Positions 1-64,000 of a stretch of DNA of 64,000 nucleotides are shown here, one piece after another. Every line of letters begins with the position of its first letter. Position 1 is the stretch's first letter. The notes below the pieces were generated by a model. It saw only the letters and a program-made list of their open reading frames with translations, searched no databases and was not told where the DNA came from. Both the position numbers and the translations under genes were made by a program. Source of the DNA: Anadara kagoshimensis (lineage: Eukaryota > Mollusca > Bivalvia > Arcoida > Arcidae); contig CM037871.1 in NCBI GenBank assembly GCA_021292105.1, positions 52,683,261-52,747,260 of the forward strand. Reading direction: 5' to 3'.

Positions 1-147
1 GCTTATCTGTTAAAGCAATTTACTTTTTTGGCTTATAAGTCTGAATATAGAGGGAATTATTTCTTCCACTAGGCACTTGGGACAATATCCAGTTACCTAG
101 AAAAAAATCAATCTGTGGCCTGCCGACTAATGACATACCGTAATTGA

Positions 148-481
148 TTGATTGATTTAATAGGGTTTTACATCCCAATCAAGAATATTTCACTTACATC
201 AAGATGTCACCACCTATAGGTGAAGTGGCAGAAATTTTTACCTTTGCAGTGCACTCAGGGTGTTTTGCAGAGAGGTTTCTTTAATGTGCCACACCTGCTG
301 TGACATTGTGCATCAGGTTTTAAGGTCTCTTCTGGAGGACCCTGTGGCTTTCATTTCTACATGCAGAGTGCTTGGCCAAAGAACAGTTACTATCTATTTT
401 CAAGTCTTTGTCAGACCTGGTCAGGATTGGAAGCCACAATCTCTCAAATATGGAGGAGCACTCTACCAAATGAGCTACCAT
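148..481 (-). mobile_element. tRNA-derived SINE (family 1)
   Basis: The right end carries a tRNA-like promoter head read on the minus strand (complement of CTCTACCAAATGAGCTACC). The left end is the family tail, with a cccaatcaagaatatttcactt core. The body matches other copies at 2599, 38596, 43092, 49578 and 60638. Nothing suggests it encodes protein; small open frames across it are chance. Confidence 0.7.
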
Positions 482-580
482 AACCCCTGTAGTTTAATTA
501 TTAGAAATGTTTGTCTTCTGATGTCCACTATATGTCTAAAACATGTTTAATCTGTGAAGTGAATTTATTCATTAAAGGTG

Positions 581-601
581 GTGGTGGTGGGGGGGGGGGG
601 G
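581..601. repeat. GGT microsatellite running into a G homopolymer
   Basis: About four GGT units are followed by roughly twelve consecutive G. It lies left of the third SKIC3 exon. The rest of 482-859 shows nothing recognisable. Confidence 0.7.
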
Positions 602-859
602 TCTGCTAGAAGTCTACTTGCCGATTTTAGTTAGTGCCAAATGACATTGACAGTGTTTGTGGAGCGCTAATAACTTGTCTGTCACTATACTAAAGGGAGA
701 TAATTAATAACTGCTAACATGAAAAGAATCTAAATGGTGGCAATGAAAATGAATCTTCATCATGGTATACATGTTATAATCATCATAATTCTACAGATGA
801 ATGTCAAATCTATTGACATATTTTTTTAATGAATCATATTTAGAGTCATCAAACCTTAC

Positions 860-957
860 TTGGCAGTGTTGTACAACTCAGAAAGTTTCTGATACACATT
901 GACTAAGTCAGAGTTATTCTCAGAGGTTGGATTTTTCTCATAAAAACTGCAAAGTCC
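860..957 (-). CDS. SKIC3: SKIC3 coding exon 3
   Basis: The frame enters in phase 0 directly after the LAWQ of exon 2 (acceptor ttttag). It reads GLCSFYEKN ... [12 protein letters not shown] and ends in phase 2 at a gtaagg donor. The next exon is not visible in 1-859. Confidence 0.82.
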
Positions 958-3900
958 CTAAAAATAGAATAAAAAGGCATGCAACACCAAATAATTACCA
1001 TGGAAATAAATATCTAGACCATTAAAGTAAGATATCGTTTTCAACATCAAATACAGTCAAGGCTGTCTATAAAGGTCACCCAAGTGAACCAGTCTTACTT
1101 CTTAAGTCTCCTCGTGCCATGCGGCACATAAGGCAGCCACACAGTCTCTCCATCCAGTCCTATCTTTCGCTTTCTTCTCTATCTCCTTCCAGGACCACCC
1201 AAGTTGTTTCAACTCGCTTTCGGCTGTTCTTCGCCATGTTGTTTTTGGCCTGCCTCTCTTCCTTTTCCCGTCGGCTGTCCAGAAAAGGCTCTCCCTGGTA
1301 ATGTCGCTCTGATCTTTCCTAAGCACATGGCCAACCCATCTCCACTTCCTTCTCGCTATTTCTACCATGATGTCTTCTTGTCCGGTCAGCTCTTTAAGAT
1401 CGCTGTTAGACACTATTCTTGGCCATCTGATCTTGTATATGGTCCTAAGGCATTGGTTAAGAAACACTCTCAGTTTTCTTATCAGGTCTTTCCGGAGCTT
1501 CCAGCTTTCAGATCCATATAGTAATACAGATTTTACGTTACTATTAAAGATCCTCAGCTTTGTCCTTGTTGTCATGCAGGAGGAGGTCCATACTGGTTTC
1601 AAGATGGCAAACACATGACGAGCTTTGTTGATTCGGGATGTTATGTCCTCGTCTGTACCTCCTGTTGTTGTTACTATGCTGCCGAGGTACATGAATTTCT
1701 CTACATCTTCCAGTTGTTCTCCATTTACTTGTACAGAGTTGTTGTTCTGTGCATTGATTCTCATTATTTTGGTCTTTTTAAGGTTGATGATGAGGCCTAA
1801 GCTTCTAGATATTTCGTGGAGTTTGGTTGTTTTCTCCTGGATATGCTGATAGGTGGATGAGATGAGACATAGGTCATCGGCATAGTCCAGGTCATCCAGT
1901 TTCTTTTCCATTCTCCATCTGATGCCATTCTTCTTATCGCTGGTTGATTCCCTCATGACCCAGTCTATGGCCACTAGCAAAAGCAGGGGAGATAGCATAC
2001 AGCCTTGTTTTAGTCCTGATGTTACTGGGAACCACTCTGTTTGGGAGGTGTCAACCATCACACTACACTGAAATCCTTCATGCAGTACCCTGATGATGTC
2101 AATAATCTTTGTTGGAAGACCATACACTCTTAAAAGCTTCCAAAGGCTTTCCCGATGCACACTGTCGAAGGCCTTCTCAAAGTCTACAAAGTTTAGGTAT
2201 AGAGAAGATTGCCATTCTATTGACTGCTCTATGATGTTGAGTAAAGCAGTGAACCAGTAAAAGTGGCTTTATGGGCAGGTGGTCCTTATATAGAGGTTCA
2301 AATAACATAAGAACATTTGGGATAAAATTACATTAGCCTTTAAAAACAGGTAGCTCTTATATAGAAGTGGCCTGTAAGGCAGGTTTGACTGTATTGCAAA
2401 AAATTCTATGAATGAAATTGACATGGTTATTATAATATTGACCTGTGTCAAACTTATTTATGGATGGCAGTGCATACATAATTCAAACATGTGTCTAATG
2501 TTTTAACGACTATAACAAATTATCTCTCTTGTACACTTACATGATAATCAAAGAAATTTAACACTTGTCAATCATAAAACATTTACATTGGTTGTTGAGT
2601 TGAGAGTTGAGTTAAGTAATGGTGTTTAACGTCCCAGTCAAGAATATTTCACTAATATCGAGATGTCGCCAGCTATAGGAGAAGGTGCAGAAATTTTGCC
2701 TGTGTGTTGCGCTGATGGCATTATACAGCAGGGTTCTTTATCGTGCCAAGCCTACCAAGACAGGGGACCTCGTTTATTTTAAGTTCCCATCCAAAAGAAC
2801 CGTGACTTTCATTTCATAATGCTGAGTGCTTGGCGAAAGAACAGTCACTACCCACTTTTAAGTCTTGGGTCAGACCCAGCCGTTTGAACCCACGACCTCC
2901 CACTTACGGAGGGAGCACTCTACCAACTGAGCTACTGCAGCATTGGTTGTTGAATATCATGCTATAAGTGTTGTACATACCCCAAGCCTTGCTTTAATAC
3001 AGACCACTTGTCAAAGAGTGGAGTAATGGAGTTTTACCACCTAGTCAAAAACTTTCACTTGTGCCAAGGTTCTCAGTTCAGGGATTGTGGAGGAAACCAG
3101 AGTGCCCAGAGAAAACCGCCAATCTTTGTCCAGCAAACTTACTTACTTATTCACACTAGGAAAAAAGTTAAACTGGTTTAAGACACATTTCACTTTATTC
3201 ATAATTTAAAGTATGGTACCGTTATCAATATGATAATGTCATTTAAAATGTTTAACAAGAAAAACAATATTTTATCATCCAAACTAGAATGTCATCAGAT
3301 GCTTAAAACACCAGTTCTGCAGATAGACAAAAAACTTAATGCATTGAAAATTTTTTTGTAGATCTTTATTACAAACCTGCCAGGCTAGAACTTGATCAGG
3401 TGATGAATCTATTGCCCGTTTAAAGGCCTTAATGGCCTGGTCCGGCTGTTCTAATCCTTCTGCTGCTACACCAATAAACACCCAGGCATTGTAATTATTC
3501 TTGTCTTGTGCCACCACTGCCTAAAATAATACATAACATTGTCATCACATTACCATACTAAAGGTGAGTGCTCTACCACCTGAGCTACCCGGACCCCTAC
3601 GGATATAACCTTCAACATTAAGTGTCAGTTAACATTTTATCATAAAAATGAGTTTCTCTGGGAATTTGTGATGTAAACTTTTTTCAAGATGTTCCTTACA
3701 ACTGATAAAGGGTTTTGATCAATACTTTCTATCCGACTTCAGTTTCATAATTATTCCTTAATACAGAATTCAATAACTTTACTATGATTATGGGGCAGGA
3801 TTATAGGATCTGCAATTGGAGTTTACTGGTAGGTTAAAAAAATGGTTAACATTAACCTAAAGATAACAAGTTATAACTGAAATGGCATGCCATTTCAAAA

Positions 3901-4306
3901 ATGCCTCCTAAATGGTCCCCGACTAGGAAATCCATGTTTTCCATACTATGCACATATTCAACATGTTCAAAATATGAAAAGCAGATCACACATTGTCTAA
4001 GATTGTTACTGTGATGTTTCAAAAAGATCTAAAAAAATAGCTCAAGACAAACTTTGGCAGTAAAAATGGAGTCATCACTATATGTCTAAAGTCACTCCAT
4101 GCAGGGTTGGGGGTTGGGGGGAGGGGTGTTGGGTTGGGACAAATAATGTAAAGAAAATCTTAGTCAGTCTGGAATCATTCAACATTTTCCACTCTAATAT
4201 TAAACCAATGACTTACTTTACAATGTTTCAAAGCATCTTTGAATTCTTTCTTTCTGATGGCTTCTCTGGCATTTTTCAACTGAGTTTTGATTTCCTTTGC
4301 ATCCAT
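860..4306 (-). CDS. SKIC3: SKIC3/TTC37 (Ski complex TPR subunit), first three coding exons
   Basis: SKIC3 is the tetratricopeptide scaffold of the Ski complex (with SKIC2 helicase and SKIC8), which feeds RNA into the cytoplasmic exosome. On the minus strand, coding exons are 4306-4217 (30 codons from ATG), 3520-3377 (48 codons) and 957-860 (98 bases). Donors are gtaagt, gtttgt and gtaagg, and all acceptors end in AG. Phases are 0, 0 and 2, so the ~110 residues read without stops. The first exon has the basic helical start with DALKHCK, the second the hallmark [14 protein letters not shown] and [13 protein letters not shown], and the third FYEKN and VYQKLSELY. These match the start of vertebrate TTC37 in order and spacing as I recall it. 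The full protein is about 1,500 residues, so most of the gene lies beyond base 1. Intron 2 (958-3376) carries LINE and SINE insertions. Confidence 0.88.
1052..2393. mobile_element. TA-flanked mariner-like MITE, split by a LINE insertion
   Basis: 1052-1093 plus 2259-2393 together equal the complement of a continuous copy at 43946-44128. The ends are TACAGTCAA and TTTGACTGTA. The middle is interrupted by the RTE fragment at 1094-2247. Confidence 0.65.
1094..2247 (-). mobile_element. 5'-truncated RTE-like LINE (RT domain and tail)
   Basis: An open frame runs on the minus strand from about 2245 to 1102 without stops. RT motif A reads [13 protein letters not shown] around 2195-2157, then [11 protein letters not shown], then the catalytic [17 protein letters not shown], and the basic tail [13 protein letters not shown]. 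The endonuclease and the start of the RT are missing, so it is a dead-on-arrival copy. The same 11 bases, AGTGAACCAGT, flank it at 1083-1093 and 2248-2258, the target-site duplication expected of target-primed reverse transcription. It sits in SKIC3 intron 2 in the same orientation as the gene. Assignment to the RTE clade rests on the GRPKTTWRR tail and is tentative. Confidence 0.88.
2599..2940 (-). mobile_element. tRNA-derived SINE (family 1) with 13-bp target duplication
   Basis: This is a full-length copy. The complement begins with a tRNA-like head (GTAGCTCAGTTGGTAGAGTG, then GTGGGTTCAAAC) and ends in the family tail. CATTGGTTGTTGA occurs immediately on both sides, at 2586-2598 and 2941-2953, defining the insertion exactly. 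Confidence 0.9.
3020..3598 (-). mobile_element. SINE fragments around SKIC3 exon 2
   Basis: 3020-3130 resembles the family-2 SINE seen at 14626 and 49068 (core gtggaggaaaccagagtgcc). 3562-3598 is an isolated complement of a tRNA-like head (GTAGCTCAGGTGGTAGAGC type). Exon 2 at 3377-3520 lies between them and is not part of either. Confidence 0.5.
3377..3520 (-). CDS. SKIC3: SKIC3 coding exon 2 (first TPR)
   Basis: An acceptor ttttag lies at 3526-3521 and a donor gtttgt at 3376-3371. The 144 bases give 48 codons in phase 0 at both ends. The peptide contains [12 protein letters not shown] and SPDQVLAWQ, a canonical TPR helix pair. Confidence 0.9.
4217..4306 (-). CDS. SKIC3: SKIC3 coding exon 1 with start codon
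   Basis: ATG occupies 4306-4304. Thirty codons follow to a consensus gtaagt donor (complement of acttac at 4211-4216), phase 0. The ATG is chosen because the reading frame and N-terminal pattern match SKIC3 starting at this Met. The upstream 4307-4431 is AT-rich with no recognised promoter motif. Confidence 0.85.
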
Positions 4307-4431
4307 AACTCTAAATCTTCAAACAACAAAATATAGATATGACTAAGAATGAAGTGATCAAACTGATATAGTGAAACCAAAAGTTGTAATTATCAATATC
4401 ACTAATTCATAATGATACATTATTTTTATCT

Positions 4432-5215
4432 ATGACAAACCCTGAAGATGTAAAGGAAGCCTTCTACAACCAACTTACTTGCACCATTAAACAAGTCCAT
4501 CCCACTGACAAACTTATACTGATGGGGGACTTCAATGCCAGGATAGGGAGTGACCACGACAAATGGCCATCAGTCTTGGGAAAACACAGTGTAGGCAGGT
4601 GCAACTCAAATGGAGAGCTTTTACTCTCCCTGTGCTCTGAGTTCGAACTGACTGTGACGAACACCTATTCAAACAGAAAGACACAAGAAAGACCACATGG
4701 ATGCACCCTCGTTCTAAGCATTGGCACATGATAGACTTCATCATAACCAAACAAAAGGACAAAATGGATTTCAACAGTACAAGAGTCATGCGTGGAGCAA
4801 ATTGCTGGACTGACCACCTGATGCTGAGATCGAAAGTCACTTTTCAACTCCCACAGAAGCACAGCAAGCAAGGTCCGAAAAAGCCCTCGAAGCTCAACAC
4901 TACCAAACTCAAAGCTGCTGACCAAAGAGATAGGCTAGCAGAAGAGATGAATAATGCCGTCAACAATCTAAGAGAGATGCATGGCTCTGTGGAACAGTCA
5001 TGGGCAGATTCTGTTCTCACAGCTGCCAGTTGGAAGAAGAAAGAGGGGCAGACCATGCCTCCGTTTCAAGGATACCATCAAAAGAAACCTGAAGCAGAGA
5101 AACATCAAGCTGAACTCCTGGGCGAAACTGTCGCAGCATAGGAACACATGGAGACAAGCGGTGAAGTAATTTCAGGAAAACAGACATAGTCGCTCTGCGA
5201 CTGTCAGCAGATGAT
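4432..5215 (+). pseudogene. LINE remnant: endonuclease joined to C-terminal tail, RT deleted
   Basis: The first frame (4432-4731) holds an APE-type endonuclease piece with LILMGDFNARIG. After a frame shift the second (4701-5141) gives MIDFIITKQ and the WTDHLMLRSKV block that normally closes the endonuclease. A third frame near 5033-5169 carries RRKRGRPCLRFKDTIKR and NTWRQAVK, the extreme C-terminus of such ORFs. The ~600-residue RT between them is absent, so the copy is internally deleted as well as frame-shifted. It ends in a short GAT/TGA repeat at 5206-5223, consistent with a LINE 3' tail. No clear target duplication was found. Confidence 0.75.
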
Positions 5216-5229
5216 GATGATGATCTATT

Positions 5230-6425
5230 TGTCAACAAATTAGTGATATCACTAATCCTGTTTAGTGATAAATACAAAACAGTGTAAGTAGTATACGATG
5301 GATTTATCCTTTTTAAAGGATTTGTACCATTAAAATGGATAAACGGACGAATAAAAAGAAAATGTCAAATTAGACAGATTTTTTCCATTTTGACAGGTTT
5401 TTAAAATTAAATTACTAAAAATTCAGATTTTTTATGGAAATTGTACCAAAATCAAACACTTAATGATAAAAAAGTACCTAAATGGCAACCTTGGACATTA
5501 AAATGTACCAATCTGGACAAATAAATAAATTTGATTACTCGGCCTGCTATTATACTTCAAACTAGTTTAAACTATAGTGATATAGAATAAGTGATATGAC
5601 AAAATTGAAATAATGATATCACCACTCACAAGTGACTTTTCATATCGTACAGTCTGTATTACAGTAAACACTGAATAAAAAGTAAAATGGCACCTCATAT
5701 ATACATAAATGGGTAAAAATGCATATGTCACAAAATATGGTAAATGACTTTTGATAAGATAAACAATTCATTGATTTTCATATCCAAGCTATTTCTAGGT
5801 TTGGAAATGAATCACTTAAGCAATAGGTACTTATGTACAAGGCACTATTAAGATTTATGGACTTGTCAAGGGCCAGAATATGGACCGTCATTTAAATGTG
5901 AACAGTCCATAAATCTTGATAGTGCCTTGTACATAAGTATCTAAGCCTGATCTGTTCAAGCACTGGTACCATGACACAGACATGACACAATTTTCTTTTT
6001 ATGTGTTAAAGATTACATCAAGAACAATGGACAGAAAAGTAGCATGGTAGATGTCAAAACATACAAGCTGATTCACAATACGTATTGCACATGTAACTAT
6101 GTAACTACTCCCAGCTAACAATTACCTGTTTGTGTGTGTGTGTGGGGGGGGGGGGGGGGGGGGGTTGTAACATCAGATAACATTTACATTTACAATGTTG
6201 ATGTTTGTAGTTTGCATAAATCATGATTGTTAAAATAAAAGGACCTAACTCTTTGTGTATCGTCCACTCTGTCCAATGACATGTTGTGTTTGCCTGCTTG
6301 GTCCATACAGGCTAGTAGTTTGTACTATGTGATCTCCTATTACCCAATGGAATTAATCGTTACAAAACTGCTTTGAAATTAACAGCATGATTCTATATTG
6401 CATGGGGAAGTACACTTGTGTTTAG
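5230..6425. other. Intergenic, with a hairpin and a G tract
   Basis: No gene is visible. 5343-5394 resembles 39994-40040 (cggacgaata ... agacagattttttcc), so an old dispersed repeat lies here. A near-perfect inverted repeat has arms 5830-5864 and 5904-5938 with one mismatch. 6131-6164 is a GT run followed by about twenty G. Confidence 0.6.
5830..5938. repeat. Inverted repeat (foldback MITE-like hairpin)
   Basis: The left arm CTTATGTACAAGGCACTATT continues through agatttatggact. The right arm is its complement with one mismatch, and the spacer is about 39 bases. Confidence 0.75.
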
Positions 6426-6428
6426 TAA

Positions 6429-7071
6429 ATATGGTAGCTGTGATACAGGAGTGACACAGATGATAGCTGTGATACAGGAGTGACACAGATGGTAGCTGTG
6501 ATACATGAGTGACAAAGATGGTAGCTGTGATACAGGAGTGACACAGATGGTAGCTGTGATACAGGAGTGACACAGATGGTAGCTGTGATACAGGAGTGAC
6601 ACAGATGGTAGCTGTGATACAGGAGTGACACAGATGGTAGCTGTGATACAGGAGTGACACAGATGGTAGCTGTGATACAGGAGTGACACAGATGGTAGCT
6701 GTGATACAGGAGTGACACAGATGGTAGCTGTGTCACAGGAGTGACACAGATGGTAGCTGTGATACAGGAGTGACACAGATGGTAGCTGTGATACAGAGGT
6801 GACACAGATGGTAGCTGTGATACAGGAGTGACACAGATGGTAGCTGTGATACAGGAGTGACAAAGATGGTAGCTGTGATACAGGACTGACACAGGTGGTA
6901 GCTGTGATACAGGACTGACACAGATGGTAGCTGTGATACAGGAGTGACACAGATGGTAGCTGTGATACAGGAGTGACACAGATGGTAGCTGTAATACAGG
7001 AGTGACACAGATGGTAGCTGTGATACAGGAGTGACACATATGGTAGCTGTGATACAGGAGTGACACAGATA
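6429..7071. repeat. 29-bp tandem repeat, about 22 copies
   Basis: The unit is 29 bases, containing GGTAGCTGTGATACAGGAGTG and ending acacagat. Copies differ by single bases. Because 29 is not a multiple of three, three units return to frame, producing long artificial open frames on the minus strand rich in SLLYHSYHLCHSCITAT. These are not genes. Confidence 0.97.
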
Positions 7072-7620
7072 CCTGGGGCTAGAAAAACACTATATTGTAC
7101 ATTATTATAATAAACATCACAATTATTTTAGTACAATAAAACATAATAAAGCAATTTTTTTCAAAAAGGTTTATAAAGTGTTTTAAAGTCAGGATTCCTA
7201 ATATTTATGCATCAAGACAATCTAGCTACAAAACCGTTGAAACATTCTTATTCCCAGGTACCTGTGTCATTTGATACTATTTATCAGTTTACTGGCTGTT
7301 CTCTCACACGGCAGGTTGTTTTCAGAATCTATCCATTTACCTTTAGATACTGTAACCCCCTCTTTTGAGTATTAAAATATGCAGCTTCCATGTCAAAGTA
7401 AAACTTAGGGAGTTGGGTATGGTGAGATGGGGATGCAGGATATGTACAGTAAAAGGATAGATGGAAATGTCATGTTTTTTAGAAGGTAGAAACTGAAAGG
7501 AGACGTGAGGTTAAACAGTATATTGCTTGTTATGGTTTTGTGTTTTAGTCGACTTGCTGCTGAGTTGAACTGTTCAAGGTGACAGTGATTTCAAGATGAG
7601 TTTGTGTTACTGTATATTAG
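7072..7620. other. Intergenic, no recognisable feature
   Basis: AT-rich sequence without coding potential, splice-linked frames or repeats that I could relate to the rest of the window. Confidence 0.5.
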
Positions 7621-8494
7621 CAGGGCTCCAAGTAGCGAGTAAATTACTCGCATATGCGACTAAAAATCAGATATGGCTAGTAAATTTCTGATGCACTCGC
7701 CAAACGGCGATCAATAAATACAGAGGCTGTGACCGAAAATTTATTTTTTGTACTGAAAAGATTGTTTTATAACCAGGAGATGATCATGTAAACATCGTTT
7801 TTAGCCAAAAGATGATCATGTAAACAATGTAATTTGGTACACCTCGGCTGCTAGTGTTGTATACAGTTTGTTTATAGCCCTGCTCATATACACAGGAACC
7901 CCGTCTGTGTTATGCAGGTCACACAAACGCTTGTAACTTATGATAATCCTTGCTAATATACAAACGTACAACGGATTGCACATTGCTATAGAAAACAACA
8001 TGGCCAAACGAGCCAGCAGGACATAAGGGAAATTGTCCTCATTCGGTTTCGGCACACCATCCATTCCGAAATCAAAATGTGTTGCCGATAATGAACAACA
8101 AATGCCCACTGCCGCATCAAGCGAGCCAAAGTTTTTAGCGAAATGGTGTAATGAATTTTCTCGGTTGTATGTATAGAATGCGCAATTGTTGTCAACAAAA
8201 ATGAAGGTGGCCTACAAAGAATGGCCAGAAGACTTTGTTATGATCTGGATCTTGATGACAGTGATGATATGCGACTTCCGCTGGCACACAGTTATTTGTC
8301 AAATTTTATTATGCTTTCAATTTGAATTAAAAGTTTTACAAATTCAGCTTTTTTGTATCATTGCATGATCACGGGGAACTTTTGTTTTGGCGACCAAAAT
8401 ATTTAACCCTGGCTAGTAAATTTGGCCTTGGCTAGTAAAAATAAAACATGGTAGCCAGAAGGCTAGTGAAAACCAAATCCTACTTGGAGCCCTG
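7621..8494. mobile_element. Non-autonomous DNA transposon with CAGGGCTCCAAGTAG terminal inverted repeats
   Basis: The left end CAGGGCTCCAAGTAG is matched by CTACTTGGAGCCCTG at the right end. ATTAG lies directly outside both ends (7616-7620 and 8495-8499). Subterminal GCTAGTAAATTT motifs recur inside. A 97-codon frame on the minus strand (7816-8109) shows no family I recognise. The CAGGG end resembles hAT elements, but an 8-bp duplication is not seen, so superfamily is uncertain. Confidence 0.65.
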
Positions 8495-8496
8495 AT

Positions 8497-8728
8497 TAGT
8501 CCGACTAATGAGCCCACTTTATTTTCATTTAATTTTGGCGGATGTTATTACATAGCCCAATTTTGAATTAAAACAAAATTTTATTGATATTCTTCCAAAA
8601 AAAGTTCCTGTCTAAATGATTGATGATCGATCTTTGATCATGATGAACTGCAAAAAAAAGATCCGACTGTATGACCCAAACAAGTCAAAAATTAAAATGG
8701 GGGTGAAGTGGGCTGATAAGTCGGACTA
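8497..8728. mobile_element. MITE with TAGTCCGACTAAT terminal inverted repeats, copy 1
   Basis: The left end TAGTCCGACTAATGAGCCCAC is matched at the right by the complement GTGGGCTGATAAGTCGGACTA. A shorter, more palindromic copy lies at 14069-14167. It abuts the CAGGG element. Confidence 0.72.
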
Positions 8729-9850
8729 GTTCATATTAATCATTTTTACAATAACTTACGTTAAGTCAGAATGTCACACTGAATTACTTTAAGTACTGTT
8801 ACACCGGTATAATCATACTGAAAGTAAACTGAAAGTTGATTGCCACACACGTTCCGGAAGTCAACTGATCATTCTAAAAGGAAAACAGGACAAGAAATGA
8901 AACCGGATCATGAGACAGGGATTAATAACAAGCAGTCAACTGATCTTTTTACTCATCCGACGATTTTCTTAGAAGAATTTAGTAAAATAATTCATTATAT
9001 ATACATTTTTCATATTTTTTCTGCAAAAAACACAGTTTCAATATGAAAAAAAAGAAACAAAATTTAACCGTCTTTCCTATGTACAGTGGACAGGTTTTCG
9101 TTGTTTTCTTGTTAATAACACCGTTATTTTCAATGTTGAAAATGTTTCAACGTTATATTGCCAATGACACCGTCGAAAATTATTGATTATAAATATCGTA
9201 CTGGGTGGATTTTTTTTTCTCAAGTTTTTGATGTCGGATTTGATGTTTGTGTGTGTGCTTTGTTTGCGATATTAATTAATTAATAAAAAAATATAAAAAT
9301 AAAAATTTATATATAAAATAATAATTAAAAATAAAAAAAAACAAAAAGGAAAAAAAAAAACATAATTTCTAAAATTGTTTTCAGGGTACGAGTTGTCTCG
9401 GCACCGTTGGGTACGCCGAGTCGGCGTACGGGTTGTCTCGTTTTTTTTTTTGTTTTTTTTTTGGGGGTTTTTTTTTTCAATTTGGACCATACGGCCAATA
9501 CATTGTGTAAACTGAAGCATTATTATATAAAAATTCAAAAGTAGCACATCATGGCATATTGTCAAAATTATGATAGGCTGATTAATGTTATGGTCAAACC
9601 TAGCCGTGACAAAATCATGTTCGACTCAAACAGTTCCAAGGACTGATTTTTAATTTATTCACAATTTGTGTACTAAGGAAGATTACGTGGCGATGTTTAT
9701 AACCATAACAGACAAAATTCTAAAACGAATTAAAAAAATTAAACTGAAAAAAAGACAATGAATTGGCTATAGACCAAATAAAATTTATGAAATTGTACAG
9801 ATGTTAAATCCTACGGTAACAAAAAAAATGCACATGTAGGGATGGAGCAT
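8729..9850. other. Intergenic, A/T-rich with homopolymer runs
   Basis: No gene seen. 9285-9360 is A-rich, and 9441-9478 has T and G runs. A 19-base perfect palindrome (gtacgccgagtcggcgtac, 9411-9429) is flanked by two near copies of gtacg(a/g)gttgtctcg. Confidence 0.55.
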
Positions 9851-10111
9851 ACAGTATAGACCTGTCGAAAGTTTTAACACTGAGCTAACGAAAAAGTGCC
9901 GACTCAGCAGCTCACCCCCCCCCCCCCCCCCCCCCCCACACACACACAACACACACCTCTACCTATAACTCGACAGCTTGTCGATGGTTACTACATGTAC
10001 ATTGTATCTCGACCTATCGGTGTTTTTTCTTCAATATCTCGACCAATCGCAGTCAAACTACAGACTCCTTTTTCGTAAGTTCGGTGTTAACTTTGGACAA
10101 ATCTGTACTGT
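9851..10111. mobile_element. Foldback MITE family A, copy 1
   Basis: The left arm has the family signature GACCTGTCGAAAGTTTTAAC and ACTGAGCTAACGAAAA. The right arm is its diverged complement ending in TCTGTACTGT. A long C run followed by CA repeats (about 9916-9955) lies inside. Confidence 0.7.
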
Positions 10112-10231
10112 AGTTGTAAAGAATTATCTTATGTAGTTAGTAAAGATAAGATGATATATATGATATTAACAATTTACAACAAATCAGATGTTTAATATTA
10201 AATTTCAAGATTATAGATAGCGTGTGTCACG

Positions 10232-10258
10232 GTGAGAGAGAGAGAGAGAGAGGGGGGT
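10232..10258. repeat. GA microsatellite
   Basis: About nine GA units followed by a short G run, just before the TTGTATTGTATTG array. Confidence 0.7.
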
Positions 10259-10289
10259 AATGTTTATTTTGTGTATTTCATAAAATACG

Positions 10290-13010
10290 TGTATGTATCA
10301 TGTTCTTGGTTTGTATTGTATCGTGTTCTTGGTTTGTATTGTATTTAGTTCTTGGTTTGTATTTATCGTGTTCTTGGTTTGTATTGTATTGTATTCTTGG
10401 TTTGTATTGTATTGTATTCTTGGTTTGTATTGTATTGTATTCTTGGTTTGTATTTATCGTGTTCTTGGTTTGTATTTATCGTGATCTTTGTTTGTATTGT
10501 ATTGTGTTCTTGGTTTGTATTTATCGTGTTCTTTTTGTATTGTATTGTATTCTTGGTTTGTATTTATCGTGTTCTTGGTTTGTATTATCGTGATCTTTGT
10601 TTGTATTGTATTGTGTTCTTGGTTTGTATTATCGTGTTCTTGGTTTGTATTGTATTGTATTCTTGGTTTGTATTTATCGTGTTCTTGGTTTGTATTATCG
10701 TGATCTTTGTTTGTATTGTATTGTGTTCTTGGTTTGTATGTATTTATCGTGTTCTTTGTTTGTAGTGTATTTATCGTGTTCTTGGTTTGTATTGTATATA
10801 GTTCTTGGTTTGTATTGTATTGTGTTCTTCGTTTGTATTGTATTGTATTCTTGGTTTGTATTTATCGTGTGTTCTTGGTTTGTATTATCGTGATCTTTGT
10901 TTGTATTGTATTGTGTTCTTGGTTTGTATTATCGTGTTCTTGGTTTGTATTGTATTGTGGTGTTCTTGGTTTGTATTTATCGTGATCTTTGTTTGTATTG
11001 TATTGTGTTCTTGGTTTGTATTTATCGTGATCTTTGTTTGTATTGTATTGTGTTCTTGGTTTGTATTGTATCGTGTTCTTGGTTTGTATTGTATAGTGTT
11101 CTTGGTTTGTATTTATCGTGATCTTTGTTTGTATTGTATTGTGTTCTTGGTTTGTATTTATCGTGTTCTTTGTTTGTATTGTATTTGTTCTTGGTTTGTA
11201 TTGTATTGTGTTTCTTGGTTTTGTATTGTATTGTATTCTTGGTTTGTATTTATCGTGTTCTTGGTTTGTATTATCGTGATCTTTGTTTGTATTGTATTGG
11301 TGTTCTTGGTTTGTATTTATCGTGATCTTTGTTTGTATTGTATTGTGTTCTTGGTTTGTATTTATCGTGTTCTTTGTTTGTATTGTATTGTGTTCTTGGT
11401 TTGTATTGTATTGTGTTCTTGGTTTGTATTGTATTGTATTCTTGGTTTGTATTTATCGTGTTCTTGGTTTGTATTATCGTGATCTTTGTTTGTATTGTAT
11501 TGTGTTCTTGGTTTGTATTTATCGTGATCTTTGTTTGTATTGTATTGTGTTCTTGGTTTGTATTGTATCGTGTTCTTGGTTTGTATTGTATTGTGTTCTT
11601 GGTTTGTATTTATCGTGATCTTTGTTTGTATTGTATTGTGTTCTTGGTTTGTATTATCGTGTTCTTGGTTTGTATTGTATTGTGTTCTTGGTTTGTATTT
11701 ATCGTGATCTTTGTTTGTATTGTATTGTGTTCTTGGTTTGTATTGTATTGTGTTTTTGGTTTGTATTATCGTGTTCTTGGTTTGTATTGTATTGTGGTGT
11801 TCTTGGTTTGTATTTATCGTGATCTTTGTTTGTATTGTATTGTGTTCTTGGTTTGTATTGTATTGTGTTCTTGGTTTGTATTTATCGTGTTCTTGGTTTG
11901 TATTGTATTGTATTCTTGGTTTGTATTTATCGTGTTCTTGGTTTGTATTATCGTGATCTTTGTTTGTATTGTATTGTGTTTTTGGTTTGTATTTATCGTG
12001 ATCTTTGTTTGTATTGTATTGTGTTCTTGGTTTGTATTGTATTGTGTTCTTGGTTTGTATTTATCGTGTTCTTGGTTTGTATTGTATATAGTTCTTGGTT
12101 TGTATTGTATTGTATTCTTGGTTTGTATTGTATTGTATTCTTGGTTTGTATTTATCGTGTTCTTGGTTTGTATTATCGTGATCTTTGTTTGTATTGTATT
12201 GTGTTCTTGATTTGTATTTATCGTGTTCTTGGTTTGTATTGTATTTAGTTCTTGGTTTGTATTGTATTGTGTTCTTGTTTTGTATTTATCGTGTTCTTGG
12301 TTTGTATAATCGTGATCTTTGTTTGTATCGTAATGTGTTCTTGGTTTGTATTGTATTGTGTTCTTGGTTTGTATTTATCGTGTTCTTGGTTTGTATTGTA
12401 TTGTGTTCTTTGTTTTATCGTATTGTGTTCTTGGTTTGTATTGTGTTCTTGGTTTGTATTTATCGTGTTCTTGGTTTGTATTTATCATGTTCTTGGTTTG
12501 TATTTATCGTGTTCTTGGTTTGTATTTATCATGTTCTTGGTTTGTATTGTGCCCTTTGTATTGCATTGTGATCTTTGTTTGTATTGTATCATGTTCTTGG
12601 TTTGTATTGTATCGTGTTCTTGGTTTGCATTGTATTGTGTTCTTGGCCAGTATTGTATCGTGTTCTTAACGAGTATTGTATCATGTTCTTGGTTTGTATT
12701 GTATTGTGTTTGTATTGAATCGTGTTCTTTGTTTATATTGTATCGTGTTCTGTGTTTGTCCTATCTTGTGTTCTTTGTATTGAATCGTGTTCTTTGTTTG
12801 TATTGTATCGTATTCTTTGTTTGTCTTGCGTTGTGTTCTTTGTATTGTATCGTGTTCTTTGTCTTGTGTTGTGTTCTTTGTATTTTATCGTGTTCTTTGT
12901 TGGTGTTGTGTTATGTTCTTGGTTTATACTGTGTCGTGTTCTTAGTTTGTGTTTTATCGTGTTCTTGCTTTGTATTACATTTTTTTTTGTATTTCGTCGT
13001 ATATTTGTTT
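10290..13010. repeat. Degenerate ~23-bp tandem array
   Basis: Roughly 2.7 kb of GTTCTTGGTTTGTATTGTAT-like units of 20-24 bases with variants (TTTATCGTG, ATCTTTG). The array decays toward its right end. Very long plus-strand frames (rich in CIVLCSWFVLY) arise from the repeat and are not genes. Confidence 0.95.
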
Positions 13011-13356
13011 TATATTGTATTGTGTTCTTTGTATTGTATCTATACGTGTCTTTGGTTTGTATTGTATCGTGGTCTTGGTATAGACTGTATCATGCTCTTC
13101 AAAGTCACTTTAAACACTTTGCTTCTGATTGAAAGCAATCATTATACCAATTTAGCCACCATTTAAAACTAAAGGAGAGAGTATGTGTCTTTAATCTTCC
13201 GCCTTTCTTGATCACTCTTAAATTAAAAAAAAAAGACAAAAATTATATTACTTAATTTCTCGAGACATCTAAAACAAATGACGTACAAAGTCGTGAATGA
13301 TTCATTTAATGTTTAAGAGGTCACCTCTATGGCTCAATGCAATCTAATCACCTGCT
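13011..13356. other. Array edge and intergenic DNA
   Basis: The first ~90 bases are the last decayed units of the array. The rest shows nothing recognisable. Confidence 0.5.
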
Positions 13357-13556
13357 ACAGTACAGACCTGTACAGAAGTTTAACACTGAGCTAACTAAAA
13401 CGAGTCGAATCTCGATTGACGGGTGGAATAAGTAGCGGACGAAAAACTGCCGAGAGATAAATTGCAGCTGCCGAGGTATTGCTAAAGAGGGACCGAATTG
13501 AGCTGCCTATTTGGGACTGATTCCTTTGTTTATTGATAAACTTTCGACAGGCATGT
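13357..13556. mobile_element. Foldback MITE family A, copy 2
   Basis: It starts ACAGTACAGACCTGTACAG and GTTTAACACTGAGCTAAC. It ends with the complementary arm AAACTTTCGACAGGCATGT. Confidence 0.7.
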
Positions 13557-13927
13557 CGTATCTTTGCAATATGTTAAGATGTTGGACCGACATCTGATAG
13601 CATAGATATGAAGATAAAGACCGGCTTTTATCAAATAACCATACAGCATGCTTCTAAATTGATAACTTAAAATATCTTTTTATTAAATAAACGTTTCCAT
13701 AGTAATATTATCTAATGATTAAAAAAGTTAACGCGTAATTTATAATAAACTTTATGAAGCTTTTTCAAATTTTGATTTAAGAGGATTTTGGTGTTTAACA
13801 AATATAGAACTTTTGTTTTTATGAAACGATCACTGAAACAGTATCTACATGTATTGTTGTTTTCCCCATGTGTTTGATGTGATTGATTACGAGTAAGCAT
13901 TGTTGAAAAGTTTGTTAGTTTCCTAAC

Positions 13928-14056
13928 CACAGGTACCCGGGGAATGGATTTTAAGTATATAATAAAAACAAATAGCGCATCACATATATAAAAAGAGTAT
14001 GTGATGCGTTATTTCTTTTTTATTAATGCTTAAAATCCATTCCCCGGGTACCTGTG
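13928..14056. mobile_element. hAT-like MITE with 8-bp target duplication
   Basis: The terminal inverted repeats begin CACAGGTACCCGGGGAATGG and extend about 30 bases. TTCCTAAC is duplicated exactly at 13920-13927 and 14057-14064. CA/TG ends with an 8-bp duplication fit the hAT superfamily. It is too short to encode a transposase. Confidence 0.85.
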
Positions 14057-14068
14057 TTCCTAACAAGT

Positions 14069-14167
14069 TAGTCCGACTAATCAGCCCACTAAACCCCCAT
14101 TTTAATTTTTTGACTTTTTTGGGGTCAAAATTAAAATGGGGTTTTAGCGGGCTGATTAGTCGGACTA
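14069..14167. mobile_element. MITE with TAGTCCGACTAAT terminal inverted repeats, copy 2
   Basis: It is almost wholly palindromic: TAGTCCGACTAATCAGCCC at the left and its complement GGGCTGATTAGTCGGACTA at the right, with inner arms ccccattttaatt. It lies a few bases right of the hAT-like MITE. Confidence 0.8.
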
Positions 14168-14625
14168 CTAACGAGTTATCATGATATATTTTCCTTTACG
14201 TGTTTTTATAGTTTCTTTCGATTGTTTTATGTTAACGTTGCTGCCAGCACATTGTCCACTGCCAAGGACATGCTTTTATCTTCATTTGGTCATTTTTGTA
14301 TGTAAAACCTAGTTATGGCAACTAATAAAATATTTTGAAAATAAATTATGAACACAAAATAACATACAAGGCACGATGGCACAGTGGTCACATGAAAAAC
14401 ATTTTTATTGCGTGCTGGCACAAAAATCACGTAAGCATGAGATAAACGCGTGAGCACGAGATAACTTTCACGCGATCACGCATTTGAAAAAAATCAACTC
14501 GAGATCTCAAATAGGCACAATTTATATTTTGTCTTCGACTCTTTAACAAGAAGATTTAACCGGGAAAATGTTTTATATTAAGCTGTTGTCAAGAAAATAA
14601 GTCATATTTAATGTGCAGATGTTGT

Positions 14626-14830
14626 GTGGAGTAATGGTGTTGTGCGTCCCAGACAAGACAACATTTTTTTCACTTAAATATCGAAGCGGTCAGTTTTGAG
14701 ATGAAGGAGGAAGTACACGGAGAAAACAACTGACCTTCATCAAGCTAACTGACAAACTTTCTCAAACCTAGACAGTTAGAGGCACTGTGACCCTAACTGT
14801 GCGTTTTAAACCACTCGATCACTGAGGCCC
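14626..14830 (-). mobile_element. SINE family 2 copy
   Basis: The left end gtggagtaatggtgttgtgcgtcccag is a SINE tail. The right end resembles a tRNA-like head on the minus strand (complement of gtttaaaccactcgatcactgaggcc). Related fragments lie at 3020, 47515 and 49068. Confidence 0.55.
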
Positions 14831-15164
14831 CCAAAATGTAGCGTGATGGGGTGACTGAAACAAAAATATGAAATTCTGAAGAGATTTTTAGATCAGTGAT
14901 ACATGTAGCTATCCAAATGTAACTAGCATTTTAGTTGCGTTTACTAGGAAGATATTCGTAATAAAGATGTCAGTGAACCTTCGATTAGTGGTCTAATTTT
15001 TATCTGTCCGTCCACTATAACAATAACCTCTATATCAATCCCATTCAGTTACTTCGAAATTGGCTCGCTAATGAAGATACATATGTTTGCCAAAACCACG
15101 TGTTATGTTATGTTCATTAGATCCGCATTTCCCCTGACCTTATTTTTAAATATAAAAATTATAT

Positions 15165-15384
15165 ACAGTACAGACCCGTCGAAAGTTTAACACTGAGGTA
15201 ACGAAAAGATGTGAAAACCTGGTTGCCGAGTGGCCAAGATATGGATGGCGAGTGACCATAAAGCTATCGAGAGATCGATATATAGAACCTTTTGAGAAGT
15301 AGCTAACGAAGTGCTGAGATGAGCTGAGGGTTCGGCACTGATTTACTTGTTAGCTTAGTGTTAAACTTATAACAGGCTTGTACT
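15165..15384. mobile_element. Foldback MITE family A, copy 3
   Basis: The left arm is ACAGTACAGACCCGTCGAAAG and TTTAACACTGAGGTAACGAAAA. The right arm is TTAGCTTAGTGTTAAACTTAT and ACAGGCTTGTACT. Confidence 0.75.
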
Positions 15385-17151
15385 ATATATATCATACTGC
15401 AGCAATTATTTGTTTTAAATCCAATGTGTTTACAACAGGATAATCTTTACGAGCCTGGATTAGAATGTTTTGCCATGGATCTTCGAGATTTTAAAAATCT
15501 TTAAATTAAAGGATATATTTTGTTACAGAAAAATGTCAGGTAAGTTGAGTCATATTTCAAATTTAATTGTATTTGTTTTTTATCAGGAAACTATTTTAAC
15601 AATTTAATGCAAGATTATTTGATTAATTGAAACATCTTATGACATACATACATTTACTTATTTTTGCATTTCTTCAAAGGCGTTTTTAACGAAACAAGAA
15701 AAGAAGAACATATGTGTTTCTAGATTTCGAGAACTTGATGTGATAAAAATTGAAAATTTCGTAAACCAGCCGAATGAAATAAATCGTTACCAAATAACTG
15801 GTTTATACCTTTTTCACCCTTGTCTTTAAATTATACAGAAGTACTTTGGCTTGAATTAGAATCAACGAAACGGAAAAGGCAATGTTTAGATACATGGATG
15901 TGTTCCACCTTCCGACAGTGGACGGCGTAGTTCTGAATTTAAAAAAAACCCTCGTTTGAAAAGTTTTTGCCAATATCATATTTTTATTCAAAAACATTCT
16001 GTCACTATATTTGTCCCTAAACATCATGTACTAGTATTTGGCAACAAGCAATGCAATCAAGAACAAGAAACAAGACAAATGAAAGAAACAGAAAAAAGAT
16101 AAAAATAAAATAAACATTGTAATCACTGACTTTTGACTTTTGACTGGCAATGGAAATAATGACCAGACAGTGGTGTAGCGTAAAATATACATGTATGTTT
16201 GAGCATATACAAAAATTTAGCGTTAAAAAATCTAGAAAAGTTTTTAAAAAATCCATCTTGATTTATTTTCATCTGAAATTCAGATGATCTATCTAAATAA
16301 AATATGAGCTAGAATATTAGACAGAAAGTAACTGTGTTTGTCAATGTTCAATCAAATCCGAAACATTTCCGTTGTCGATACTTATAGCAATCTAACTATT
16401 AACGTGTTATTATTACATCTTGATAGACCAACTTACATGCCGGTAAATATTGATTACAATGATTACAACAGAACCAAAACAATGTTCTATTTCTAGTCCT
16501 AGTAAAACCGGATCCGTACCGCGTCTTGTACATGTATTATAATATGGACATGGCTATCGGCGAAAAAAAGTCCGCCGACAGTGTGAACAGGAAACGAAAT
16601 TCAAAATTACTGCCAACTCGATTGGAAAATTCTAATATGTTTAGCTTTCTCAGTCGCAAAATTTGAAATAAAATGACCGGTGGATCATGCCCCCGGACCC
16701 CTAGTGATTCGGGAACTTTTCAATTCAGGCGCTTTGAATAGGCCTGCATGCACACTGTTATGCACACCGATTCAGTTTTGTTTGAGCACTATGCCACTAT
16801 CAGAGAGATGTAGTACTATTGTAGGACCCAAAACCACCCAGCTTATTTTAGTCTGGCAGATTTGGGACTAACCCTGTTGTAATAAAGAAACTGCTCGTTG
16901 CATAAAAAATTATTCAACTCGTTTAATAAATTCAATATTACATAAACACTCATGCAAGATCCTCTATATACGTTGCAGTTAAAGTTTTTTTGGGTGTTTA
17001 CTGTGGACTAATTGCGTATAAAGTCTGTACAATACCAACGCATTGTGACAATTACCTAACATGGCGTGTTGTACGATAAATGTCACCTTACGTTATCTTA
17101 CACTATGTTAACGTTATAACGATTAAGGCACGAAACTAACTGTATATAACA
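15385..17151. other. Upstream region of the amine-oxidase gene, no clear gene
   Basis: AT-rich DNA without convincing coding frames. ATGTCAG followed by gtaagt at 15533-15545 is a possible tiny first exon of the downstream gene (see findings). The remainder shows nothing I can support. Confidence 0.4.
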
Positions 17152-17370
17152 ACAGTAGAGACCTGTCGAAATTTTAACACTAAACTAACGAATAAGTGCT
17201 CTGCTCATCTCAGTTTCCCCCCCCCCCCCCGTTAGCGAAATCTCTGCAGCGGCTAGGTATTTGCAGAAAAAGCTGCAGAAACATAGGTATGCATATCTTG
17301 GACACTCGGCAACCGAGCTTCTATTACGTTTCGTAAGCTTGGTGTTATACTTTCGACAGGCCTGTACTGT
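17152..17370. mobile_element. Foldback MITE family A, copy 4
   Basis: The left arm is ACAGTAGAGACCTGTCGAAA and TTTTAACACTAAACTAACGAA. The right arm is CTTTCGACAGGCCTGTACTGT. A C run of about 13 lies inside. Confidence 0.75.
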
Positions 17371-17477
17371 TAGTCCAATACGAATCTAGTTGATAATTAA
17401 AAAAAAGAAAAATGCATCGCATTTAAAAATATGTCGCAATATCATACTGTTTTAACTAATACCAGCCGTTAAGTTTT

Positions 17478-17650
17478 AGTACAGACTGGTCGAAAGCTGA
17501 ACAATAAGCTAACAAATAAGTACCGAATCGATAGCTTATATTAACCCTTCATATTCTGCAGCATACAGTCGCTGCATATCCCCGTCACTCGGCAGACGAG
17601 CTTAGGATTTTCGTTAGCTTATTGTCAAACTTTCGGCAGGTCTGTGCTGT
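17478..17650. mobile_element. Foldback MITE family A, copy 5
   Basis: The left arm is AGTACAGACTGGTCGAAAGC. The right arm is TTTCGTTAGCTTATTGTCAAAC, ending CAGGTCTGTGCTGT. Confidence 0.72.
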
Positions 17651-18396
17651 ATTTCTTGTCAAAATAGATGGATTTTTTGTAAATGCCATGGTTCTGTTAG
17701 TGTTCATAAATTTCTCCACACTTCTTACAAATAACTTGGATATTCCATTTCACAAAGAAATGTGGCAATAAGAAAAGTGACAATTATTAACGCTGGAGAA
17801 ATATATGTAAACTTCCCTTCCACAAAAAAATTGAACTTAATGGCTGATATCGGTCATCGTAATTAACTTCTGTATGTTGAATGATATTCAGACTTATAGG
17901 TCCAATGTCCGTTAAGGAAGGTGTATCATTTTGGTATATTGTAGCCGTTGGGTTTACTTAATTATAGCAGGGCGTTTCTGTTTGTCTGTAAAAGCATTGT
18001 ACTTGTCATCGTATATAAATCTTATGAGCAAAATAGTATCCTTGGCTCCAAATGTTGCTAACTAGCTAACTATGCCGTTTCTGAACAACTATCATATGAT
18101 ATATATTAACTCCAAAACCTGGACACTTGTCCCTTATTAGATCGGCACGACAAAAGGCATTGTTATATCGGTCGAGTGCCCATAGTTCCCAGTGCTTGTA
18201 TAATTTGCTCAGGAAATGCACTTGTATTGTTTAAATTGTTTTATTTTATTTTTGTTGTAAAACCTGGAACCAGACGAGATGAAATGCTAAGTGTTTAAAT
18301 ATATAAATTATATACGCTTAACGTCAAATAACAATTATAAGTGTTCAGTTTCTTGATGAATTTAAATTTGAATTTTACTTCGTTATTGTAGAAATA

Positions 18397-20475
18397 ATGG
18401 AAGAGGAAAAACCAGATCAATCTGCCAGAAGATGGCGCTGTTTTTCTCTAATCCTACTGCTTGTTTTAACAATGTGTTTAGCAGCAATGGCGGCCATTAT
18501 TATTTACTACGAAATCAATGTACAAAACGAATCCTACAGCAAATCAAAAGGACTAAAGCATCACCATGGAAACCAAATCTTAAATGAAAGACAAAATAGG
18601 AAATCAATGTTTCATGACATGACAAGTAACGAGATTCAAAACTTGATGCATTATATTTATAAGCAATCAGATTTAAACATTTCAAAACCCGAGAAAGCGG
18701 TGGTCGCCTCAAGTTATCTTTATGTTGCAGAACTACATCTTCCTAACAAAAGTATGGCTTTAACTTACTTAGATTCTGATGGACCAAAACCGCCAAGGGA
18801 GGCTAGACTTGTATTAATAAGGGGAGACAAATCTCCACCATTGGTTGAGGAATATATTGTAGGCCCTTTAAATAATATATCATACCATCGCCTGTATGTT
18901 TCGAAGAATTATCAAAAACCAGCCCCATTTCTTTTTAGACCTTTAACTAAACCGGAAGAAAGAGAAGTCCAGTCTTTGCTTAAACACATAGACAACGTAT
19001 TAAAATATGTTTTGGAGGAAAGTTTTGAAGCAAGCTTTTTTAATTGCGAGCCTCGGTGTTTAACACTAAGCTATTATACACCTGCCTCGCCCGCTGTTAC
19101 CGGTCAAGATGCAAGACGGGTATGGTACTGGGCGCATCAACAAGTGGAGTATTATGTACTTAACCCGGTTGATTTCTTCCTTCAGTTTTACTTAGATGGG
19201 AATGACCCGTCCAAATACAAGATCGAGCAAATAGTATATGCTCATCAAACATTTGATAGTCCGCAAGATCTGGTTAATGCTTTCACTGCCGGAATAGTCC
19301 AAAAATCGTCGATACCCTTTCCAGGGAGAAATAAACCATTTTCTTACTCTCATCTTAGAGGATCAGCCTTTCCTACAAATAATCTCCGCAGTCCGAAGCA
19401 AATTGAGCCAGATGGAAAAAGGTATTCTCTGAACAATAATCATGTTGAGTACATGAGTTGGAGCTTTGATTTTCGAATGTCGTCTGTATCCGGTCCTCAA
19501 CTGTTTGACATCATGTATAAAAACAAAAGGATTATTTATGAATTGGGTCTTCAAGAAATTGCTATATTTCATTCTGGGCATCAACCCTGGATCAAGTTCG
19601 CAGATTACGTCATGAGCGGTTTTCTGATTGGCTTGCATTCCAGGATGTTAGTTTCAGGTTTAGACTGTCCAAACCATGCTTCGTTTGTGAGTAGAACTCA
19701 TATTCAAGAAAGTCCTTCAGTTCAGACAAATTCTTTCTGTGTTTTTGAGCAGAGCACTGGAGTGCCATTGCGTAGACATTATTCATATTCTAAGAAGGAG
19801 GATCAATTTTACACAGGATTAGAGGATATTGTTCTGATACTCCGAACAATTATAACAATTTTACAATATGACTTCATTATTGATTTTACATTCCACCAAA
19901 ATGGCGTCATTGATACCAAGGTAACAACTTCCGGTTACATGCTTCCTACAATCTATACGCCATATGAAGAAAGCTACGGATTTCAAATAAACGAAAAATT
20001 GATTTCAAATATGTTTCAAGAAAATTTACATTTTAAAGTTGACATTGATATTCACGGTACAAAAAACCGGTTTGAGACCCTTGATATTGAACCAAAAGTA
20101 TTGCCAGAATCGGAAGAGCAGACGACTTCATATGAACAACTTAAGTTTGAAAGAAATCTGGTAATGACAGAACTTCAGGGCGTTTATCGTCAAAATTTTA
20201 GTGCTCCAAAATATTTTATTTTTCACAATAACCAATACAAATCTAATTATAATGCCCCAAGAAGTTATCAGATCGTACCGGATGGCGTGTCACATTTGAT
20301 ATCAGACGGAAGCGGTAATGAGCCTTCAGTTCCCTGGATCCGTCACCAGATGGCGGTGTCAAAACATAACGATAATGAAATGAGCAGTAGTTCAATATAC
20401 GCAATGTGGGATGCAAAAGAACCAGTAGTGAATTTTCAAAGTTATCTTGATGACAACGAGAGTATTGTTGATCAG
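18397..20475 (+). CDS. Amine-oxidase-like gene, main exon
   Basis: An acceptor-like ttattgtag lies just before (ending 18391), so a 5' exon is likely. The first in-frame Met is at 18397. The open frame continues past the donor to 20568, but the extra residues after VDQ have no family counterpart and are intron read-through. Confidence 0.88.
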
Positions 20476-21683
20476 GCAAGTGCTAAGCAGGCCGAACTAT
20501 TTGCCCTATCGATGGCAAGTTACTTTTTATTTTGCACAATACAATGGTATAGAGCTAACAAAAAGTAACTTGCCATCATTATTGCAGATAGTTCGGCCTA
20601 TGTTTCATGCAAATCTGAATACTCTTATATTTGCGTTGATTTTGCTTTCGGGTAAGCAATGAAGATTGACATTAGGAGAAAATGAAAATATGTTTCATTG
20701 TTTTTAGATTCAGCATAGCTAAGTTGTATTTGAACTGACTGAACATTACACATATTGACGCAAGAATGAGACAAATACACGCTGATTTCCCCGATTTCGC
20801 TTCTTAGTCCCCCAATGAGATAAAATTCGCACTTTATAATAAGTTATCTTTTCATTTTTCTATTGTCGAACTTGAATTAATTCGTTAAGATAATAACTTG
20901 TTCTCGAAGCGAATATGTGAAGTATTGCTGATGCAACGTTAAACAACATTACGACTATAACCTAACTCCAACCCTAACCCTAACCCAATCTTTACTGACG
21001 CATAAAATATCAATACTCAGTGACACTCTATCTACGAAAGTTTGGTTGATGAAATCACTACGATTAAATGTAATAAAGTTTGAAGTTATAAGAAAATATG
21101 ATGAAGTCGTTGTATTCCATCAAGGTTCTTCAATGCTTTGGTCAAATTTTGATAAAAGATTTCAATGTCGAAACACTCACTTTACAAACATAATTTTAAT
21201 GATAAAATAAAAATCAGTTATCGCTATTCCATAACAATGGAATTAAAAATATACCTTATTTCTTAAACGCAGCAATTAATATTGGACTATGGACGCAGCA
21301 AGTTGTTTTTTATAATTTACATCACTCATTAACAAACAATGTTGCCGTAATACAAATGTAACTTATTATTTTGTCTGTTACAGGATTTGGTTGTTTGGAT
21401 TACCCTCGGGTCTTATCACATTCCACATCTTGAAGATTTCCCGCTGAAAAGTACAACCGGAAAGCAGATGTCTTTTATCGTTCAGCCATTTAATTATTTT
21501 GACGAAAATCCGTCTATGGCGTCTAGAGATGCACTTCGCATATCGGCAAATAAACGAAATAAAGGAGAATACAAGTATACATTTGAAAATTATGGGTTGC
21601 CAAAAACATTTTATTGTGAAACAGAACGGACTAGTAGTTTTATTAAGAATTTGATGAACAGTTCAAATTTGTTTGAACCATAA
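18397..21683 (+). CDS. Copper-amine-oxidase-like membrane protein, probable pseudoenzyme (two exons)
   Basis: Copper amine oxidases convert primary amines to aldehydes using copper and a topaquinone made from a Tyr. Exon 1 is 18397-20475 (693 codons) and exon 2 is 21384-21683 (99 codons plus TAA). They join in phase 0 across a GC-AG intron to give 792 residues, close to vertebrate AOC3 (763). An uncleaved signal anchor at residues ~15-38, preceded by RRWR, predicts a type II membrane protein with the large domain outside. Family landmarks are SGLDCP, SFCVFEQSTGVPLRRHYS, FHQNGVIDTKV, HFKVDIDI and QPFNYFDENPS. The topaquinone Tyr is kept (Y491), but its preceding Asn is Gln490. The catalytic-base Asp aligns with Met406, and the HxH copper pair aligns with Phe540 and Glu542. 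Only the third ligand, His705, remains. Catalysis is therefore unlikely. The frame is otherwise unbroken over 2.4 kb, so the protein is probably maintained for another role. Confidence 0.9.
20476..21383 (+). other. GC-AG intron of the amine-oxidase-like gene
   Basis: The donor is CAG|GCAAGT, the consensus for GC donors, and the acceptor is ctgttacag. Removing 908 bases aligns NESIVDQ with DLVVWITLGSYHIPHLED without gap, as in the family. A long inverted repeat begins 15 bases inside the intron. The rest is AT-rich with no other feature seen. Confidence 0.85.
20491..20597. repeat. Intronic inverted repeat next to the GC donor
   Basis: 20491-20527 (gccgaactatttgccctatc...) and 20560-20597 are complementary over about 37 bases with a few mismatches, separated by about 32 bases. 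It could fold into a stable hairpin in the pre-mRNA. Confidence 0.8.
21384..21683 (+). CDS. Amine-oxidase-like gene, terminal exon
   Basis: It begins DLVVWITLG in phase 0 after the acceptor, contains the remaining copper-ligand candidate His705 in YHIPHLED, and ends at TAA 21681-21683. Polyadenylation signals AATAAA occur at 21696 and 21706. Confidence 0.88.
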   Translation, partial: DLVVWITLGSYHIPHLEDFPLKSTTGKQMSFIVQPFNYFDENPSMASRDALRISANKRNKGEYKYTFENYGLPKTFYCETERTSSFIKNLMNSSNLFEP

Positions 21684-21695
21684 GTTCCATCAAAC

Positions 21696-21711
21696 AATAA
21701 AACACAATAAA
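21696..21711 (+). terminator. Polyadenylation signals of the amine-oxidase-like gene
   Basis: Two AATAAA hexamers start 13 and 23 bases after the stop codon. A very short 3' UTR would be implied. Confidence 0.5.
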
Positions 21712-21766
21712 CAAGGGTAATAAATGGAATGTAGTTGTTATATTCACACACTTCTGCGTGTAGTTG

Positions 21767-22103
21767 CAGTACAGACCTGCCGAAAGTTTAACACTGAACT
21801 ACCGGAAATCAGTGGAAGCTTGGTTGTCGACTGCAAGTGGACGAAATATTACAAAACAGCTGCCGAAAAGCAAAGTGTCGAGATGTACGGTACAGGTCTG
21901 TCGAAAGTTTAACACTGAGCTAACGAAAATAATAAAACGATCGGCTGCCGAGTGTTAGCTAGTAAACCGAAAAGCTTCATACAGATAGATGACAGCTTTT
22001 GCCCAAAAGATGCCGAGGTACAGGTAACACATAACAAAGATAAGCTGTCGATCTGGCACAAACTCATTAGGTTAGTGTTAAACTTTCGCCAGTTCCATAC
22101 TGT
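21767..22103. mobile_element. Foldback MITE family A, compound copy
   Basis: Two left arms in direct order (CAGTACAGACCTGCCGAAAG at 21767 and GGTACAGGTCTGTCGAAAG near 21889) precede one right arm, GTTAGTGTTAAACTTTCGCC, ending near 22103. This suggests one copy inserted in or recombined with another. Confidence 0.68.
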
Positions 22104-22309
22104 ATGTCACTAGTGACTAAGATATATATATATGTTTATAAACAGCAGAAACTCGAATGCCTCTGTACGTCATCCATAATGAGATGACGTCACTTGAGAG
22201 CCAATCCATTCAAGCAATATGTAAATGTTTTTAAAAAATTGAGAATTGAATTAATACAATGCAAACATAACAACAGCCACAATTGTCTTTAATTAAAAAC
22301 CATTGCATA

Positions 22310-22560
22310 TGTTCCATCATGGACCGTAACATCGCAAAAATCAGCGTTGCGTGTAAAAGCGGTTTAAGGTATTTCTGAATACATTTTTAAGTGTTTTGGA
22401 ACTGCTACAAAACAGTTTTCTAAAATTACAAAAAATCAAGAATATTTGTAAGCAATATCTTATTTGTATTACAAGTTATAATATAACACTGCATTCACTG
22501 CGTTATAATAACGCAGAGTTCGACCCGTGAATGCAGTATTATATTACCGTTTTAAATATA
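22310..22560 (+). repeat. Dispersed element carrying one copy of the 42-bp satellite unit
   Basis: 22314-22350 (ttccatcatggaccgtaacatcgc..., then cagcgttgcgtgtaa) equals a single satellite unit. The following ~200 bases (TTTAAGTGTTTTGG, AAACAGTTTTCT, ATCTTATTTGTA, gagttcgaccc) match the DNA right of the array at 36780-36950. 22480-22546 also forms an inverted repeat around actgcattcac/gtgaatgcagt. Confidence 0.75.
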
Positions 22561-22780
22561 TTGTTTGTATGACCATGAGCATGTTCGGGTGGTGGGGGTG
22601 TTGGCGTATGCAGTAACATTTTCGTTGGATGTCTGTAAAAAGTACACTTGGTCTAAGTTGATGTCTTTGTCTGTGCGTTCCCGTTAACCTATCCGCGTGT
22701 TTACAAACATCGCATTATATAATAAGTAACAACTTTAACATGATTAACTGTTAAGTCAGTCATGTCTACAACTCTGATAA

Positions 22781-23530
22781 CACCAACATCTCTTTGCTCA
22801 AGACGGAATTCACTTCTCTAAGAGTGGAACTGTAGCATTGGTAAAAATCATCAAAACCTACTTAAATGAAAAGTTTGGTATGACACCATACAGTCAATAT
22901 TCTGACCGAAATGAAGATCATTATCAAGCAAGTAGCTATAGTGGAAGGTCAGGTGGACAACGACAGTGGCAAAGACAGAGAGTACCGAACGGACACCAAA
23001 GGATCATCCGGGCTTCGCAAAATAGAGATAGAGTCAATGTTAATTTCAATTTAAAGTCTGCTTTGAGCGATATTATCAATCAATTGTGACTAAATAATGC
23101 AAAATGTCAAATATTACAGTTTAAGGGTAAATCCTCTTCATTATCAAACTTCTATCCCTGTACTATATTATTTAATGGAATAAGTTTTGAGAGCTCCGAA
23201 CAGTTATATCAATATTTGAAAGCAAATTTTCATAATGAATTTTACTTTTCACAGGTCATACTTTCAGCAGATAATGCATTAGAGGCAAAACGCCTTTCCA
23301 AACATATACACTGTTGTTTATCATGGTATGAATATAAAATATATGTTATGTGGATGATACTTTTATTAAAATATAGTCAAGTACTTGAATTTAGAGATGA
23401 GTTGGAAAAGACAAAACATTTTGTCTTGATGCACAATGTGAAAGACAATTATTGGGGCAGTCACAATGGTGGCCGCAATATGATGGGTAAATTACTGATG
23501 GTACTAAGACGGTTCATATCTATTGTATAA
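22781..23530 (+). pseudogene. SGNH-hydrolase tail joined to NADAR domain, one in-frame stop
   Basis: One plus-strand frame is open from 22781 to 23530 except for TGA at 23087-23089. Its start reads LFAQDGIHFSKSGTVALVK, resembling the C-terminal D-x-x-H block of SGNH/GDSL hydrolases, where Asp and His are catalytic. After a Q/R/S-rich linker and the stop comes a NADAR (YbiA-like) domain: LSNFYP, ISFESSEQLYQYLKA, NALEAKRLSKHI, KYSQVLEFRDELEKT, DNYWGSHNGGRNMMGKLLMVLR. NADAR proteins are known as N-glycosidases acting on riboflavin intermediates or as ADP-ribosylguanine hydrolases. The SGNH core is missing upstream, apparently behind a frameshift (DNTNIS near 22775 in another frame). I infer a decayed transposon-type ORF. 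Whether it belonged to the LINE at 24247 is unknown, since that LINE has its own flanking duplication. Confidence 0.7.
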
Positions 23531-23546
23531 AACAATAAATGTGACG

Positions 23547-23549
<3 letters not shown>

Positions 23550-23614
<65 letters not shown>
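23550..23614. repeat. TA microsatellite
   Basis: About 32 uninterrupted TA units. The next ~200 bases are a degenerate TA/TG-rich tract ending in CA repeats near 23775. Confidence 0.95.
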
Positions 23615-23616
<2 letters not shown>

Positions 23617-24237
23617 TTTGATGGGGAATTGTGAATGATACTATTATAGGATGGTATATGTTTGTGTATATATACGGCTTGCATATACATGTATAGTTAT
23701 ATATAACCATGAGTGTGAGTGTGTGTGCTTGTATCGGTTTATGTACCCACATTCGTGTGTGTGCGCGTGCATGCATACACACACACACAGACGTAAAATG
23801 TTTTTGATGCTAGTCACGAATATGAGAGATACGTGAATATTTCTAAAATTGTCTAGTTGTTTATAAAGTTATGTTGAAAATTCATTCCCATATATTTTTG
23901 GAATGTTTCGTAATTTTTTAAAAAAAGTGTTGTTTGCAAGTGTTTTATGAATGTTTAATTGTTACATTATTACTATTTCGCTTTGGAAATATTTCAAAAC
24001 TTTGATTGAACATATACACAAAAAGTTATAAACAAAGAGAGATAACTCTTTCAAAATATCACGATCGGATAATAAGAATGTTTACACAGATAATTCTTCA
24101 TTAGTGTGTGCAATGGGTACATAGCAATTTTCCATTACATTATCTACATGTCCATATAAGACGCGTGTAAAGGTAACAGCAAGATACATTATCTACATTT
24201 CAATAAGCATATACAAACAATTATGCCAGTTAATTCG
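23615..24237. other. Intergenic, simple-sequence rich
   Basis: TA/TG-rich DNA to about 23790, then ordinary AT-rich sequence. No gene seen. Confidence 0.5.
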
Positions 24238-24425
24238 AAGTAAACGAAATTTATTAATATTTAGTAAAAAAAAAAAAAATAAAAAATAAATAAATAAATA
24301 AATAATAAATAAATTTTAAAAAAGCTAAAAAGTTATACATTGCACACACAAGATGAAAGAAATAAATACATTCAATTATTTGACTGTGTACCTCTATGAT
24401 GATTACTTATTTACAATTTTGAACT

Positions 24426-27400
24426 ATGTTGAAAATAAGTTGTTGGAATATTGCAGGTTATCGGGAAGATAAACTTGAGAATATTGTAAATAATTATGAC
24501 ATATTTTGTTTAGTTGAAACATGGACTCATGGTGAGTCATCCATAGACCTGCCAAAATATAGACATTTTCATATGCCGGGCAAAAAGAAAGCTAAAAAGG
24601 GAAGACGCTCAGGTGGTATTATTCTGTATTATCATGACAGAATTCATCTTGGAATTTCACTTATAGCAAAGAAAAGTTATGGATTATGGGTTAAATTGCA
24701 TAGAGAATTCTTCGACTTAGAATCTGATATTTATATAGCGTTTTTATACATAAAACCAAGAACATCGAATAATGAAAACGAAAATGATTTTATTAACTTG
24801 AGTAGAGATATTTTAGCTTATTCCAATAATGGCAAGATTTTGCTTGCAGGAGACTTTAACAGTAGAACAGGAACTGAATTAGATTTTGTTGAAAATGATG
24901 GTGGTTTTCCTGGATCTAACCAACACCTTCTACCTGATACATATACATATGATAAGCAAATAAAGAGAAATAACAGAGATAAAATCACTAATTTGCAAGG
25001 AAAATTAATGTTAGAAATTTGCATTGAAGCAGGTTTACGGATCTTGAATGGCAGGTATATGGGCGACTCACAGGGTAATTTTACTTATTTTGATAACAAA
25101 CTTGGATGCAGTGTCGTAGATTACATGATTATATCTGAATCAGCACTTGATTATGTTAAATACTTTAATGTTATGTCACCTAATGAATTGTCAGACCATT
25201 GTATAATTAGAGTTGGATTAGATATAAAAGTGCCTTCATATGAGAATGAAGACGAATTTAAAAATGCTCAGTATTGGCCTGGAAACTTTGTGTTTGATAG
25301 TAGTAATGAACAAGAATATATTCAATCCTTGTCATCAGACTCGCACATGGACAAACTCTCCAAATTTATGTCAGAGCTAGATACATGCTCCTCAATAGAT
25401 ATAAATAAATACACAAAAATTCTTACTAATATTATCACAGACTCTGCTAACTTGAGTGTTAAGTTTAAAGCAAATAGAAAATCAAAGAAACATAAAAAGA
25501 AAAAGAAAGAATGGTTTAATGGAAACTGCTTTTTAATACAAAAAGAAATTAGAAGATTAGGCAAACTGGTTCAAAAATATCCAAATAACCACACTATAAA
25601 ATTAAATTTTAACAAAACAAAAAAAGAATATAAAAAATTATGCAAAAAGTTAAAAACAGAATTTCTACAAAACCTATTTAACCAACTCAAAGATACTGAT
25701 ATAAAATATCCTTCTGTTTTCTGGAAGGAAATTAACAAAATTAAGAAAAAGCAAAACAGCCAATATAACCCATTAACAATTAAAACTTGGACAGAACATT
25801 TTGAAAATCTTTTAACAGAAACTGACCAACAAAATTTACCTTCAGACATTAAAAATGAGGCTAAAAATATGTTAAATAATGATGCAGAGATATTGAACAG
25901 TCCTATAACTTGTCAAGAAGTTAAAAAATGTCTGAAAAGTTTAAAAAACTCAAAAAGCCCAGGCATGGATCTGGTTTGTAATGAATTTTTAAAATTTGGT
26001 ACAAATATTTTAACATTACCTCTTGTTAAACTTTTTAACAAGATTTTGGACACTGGTAATTTTCCTATAGATTGGAATATATCAATACTGTCAGTTTTAT
26101 ATAAAAATGGATCACCTTATGATTGCAACAATTATAGGGGAATAAGTGTGAGTAGTTGTTTGGGTAAAGTCTTTACAAAAATCTTACAAATGCGAATATC
26201 TGAATATTTAGATAACAACCACTTAATAGAAGACAACCAAGCAGGGTTTAGGAAAGATTATAGAACTACAGATCAAATATTTATTTTCAAAACACTTTTA
26301 AACAAATATCTTCATAAGATAAAAAAACCCATTTTTACTTGCTTTGTAGATTTTTCCAAAGCATTTGACTCAGTTTGGAGAAACGCACTCTTTTACAAAA
26401 TGCAAAGTTTAGGTATCAAAGGTAAAATCCACAATGTCATACACAGCATGTACACAAATACTCATGTGTGTATCAGAAAGGAAAATTATATATCACAACC
26501 ATTTGAAACAACAAAAGGAGTGAAACAGGGGGACAGTCTTAGTCCAACTTTATTTAATATTTTTCTTCATGATATGAACACATGTTTTGAAAATACCTAT
26601 CATACATGTCCTTTAATGCTAGAGGATCATAAAATAAATCATCTATTGTTTGCAGATGATCTATTACTCATGTCAGAAAGTGAATCAGGATTACAAAATT
26701 GTTTGGATAAATTATCAAACTATTGTGAAACATGGAAATTGAATATAAATATTCGGAAAACAAAAATAATGATTTTTAGTGTGAGAAAAACAGACCTTAA
26801 TCAATATAATTTTCAATTTAATAATTCAATGATTGATGTAGTTGAAAAATATAAATATTTGGGCATTGTGTTTTCTTCCAATGGAAGGTTGACACATGCA
26901 GTAAATGACTTATACAATAAGGGAATAAAATCTTTTTTCTCCTTAAGAAACAAGTTCTCAAACTTTGAAAATGTCCCTTTGAATACTTGTACTAAGATGT
27001 TTGATTCTTTAATAAAACCAATTATTTTATATGGATGTGAAATCTGGTTAAGTGATATAAACATTAACCTAAATAGAACAGATACTCTCCCTATTGAGAA
27101 ATTACAACACAAAATGTTAAAATGTATTCTTGGAGTTAAAAGACAATCAACTAACCTAGCATGTAGACTTGAATGTGGATCTCAACCAGCCATCATTTCT
27201 GCTTTAACATTGATGTATAAATATTTCACTAGATTAATCCAGCTTGATAATAACAGACTTTTATATAGTGCATTTATTACTGATCAAAATTTATTTGAAG
27301 AAAAATCTAAGAGTTGGTTTTCAACACTTTATAATATATTTAAACAAATTAAATTAGATTCTCAAAAGGCAAGTGAAGGTCGGATTTCAACTGAGGATTT

Positions 27401-27890
27401 TAAAACATCTTTATCAAATTATATAACATCCAATACAAAAACATTTTTGAATAAAATTAAAACTGGGAAAATTGAAAGTAAACTTGAATTATTTAGCAAC
27501 TTACATAATGAAAATATTCCATATTATGTGTCACTTCCAATCTCAAAAAACATCAGATCAAGCATTGCAGCTTTTAGAATAAGTTCACATTCACTTGCCA
27601 TAGAGAGAGGAAGATATACAAAACCAAAAACACCACGTGATGAAAGAATCTGCAAAAACTGTCAAGAAGTTGAAGACGAAATTCACTTTATTTTAAAATG
27701 CCCTATATATAGCTCACTTCGAGTAAACTTATTTACCTCATATAATATTTTAGAAAATTCTTTGGTAAAAAATATTCCTTTAGAGTTTATTAAAAGGGTT
27801 TTAAATCCAAATAATTTGAAAGAATGTTTAGCTTTACAAAAATACTTAAAGCTAGCATTAGATATTAGAGAGGGAAAGACACAGGGCTGA
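24426..27890 (+). CDS. LINE ORF2: APE endonuclease and reverse transcriptase, intact
   Basis: 1154 codons without a stop. Residues 1-260 are an APE-type endonuclease: SCWNIAGY (Asn8), CLVETW (Glu31), AGDFNSRTG (Asp143, Asn145) and SDHCII (Asp257, His258). The reverse transcriptase follows: LKNSKSPGMD near 520, NNYRGISVSSCLGKVFTK, QAGFRKDYRTTDQ, motif A FVDFSKAFDSVW (Asp642), GVKQGDSLSPTLFN, catalytic FADD at 742-745, and KYLGIVFSSNG. The C-terminal region has a Cys-Cys-His-Cys cluster (C1076, C1079, H1087, C1092 in ICKNCQEVEDEIHFILKC), typical of this LINE group. All catalytic residues are present, so the copy is young or recently active. It makes and cuts its own DNA target and reverse-transcribes its RNA there. 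The ATG at 24426 precedes the first endonuclease strand directly and is the natural start. Confidence 0.93.
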   Translation: MLKISCWNIAGYREDKLENIVNNYDIFCLVETWTHGESSIDLPKYRHFHMPGKKKAKKGRRSGGIILYYHDRIHLGISLIAKKSYGLWVKLHREFFDLESDIYIAFLYIKPRTSNNENENDFINLSRDILAYSNNGKILLAGDFNSRTGTELDFVENDGGFPGSNQHLLPDTYTYDKQIKRNNRDKITNLQGKLMLEICIEAGLRILNGRYMGDSQGNFTYFDNKLGCSVVDYMIISESALDYVKYFNVMSPNELSDHCIIRVGLDIKVPSYENEDEFKNAQYWPGNFVFDSSNEQEYIQSLSSDSHMDKLSKFMSELDTCSSIDINKYTKILTNIITDSANLSVKFKANRKSKKHKKKKKEWFNGNCFLIQKEIRRLGKLVQKYPNNHTIKLNFNKTKKEYKKLCKKLKTEFLQNLFNQLKDTDIKYPSVFWKEINKIKKKQNSQYNPLTIKTWTEHFENLLTETDQQNLPSDIKNEAKNMLNNDAEILNSPITCQEVKKCLKSLKNSKSPGMDLVCNEFLKFGTNILTLPLVKLFNKILDTGNFPIDWNISILSVLYKNGSPYDCNNYRGISVSSCLGKVFTKILQMRISEYLDNNHLIEDNQAGFRKDYRTTDQIFIFKTLLNKYLHKIKKPIFTCFVDFSKAFDSVWRNALFYKMQSLGIKGKIHNVIHSMYTNTHVCIRKENYISQPFETTKGVKQGDSLSPTLFNIFLHDMNTCFENTYHTCPLMLEDHKINHLLFADDLLLMSESESGLQNCLDKLSNYCETWKLNINIRKTKIMIFSVRKTDLNQYNFQFNNSMIDVVEKYKYLGIVFSSNGRLTHAVNDLYNKGIKSFFSLRNKFSNFENVPLNTCTKMFDSLIKPIILYGCEIWLSDININLNRTDTLPIEKLQHKMLKCILGVKRQSTNLACRLECGSQPAIISALTLMYKYFTRLIQLDNNRLLYSAFITDQNLFEEKSKSWFSTLYNIFKQIKLDSQKASEGRISTEDFKTSLSNYITSNTKTFLNKIKTGKIESKLELFSNLHNENIPYYVSLPISKNIRSSIAAFRISSHSLAIERGRYTKPKTPRDERICKNCQEVEDEIHFILKCPIYSSLRVNLFTSYNILENSLVKNIPLEFIKRVLNPNNLKECLALQKYLKLALDIREGKTQG

Positions 27891-27977
27891 AATATATATA
27901 CTTAGTAAGTTAAAAATTGTCATATAACAGTAACTTAATTAAATGGACTCGGTTCATCAGATGCAATATAATATAGG

Positions 27978-28052
27978 TGTCATGTGCTATTTTTGAATTT
28001 TTATGAAATAATGCATTCAAAAATGTGCTAAATTCAAAGATAACACATGACA
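27978..28052. repeat. Hairpin in the LINE 3' region
   Basis: TGTCATGTGCTATTTTTGAA (27978 on) pairs with 28030-28052, ending ACACATGACA, with about 29 bases between. It lies downstream of the stop codon, where LINE reverse transcriptases often recognise RNA structure. Confidence 0.7.
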
Positions 28053-28452
28053 CAGGTTCTAAGATGTAATGAATATATCATACTAGTAATATAATAATAT
28101 AATTTTAATTTTACTTTATATAGAAATATGGATAGGTACCGGTATATATGTATATACACATATATATGAGTGTATGTATATGAAAACATTTTACATGTAT
28201 TTAACACATACAAATGAAGGATAATTTTTCACTAGCTAATCCAGTATTGCACTGATGGACCGACATCAGGTATTTCCTTAATCAGAAATGTTTGTAATTC
28301 ATTAAATTGCGGAGAGTGATTGTCACAATTATATGTACTGTTATGTTTATATATTTGATTTCTATGTTTTATATCATGTAATGGATGACACTGTATATTT
28401 CAGTTTTCCAATAAAAGTTATTATTATTATTATTATTATTATTAAGTAAACG

Positions 28453-30000
28453 TCCGTTTCTTATGTGGTAGTATTAATTATATGGAATAATTAGTTAAGT
28501 TTTATTTAATTAAGTTCTATTTTAATTAACTGTTTACATTATGTTGTAATTGTGGTGTCCTGTGATGTTGTTTAATATTGTCAGCCATCTTGTATTGTTT
28601 TCGTCTTGTGTTGTTATCTTCTTCTTTTATAGGAGCACCCAAACTTCAACTGTCATTCACCTGTCAATCAATATACTTACTTACGTCATGTCACATAACC
28701 GGTTTGTCCAGTTCTTTACTTTCACCTCATTGGCTATTCTTACATACTGGTCAGTTGTTTTGGCGCTCTTAGTATTTTTATCACTCTTTAGTCATTTATG
28801 GGCATTGATTGACGTGTTTTTATTAGATCAATATTTCCAGCTACTTTAACATCAAAGGTATGTTACATTCATTTACTTATTGGTTCATTCATTTACTTAT
28901 TCATTCATTTATATTTCCCTATTTCTAGTTGCTATATTTTCTTGGTTCATGTTCATTCTGTTTCTGTAATTTTCCAGTTGCCACGCCTAGTCGTATTAAT
29001 GCTATTTTAAAGTATATACTAATATTTTAATAAGTGAGAGAGTGTATAAATATATTTAACAATGATTAAAGTAAAATATAAAATATTAAAAATATTTCAT
29101 AATATAACTGGTTAAAAAGTTAGGATAGCGTAAATCGCATTTACCATTTATTTATTGTTGCCTAGCAATGTAATCCGTTGCTATGGTGTTTATTTCCCCC
29201 ATATTTTTACATTAATTTCCATTGTAAGTAAAATCCATACTTACAATATATTTTCATATTTTATTAGGCTACAGTACATAAGTTTTTATAACTCAGAAGT
29301 TACCATGTAGGTCGGGACATTCTAGACCACATCTAGGTACGGTAATGCACAATTTTTACGTGCTATATACACTGTTATAAAGTTACAACAATTTTCAGTT
29401 AGGCGTTATGTTTTCTGGAGTATTTTTCTTTCTTGATAATATGTTATTTTCATTGGTTACAATATAGTTTTTTATCAATATTTCAAGATATATTTATGTT
29501 TTATACACAAAAAGTAAGGTTATTGTAAAATTGTTTCAATAAGAATTCTAGTTCCGGTCATACTTTTATTGTAATAAGTAATGGTAATATAATATCCACT
29601 GTAATTGAACAAGTGACATACAGAGTTATCTCTCTTTATGCAAATTAATGTAATGGGGTACATCGTGGGATATTTTTGTGTTTTATCATATTGAACTGTA
29701 TTGTAAGAATTGTTTTGTATTTTTATTTTGTAGAATGTGAAGGTAAATGTGAATGTAAATGCGAATGTGAATGTGATATAATATAATATATAAAAGAACC
29801 CAAGGAAGTATTTGTTTTTCTTTACCTGAAATAAATACTGTGACACTTATTACCGTTTTTTTTTAAATTCTAATTTCCATGTTTTGTGCACATTTCGTCC
29901 TTTAAGCGTGTCTTAGTTTATAGCTTATTTCATTGAAACCTTGTTTTAGCCTCCTGTATTATTAGAAACGCAAACACATTGTGACATAGTTTCTAAGTGA
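28453..30000. other. Intergenic AT-rich DNA
   Basis: No gene that I can support; a 99-codon frame at 28550 is hydrophobic low-complexity without relatives I know. 29741-29775 has GTAAATGTGAATGT-like 12-base repeats. Confidence 0.45.
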
Positions 30001-30003
30001 TTG

Positions 30004-30100
30004 TGACGTCATAGACAAGAATGTCCTTTTTGACGTCATACTGACACAGACTAAAACATACTTTATGACGTCACATACTACAGCATCCTTTATGACGTCA
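30004..30100. promoter_or_regulatory. Cluster of four perfect CRE palindromes (TGACGTCA)
   Basis: TGACGTCA occurs at 30004, 30031, 30066 and 30093. Spacing is 27, 35 and 27, so the pair repeats with a 62-base period. CREB/ATF factors bind this octamer. No adjacent gene is evident, so function is inference. Confidence 0.45.
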
Positions 30101-30199
30101 CAAACAACAAGAGAAACGTATTGCGAATGTAATCAAAAACAAACAATCCATTTCCGAATCGCAATCCAGAAGCAAAGTAAAAACTTTGGAACTGACAAG

Positions 30200-30735
30200 T
30201 TAGGTTAGACACGTGAACTTCCACCAGGGAAGTGAGGCAGGGTGCTTCGGAAGGGTAAGCACCTTCTGTTTAGCTAGCTACACCCGCCACGTGTGTAATC
30301 AAAATTGTGTGAAAGGAACATGGAACTATGAGACGTCAAATATATCCAAGGCAATCATGGACACAGAGACATCAAACTTATCAACAATACTGTGATGACG
30401 GCCATAATACGTTTTGAGGGCCTTGATAAGCCTATGCTTGCAATATCCCTGAGTCAACAATTTATTTGCAAGCAGCCTACTTCGTTGTACAAAGTCTCCG
30501 TAGTGGGAACAAGCTCTACCATAGCGTATTAATTGGGAAACAAATACACCATAAGCAGGAGAAGCGGGTATATTGCTGCATAAAAAAGGAAAGTTGACAA
30601 TAGAAAAATTGAAGTCGTCACGTTTGTCATAAAGTTTCACTGTAGCCTTTCCTGTGCGTCATAATTCAGGTATAAGTCTAAATATGAAGCAGAACTTGAG
30701 GAATCAGTCGTGTAAACGAAACAACAGCATATAAA
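30200..30735 (-). pseudogene. Reverse-transcriptase-type retroelement remnant, C-terminal part
   Basis: The minus-strand frame 30640-30326 reads KLYDKRDDFNFSIVNFPF, CSNIPASPAYGVFVSQLI, RLLANKLLTQGY and LKTYYGRHHSIVDKF. Just upstream, in a shifted frame, is SSSSASYLDLYL. I associate this ending with an RT family bearing a PMGTNxA motif. A plus-strand remnant with that motif lies at 37400-38120, giving inverted copies around the satellite. The lineage (Penelope-like or other) is uncertain. The copy is frame-shifted and lacks the RT core. Confidence 0.65.
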
Positions 30736-30737
30736 AT

Positions 30738-33700
30738 CATTCTACTGTACATGGACAGTAACATTGCAAGCTCGGCGTTCATTCCACCTGTACATGGACA
30801 GTAACATTGCAAGCTCGGCGTCATTCCACCTGTACATGGACAGTAACATTGCAAGCTCGGCGTCATTCCACCTGTACATGGACAGTAACATTGCAAGCTC
30901 GGCGTCATTCCACCTGTACATGGACAGTAACATTGCAAGCTCGGCGTCATTCCACCTGTACATGGACAGTAACATTGCAAGCTCAGCATTCATTCCACCT
31001 GTACATGGACGGTAACATTGCAAGCTCAGCATTCATTCCACCTGTACATGGACAGTAACATTGCAAGCTCGGCGTCATTCCACCTGTACATGGACAGTAA
31101 CATTGCAAGCTCAGCATTCATTCCACCTGTACATGGACAGTAACATTGCAAGCTCAGCATTCATTCCACCTGTACATGGACAGTAACATTGCAAGCTCGG
31201 CGTCATTCCACCTGTACATGGACAGTAACATTGCAAGCTCAGCATTCATTCCACCTGTACATAGACGGTAACATTGCAAGCTCAGCATTCATTCCACCTG
31301 TACATGGACAGTAACATTGCAAGCTCGGCGTCATTCCACCTGTACATGGACAGTAACATTGCAAGCTCAGCATTCATTCCACCTGTACATGGACAGTAAC
31401 ATTGCAAGCTCAGCGTTCATTCCACCTGTACATGGACGGTAACATTGCAAGCTCAGCATTCATTCCACCTGTACATGGACAGTAACATTGCAAGCTCGGT
31501 GTCATTCCACCTGTACATGGACAGTAACATTGCAAGCTCGGTGTCATTCCACCTGTACATGGACAGTAACATTGCAAGCTCGGCGTCATTCCACCTGTAC
31601 ATGGACAGTAACATTGCAAGCTCGGCGTCATTCCACCTGTACATGGACAGTAACATTGCAAGCTCAGCATTCATTCCACTGTACATGGACGGTAACATTG
31701 CAAGCCCAGTGTTCATTCCACCTGTACATGGACAGTAACATTGCAAGCTCAGCGTTCATTCCACCTGTACATGGACGGTAACATTGCAAGTTCAGCGTTC
31801 ATTCCACCTGTACATGGACAGTAACATTGCAAGCTCGGCGTCATTCCATCTGTACATGGACAGTAACATTGCAAGCTCGGCGTCATTCCACCTGTACATG
31901 GACAGTAACATTGCAAGCTCGGCGTCATTCCACCTGTACATGGACAGTAACATTGCAAGCTCGGCGTCATTCCACCTGTACATGGACAGTAACATTGCAA
32001 GCTCAGCATTCATTCCACCTGTACATGGACGGTAACATTGCAAGCTCAGCGTTCATTCCACCTGTACATGGACAGTAACATTGCAAGCTCAGCGTTCATT
32101 CCACCTGTACATGGACGGTAACATTGCAAGCTCAGCGTTCATTCCACCTGTACATGGACAGTAACATTGCAAGCTCGGCGTCATTCCATCTGTACATGGA
32201 CAGTAACATTGCAAGCTCGGCGTCATTCCACCTGTACATGGACAGTAACATTGCAAGCTCGGCGTCATTCCACCTGTACATGGACAGTAACATTGCAAGC
32301 TCGGCGTCATTCCACCTGTACATGGACAGTAACATTGCAAGCTCAGCATTCATTCCACCTGTACATGGACGGTAACATTGCAAGCTCAGCGTTCATTCCA
32401 CCTGTACATGGACGGTAACATTGCAAGCTCAGCGTTCATTCCACCTGTACATGGACAGTAACATTGCAAGCTCAGCGTTCATTCCACCTGTACATGGACG
32501 GTAACATTGCAAGCTCAGCGTTCATTCCACCTGTACATGGACGGTAACATTGCAAGCTCAGCGTTCATTCCACCTGTACATGGACAGTAACATTGCAAGC
32601 TCAGCGTTCATTCCACCTGTACATGGACAGTAACATTGCAAGCTCAGCGTTCATTCCACCTGTACATGGACAGTAACATTGCAAGCTCAGCGTTCATTCC
32701 ACCTGTACATGGACAGTAACATTGCAAGCTCAGCGTTCATTCCACCTGTACATGGACAGTAACATTGCAAGCTCAGCGTTCATTCCACCTGTACATGGAC
32801 AGTAACATTGCAAGCTCGGCGTCATTCCACCTGTACATGGACAGTAACATTGCAAGCTCAGCGTTCATTCCACCTGTACATGGACAGTAACATTGCAAGC
32901 TCAGCGTTCATTCCACCTGTACATGGACGGTAACATTGCAAGCTCAGCGTTCATTCCACCTGTACATGGACAGTAACATTGCAAGCTCAGCGTTCATTCC
33001 ACCTGTACATGGACGGTAACATTGCAAGCTCAGCGTCATTCCACCTGTACATGGACAGTAACATTGCAAGCTCAGCGTTCATTCCACCTGTACATGGACG
33101 GTAACATTGCAAGCTCAGCGTTCATTCCACCTGTACATGGACAGTAACATTGCAAGCTCGGCGTCATTCCATCTGTACATGGACAGTAACATTGCAAGCT
33201 CGGCGTCATTCCACCTGTACATGGACAGTAACATTGCAAGCTCGGCGTCATTCCACCTGTACATGGACAGTAACATTGCAAGCTCGGCGTCATTCCACCT
33301 GTACATGGACAGTAACATTGCAAGCTCAGCATTCATTCCACCTGTACATGGACGGTAACATTGCAAGCTCAGCGTTCATTCCACCTGTACATGGACAGTA
33401 ACATTGCAAGCTCAGCGTTCATTCCACCTGTACATGGACGGTAACATTGCAAGCTCAGCGTTCATTCCACCTGTACATGGACGGTAACATTGCAAGCTCA
33501 GCGTTCATTCCACCTGTACATGGACAGTAACATTGCAAGCTCAGCGTTCATTCCACCTGTACATGGACAGTAACATTGCAAGCTCAGCGTTCATTCCACC
33601 TGTACATGGACAGTAACATTGCAAGCTCAGCGTTCATTCCACCTGTACATGGACAGTAACATTGCAAGCTCAGCGTTCATTCCACCTGTACATGGACAGT

Positions 33701-36700
33701 AACATTGCAAGCTCAGCGTTCATTCCACCTGTACATGGACAGTAACATTGCAAGCTCGGCGTCATTCCACCTGTACATGGACAGTAACATTGCAAGCTCA
33801 GCATTCATTCCACCTGTACATGGACAGTAACATTGCAAGCTCAGCATTCATTCCACCTGTACATGGACAGTAACATTGCAAGCTCGGCGTCATTCCACCT
33901 GTACATGGACAGTAACATTGCAAGCTCAGCATTCATTCCACCTGTACATAGACGGTAACATTGCAAGCTCAGCATTCATTCCACCTGTACATGGACAGTA
34001 ACATTGCAAGCTCGGCGTCATTCCACCTGTACATGGACAGTAACATTGCAAGCTCAGCATTCATTCCACCTGTACATGGACAGTAACATTGCAAGCTCAG
34101 CGTTCATTCCACCTGTACATGGACGGTAACATTGCAAGCTCAGCATTCATTCCACCTGTACATGGACAGTAACATTGCAAGCTCGGTGTCATTCCACCTG
34201 TACATGGACAGTAACATTGCAAGCTCGGTGTCATTCACCTGTACATGGACAGTAACATTGCAAGCTCGGCGTCATTCCACCTGTACATGGACAGTAACAT
34301 TGCAAGCTCGGCGTCATTCCACCTGTACATGGACAGTAACATTGCAAGCTCAGCATTCATTCCACCTGTACATGGACGGTAACATTGCAAGCCCAGTGTT
34401 CATTCCACCTGTACATGGACAGTAACATTGCAAGCTCAGCGTTCATTCCACCTGTACATGGACGGTAACATTGCAAGTTCAGCGTTCATTCCACCTGTAC
34501 ATGGACAGTAACATTGCAAGCTCGGCGTCATTCCATCTGTACATGGACAGTAACATTGCAAGCTCGGCGTCATTCCACCTGTACATGGACAGTAACATTG
34601 CAAGCTCGGCGTCATTCCACCTGTACATGGACAGTAACATTGCAAGCTCGGCGTCATTCCACCTGTACATGGACAGTAACATTGCAAGCTCAGCATTCAT
34701 TCCACCTGTACATGGACGGTAACATTGCAAGCTCAGCGTTCATTCCACCTGTACATGGACAGTAACATTGCAAGCTCAGCGTTCATTCCACCTGTACATG
34801 GACGGTAACATTGCAAGCTCAGCGTTCATTCCACCTGTACATGGACAGTAACATTGCAAGCTCGGCGTCATTCCATCTGTACATGGACAGTAACATTGCA
34901 AGCTCGGCGTCATTCCACCTGTACATGGACAGTAACATTGCAAGCTCGGCGTCATTCCACCTGTACATGGACAGTAACATTGCAAGCTCGGCGTCATTCC
35001 ACCTGTACATGGACAGTAACATTGCAAGCTCAGCATTCATTCCACCTGTACATGGACGGTAACATTGCAAGCTCAGCGTTCATTCCACCTGTACATGGAC
35101 GGTAACATTGCAAGCTCAGCGTTCATTCCACCTGTACATGGACAGTAACATTGCAAGCTCAGCGTTCATTCCACCTGTACATGGACGGTAACATTGCAAG
35201 CTCAGCGTTCATTCCACCTGTACATGGACGGTAACATTGCAAGCTCAGCGTTCATTCCACCTGTACATGGACAGTAACATTGCAAGCTCAGCGTTCATTC
35301 CACCTGTACATGGACAGTAACATTGCAAGCTCAGCGTTCATTCCACCTGTACATGGACAGTAACATTGCAAGCTCAGCGTTCATTCCACCTGTACATGGA
35401 CAGTAACATTGCAAGCTCAGCGTTCATTCCACCTGTACATGGACAGTAACATTGCAAGCTCAGCGTTCATTCCACCTGTACATGGACAGTAACATTGCAA
35501 GCTCGGCGTCATTCCACCTGTACATGGACAGTAACATTGCAAGCTCAGCGTTCATTCCACCTGTACATGGACAGTAACATTGCAAGCTCAGCGTTCATTC
35601 CACCTGTACATGGACGGTAACATTGCAAGCTCAGCGTTCATTCCACCTGTACATGGACAGTAACATTGCAAGCTCAGCGTTCATTCCACCTGTACATGGA
35701 CGGTAACATTGCAAGCTCAGCGTCATTCCACCTGTACATGGACAGTAACATTGCAAGCTCAGCGTTCATTCCACCTGTACATGGACGGTAACATTGCAAG
35801 CTCAGCGTTCATTCCACCTGTACATGGACAGTAACATTGCAAGCTCGGCGTCATTCCATCTGTACATGGACAGTAACATTGCAAGCTCGGCGTCATTCCA
35901 CCTGTACATGGACAGTAACATTGCAAGCTCGGCGTCATTCCACCTGTACATGGACAGTAACATTGCAAGCTCGGCGTCATTCCACCTGTACATGGACAGT
36001 AACATTGCAAGCTCAGCATTCATTCCACCTGTACATGGACGGTAACATTGCAAGCTCAGCGTTCATTCCACCTGTACATGGACAGTAACATTGCAAGCTC
36101 AGCGTTCATTCCACCTGTACATGGACGGTAACATTGCAAGCTCAGCGTTCATTCCACCTGTACATGGACGGTAACATTGCAAGCTCAGCGTTCATTCCAC
36201 CTGTACATGGACAGTAACATTGCAAGCTCAGCGTTCATTCCACCTGTACATGGACAGTAACATTGCAAGCTCAGCGTTCATTCCACCTGTACATGGACAG
36301 TAACATTGCAAGCTCAGCGTTCATTCCACCTGTACATGGACAGTAACATTGCAAGCTCAGCGTTCATTCCACCTGTACATGGACAGTAACATTGCAAGCT
36401 CAGCGTTCATTCCACCTGTACATGGACAGTAACATTGCAAGCTCGGCGTCATTCCACCTGTACATGGACAGTAACATTGCAAGCTCAGCGTTCATTCCAT
36501 CTGTACATGGACAGTAACATTGCAAGCTCAGCGTTCATTCCACCTGTACATGGACGGTAACATTGCAAGCTCAGCGTTCATTCCACCTGTACATGGACGG
36601 TAACATTGCAAGCTCAGCGTTCATTCCACCTGTACATGGACGGTAACATTGCAAGCTCAGCGTCATTCCACCTGTACATGGACAGTAACATTGCAAGCTC

Positions 36701-36793
36701 AGCGTCATTCCACCTGTACATGGACAGTAACATTGCAAGCTCAGCGTTCATTCCACCTGTACATGGACGGTAACATTGCAAGCTCAGCGTTGC
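30738..36793. repeat. 42/43-bp satellite array with 2,687-bp higher-order repeat
   Basis: About 142 units of a monomer containing CCACCTGTACATGGACAGTA and ACATTGCAAGCTC. Variants ending GGCGTC are 42 bases; those ending AGCGTTC or AGCATTC are 43. Rare variants recur at exactly 2,687 bases: ATAGACGG at 31261 and 33948, and CAAGCCCAGTG at 31701 and 34388. Larger blocks also recur at 31749/34436, 32089/34776 and 33072/35759. The array is thus nearly two copies of a 63-unit supermonomer (about 31045-33731 and 33732-36418). Within it an 8-unit, 340-base block is doubled. Frames of 83-103 codons on both strands come from the repeat and are not genes. Confidence 0.97.
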
Positions 36794-37030
36794 GTGTAAT
36801 GGTGATTTAAGGAATTTCTTAAAACATTTTAAGTGTTTTGGCAACAAAACAGTTTTCTGAAATAACAAAAAATTCAAGAATATTTTAACGTGTATTACAA
36901 TATCTTATTTGTAATATAACACAGAGTTTGACCCGGGTAGTGCATGACAACACATAAGCAAAGAAACTGGAAGCGAAAAAGCGCCAATCTTTCCCCGGGA
37001 GTGGAACCCGGGTCGTGACGAATGTGCTAC
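36780..37030 (+). repeat. Dispersed element flanking the satellite
   Basis: It is homologous to 22350-22560 (gcgttgcgtgtaa, ttaagtgttttggcaac, aaaacagttttct, atcttatttgtaatataacac, gagtttgaccc). The final satellite unit runs straight into it. 36985-37020 looks like a tRNA-like box B (gtggaacccgggtcg). Confidence 0.7.
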
Positions 37031-37420
37031 TCCATCATTATCAGTAAATCTAACGCAAATTTTGAATCGTTAAAGTCTTTAGTCTCATTCATATAAATCC
37101 TATTATGCATCTGGCATCAAAATGTGGATTCTAAAAAAAATCTAAAGCCGGAATTACTCGGTAAACATCTTGATTATAATATAATATTCTAATATTCTAT
37201 CTCGTGTAAAAAAAAAAGTTGGATTTTTCTACACTTTACACCACTATCCAACAGCGTCTAAAACAAATTATTCGCGTGTCTTTCTCTTACAAACACGGTA
37301 AGCTAAGATTCAAATATTTAGTGATGAATCGTGATTCTGGTTGTTTTATCTAACATCAAACGGATTCCAAACAGAAATATACGGAAGGTACCATAAAAAA
37401 AATGTTAAGAGTTTTTGATA
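37031..37420. other. Intergenic, no recognisable feature
   Basis: AT-rich DNA between the satellite-flanking element and the RT remnant. Confidence 0.4.
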
Positions 37421-38120
37421 GATAACATGGTAATGTACAGCAAAAAATCGGTATACCAATGGGCACAAACTATGCATTGTTCCTTGTTGATTTGTTTCTT
37501 TATTTGTATGAAGAGAAATTATCCAGAACCTTGTTTAAACTGAAGAGAAGACTGTCGCCATATCTTCAATCCCACGGGTATCTGCATTGTAGATGACAGT
37601 CTATCTCTTAACAATCCTAAATTTGGAGACTGTGTGAATGTCATCTATCCCAGTGAGCTTTGAATATAAGGTATAGGACTGATTCTGCCATTTCTGCGTG
37701 ATAGTTAGACTATTATGACGCCAATGAATGGTTATATTTGAAGCTGTATGGCAAACACGATGATTTCACTTTTTATATTGTCAATTTCCTTTTTAATGCA
37801 GCAATATACCTGCTTCTCCTGCTTCAGTTTGTGCTTATGATGTATTTGTTTCATAATTAATACACTCCGACGGATCCCCACTATCATGCCTTTATATTTA
37901 AACTTGAAAACGAAGCAAGCTGCTTACAAATAAATTTCAGTGACCCAGGGATATTGCACTGAGGCCTAGCCTGCTTATCATGCGGCCCTGCTTTATGACC
38001 ACCATCACAGTATTGTTGATAAGTCTCGGCCTTATAGATTCGGCGTCCCATAGTTCCATGCTCCTTTCACTCTCAATTTTGACACACGCGTGGAGGGTGT
38101 AGCTATGCTCCTCCAGAAAA
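37421..38120 (+). pseudogene. Reverse-transcriptase remnant, inverted relative to 30200-30735
   Basis: The plus-strand frame from about 37435 reads QQKIGIPMGTNYALFLVDLF and LYLYEEKLSRTL, an RT fingers/palm segment. Later, in a decayed frame, LKLYGKHDDFTFYIVNF matches the C-terminal block of the minus-strand copy. The nucleotide stretch near 38000-38110 is the complement of about 30275-30420 (ATGGAACTATG, CTTATCAACAATACTGTGATG). Multiple stops and shifts mark it as dead. Confidence 0.65.
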
Positions 38121-38595
38121 ATTGCGCTTTTTCAGTACAAATGGTGCAATTTCCTGCATCTTGAACACTGTCGAGCGTCCTTTTTCGCATTCAAAGTAGA
38201 TCTAAACCAGTCTAGCTTTTTTCAAAAATTGTAATATTGACATTGGTGGCTATGAGTGTCGGTGAGTTTATAATATCTTTATCGATATATGTCTCTCAAC
38301 TGTACTGTCGAAATTTGTCGCCGTCGGTAACTTGTATTGTCTGTCTTTTTATCTGTCGAGGTGTAGTTGTGCACCGCAGATCCCGGAGACCGACCCTTTT
38401 TGCGTTATAATAAAGGAGTTTGTTCGACCTTTGGAAGTTGTAGATCGATACGTCGATCCATCGGAGAGATACCAGTGTTTTGATTTAATTTGGTCGTTAA
38501 ATGAATGAACGTGGTCTGGGTGATCCAGTTTGGTTGATAAATAAAACTCATCAGTGAAAAGTCTTTCTGTTTGAATCCCGGTCCTAAGTTTGATT
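38121..38595. other. Intergenic, no recognisable feature
   Basis: Nothing that I can assign. It is slightly more GC-rich than its surroundings, with no long frame. Confidence 0.35.
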
Positions 38596-39774
38596 GATCA
38601 TTGATTAATGGGGTTTAACTTCTAAGTCAATAATATTTCACTTATATCGAGACGTCACCAGCTATAGTTGTAGGTGCAGAAATAATTACCTGTGCTTTGC
38701 GGTGATGGCATTATTTTAAAAGTTAGAAAAAGTACGCCAAGTTTTATTGTATATGGCGAATTAGGCAGGGTACCATTATATGTTTATGTCAAAACTAGAA
38801 TTATAAGTTACTGGTCAAATATTATTGAGAAAAACGATACGAAATATACGTCAATTATTTACAAATTATTATATAACTATTTTTCAAATGGTGTTAAAAC
38901 TAAGTGGATTAGCTCAGTTGAAGCAATTTTTCAAGAATGTGGTATGAATAATATATGGCTATTTCATAATTATAGCAACCGTACCTGGTTAATTAAATGT
39001 GTTAAACAAAAATTATATGATCAATTTTTACAAAGTTGGTATACAAATTCTACCTTTTCAAGGGGAATCTCTTATAATTTATTTACTCATTTTGATTTTA
39101 AACTACAATTGTATTTAACTTCAGATCTTTCTGATAGAAACAAAACTACTTTAAGTAATTTTAGATGTAGTAATCATAAACTACCTATTGAAGTTGGACG
39201 TTGGAAAAATATCCCAAGAGAGAATAGATTATGTGAACTTTGTAACACCGATTTAGGTGATGAATATCACTATATTTTGTGTTGTACTGCTTTGTCTGCA
39301 GAAAGAAGTATGTTTATTCCTAAATGGTATATTGTCAAACCAAATACTTTAAAATTTTATTCATTATTCAACAATACAAATTTATCTCTACAAATTAAAT
39401 TAAGTAAGTTTATAAAGATTATTAATGAAAGAATCGGTACTACCGGTCCTCCGGGTTAACATAATGTGTAATTGTATAGTTATGTTATGCTGTTACTCAT
39501 GCATTATTTGTTATATATATGTGTGTTTATATATTCTCAATTTGTAAAATTGCAATATGAGAAATAAAGAAACTTGAAACTTGAAACTTGCAGTGAGGGT
39601 TCTTTATCGTGCCATGCCTACCGTGACAAGGGGCCGCGGTTTTAATGTTTGTCCGAAAGACCCGCATTCATTTTTTAATGCCGAGCGAATTTTTGGGTCG
39701 GACCTGATCAGAGACCAAACCCTCGACCTCCTTGACTTAAGGAGCAAACACTCTACCAACTGACCTGCCTGCTA
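38596..39774 (-). mobile_element. SINE family 1 copy interrupted by a LINE tail
   Basis: The left part 38596-38708 (tggggtttaac...agaaat...gtgatggcatta) and right part 39592-39774 (cagtgagggttctttatcgtgcc ... ctctaccaactgacctgc) together make one SINE in the same order as 2599-2940. Confidence 0.75.
38709..39591 (+). pseudogene. 5'-truncated LINE, C-terminal fragment of ORF2
   Basis: The frame ends at 39459 after about 250 residues. It begins KVRKSTPSFIVYGELGRVPL, the post-RT region of LINE ORF2. Near its end it has the Cys-rich block LCELCNTDLGDEYHYILCC, comparable with the intact LINE at 24426 but a different family. The endonuclease and RT are missing. The 3' tail is a short ACTTGAA-type tandem repeat (39573-39591). 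The apparent start codon at 38692 lies in the host SINE and is accidental. The frame is intact up to its stop, suggesting a fairly recent truncated insertion. Confidence 0.8.
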
Positions 39775-40830
39775 CATATACCGAAGGGGTAGGTCTCCTA
39801 CTACCACAACCCCTTTTCCACACTTGTATGGCATCCATCTGAACTTTCAAGCTAATTTTATTATATTACATTTTGTATTAGTTTTAAATGACTAGTTAGT
39901 CAGTTTCATCATTGTATAATGCACATTAAAAGTGCAACACACAAGAATCTTGTCACTAGAAAAAAAACACTGATTTGTTCCGTAAAGCCGATAATCGGAC
40001 GAATAGAATAAAAAATCAAATGAGACAGATTTTTTCCCCATCAACCTCAGTGACCAATTAAAAATAAAAATGTACAAAAATTTGTACTTTTATATGGAGA
40101 TAGAACATCGTGCTGTAAAAATATACAAAAAAGATAATTTTGTGTGCTAAAAATTGGTCACAGTCTCTCTCTCTTTCTCTCTTGGCCATGTCCCTTGGTT
40201 TAAAAGGGTAAATTATATGAATTCACGTAAAATGATTAATGGAATCAATCTTCATGAAAGTCTCTTAATTAGTATTACTAATTAACGTTATCTTTTGATA
40301 CTAACTGGTTTCTTTTACGCCTCAGCGATCAGGTAAATAACATTATCACCTAAGACTGGTCAGTACTACCTGGATTCTTCCATGCTTCAGCGAACTGGTA
40401 AATTACATCATTATCTTACCCAGTACCTGTGAATCAGTACCACTAATATATTAACTGGTCATTACGCTGGTTGATTGACAATTAGCTGTGAGAGAGGGGA
40501 AAAGTCGGGGCAACTAGGGGGGGGGGCACGGCCCCCTGTGCCCCCCCCCCCCCGCTGGATCCGCTGAACAATAGGCGGTTGCCATTCTGAAGCACCCGGT
40601 TTCACTTCTATACAAATTCACGCGTTTAAACCGCCGGGATTGTGACGTTGACATGGATTGCTATGTTTTTCAGTATTCTCTAACTTGAGTCAAGTATAAT
40701 TGATTTTTTAATCTAAAAATCACAAAAAATTGATCGTAACAAACAAATGAAACATAAAATCGTAGGCCTAAATATTAATATTAAGAAATAAAATATAGCA
40801 GCATTAATGCACAATACGAACCTGTAGTAG
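39775..40830. other. Intergenic with simple repeats
   Basis: 39994-40040 is an old dispersed repeat shared with 5343-5394. 40517-40552 has G and C runs facing each other. No gene is visible. Confidence 0.5.
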
Positions 40831-40838
40831 GTTTTAGT

Positions 40839-40956
40839 CACAGGGGCCAGTTTCATAATAAAATTTAAAAAATACCGATAAGTATATAAAAAAGAGTACT
40901 CTTTTTTTATACTTATCGATATTTAAAAAAAAATTATTATGAAACTGTCCCCTGTG
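40839..40956. mobile_element. hAT-like palindromic MITE with 8-bp target duplication
   Basis: The ends are CACAGGGGCCAGTTTCATAA and the complement TTATGAAACTGTCCCCTGTG, with inner arms taccgataagtat. GTTTTAGT is duplicated at 40831-40838 and 40957-40964. Confidence 0.85.
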
Positions 40957-40981
40957 GTTTTAGTGTTGTAGGATACGTCCA

Positions 40982-40989
40982 TATATAGG
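40982..40989 (+). promoter_or_regulatory. Possible TATA box upstream of the RING gene
   Basis: TATATAGG lies about 120 bases before the proposed start codon at 41104. It is the only TATA-like motif close by, but an AT-rich genome makes chance matches common. Confidence 0.25.
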
Positions 40990-41103
40990 TACGTTCTGAT
41001 AGGGTACGTTTTTAGTCAGATAATAGTAAGCGCCCTTTCAATTTATCGAGCGAAACTAAGCAAAGTGAGCCAGTACGGAAGTAATAAACCAAAACAAAAC
41101 AAG

Positions 41104-41136
41104 ATGGATGACTGCGACTTGCCATTAATGGTTTCG
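41104..41136 (+). CDS. RING-UBR gene, proposed exon 1
   Basis: The 11 codons after caaaacaagATGG fit phase 0 into exon 2. The donor is tcg|gtttgt. A stronger-looking gtatga four bases on would break the frame. Confidence 0.5.
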
Positions 41137-44100
41137 GTTTGTATGAGCTATTGAATTTTGTATTTTTCAGCTGTAAATCATTTGTACACTTTAATTAATA
41201 AACTTGAAAATCTCTACTCAACACATTTTAAATTATGAGATTAATACCGTTGTCAATATAATGGAGGATAAGTGATGTTGCCAAAAATAGAAATTACACA
41301 ATCACATAGACTGTCATGTGTGTTATTTATTTGTTGTTCATTAAGATCAATTAAAGGAGAATCTTAGATTGATATGATTGAATAAAACTAATTGGTTTTC
41401 CGTCAAAGTGATCACTCAGTGGAGGTTGGGGTTTTAAGATTGAACACACCTGTGTGTAACCAACATGTAGAAATAGGCTGCTAACTCCAAACACTTGGAA
41501 TTTAGAAATGGAAGTCATGGAGAGACTTGAAAATGATGTCCATTGGCACAGTTAGTAGACCCTCCTAGATGTTGCCCTTTGTGCACTACAAAGGTAAACA
41601 ATTCTTTCGCTTCACATGTAGTTGGTGATATCTAGATATAAGTGAAATTTTCTTGACTCCTGGGATATTAAACCCCATTCAATCAATCGATCAATCAGTC
41701 TTGTCCTTCAAACATGTTTTCTTAATCTTTTGATAGTTAGCCATACAATGTGATATTTACAACAAATTAATTAATTATCAGACTAGTTTACAGTTCTTTA
41801 TTCGATTACGTTTCAGATTCAGTCCTTTTCGGACTATTTCCATTGTTCAATATGTATGACTCAGATGAAATCAACAACAATGACGACATGTGGACATCGA
41901 TATTGTGCTAAGTGTATCAATGAATGGGTGGATAGAAGACACAACTGTCCATGTTGTAACACGCATCTAGATCTGTCTCAACTAATAAAAGACCACCAGT
42001 TTGACAGTATGATGGGTAAGTGTAAAGGATTTCAGGGGTTCAAAAAGTCCAAGGTCTAGGACCTATTGATTTTATATTGGGACCCTTGATATTAGAACTG
42101 TGAGAGTCTGGTGGATCTGCCATTTTTCGCCAAGATAATACTTTTTTCTTCATAGTAACATAATTGCGCATGAACTTTTCAATAGACCTTTCTAGACCTT
42201 CCATTACAAAACATAATTTTGAACTACAGAGTTGTTGATAATGGACTATTTGCCAGTTCGATGAAAACCTGGTTTGTAAAGTATAATGGGGTATCACATG
42301 GTACTCTGAACTTCATTGATACAAATTCACTTTGAGTGTTACCACAAGAAACTAATTACCAATTGAGGAAAAAAACTTAAAGACTTTATGTAAAAGATCT
42401 ATTATAAAAAAACTTAGATACTGCCTTGTTTTGAAATTTAAATTCAAAATTTATGTTTTTGGATTATATCTAGACTGTTTTAGTTGACAAATTGATATTC
42501 AGTGATATAAATGTATTTAGTTTTAGTCTTTTGTACTTCACATCCAAATGTGTTTTGTGTTGTAGTTTTTGGGGATATCATCCTGAACCTATACAAGTTA
42601 CTTCATTTCTACATTGTTTATGAACTAGAAGAGCAGTGCCCTCTATACTCCATTAGTTTGGAAGATTATGCTAATTTAAAGTCTTCCTCATTGCAGTAGA
42701 TTAGAAGTGTGAATCTATAAATACACATCCAAAAGTGAATCTATATTCAGTCATACACAGATTTTGCGTGAAACCTTTTTGGGGTTCAGTTAATTTGAAT
42801 CTAACCGGATAGAGGCTATACACACCAATAACCAGTGAAAAATCCAAGAAACCATATACTTACTCAATATACATAAATATTTAAAGATTATTTTGTTCAA
42901 TAATTACAGCATCCATACAGACTGAGAAGGAAAAGTCAGAAGCCACTTATTTTGAATCGTTAATTAATTCAGGTATGTTTTCTGTCTGTTATGTTATTAT
43001 GTGCTTATATTTGTATACATATTATCTACCGGTATTTGTATGCTCATTGGGTTGATGCTTTTCCTGATATCAATGATGTTAATAAACACTCAGGTAGCTC
43101 AGTTTTTAGGGTGTTCTCTCCGTATGTAGGGGTTGGGGTTCAAACATTGGCTTGGTCTGACCAAGATTTGAAAACAGGTAGTAACTGTTATTTTGTCATG
43201 CATTAAGAATAATAGTCACAGTGTCCTTCAGAAGGGGCATTAAAAGGTGATATCCTGTGTCATTGTAAGCATGGTATGCTACAGGAATCTCTCTGTATAT
43301 TGCCCTAACTGTATTGCAAAGGTAAAATATTCTGCCACTTTAGCTATTGCTGGTGATGTCTCAATAAAAGTGAAAAAATTTTGAGGACATAAAACCACAT
43401 ACAATCAATCAATTAAAATAAGCAAACCCACCCACCCTTCTGTAGATATTTACAAACTCAAGGCTTTGGAGCTACACATCCATTTACACATACCAGTAGT
43501 TGATGAAAGAATACAGATAATAAATAGCTTACCAATTAATTAAATAATCATTCCAATATTTGTGACTAATTGATGTCAATCTTCTATCCATAGTAATGAA
43601 TGTAAGAATTTTAGAACTGAATGTCAATTTATAATAACATACTAGATATAACAACATTGTATCTTGTTTCATATTATTTCAAATGTATCTTGTTTTGTAT
43701 AATTTCATTTGTATCTTGTTTCATATAATTTCAACTGTGTATTGTATAATTTCAGCTGCATCAAGTTCACAGGGTGATGTTACACATAATTTATCACCAG
43801 TAGAGGAAGTCCTGAAGAGTAAGTGTTTTGATATGGATAGACGAAATAGTAATAGTAAAATAAACAAGACAAACATTAAATAAGTTAACAAATCACAAAT
43901 CATGAAAAACTAGCAACGTATTTGACACCATAAGTCCTTTTACTGTACAGTGAGACCTTCCTTAAAGGTCACCTCTATATAAGGGTCACCTGCTTTTCAA
44001 GGCTAGTAAAATTTTATCCCAATTGCTATTTATTCATGTTATTTGAACTTGTATACAAGGGTGACTTGCCCATTAAGGCCAATTTTACTGGTTCCCTTAG

Positions 44101-47100
44101 GTGGCCTTTATAGACAGATTTGACTGTATATATATTTTCAATAAAAAAATCCTATTTTACCTATTTGTTGCAAGTATTGTTTACACATAAATTGAAAAGG
44201 TTCATGAATTGTATTTCCAGATCATTTGAAGAAAAGTTTAGCAGCACATGAGAAATATTTTCAGGTTAGTATTTACTATATATACACTGTAAAACAACTT
44301 ACCTCTGAGGTGATTCCTTGATAGAAACAATTTATGAAATTAATGTTTCTTAATTCTGAAAGCTTCATATTAAGGGATCCTTTATCCAATATCAAAATGT
44401 TCAATAAACAATTAACCTGTTAACTGATACTGAAATTACTGAATATACCATTTATCATCACTTTGAAAGGCTTTCAGTTTTGGACAGCCTAATTTTCTAT
44501 ATAGTATCATAAATTTTTTAAGTGTGCCTAATAATTTTAAAAATGTACTTGTACTTCATATAGACTACATACTATATTGTACATCTATTTTATATAGACT
44601 TTGAAGAAAGAATTCAAACAAAAGCTTAACAAATTGGAATCAGACACAGAAGAAGCCATCTTACAACTAAAGACACATGGATTATCCTCTGAAGGTCAGA
44701 ATTTATTAAAGTTATTTTATCCCCTGCCTTTCAAAGATAGAGTGATATATTAAATTTGATCCGTCATCCATCTGGCCTGACACTTTTTGTCCAAAATATT
44801 TTTCCAAAAACTACAAAACACTAATTTATGAAACTTGGTGCAACTTTGAACTTAAGTGCACTCACAAAAACATACCTACTGATGAGGAAGAAATGCTGTA
44901 AGTACTTATTAATTAACTAAAACTTGTTCAATTCTGCCCTCATGAATTTAACCCTATTTTGTTTTTAAATGCCAAAAGATTTTATTGTGATTTCTGAAAC
45001 ATCAAATTGGAAAAGTCCTTCTTTTTAATACAGAGTGCCTTTTTGATATTCTAACATGTTTAAGGGATGGTGAAGTGAATAAACACCATAGAAATTTAGA
45101 TTTATCTCAATACATGTATGGTAGGGTTTTACTGGATGTACAAATGAGCATCCTATATGCACATATTTGCCCTTTGGACTCTCCAAAATTTGGCATGTGT
45201 ATCCAGTTGGACGCATGAAAACTGTACATTAGTCATCGTCAGTGCAAGTATACGATTGAATTTGATTATCAACACATAATAACATTGTGTGGGTCAAACA
45301 AGCTGGTTCTTTTGGCTGAAACAAAACTTATAAATTATTGAAGACTATAAAGTATTCAAGCCTTCTTTGTTATCATGGAAGCATGGAGCCTTGAAATTTA
45401 TGTCTGGACCTTCATTTCTTTTTACCCTACAGCACTGGGACCCCCACATTTAAAAATGGCAGTAACTCCCTAATAAGATACCAACTTTAAGAAGTATAAC
45501 TTCTTTAACAAGTATTACAGAGCAAAATTTATAATGTAAATATGTCACTTTTACTCCAAGTAGTAATTTTTTGTCATCCTTTTGCATTTCAAGACTATCT
45601 TCAAAATTTAAGTCAAAGTGGTAGTCGACTAGACTTTTTAACTTAATAATGTTTTAATGTAAAATAAAAATCATTGTAAAAAAAGTATTTAAAATAAGGA
45701 ATTATCTTTAAAATCATGTAAAATGGCAATAAAACATTGTTAGTCTCTCTTTTACTCTTTGTGTTATTTTACAGAACTATCACAACAAACAGAAGATTTA
45801 AGTACAACACTGGAGAGACAGAAAGAAGAATCACAACAAGAACTAGATACATGTGCTAGGCTCATAGCGGAGGCATATGATAAGTATGTTATATATAATC
45901 GCACATGTCATGTTATAACTAATAAAAAAGGAAATCTGGGGCATTCCGCAAAGTAATCTGGGAATTTTTGTGAAAATCAAGGACATTTTTACCAAAGTTG
46001 GGAAATATTTTTATCAGAAACAAAATTAATTGTACCAAAAATTAATGCCTTCAGTGGAAAATTTATATATTTTATAATTATGACATTATAATAATTGTTT
46101 TTAAGCTTGCATGTTGTGTCCCCAATATTATCTTAATATGGGCATTAAGTGATTAAAATGTCTGGTATATTTATTTAAAATATCTTGTGATTTATACATG
46201 TTATATATGATTTTAAAACTTTGTCAGATTGTTTAAGAGTTACATGTCATGTGTTTAGTGTGATGCCACAAAGTCTGTTTATAATAATTATACATATGTA
46301 ATTAAATATCAATCTGATTGGACAATGGGCATGTAATCATTTTAGTTCCTTTAAGTGACTTGGTGAAGCTTGACACATGTCAGAATTTGTAAAAAAGCAG
46401 TTAGCATATTGCAATCTGGCCCAAGTTTCACAAGTATTCACTAAGATTTTCTTTTACTTAAATCTGACAAATTTTGGCAACATTTTGTGGTACTACAAAT
46501 AAAAAGTTAAAATAAAGCTGTAATGAGCCTTGACTGATCTTCAAAATGACACCTTAAATTCCCGAATATCTTAAAAATTTACAAAATTATTACGTTATCA
46601 AATTTTCCAGATTTGTAAGAAATAGTTGTGAAACTGGATTGGTCATTGGATTTGTAGATGATAAATCCAGTAATTGTGATCAGATTTAGACTGACTTTGG
46701 TCAGGATGTTTATTATTATAGTGTATCAATTGTATAGTGCCTCAAGTTTAACCTGTCCATTTGACCTTTAATTTGAATATTAGATTGGACTTATAGAACA
46801 TGTTACATGTGTGATTCAGGTAAGACAGAATGTTTCATTACCATAAACACCTGGAATTACTACCATCTATTATTATATATTAATTTTATACAGCCCCGAA
46901 ATATCACAATGGATATGTGTGTTTGAATATTCAAATAAAAGTTCACATGGTCAGGTTAAACTTGACACACTATATATGTGACCAAATTGTAGCATTTTTA
47001 AATAACAAACTGTTACATGATTTTTTTTTATACTTCCATATGATAACAGGGGATCAACCTTAGAGGCTTTCTTTCGTATAATTTTGAAAGGTATATTTTA

Positions 47101-50100
47101 GCAGTTTTCCTGGTGCCTCAAAATTGTTTTTATCTTTTAATCATTTATACAATTTGACTTATTTCAGGTATTTAACTAATTACATTCCAAACTTAGAAGT
47201 ATTACCTGTGAAGACGTCAATAAATCTACTAGGGAAAGAAACCAAAATTTCTGATGTTCTCTTAAATCCAAAAGACAGGTAAGTTACAAGATATAAAGTG
47301 ATACCTGTTGTAGGGACACCTGTATACAGGTTGTACAGAAACTACACATTTATCTATATATTCTGTGTACTAGTATATACTGTACATGTTAAAGTCCATA
47401 TGCTTATGGATCACATCACTTTTCGCAACATAGTTTTGTCCAACTTGTTCTCACAACCTAGTTTTTTTTTCTAACTTGTTAGATCCTAGTAAAAGAAAGT
47501 ACATGTGCCGGTAGTTGGTTTTCTCTGGGCACTCCTGTTTCCTCCACCATCCATGAACCGACTGCCCCTTGACATAAGTGAAAGTATCTTGACTGGGCTG
47601 TGGAAAACATTTCTACACTCTACTCTAATACAAATGTATGTATAAATGTCAGTTCACCAACCCAACTATTACAATATATGCTCCAGCACTAAACTTTGAT
47701 GGAAAATTAAGTAAGTTCTGGCAGCATATTTATAGTGAATACTTCTTAAAGTTGAAATTCCATGTTTAAATTTTGTTAAAGTAATAAGTAAATGTTGGAG
47801 CAGAATGAACCCATTGCCAATCTTAAAACTCACCTGTACAATTAAAACATAATCATTATAATTAGTGCAGAAATGAAAAAGAAAATCATGAGGAAATGAA
47901 AAAATGAAAATTGAAAAATAATGCAGATATACAGTGAATCAATCCTCCTGATAGGTGATTAAAAGTTGATGGAAGACATCAAAGACCATGAAGACTGTAA
48001 TTAAATATTACAGAAGTCTAAATTAATGACTGATAACTACAAAAAGTATAGCAATAAAATATGTTTTTTTGTTTGCAGTGTGATACAGAGAATCAGAGCA
48101 ACAACAGAGGCTGCAATGAAAGCCAGAGGTAACCCTGTAGTCAAATGGCCTGATGATATAGTGTTTGTTCTGTTTGGGTAAGATTATGTTTTGTAACAAA
48201 TTGAATAAGACGCTACAATTAAATGGATCAGACAATTGCAAAATACAATTTAATTTATATTGTCATGACAACTTGAGAGTTTAGTCAAAATTTCTGTGGT
48301 TCTTTTGATAATCTTTCTACACAAGTTCTACAGTGGGACTGTGACAACTGTGGTGACATATTACAAATCACTTGAAGTCAAGTTAGAATTGAATTTCATT
48401 TTTTTCAGGGGTTATTGAGTAATGAACCAGATTTTAGACCTGGCATATCTGACATGAACTGCTTCACAGATCACTTGATTTCACAAATTCTAAAATCAGG
48501 ATCATTATTTGATGAACCCCCCCCCTCCAAAAAAAACCCCAAAAAACAAACCCCAAACGATTGAAAGTCAATTCCTATATTTACAACACATTTCAATTTT
48601 AATCTGAAATAAAGTTGACATTTTAGATAAAATGATTACTCTTTTCATGATATGAAGCATTATTTCTGATGATGATTGTAATCCATGTTCAGTGTACCAG
48701 GTATACCATATGAAGATGAATGTTAGAGGGGCCAAGATGATTTTTCCTTATAGCCCATTGAATAACCTGTACCACCCAACTCATTTTTTTATTTTTTTTT
48801 GGCTAAAAAATGTGGGTTTAGGCCATTGATATGGGCAATATATTGAGGAAATAACTTAATATTTGTTTAACCAATTACAGACCATTTGCCAAGTGTAGTC
48901 AGTGTGAGATGGAACAGAAAATAATGGATACTATATATCATGGTAAAGAATATTCAGATGTAACTGTGGTGTCTCCTCATTCTGACAGAGTGCTCCAGCT
49001 TAATATCGTGAGTTTTAGATTTTACATACTTTTTCCTTTAGTTTGTACATCTCGTTATCTCAATTAGGGGCCTTGGAGGCTAAGTGGTCTAAAAGGCATG
49101 CTTACAGACTACAGTGCATTACACTGCCTAGGTTCAAATCTATCTCCAAACGATCCTAGTGTCGAAAGTTTGTCAATTTTCTTGCCAACTGTCAGTGGTC
49201 TTTTTATGGCCACTCCAGTTTCCTCAACCATCCATGATCTGACTGCCTCAGTATAAGTGAAAAATCTTCACAGGGGGCATAAAACCATTTTTCTACTTTT
49301 CTTTTTTTTACCCTGATTTTTTTATGTTCAAATTTCTTTCTACATATTGACATGATAAAATACTGCATAATAAATGTTTGCATTGCATGAGAACTTCACT
49401 TGGGCTGATGGTATCTTTTAAGTAAGTAAATAAACTTCCTTGCAAAGAAAAACCATCATTCCTTTATCTTAATAGATAGATATTTAACATAAATCATTTA
49501 CAAATCATTCCAATGGTCAGCAGCTACATGTTTAATTTGTTGGTGATGTCTGTTTGTGTTTGTGACAGTCAAATATGAGTTGAGTAATGGTGTTTAATGT
49601 CCCAGTCAAGAATATTTCACTTGTATCGAGACATTGCCAGCTATAGGCAAAGGTGCAGAAATTTTGCCTGTGCATTGCGCTGATGGCATTGTACAGCAGG
49701 GTTGTTTAGCGTGCCAAACCCACCATGACATGGGGTCTCGTTTATTTTAAGTTCCCATCCAAAAGAACTGTGACTTTATTTCGTAATGCCAAATGCTTGG
49801 CGAAAGAACAGTCAGTACCCACTTTCAAGTCTTGGGTCAGACCTGGCCGGGAATTGAACCCACGAACTTCCAGGTACGCAGCAAACACTCTACCAATAGT
49901 CAAATATGCAAAATTTTCAAAGAAAATCCAGTAAACTATGAATGAGTTTAGTATTTTTCACTTATTTTAGCAGGATGTAACAGAAAGTCACAATGAACAT
50001 CAATGGTCACAAATGAAATGCTTTTTATACGTAGTAAAATATTACTATGGAGATGTGTGTCATGCCATAATATGTTGCCAAGTACATAACTTTTGGTGTA

Positions 50101-53100
50101 AAAATCACCATATTTAACATGTAAAATCCCCTAACTGCAACATTTCCCTTTCTTGTAACAGAAATACTGGATAGCTATTTTCAGTTTTCAACAGGGCTCG
50201 AGTAAATGAACAATAATAACATTTATTTAAGGTCTCACGAAACAGTTTCGTATTTTCGTCCACGGTCTAACCATGAAATTACTCGGCAAAAATTGCCATG
50301 GCAACATAAATCACCCTACCGCTTTCGCGTTTTGCATTTTAAATGAATAAAAAGTATATACATTAAAAGAGTGGGTCTAAATGTTTGTAAAAATATCAAA
50401 TTCGTAAATCATTGTTGAAGAAATACGAAACTACATGAACATTTCGGCCGCCAATATTGCGGCCCCTTGACAGCGTTTCGTAATACGATTTTAGCACCAT
50501 TTTTTAAAATTAGTTTATCTCGAAAACGAGCAGAACGTGCTATTAATTTTATTGCATAAATAAAGAGCACTTTCAAAGATCTTTTAAATGATATAATGTT
50601 TTCCACCCTAATTAAACCGGAAATACAACGTATTTTGGCGTAAAAGTGCACAATTTGGGTATTTTTGGAGAATTTTTGTTATGAAAGAGTTACGTCTCCT
50701 TGCCTTTGGCGGCCATTTTGTTTCACATTTTGACATTTTTTTAAAATGCGCCAGATATCTCATCATCTTAGGTCTTTAAAAAACCAAACATATGCACCTT
50801 ATTTCCAATAACAGTGAAATTATTTAAATTTGACATGTGTTTACCGGTTTTTCGAGTCGGAAAATGGCAGAAACTGTTTAGTGATACCTTAAATGCAAAG
50901 CCGCCATTATGCTAAGTACGAATCAAACGTATTGTTCTAGTTTTACATGTACCATGAAAGCGAAATTTCGACTGTTTCACATAGATATGGTATCTTTTAA
51001 TTGAATTATGCAAGTTTTCGCTCAGCTAGACTACCGTGCCGTGTTTAATAATGTACCAAAATACGTAACTAGGGGTGAAAAATGGCGACCGGAAGTGGGA
51101 GAACAATTACGCGGGAAATGTCCTTATTGCTTTCATTGCTAGCATGTACAGCGCCAACTCTAGGCGCATATTTTTAAAAGTTGCGCGCATGTTTAAAGCT
51201 ATTCTTGTACTTCTTTTTGCATATTTCAATACTATGGACTCTATGCATAAACTGGATTAAACCGGTTTTGAATAAACCCCATCATAATTGTAAAGTGCCT
51301 TTATTTTGTACATTTGACACAGACATCTACCATTCATTACTTGACTTCCGCCGCTGCTATTGGGGCCCCGATGACCATCGGCCACTTAAAATCGGGGGCA
51401 TCTTGAAGCAGTACAAATCATTTTCACTACTCAACCTAACGAAAACCTTTGCATAGCATATTAATCGAAAGAAGGTCTATTGTTTATAGGATACCCATTT
51501 GAAAAGTTGTGTTTTGTAGCCGTTTTGGTGCTATTTTTGGCCAATTTTGAGTCCATTAGAAGGGGTACCCGATAAAAAACGCACGCGCAAAGGGTGAATT
51601 TTGCGTCAAAACATACAGTGTGATATATCATTTTGTTCAGATTTTTCAGGAGATTAATCTGACCGTTTTTTTAAATTTTTCACAAATTTTTGATTTTATT
51701 TAAGGTCTCACGAAACAGTTTCGTATTTTCGTCCACGGTCTAACCATGAAATTACTCGGCAAAAATTGCCATGGCAACATAAATCACCCTACCGCTTTCG
51801 CGTTTTGCATTTTAAATGAATAAAAAGTATATACATTAAAAGAGTGGGTCTAAATGTTTGTAAAATATCAAATTCGTAAATCATTGTTGAAGAAATACGA
51901 AACTACATGAACATTTCGGCCGCCAATATTGCGGCCCCTTGACAGCGTTTCGTAATACGATTTTAGCACCATTTTTTAAAATTAGTTTATCTCGAAAACG
52001 AGCAGAACGTGCTATTAATTTATTGCATAAATAAAGAGCACTTTCAAAGATCTTTTAAATGATATAATGTTTTCCACCCTAATTAAACCGGAAATACAAC
52101 GTATTTTGGCGTAAAAGTGCACAATTTGGGTATTTTTGGAGAATTTTTGTTATGAAAGAGTTACGTCTCCTTGCCTTTGGCGGCCATTTTGTTTCACATT
52201 TTGACATTTTTTTAAAATGCGCCAGATATCTCATCATCTTAGGTCTTTAAAAAACCAAACATATGCACCTTATTTCCAATAACAGTGAAATTATTTAAAT
52301 TTGACATGTGTTTACCGGTTTTTCGAGTCGGAAAATGGCAGAAACTGTTTAGTGATACCTAAGATTAATTTACATGTATTTGTTTGTCTGTATCCATAGA
52401 AACCAGGAAGTGAAATAGCCATATTTGGTCATGTTGTATGTGAGAGTGACTTGCCAAAGAGATGTTTTGTACAGTGTTTTAATAATGGTGAACAACAAAA
52501 ATGTGATTACTTCCTGTGTAAACAATGTGGATTCCAATGTAAGTTGTAAAATTAACAGGAAAATTTAAAAGCACATGTATGTGTTCCATATAAAATAATA
52601 GACAAGTGTTATTAGTTGTAGGTTTAAAGATCACAGTGCCTCACAGTGGCTAGGTTCCAAAGTTCCAGCCCCTATCAGAGTGCCTCATAGTGGCTAGGTT
52701 CCAGTCCCTATCACAGTTGCCTCACAGTGGCTAGGTTCCAGTCCCTATCACAGTGCCTCACAGTGGCTAGGTTCCAAACTTCCAGTCCCTATCAGAGTGC
52801 CTCATAGTGGCTATGTTCCAAAGTTCCAGCCCCTATCAGAGTGCCTCATAGTGGCTAGGTTCCAGTCCCTATCACAGTTGCCTCACAGTGGCTAGGTTCC
52901 AGTCCCTATCACAGTGCCTCACAGTGGCTAGGTTCCAAACTTCCAGTCTCTACCACAGTGCCTCATAGTGGCTAGGTTCCAGTCCCTATCACAGTTGCCT
53001 CACAGTGGCTAGGTTCCAGTCCCTATCACAGTGCCTCACAGTGGCTAGGTTCCAAACTTCCAGTCCCTATCAGAGTGCCTCATAACGGCTAGGTACCAGT

Positions 53101-56100
53101 CCCTATCACAGTGCCTCACAGTGGCTAGGTTCCAAAGTCCCTATCAGAGTGCCTCATAGTGGCTAGTTCCAGTCCTATCACAGTGCCTCACAGTGGCTAG
53201 GTTCCAGTCCCTATCACAATGCCTCATAGTGGCTAGGTTCCAGTCCCTATCACAGTGCCTCATAGTGACTAAGTTCCAGTTCCTATCACAGTGCCTCATA
53301 TATAGTGGCCATGTTCCAGTCCCTATCACAATGCCTCATAGTGGCTAGGTTCCAGTCCCTATCACAGTGCATCATAGTGTCTAAGTTCCAGTTCCTATAA
53401 CAGTGCCTCATATATAGTGGCCATGTTCCAGCCCCTATCACAGTGCCTCTTAGTGGCTATGTTCCAGTCCCTATCACAGTGCCTCATAGTGACTAAGTTC
53501 TAGTTCCTATCACAATGCCTCTATATAGTGGCCATGTTCCAGTCCCTATCACAGTGCCTCATAGTGGCTAGGTTCCAGTCCCTATTACAATGCCTCACAG
53601 TGGCTAGGTTCCATTTTCCTACCAAAGTGCCTCACAGTGGCTAGGTTCCAGTCCCTATCACAGTTCCTCACAGTGGCTAGGTTCCAGTCCCTATCACAAT
53701 GTCTCACAGTGGCTAGGTTCCAGTCCCTATCACAGTGCCTCACAGTGGCTAGGTTCCAGTTCACGGTGTTCCAGTCCCTACCACAGTGCCTCACTGTGGC
53801 TAGGTTCCAGTCCCTATCACAATGCCTCACAGTGGCTAGGTTCCAGTCCCTATCACAGTGCCTCACAGTGGCTAGGTTCCAGTCCCTATCACAGTGCCTC
53901 ACAGTGGCTAGGTTCCAGTCCCTACCACAGTGCCTCGCAGTGGCTAGGTTCCAATCCCTTTCACAGTGCCTTACAGTGGCTAGGTACCAGTCCCTACCAC
54001 AGTAGCTAGGTTCCAGTCCCTAGCACAGTGCCTCACAGTGGCTAGGTTCCAGTTCCTATCATAGTGGCTAGGTTCCAGTCCCTATCACAGTGCCTCACAG
54101 TGGCTAGGTTCCAGTCCCTATCACAGTGCCTCATAGTGGCTAGGTTCCAGTTATTACCGAAGTGCCTCACAGTGGCTAGGTTTCAGTCCCTATCACAGTG
54201 CCTCACAGTGGCTAGGTTCCAGTCCCTATTACAGTGCCTCACAGTGGCTAGGTTCCAGTCCCTATCACAGTGCCTTACAGTGGCTAGGTTCTAGTCCCTA
54301 TCACATTGCCTCATAGTGGCTAGGTTCCAGTCCCTATCACAGTGCCTTACAGTGGCTAGGTTCCAGTCCCTATCACATTGCCTCATAGTGGCTAGGTTCC
54401 AGTCCCTATCATGGTGCCTCATAGTGGCTAGGTTCCAGTCCCTATCACAGTGCTAGGTTCCAGTCTCTATCACATTGCCTCACAGTGGCTTGGTTCCAGT
54501 CCCTATCACAGTGGCTAGGTTCCAGTCCCTATCACATTGCCTCATAGTGGCTAGGTTCCAGTCCCTATCAGGACAGATCATACTATGATAAAGGTTACAG
54601 TTTGATTAACCAAAGTCAGTGGTTTTCTAAGTATTTTGCTTTCTTCCACCATTGCAGAAAAAAGGCCAACTAAATATATTTGAAATATAAAATATAATAC
54701 TTTATACATATATATATTTATATATTATTTGAAATATTAAATATACCAGGACCAGGAAATTATTTCCTTAAAAACTTAATTATTAGTTTATAATTAATTA
54801 TTTTTGCTGAAAAACATGTCTGTAATTTAAAATCTAATCATACTTGAAAATGTCACTTTTTAATTTCCTGTGATGGTATATTTCTAACAAAGATGACCTT
54901 GAACATTACATGTAAATCATGTTGCTCAGTTTGTAGAGTGTTAGACTCAGGATCCAAGGGTTGTGAGTTCGAATCCTGACAGAGGCTGTTGTGGCATTAA
55001 GCAAGTTATTTCATTTCACCATGTTCACATTGCTGCTGACTTGCTCTGTGTCAGGATAAGGTGGGGCAGCAACCTCTGCAACTGCCATCTTGGTAAAATA
55101 GCACCCAAAAGTCTCCCCGAGTGTGCACTCGTACAAAGCAGACATAGACATAACACATGCTGTCAGTCATGGTTATATCAGGCTAGCCTAGTGTAATCTT
55201 GCTGATACTTGCACTGCAGTGCAAAGATTAAATGTGCCAAAACAAGTCTTAGGTTTATTAAAGATGTCTAATATAGCATATATGTATAAGGCTGACATCT
55301 AATTCAAAAACTCAAAAAGAGCTAGAAGTGGAAAAATCTTAGATTAATTTCAGAAACTTGTTTCAAGGTTTCCTGAGAGTCTATACACATTGTACATGTA
55401 TTTATATGTACTATCTATTTATGTATGTTAATTTTGAAAATAAATTAACATTAACCATGTTTACCTTTAACAAGTGTTACTGGTTTATTCTTTCAGGGAT
55501 TTGTCGGTCTTGTATGGAAGTATGTCATAAAGGTAATGATTTTTGTCCGTACACATACTAGAATGTTCTTACTTATATCCTTGCATTACAAAAGAGAATT
55601 GTGATAATTCAAATCATTTATTTTCGTGGAATCCAATTTTCATGGTTCTTAGACCATGTAGACAAATACCGTTTTGTGGGGTTGTAAATTTGTGTTTTTT
55701 GTTTACTGTAAGTGTGTTATACAGTATATACTATTTCGTTGAGATGTAAATTTGTGGGTTAGTATATCCACCCAAAACAACAAAATTGAGATGTCACGAA
55801 AATTACTGATTTTACAGTACAGTAAACCCTCATTATAATGCCCCTCAATAACTTTGCCACCTCACTTATTGCCACACTATTTTGAAGTCCCAAACTCCAT
55901 TTTGTTTATGTTTTTTATCTGCCTCCCCCAATTTATCACCAAAGCCCTTTATAATGCCAAAATTTGACTGAACAAATGGTGGAGATAAATCAAGGTTTTA
56001 CTGTATAATATAATTCAAACTTTTAAGAAAATCTGTTAGTCTTTCTGAAAAATGTTAAAATGTATCCAGTAATCTTAATGATAAATTCTTTATATTTTGT

Positions 56101-57171
56101 TCAAATTTATACAAGTACTTATATTAAATATAAATATAAATATTAAATATAAAGATTACAATGTATAACTTCAAAATAAAATAAAATTGTCTCAAAATGT
56201 GATCATTAAAATATGATGGATATGAGGTATATATGAAGATAAACTTCTGTCTTTTTACTTTGTAATTAGCACTCAACACTGTAAATCTCTAAATTAATGC
56301 TATATGAAATTCTAAAATTCTGTGTTGATTTATATTGGAGATGAATCATAAACACAAGTACATTTAGTACTGTTTAGTGATTTGTAATATTGTTAATATT
56401 TCAGGTCATGAAATAATGCCTTACATAATGAACCATCAGCCTACTTGGTAAGTTGGTTACATAAATGTAGATAAAATGATTTCTTTGAAATTGTGACAAA
56501 GGGCAAAAATAGTCTCTTAAGCACATCACTAGTTGGGTCTGTCAGCTGTTATTATTTTAGTCTACTGCCATATTGTCCACTTTGTCTTTTTCTTCCAGTT
56601 CTAGTCTGGGAATATTTTTTGATTTTCCTTTTTCTATGTCCTTGATAGGTTGACAATGTTGTCATCAAGTTGGATATTTGCATTGATCTCAAACATTGTC
56701 AAAGTGTTTTCAGAAACTGTGGAAAGTTGAATACTGTCCTTTGGCAAGGAAACTTAATGCACATAATAACTGTATACCTTTGGTGGGCTATATCTTGTTT
56801 TCAAATCCACATGCTATCATATAAAACTAACATATACCTTCTGAGTGAGTTTGGGTGTGATCAACATATAAGGTAAGCCACATGATTTGTTACCCATGTA
56901 AAGACCCATTATAACCCCTCACAGTCTGATCTTTTCCAATCAGTGCCTTGTTTATACCTGTTAATGTTCCATGCAGTTGTAAGTTCTTAGTTTCTTTGTT
57001 TTATGAGTCATATTCTTGGTTGCTCTTACTACGGCCAAGTACAAGTTCTCTAGTTTCTTTATTATTAATTGTGTTGTCCACATATAATAATTCCAATAAT
57101 AAATCTTTTGTTTTATTTTTAGGGCTTGTTGTTACTGTCCAAAAAAGAAGACATGTACAATACAGAAGTAG
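41104..57171 (+). CDS. RING-type E3 ligase candidate with coiled coil and UBR-like C-terminal zinc finger (14 exons)
   Basis: Joined exons: 41104-41136, 41817-42015, 42910-42972, 43756-43818, 44221-44264, 44598-44694, 45775-45883, 47168-47278, 48079-48177, 48881-49007, 52400-52538, 55497-55532, 56405-56447, 57123-57171. All junctions are GT-AG, every phase agrees, and the 1,212 bases give 403 residues without internal stop. Residues 21-58 form a C3HC4 RING (C21, C24, C36, H38, C41, C44, C55, C58), the E2-binding module of ubiquitin ligases. Residues ~115-200 are rich in E, K, Q and L and look coiled-coil. The middle (VKWPDDIVFVLFG, CSQCEMEQKIMD) is unrecognised. The C-terminus (CDYFLCKQCGF, ICRSCMEVCHKGHEI, WACCYCPKKKTC) resembles the UBR box that reads N-degrons. 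I know no named protein with this order. Ubiquitin ligation is inferred from the RING. Exon 1 is the least certain (weak donor gtttgt). Confidence 0.82.
41586..41700 (+). mobile_element. SINE family 1, 3' fragment
   Basis: ttggtgatatctagatataagtgaaattttcttgactcctgggatattaaacccc is the plus-strand SINE tail, ending in a tcaatcaatcgatcaatc repeat. Confidence 0.65.
41817..42015 (+). CDS. RING-UBR gene, RING exon
   Basis: The acceptor is gtttcag and the donor g|gtaagt, phase 0 to 1. It contains the whole RING: HCSICM, TTCGHRYCAKCINEWV and NCPCC. Confidence 0.92.
42016..42909. other. Intron 2 of the RING-UBR gene
   Basis: 894 bases of AT-rich intron with no repeat or second gene that I can identify. 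Confidence 0.6.
42910..43818 (+). CDS. RING-UBR gene, exons 3 and 4
   Basis: Exon 3 (42910-42972) encodes SIQTEKEKSEATYFESLINS and exon 4 (43756-43818) encodes SSSQGDVTHNLSPVEEVLK. Both are 63 bases, phase 1 to 1, so either can be skipped in frame. The intron between holds a SINE (43092-43413). Confidence 0.75.
43092..43413 (+). mobile_element. SINE family 1 copy in intron 3
   Basis: The tRNA-like head GGTAGCTCAGTTTTTAGGGT with ggggttcaaac opens it. The tail gtgatgtctcaataaaagtg ... acaatcaatcaatt closes it. Confidence 0.75.
43946..44128. mobile_element. TA-flanked mariner-like MITE, uninterrupted copy
   Basis: It starts TACAGTGAGACCTTCC and ends GATTTGACTGTA. The complement matches the split copy at 1052-2393, which lets the LINE insertion point there be defined. 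Confidence 0.7.
44221..45883 (+). CDS. RING-UBR gene, exons 5-7 (coiled coil)
   Basis: Exon 5 (44221-44264) reads HLKKSLAAHEKYFQ. Exon 6 (44598-44694) reads LKKEFKQKLNKLESDTEEAI. Exon 7 (45775-45883) reads LSQQTEDLSTTLERQKEESQ through ARLIAEAYD. Heptad-like hydrophobic spacing in a charged context suggests a coiled coil, common after RING domains in TRIM-like ligases. Confidence 0.82.
44695..45774. other. Intron 6 of the RING-UBR gene
   Basis: About 1.1 kb; no transposon or coding frame recognised. Confidence 0.5.
45884..47167. other. Intron 7 with one long inverted-repeat MITE
   Basis: 46732-46975 has arms tatagtgcctcaagtttaac and the complement gttaaacttgacacactata, each extending about 45 bases with mismatches. 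Nothing else is recognised. Confidence 0.6.
46732..46975. mobile_element. Long-TIR MITE in intron 7
   Basis: Inverted arms of ~48 bases run to a central AT-rich spacer (ttgaatatt ... aatattcaa). The CTGTCCATTTGACCTTTAA portion is shared with the MITE at 59956. Confidence 0.7.
47168..49007 (+). CDS. RING-UBR gene, exons 8-10 (central region)
   Basis: Exon 8 (47168-47278) has NYIPNLEVLPVKTSINLLG. Exon 9 (48079-48177) has VIQRIRATTEAAMKARGNP and WPDDIVFVLF. Exon 10 (48881-49007) has FAKCSQCEMEQKIMDTIYHG and DVTVVSPHSDRVLQLNI. The CxxC in exon 10 may add a zinc ligand pair. No domain recognised. Confidence 0.82.
47279..48078. other. Intron 8 with a SINE family 2 fragment
   Basis: 47515-47620 (ggttttctctgggcactcctgtttcctccaccatcc, then gacataagtgaaagtatcttgactggg) is a plus-strand SINE body and tail fragment. 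The remainder is AT-rich. Confidence 0.55.
48178..48880. other. Intron 9, no transposon recognised
   Basis: AT-rich with a short C/A-rich tract at 48517-48560. Confidence 0.5.
49068..49300 (+). mobile_element. SINE family 2 copy in intron 10
   Basis: The head ggccttggaggctaagtggtctaaaaggc with taggttcaaatc looks like a tRNA-Leu/Ser-type promoter. The body ggtctttttatggccactccagtttcctc matches fragments at 3020 and 47515. Confidence 0.6.
49578..49897 (-). mobile_element. SINE family 1 copy with 11-bp target duplication
   Basis: AGTCAAATATG occurs at 49567-49577 and 49898-49908. The tRNA-like head on the right is slightly shortened. The order matches 2599-2940. Confidence 0.85.
50231..50888. 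mobile_element. TTAA-flanked non-autonomous DNA transposon, copy 1
   Basis: The left end GGTCTCACGAAACAGTTTCG pairs with the right end GAAACTGTTTAGTGATACC (17 of 19 positions). TTAA lies directly outside at 50227-50230 and 50889-50892. A TTAA target points to the piggyBac superfamily. No transposase ORF is present. Confidence 0.8.
51704..52359. mobile_element. TTAA-flanked non-autonomous DNA transposon, copy 2
   Basis: It is almost identical to copy 1 in direct orientation; I noticed only two single-base deletions. TTAA precedes it (51700-51703), while TAAG follows, one T short of TTAA. It ends about 40 bases before exon 11. Confidence 0.8.
52400..52538 (+). CDS. RING-UBR gene, exon 11
   Basis: Phase 0 to 1 after ccatag. 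It reads PGSEIAIFGHVVCESDLPKR and CFVQCFNNGEQQKCDYFLCK. It starts the Cys-rich module. The preceding 3.4-kb intron holds the TTAA-flanked transposon pair. Confidence 0.85.
52629..54572. repeat. 36-bp tandem array in intron 11
   Basis: About 50 units of CCTCACAGTGGCTAGGTTCC plus agtccctatcacagtg, with partial units. Because 36 is a multiple of three, a 12-residue repeat (LTVARFQSLSQC) stays open on the plus strand for over 100 codons, and similar frames occur on the minus strand. These are artefacts. Confidence 0.95.
54913..55250 (+). mobile_element. tRNA-derived SINE in intron 11
   Basis: GTTGCTCAGTTTGTAGAGTG and GAGTTCGAATCCTGAC are A- and B-box-like. A SINE-type core (ggcattaagcaagttatttcatttcacc) follows. 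Arm pairing is imperfect, so it is not a functional tRNA gene. Confidence 0.6.
55497..57171 (+). CDS. RING-UBR gene, exons 12-14 (UBR-like finger and stop)
   Basis: Exon 12 (55497-55532) reads ICRSCMEVCHKG after a split Trp codon. Exon 13 (56405-56447) reads HEIMPYIMNHQPT. Exon 14 (57123-57171) reads ACCYCPKKKTCTIQK and stops at TAG 57169-57171. The CxxCxxxCHxGHE pattern is the core of UBR boxes. Confidence 0.85.
55818..56005. mobile_element. pogo/Tigger-like MITE
   Basis: The ends TACAGTAAACCCTCATTAT and AAATCAAGGTTTTACTGTA resemble pogo-type terminal repeats, with TA at both borders. Confidence 0.7.
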
Positions 57172-57682
57172 AAAACATTTTATTTTGAACTTTTATCTAA
57201 TGGGAACAAATCTGTGATATGAACTTTATTTGTGTATTCTTATTAATTATGTGGCTGCGTGACTATCAAATGTATCACTTTTGTATATATTAGTATTTAC
57301 ATGGAATTTTAAACTTATATTAAGTTACTGTTACACATTATGTGGTTCTTGTGATCAGTAGGTGCCCTTCATGTACAGGTTCAAATAAGCATCAACATTG
57401 ATGAGGTGTACATATCGTTAACCTGAGTTGGTTAGCTCATTTTCTTGGAGTTATTGCCCTTTGACCATAAGAGAATCTGTTAGCAGGGATCATAATTCAC
57501 TAGATTTACTTGTTTAATATAGGAGTTGTTGTGATGGATAAAGTGTAGAATGGCCTGATTTTATACAGGTGTAACACTGTTTAAACTGGTTTAGTTATTA
57601 TGGACTCCAGTGTTTATAAACACTCTGCTATGATTGTGAGCTAACTTTTCTTGGAACATTGTTTATTGTTGATAAATTGTGG

Positions 57683-57775
57683 AATAAAACCAGGAATTTT
57701 GGTTGATATGATCTTTATGTTTGTTTTACACATCTTGTTAATGGTACTTGTTATCTATGAATTATTTTAAATAAA
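57683..57775 (+). terminator. Polyadenylation signals of the RING-UBR gene
   Basis: AATAAA occurs at 57683 and 57770, about 510 and 600 bases after the stop codon. The intervening DNA would be the 3' UTR. Confidence 0.4.
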
Positions 57776-58420
57776 ACTTTTAAAACACATTTTTTATGTT
57801 CTTTGTTATATGGTTTCATGAATTGTAGATATTTAATGTATGCCTAGGGCTCTTACTGGGTCAGTTTCAATGACCAATATTTTGACCCCATTCATACTTC
57901 AAAATTTCATGTTCTTTCACACTCACTTTGCCAATTTTCACAATTAGTTTGGAAATTTCAAGTTTAAAAACAGTATTTTGGACACATGTTGGAGTTTTCT
58001 ATCACTTTAATGGTAATTTTCTTTCTATCAATTTTGGCTGTTATGCTGCTGATTTTAGCAATCGCAAAGGCCTCAGCCTCGTTTACAAAATGGTGAGAGA
58101 GCCCTTATGTCAGTCAAGTATTCAGTGTTTATCACTTAAAAAGAGTTTTAGCTCACAGCCTTAAAATAAGCAGAGGAACTTTATACTCCCCCCTATATAA
58201 CCATGATAACATGTACTCCACTATGAATGTACATAGAAGTTATGACCCTCCCTTAAACATGCCTTAAGGTTGCTACTGCTTATTGTGCACACATCTTCAC
58301 CCTTATGGATTGCCAGAGATGTGAAATTACAATGTAATGTCAAGTCTCTGTATTTGTATCTTTACATCTCTAGAAACCAATACTGGTATGATATGAGATG
58401 GGTAGGGAGAGTGCATATTA
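57776..58420. other. Intergenic between convergent genes
   Basis: No gene seen. A 78-codon plus-strand frame (57928-58164) has no supporting features. Confidence 0.45.
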
Positions 58421-58548
58421 CTAGTGCATAAAGTCCTGTAGTGACGCTTTGAACCGGTCTGTGTCGTCTAATGTGACAATCCTGTCTGGTAACTCAATAT
58501 AGACAATCACGTTATCAGGGAAATCATGTTGAAATAGTTTTAAAACAG
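58421..58548 (-). CDS. Terminal coding exon of an unrecognised minus-strand gene
   Basis: On the minus strand an acceptor ttttttcag is followed by two bases and 41 codons, then TAG (58423-58421). The peptide includes VLKLFQHDFPDNVIVYIELP and DDTDRFKASLQDFMH. Acceptor quality, amino-acid composition and the lack of other open frames argue it is real. It needs an upstream exon ending in phase 1. I do not recognise the protein, and any link to the exon at 60286-60411 is unproven. Confidence 0.6.
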
Positions 58549-60282
58549 CTGAAAAAATACAATATACATGATTGTAGTTCAATTTTTTGAATATTTGTAA
58601 TAGAATGCATAAAATAACATCATTTTACCCAGTTTTCCATGGGATCATATCCCTGAACTCCCGCATCATGTGTCTTTGGTCTACAGTAAATTAAGTGCCT
58701 TAAAACCAGACGATATTCGGCCAAGTATATAATTTAGTCACATAAAAGCTGCATAGTATGTTCTTGAGTAAGATATTTAATGTCACAAAGTTCATTTTGG
58801 ATACAGAGACATCATAGTTACCAACAATATTGTGATGACAACCATTATAACCAACTTAGTTGTAATGAAAGCCATTATACACTTAGGCTTACATGTAAGT
58901 TAATGACCACTTGAATGTATTTAAGAATTTATTATATTACAGTGACATAATAATATAGGTTTATATAAAAAATTTATTTCTATAACAATTATTGATAGAA
59001 AAATAATTTAATAAATCAACAATAACAATTCAATCACATTCTAAATATTACAATTAATGACAATTGACATGACCTATTACATGTAGTATCCACTTAATCA
59101 AGTATATATATTCATGACTATTTCTGTTTAAATAAAATAAGTTTTTTTGATGACTGATGATGTCAATATGACATCATAAATGTGAAGATGTGGTTTGTTT
59201 TACGTCATATTTTCCAGTATTTTTCTTTTACAAAGTTTGAGCACAAACAAAAACAAACTTGATACTTTGTACATGGTTCCCACACTTAATGACTTCCTAA
59301 CAATTCAATGACAGAATTCCATTTTTCCTTTGACATTCTAATACACATCACAACAACAACACCTTTAGGTGCTGCACGATATGCCTGTTCACATTTTTGC
59401 AATTAAACTCTTGGTAAAAATGACAGTGATGATAGCAAAGTACAAAGGAAGAAAAAACAATTAAGTAGTATCACTTGAAAGGGAAACAAAACTATGGCTC
59501 TAGTCCATAATATGCCCAGTAGCGTGGGAGAAGCAGGCTGGGAAGAAAATAATTATCAAAATTTCAAAGGGACACAACAACTCTTGAGAAAGAAATTCCT
59601 TGACAATTCCATAACTTTTCCTTATTTTTGAAATTCCCTGACTTAAAAAAAATTCCAGAGTTTTCCCTGACACGTAAGAGCCAAGTCGTACAATGACTTG
59701 ATTGAAATTGAGCATGTTGAGAAAGTATAAAATTCTATATTGCACTCTAATTTGCAGTGTCAAAATATGTATCAAAACATGATTAAATTTCAATATTTGC
59801 ATAAATATGAAAACCAGTAAAATTCAAATGCCATAAAACTAATTCTGTAATATATACTATATTTCATACATACATGTATATTGATATGCAAAATGTATAT
59901 CTCTAAATATTGTATACACTGGATATCTAAGTTGTTAAGTCAAACAAAATAAAAATATAGGTAAACAACATTGACCTATCCATTTGACCTTTAAATATTT
60001 ATCATGGACGAATTTATGTACGGGGAACACACATGTTTATTTTGTCTACATAATGAATAACACTTAACGCAAACACTGCTCATGTATGAACTGCGAATAT
60101 TAATACTACCCATGTATCAAATAATCTTCCTGCATGAATAGTCAAATGGACAGGTCAATGTTGTTTGCCTATACATGTACATAATGTATACATATTTTTT
60201 TAAAGGCAGGTACAAATGTACACTTATGTCCAGGCATGTTTCTACCTATTTCACCTTTCGGGTACCCTATTGAGTTTTCACA
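58549..60282. other. Intronic or intergenic, with an RT-remnant fragment and a MITE
   Basis: 58796-58890 (acagagacatcatagttaccaacaatattgtgatgacaacc) is a short relative of 30355-30410 in the same orientation. A long-TIR MITE lies at 59956-60173. Otherwise AT-rich. Confidence 0.5.
59956..60173. mobile_element. Long-TIR MITE
   Basis: TATAGGTAAACAACATTGAC and its complement GTCAATGTTGTTTGCCTATA form the ends. The inner arms share CTATCCATTTGACCTTTAA with the intron 7 MITE. Confidence 0.75.
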
Positions 60283-60285
60283 CTA

Positions 60286-60411
60286 AAATGTTCCATCTTT
60301 GTTCAAATTCACTACAATGTTTTCCTTTCGGGCTTTCTCTGCAGCAAACACCAGTAGATGACTTGCTAGTGTATCATCAGGTCCACTCAAAATCATAGAT
60401 TGGTCATTTCT
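60286..60411 (-). CDS. Probable coding exon, unrecognised protein
   Basis: On the minus strand it follows a good acceptor (ccatatgttacacag). It reads RNDQSMILSGPDDTLASHLL and VFAAEKARKENIVVNLNKDG before TAG at 60285-60283. It is either a terminal exon or ends in a weak donor (a|gtgtga) just before the stop. The helix-strand pattern looks like a real domain, but I cannot name it. Confidence 0.5.
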
Positions 60412-60834
60412 CTGTGTAACATATGGAAAAAAAGATAAGTTTGTTTTAAATTTAAGCAACTCTGGCAAAAGGTGTAGGTGAATGGTCAAATGTCAAGATA
60501 AGGGCCATACGCAATAAGCAGTGTTAATTCAGAGTCGAGGCCATTGGTCATGATCAGACTTGACAAAAACCAAACATCAAGTCTATTTAAATACATGTAG
60601 TACATTTGGTCAGACTCAAAAGGTCAAAAGTCCAAGTACCAAAGTGCCATTGCAGTACCTCAGTTGGAAGAGTGCTTGCTCTGTAAGTGGAAGGTTTTGG
60701 GTTCAAACCTTTACCTAATCTAATCTAATCTAATCTAAGACTTGATAGTGGTAGCGGCTGTTCTTTCACCAAGCACTTGGCATTACAAAATGAAAGTCAC
60801 ATTCTTTCTGATGGAAACTCAAAACAAGAGGCCC

Positions 60835-63365
60835 AATAGGGCCTGTACCGCTCACCTGGGCCGTTTACAGCACAAAAACACAATAAATACTACATTTAAG
60901 GAGCAATAACTCTGATGTGGATATTTAGATATTTATGAAACTTGCTACTCGCATCTGTGACCTTGACCTTCGAACCAATGACCATAATCTATATATTAAA
61001 ATGATCATTGCACCAATACTAACAATATGCTAATATACATGCCTATACAAAAAGTTCATAGTTTTCAAGATAATGAACCATTTTGGTATTGATTTGCTAC
61101 TGTGACCTTGACCTTTAGACCCATGACCTTTTTCTATACATGAAAATTATCGTTGTATCAATACCTACAACATTATAATATACATGCCTATACAAAAAGT
61201 TCATAGTTTTCAAGATAATGAAACATTTCAGTATTCTTTCGCATCTGTGACCTTGACCTTTGAACCAATGAGCTTAATCAATATATCAAAATGATCTTTA
61301 CATCAATACCTACAACATTCTAATATACATGCCTATACAAAAAGTTCATAGTTTTCAAGATAATGAACCATTTCAGTATTCTTTCGCATCTGTGACCTTG
61401 ACCTTTGAACCACTGACCTTAATCTATATATCAAAATGATCATTACATCAATACTTACAATATTCCAATATGCATGCCTATACAAAAAGTTCATAGTTTT
61501 CAAGATAATGAACCATTTTGGTATTGACATGCTTCTGTGACCTTGACCTTTAGACCCATGACCTTTTTCAATACATCATAATGATCGTTGTATCAATACC
61601 TACAATATTCTCATATATATTCTTATACAAAAAAATCATAGTTTTCAAGATAATGAACCATTTCAGTATTCTTTCGCATCTGTGACCTTGACCTTTGAAC
61701 CATTGACCTTAATCTATATATCAAAATGATCATTACATCAATACTTACAAAATTCCAATATACATGCCTATAAAAAAAAGTTCATAGTTTTCAAGATAAT
61801 GAACCATTTTGGTATTGACTTGCTACTGTGACCTTGACCTTTAGACCCATGACCTTTTTCTATACATGAAAATTATCGTTGTATCAATACCTACAACATT
61901 CTAATATACATGCCTTAGCCCTATACAAAAAGTTCATAGTTTTCAAGATAATGAAACATTTCAGTATTCTTTTGCATCTGTGACCTTGACCTTTGAACCA
62001 ATGACCTTAATCTATATATCAAAATGATCATTACATCAATACTTACAATATTCCAATATACATGCCTATAAAAAAAAGTTCATAGTTTTCAAGATAATGA
62101 ACCATTTTGGTATTGACTTGCTACTGTGACCTTGACCTTTAGACCCATGACCTTTTTCTATACATGAAAATTATCGTTGTATCAATACCTACAACATTCT
62201 AATATACATGCCTTAGCCCTATACAAAAAGTTCATAGTTTTCAAGATAATGAAACATTTCAGTATTCTTTTGCATCTGTGACCTTGACCTTTGAACCAAT
62301 GACCTTTTTCAATACATCATAATGATCGTTGTATCAATACCTACAATATTCTCATATATATTCTTATACAAAAAGTTCATAGTTTTCAAGATAATGAACC
62401 ATTTAAGTTTTCTTTCGCATCTGTGACCTTGACCTTTGAACCAATGACCTTAATCTATATATTAAAATGATCGTTATATCAATACCAACAACATACTAAT
62501 ATACATGCCTATACAAAAAGTTTATAGTTTTTGAGATAATTAATGATTTTGGTATTGTTTTGCTACTGTGACCTTGACCTTTGGACCCATGACCTTTTTC
62601 TATACATCAAAATGATCATTGTATCAATACCTACAACATTCTAATATACATGCCTATACAAAAAGTTCATAGTTTTCAAGATAATGAAACATTTCAGTAT
62701 TCTTTCGCATCTGTGACCTTGACCTTTGAACCAATGACCTTAATCTATATATCAAAATGATCGTTACATCAATACCAGCAATATTCCAATATACATGCCT
62801 ATACAAAAAGTTTATAGTTTTCGAGATAATAAATAATATTAGAAAAGTAAAAAATTAGGTCATGACCTTCATAATTGACCTTGACACCATTTTGAAGGTA
62901 ATTACAAGAATATGTCAAAACTGAAAACCCCATGTCATTATCTGGTCATATAGTCAAGTTATAGCAATTTAAAAATATTTTACGATTTTTTCAAAATTTA
63001 ACGCAAAAACGCGTAACCTATTTTTAAACCAAATTTTATGAAATGAACAAACTTAAAGGTTAAGACTATGTAGAATCCAAATATCACATCAGTTTTTGCC
63101 TCCAATTAGTGGTTCAAGAGAAGAAGATTTTTTTAGGTTTTGTCTATTTTTAGTAACAGCGGCCATCTTGGATATTCGATCGCCATGATTTGAACAAACT
63201 ATAGTTAGACTCTGTCAAGGACCTTCCATGGCAAATTTGGTTTCAGTTGGCCCAGTAGTTTCGGAGGAGAAGATTAAAGTTTACTGACGCACGCACGCAC
63301 GCACGCACGGACGCACGCCTCGCCATGCCATAAGCTCACATGGCCTTTGGCCAGGTGAGCTAAAA
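60835..63365. mobile_element. Large non-autonomous element with internal 145-bp tandem repeats
   Basis: It begins aagaggcccaatagggcc and ctcacctgggcc, and ends ggcctttggccaggtgagctaaaa. The GCTCACCTG/CAGGTGAGC ends are inverted. It contains the tandem array, a single-copy tail (62830-63270) and an ACGC microsatellite (63282-63317). It has no protein-coding capacity. It resembles repeats I know to be common in bivalves; the transposon class is not certain. Confidence 0.72.
60895..62830. repeat. 145-bp tandem repeat with TGACCTTGACCTTT boxes, about 13 copies
   Basis: TTCATAGTTTTCAAGATAAT recurs at 61055, 61200, 61345 and 61490, a period of exactly 145 bases. Each monomer has TGTGACCTTGACCTTTGAAC or a close variant plus another TGACCT. 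TGACCTTGA is the complement of TCAAGGTCA, the extended half-site bound by NR5A/ERR-type nuclear receptors. Confidence 0.93.
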
Positions 63366-63721
63366 ACGATGTCCCATGCCATGATAAAGAACCCTCTTGC
63401 ATAATGCTATCAGCGCAACACACAGGCAAAATTTCTGCGAATTCAACTATAGCTGCCGATGTCTCAATAAAAGTGAAATATTCTTTACTGGGACCTTAAA
63501 CACCATCACTCAACTCAAAAGTTCAAGTGTAGGTCATTGTAAATGGTCAGAGATCAACCATCAAAGTTACATTTAGTAAGGCTCAAAAGGTGTAAAGTCA
63601 ATAAAGCATAGCAATTTTCATCAAATTCGGTCACTCAGTTTTGAAGATTAACATGTGAAAGGTTAACGAATACTGCACAACACATGGGGACATACAAAAG
63701 GAGATGGCTATCAGTCATCAT

Positions 63722-64000
63722 GAGATTTCAGGTGACCGTATACCACTACGGTCCATGTCATGGCAGGCATGAGATTTCAGGTGACCGTATACCACTACGG
63801 TCCATGTCATGGCAGGCATGAGATTTCAGGTGACCATATACCACTACGGTCCATGTCATGGCAGGCATGAGATTTCCATTCAGGTGACCATATACCACTA
63901 CGGTCCATGTCATGGCAGGTATGAGATTTCATGTGACCATATACCACTATCGTCCATGTCATGGCAGGCATGAAATTTCATGTGACCATATACCACTACG
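63722..64000. repeat. 49-bp tandem repeat, truncated by the window end
   Basis: GAGATTTCAGGTGACCGTAT, then accactacggtccatgtcatggcaggcat, recurs at 63722, 63771 and 63820; later copies carry small insertions. At least five copies are visible. Confidence 0.93.

Follow-up and report, generated by a model that had tools for sequence, protein, structure and literature searches.

The gene at positions 18397-21683 of the window (the whole 64,000-nucleotide stretch of Anadara kagoshimensis DNA analyzed here, C15:52683261-52747260) appears to encode a retained pseudoenzyme of the animal copper amine oxidase (CuAO) family, and we put at about 0.8 the probability that it is such a protein, with copper at the usual site, the usual formation of topaquinone (TPQ) and the catalytic base all lost. 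Its product most likely serves some function other than amine oxidation.

The 792-residue frame and the join of 20475 to 21384 proposed by the sequence-only reading were borne out by the sequence, because the two exons (Table 1) give a 792-amino acid product with no internal stop and both match the Pfam Cu_amine_oxid domain (PF01179), exon 1 with an E value of 6.5e-78 and exon 2 with one of 4.5e-13. Exon 1 also matches the Pfam N2 domain (PF02727; E 1.2e-8), and by these domain matches the protein is a homologue of the CuAO superfamily. The intron donor is GC (positions 20476-20481), GT-AG being found at the same codon in five spliced paralogue models (P5, P20, P9, P21 and P10), and CAG/GCAAGT is the usual form of functional GC donors. 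Three AATAAA motifs lie no more than 45 bases beyond the stop. At the N terminus, a signal-anchor helix is predicted at about residues 12-42, with the hydropathy maximum (3.04) at residues 18-36 directly after a basic RRWR at residues 11-14, and a second, weaker stretch above 1.6 (residues 477-497) lies inside the catalytic domain. The protein is thus a predicted type II membrane protein, in agreement with the membrane-anchored CuAO described earlier and likewise with AOC3, which is type II membrane-anchored. It carries seven N-glycosylation sequons. A fold model of exon 1 only, built with 30 bacterial relatives, reached a mean pLDDT of 63.6 and a pTM of 0.66, with pLDDT below 50 at residues 194-317 and 397-408, and was used for the overall fold alone; a Foldseek search with it gave AOC3 and AOC1 as the best matches by E value (top E 7.7e-34), with TM values of only 0.57-0.61.

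Table 1. Features of the CuAO-like gene, in positions of the window
Feature	Positions	Strand	Description and basis
Exon 1	18397-20475	+	693 codons from ATG; encodes the cytoplasmic tail, the anchor, the stem and the larger part of the ectodomain, with the bulk of the D4 catalytic domain; supported by the open frame, Pfam (PF01179, PF02727), hydropathy and PDB alignment
His392 (CAT)	19570-19572	+	Opposite AOC3 Tyr372; paralogue alignment and codon readout
Met406 (ATG)	19612-19614	+	Opposite the catalytic Asp (AOC3 Asp386)
Cys424	19666-19668	+	Conserved Cys pair, kept
Cys448	19738-19740	+	Conserved Cys pair, kept
Gln490 (CAA)	19864-19866	+	Aligned with the TPQ-motif Asn
Tyr491 (TAT)	19867-19869	+	TPQ precursor Tyr, kept
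Phe540-Gln541-Glu542	20014-20022	+	Opposite the copper His-x-His; Phe540 TTT, Glu542 GAA
Phase-0 intron	20476-21383	+	GC-AG; exon 1 ends GATCAG/GCAAGT (donor CAG/GCAAGT), exon 2 preceded by TTACAG/GAT
Exon 2	21384-21683	+	99 codons and stop; C-terminal part carrying His705; Pfam match, PDB alignment
His705 (CAC)	21417-21419	+	Third copper ligand position, kept
Candidate polyadenylation signal	21696-21701	+	First of three AATAAA motifs past the stop

Elsewhere in the window, a 1155-amino acid open frame with Exo_endo_phos and RVT_1 domains (24423-27887) marks a non-LTR retrotransposon, and just upstream of it lies an open frame with a NADAR domain (23090-23527; E 7e-18), which perhaps belongs to a mobile element. 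Repetitive sequence at 6382-7127 and 10261-13163 is open over long stretches in several frames, as is typical of minisatellite arrays and not of genes.

Residues of the active site were assigned by aligning the protein with human AOC1 and AOC3 in phmmer and, in addition, with 11 CuAO rows from the same genome, the roles of AOC3 Asp386, His520, His522, His684, Tyr372 and Asn470 being taken from the available text of PMC5794975. His705 is the only one of the three copper His to be kept, with Phe540 and Glu542 at the other two positions; the catalytic Asp of active CuAOs is replaced by Met406 in the alignments to AOC1/AOC3 and to the paralogues; and the TPQ motif T-x-x-N-Y-D/E reads T-I-L-Q-Y-D, with Asp492 kept and Phe493 (TTC) in place of a conserved Tyr. 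The replacements at 406, 490, 540 and 542 and the retention of Tyr491 and His705 had all been called in the sequence-only reading and held in the AOC1/AOC3 and 11-row alignment, and the Cys pair that it described as intact is indeed kept. Two features go beyond that reading, namely His392 at the Tyr372 position and the GC-AG intron. The alignment blocks around residues 406, 490, 540-542 and 705 were free of gaps against AOC1 and AOC3 in phmmer, and the same residue pairing was obtained against the 11 same-genome rows, save for the Asp of P2, which lay two columns off and was in register in another alignment. A scan of the whole protein found no other His-x-His in the domain, the sole HHH (residues 55-57) lying in the stem outside it. 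Misalignment was therefore ruled out as the source of the substitutions, and the outcome that had been named as counting against the earlier proposal, a His-x-His and a catalytic Asp located elsewhere, was not found in the alignment to AOC1 and AOC3.

According to the available text of PMC3382800, copper in CuAOs is bound by three strictly conserved His, its binding starts TPQ biogenesis, and Glu was the sole active variant among 12 replacements of the catalytic Asp, with kcat lowered by a factor of 6.4 x 10^4. From this family biochemistry, loss of the base should by itself abolish turnover, and, with two ligands gone, neither normal copper binding nor TPQ is to be expected, which suggests that the window protein cannot be an ordinary CuAO and performs no amine oxidation.

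Matches over the 1.115-Gb genome (36 contigs) numbered 32 and fell into 17 CuAO loci, the window gene included. The catalytic domain was readable in 16 of the 17, the remaining locus (L017, C15 19.70 Mb) having exon 2 only with a masked stretch upstream, and the Asp, N-Y and His-x-His were kept in 14 of these 16, the exceptions being the window gene and P9. An open frame together with intact catalytic residues was found in P1, P2, P3, P5, P10 and P21. A survey of 264 animal CuAOs (53 from 15 invertebrates) gives, in its available text, typically 3-4 copies per animal species (PMC12058724), and the 17 loci found here exceed this usual number, with several near-identical pairs and eight loci with broken frames. 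No near copy of the window gene was found elsewhere in the genome: the match that follows it in score has 43% identity across residues 67-693, P19 has a shorter piece at 48%, and identity to the paralogues other than P2 and P3 is 33-44%.

The eight loci whose frames are broken inside the gene (L011, L012, L013, L014, L015, L018, L019 and L020, the last being P20, with anchor and ectodomain in different frames) all keep the catalytic residues in their pieces. They are not independent of one another, since L012 is paired with L014 and L015 with L019, and L011, L018, L013 and L020 nearly duplicate P1, P10, P21 and P5, respectively. At C15 37.69-37.75 Mb and 38.40-38.48 Mb, P10, P20 and L014 are mirrored near-identically by L018, P5 and L012, with order and orientation both reversed, as would result from an inverted segmental duplication or from an artefact of assembly. 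L012 and L014 have an apparently common frameshift between the TPQ and His-x-His blocks, with the catalytic residues kept, and appear to be two copies of one pseudogene whose type is otherwise active.

A prokaryotic baseline was obtained from a scan led by an Arthrobacter protein, which gave 489 relatives, the best 80 being kept; an earlier scan of prokaryotes with the animal alignment had found no relatives. The Asp, both His and the Tyr372 equivalent are kept in 78 of the 78 readable rows among these 80 (L094 and L108 were unreadable in frame picking), and the third His in all 76 of those 80 that have this column, which is absent from L058 and L059. The best 80 are those most like an intact query, so this baseline leans towards intact sites, and the counts for the Asn and the TPQ Tyr are biased by selection because one of the two search patterns includes N-Y. 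Across 82 rows (window gene, P9, L058, L059, L062, L094 and L108 dropped), the window protein is changed at 4 of 6 invariant active-site columns versus 2 of 14 other invariant columns (Fisher p 0.037), the catalytic Asp lying outside those 20 columns.

A rival reading is a decaying pseudogene whose frame is intact by chance, and some features of the gene would suit it: the GC in place of GT at the splice donor could be early decay, the gene lies away from the clusters of paralogues and shares its window with reverse-transcriptase frames, and its share of kept columns is the lowest in one of two counts. We nevertheless regard such decay as quite improbable, and a young pseudogene as unlikely, because the frame is open, structural residues are kept, omega = 1 was rejected on the window branch and the joint neutral probability is very small. 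The branch codon model covered 702 codons in 8 genes, with joined pieces of broken genes (P12 and P19) among the backgrounds. Fixing omega at 1 on the terminal branch of the window gene was worse than leaving it free (2dlnL 42 on the favoured tree T1 and 54 on the alternative T2), and omega on this branch did not differ from the background (p 0.34 and 0.44); its value of 0.03 is qualitative only, with synonymous sites saturated and several branch lengths at the bound of 30. The constraint is long-term and averaged over the branch, and a very recent release is compatible with the test. As to the neutral calculation, at least nine codon changes are needed (three from Asp to ATG and two each from Asn to CAA, His to TTT and His to GAA), 4.85% of substitutions create a stop under the neutral model, and the chance that a 792-codon frame is still open falls to 5% at about 0.026 neutral changes per site. 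For nine or more hits in the 12 bases with no stop in the frame, the highest joint neutral probability was 8e-11, and 6e-14 when indels at an assumed rate were added, the four codons having been picked after sight and being family-defining sites. Active-site changes with an open frame are thus poorly explained by neutrality.

The conservation counts were in line with this result. With ten rows, the window protein departs at 9 of 58 columns invariant in the nine others (P10 at 8 of 57, P3 at 9 of 58), and five of these nine departures (N490, Y493, H540, H542 and F544) fall within residues 490-544. Without P2 and P3 (eight rows) it keeps 90 of 106 columns (84.9%), the fewest of all, and 11 of its 16 departures are outside 490-544. 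When those five columns were removed from the eight-row count, it was changed at 11 of 101, compared with 13 of 103 in P10 and 11 of 101 in P21 and in P1, so that outside the active site it appears about as conserved as the most diverged intact relatives. Kept residues include D549, D551, D694 and L695, which we take to be the Ca-site positions of AOC3, and the C-terminal Cys C771, common to 9 of the 10 rows compared. The eight frame-broken paralogue loci present the reverse pattern, broken frames with intact catalytic residues, which speaks against decay of the window gene; several of them are recent near-copies, and the contrast is supportive only, as these loci may not have existed long enough for residues to be lost, and errors of assembly may account for some of the breaks. 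Taken together, catalytic residues have been lost and the rest of the protein appears to have been under purifying selection, within the limits of the branch test, as expected of a pseudoenzyme. The core of the earlier proposal of a retained pseudoenzyme is supported by the branch test, the neutral calculation, the structural residues and, more weakly, the contrast with the broken paralogues.

In the tree, the window protein adjoins the group P5/P20, P9, P12 and P19/P15 (support 99/98, and 98/97 in a repeat), and its identity of about 40-44% to this group indicates that the duplication is old. P9 (L009, G000:C15:40628000-40634000, at 40.63 Mb on the minus strand) has a frame open over the ectodomain. 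As in the window protein, its catalytic Asp is lost (here to Gly, GGG) and the Tyr372 position is His; unlike in the window protein, NYDY and all three copper His are intact. No in-frame ATG was found before the anchor of P9 in that exon and an acceptor-like site precedes the frame, an upstream first exon being possible. A shared ancestral loss was considered and judged the less likely course. A clade of the window gene and P9 was not rejected in a first test (p-AU 0.052), but the p-AU was 0.011 in a second one, in which the trait columns and the N terminus were left out and rows P2, P3, P15 and P20 dropped, and the codon model prefers the tree without this clade by 23 lnL units. P9 and the window gene are thus probably not sisters, so the two losses look independent and this one genome would hold two inactivated members of the family. 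P9 would represent a less advanced inactivation, and its protein could still form TPQ and possibly act as a Schiff-base trap.

With regard to its present role, the window protein may be a CuAO-fold ectodomain at the cell surface, probably dimeric, that binds a ligand without turnover through the old substrate funnel or the outer surface; we hold this tentatively, at a little less than an even chance. The parallel with the non-catalytic role of AOC3, drawn in the sequence-only reading for an adhesion or ligand-binding ectodomain, is weaker than it sounds, because part of the in vivo function of AOC3 needs catalysis: in the available text of PMC6306676, mice whose VAP-1 is enzymatically inactive have milder TNF-alpha peritonitis and reduced fibrosis of the liver and lung, thioglycollate peritonitis being unaffected. 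The main rival is a regulatory dimer partner, a dead subunit that would pair with active paralogues and lower or tune their activity. CuAOs form dimers in which each subunit extends arms into the active site of the other, and cross-talk has been described for the family; moreover, the same genome holds paralogues whose frames are open and whose catalytic residues are intact (listed above), C771 is shared as noted, and in another family a catalytically dead paralogue activates its partner (PMC3663545, available text). However, identity of only 33-44% to the paralogues other than P2 and P3 makes mixed dimers less likely, and we consider this role doubtful.

A pocket with changed chemistry, in which Tyr491, His705, Glu542 and His392 would bind another metal or ligand and support another reaction, is in agreement with the location of these four residues at former active-site positions in the alignments and with the apparent constraint on the whole gene. 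Nevertheless, Met, Phe and Gln coordinate metals poorly, the confidence of the fold model is below 50 at residues 397-408, and Tyr372 lines the substrate cavity in AOC3 docking (PMC5794975, available text), so that we hold it to be highly improbable. Surface binding without turnover is the role that we favor.

Kinases and proteases include well-known pseudoenzymes. Human AOC3/VAP-1 and AOC1/diamine oxidase (PDB 1us1 and 3hi7) resemble the window protein in sequence, fold and Cys pair, and differ in having the catalytic Asp, the Asn of the TPQ motif, the two copper His and the Tyr372 that are replaced in it. Among the fold matches are Arthrobacter globiformis CuAO mutants, which are, as far as their available descriptions go, altered at the catalytic base (2cwt and 2yx9), the copper-ligand His592 (1ui8) or the Asn (Asn381Ala; 7wir); in those solved structures the changes are engineered, whereas in the window protein they are natural and combined. 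The plant CuAO clade I (zeta) is likewise reported to be motif-deficient, being without T/S-x-x-N-Y-D, but it belongs to the plant lineage, and loss of the copper His or catalytic Asp is not among the features reported in the available text, which also makes no mention of an inactive animal CuAO among the 264 surveyed (PMC12058724). No description of a CuAO pseudoenzyme was found in the literature searched, which leaves out most subscription papers, and among the matches listed for mollusc and bivalve CuAO expansions none pointed to inactive members in its title or the start of its abstract. In a bivalve mantle transcriptome, the available part of the biomineralization table holds seven unigenes annotated as 'putative amine oxidase [copper-containing]' (PMC8933548).

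It is conceivable, if rather unlikely, that CuAOs have become non-catalytic surface proteins more than once in this animal lineage, in the window protein and, independently, in L009, which is possibly an amine trap that forms the Schiff base but does not turn it over. Both would then serve the active paralogues as partners that sense amines or regulate dimers. A natural protein of this fold in which the base, the Asn and two of the copper ligands are missing would offer a way to separate the binding or scaffold functions of the fold from the production of H2O2.
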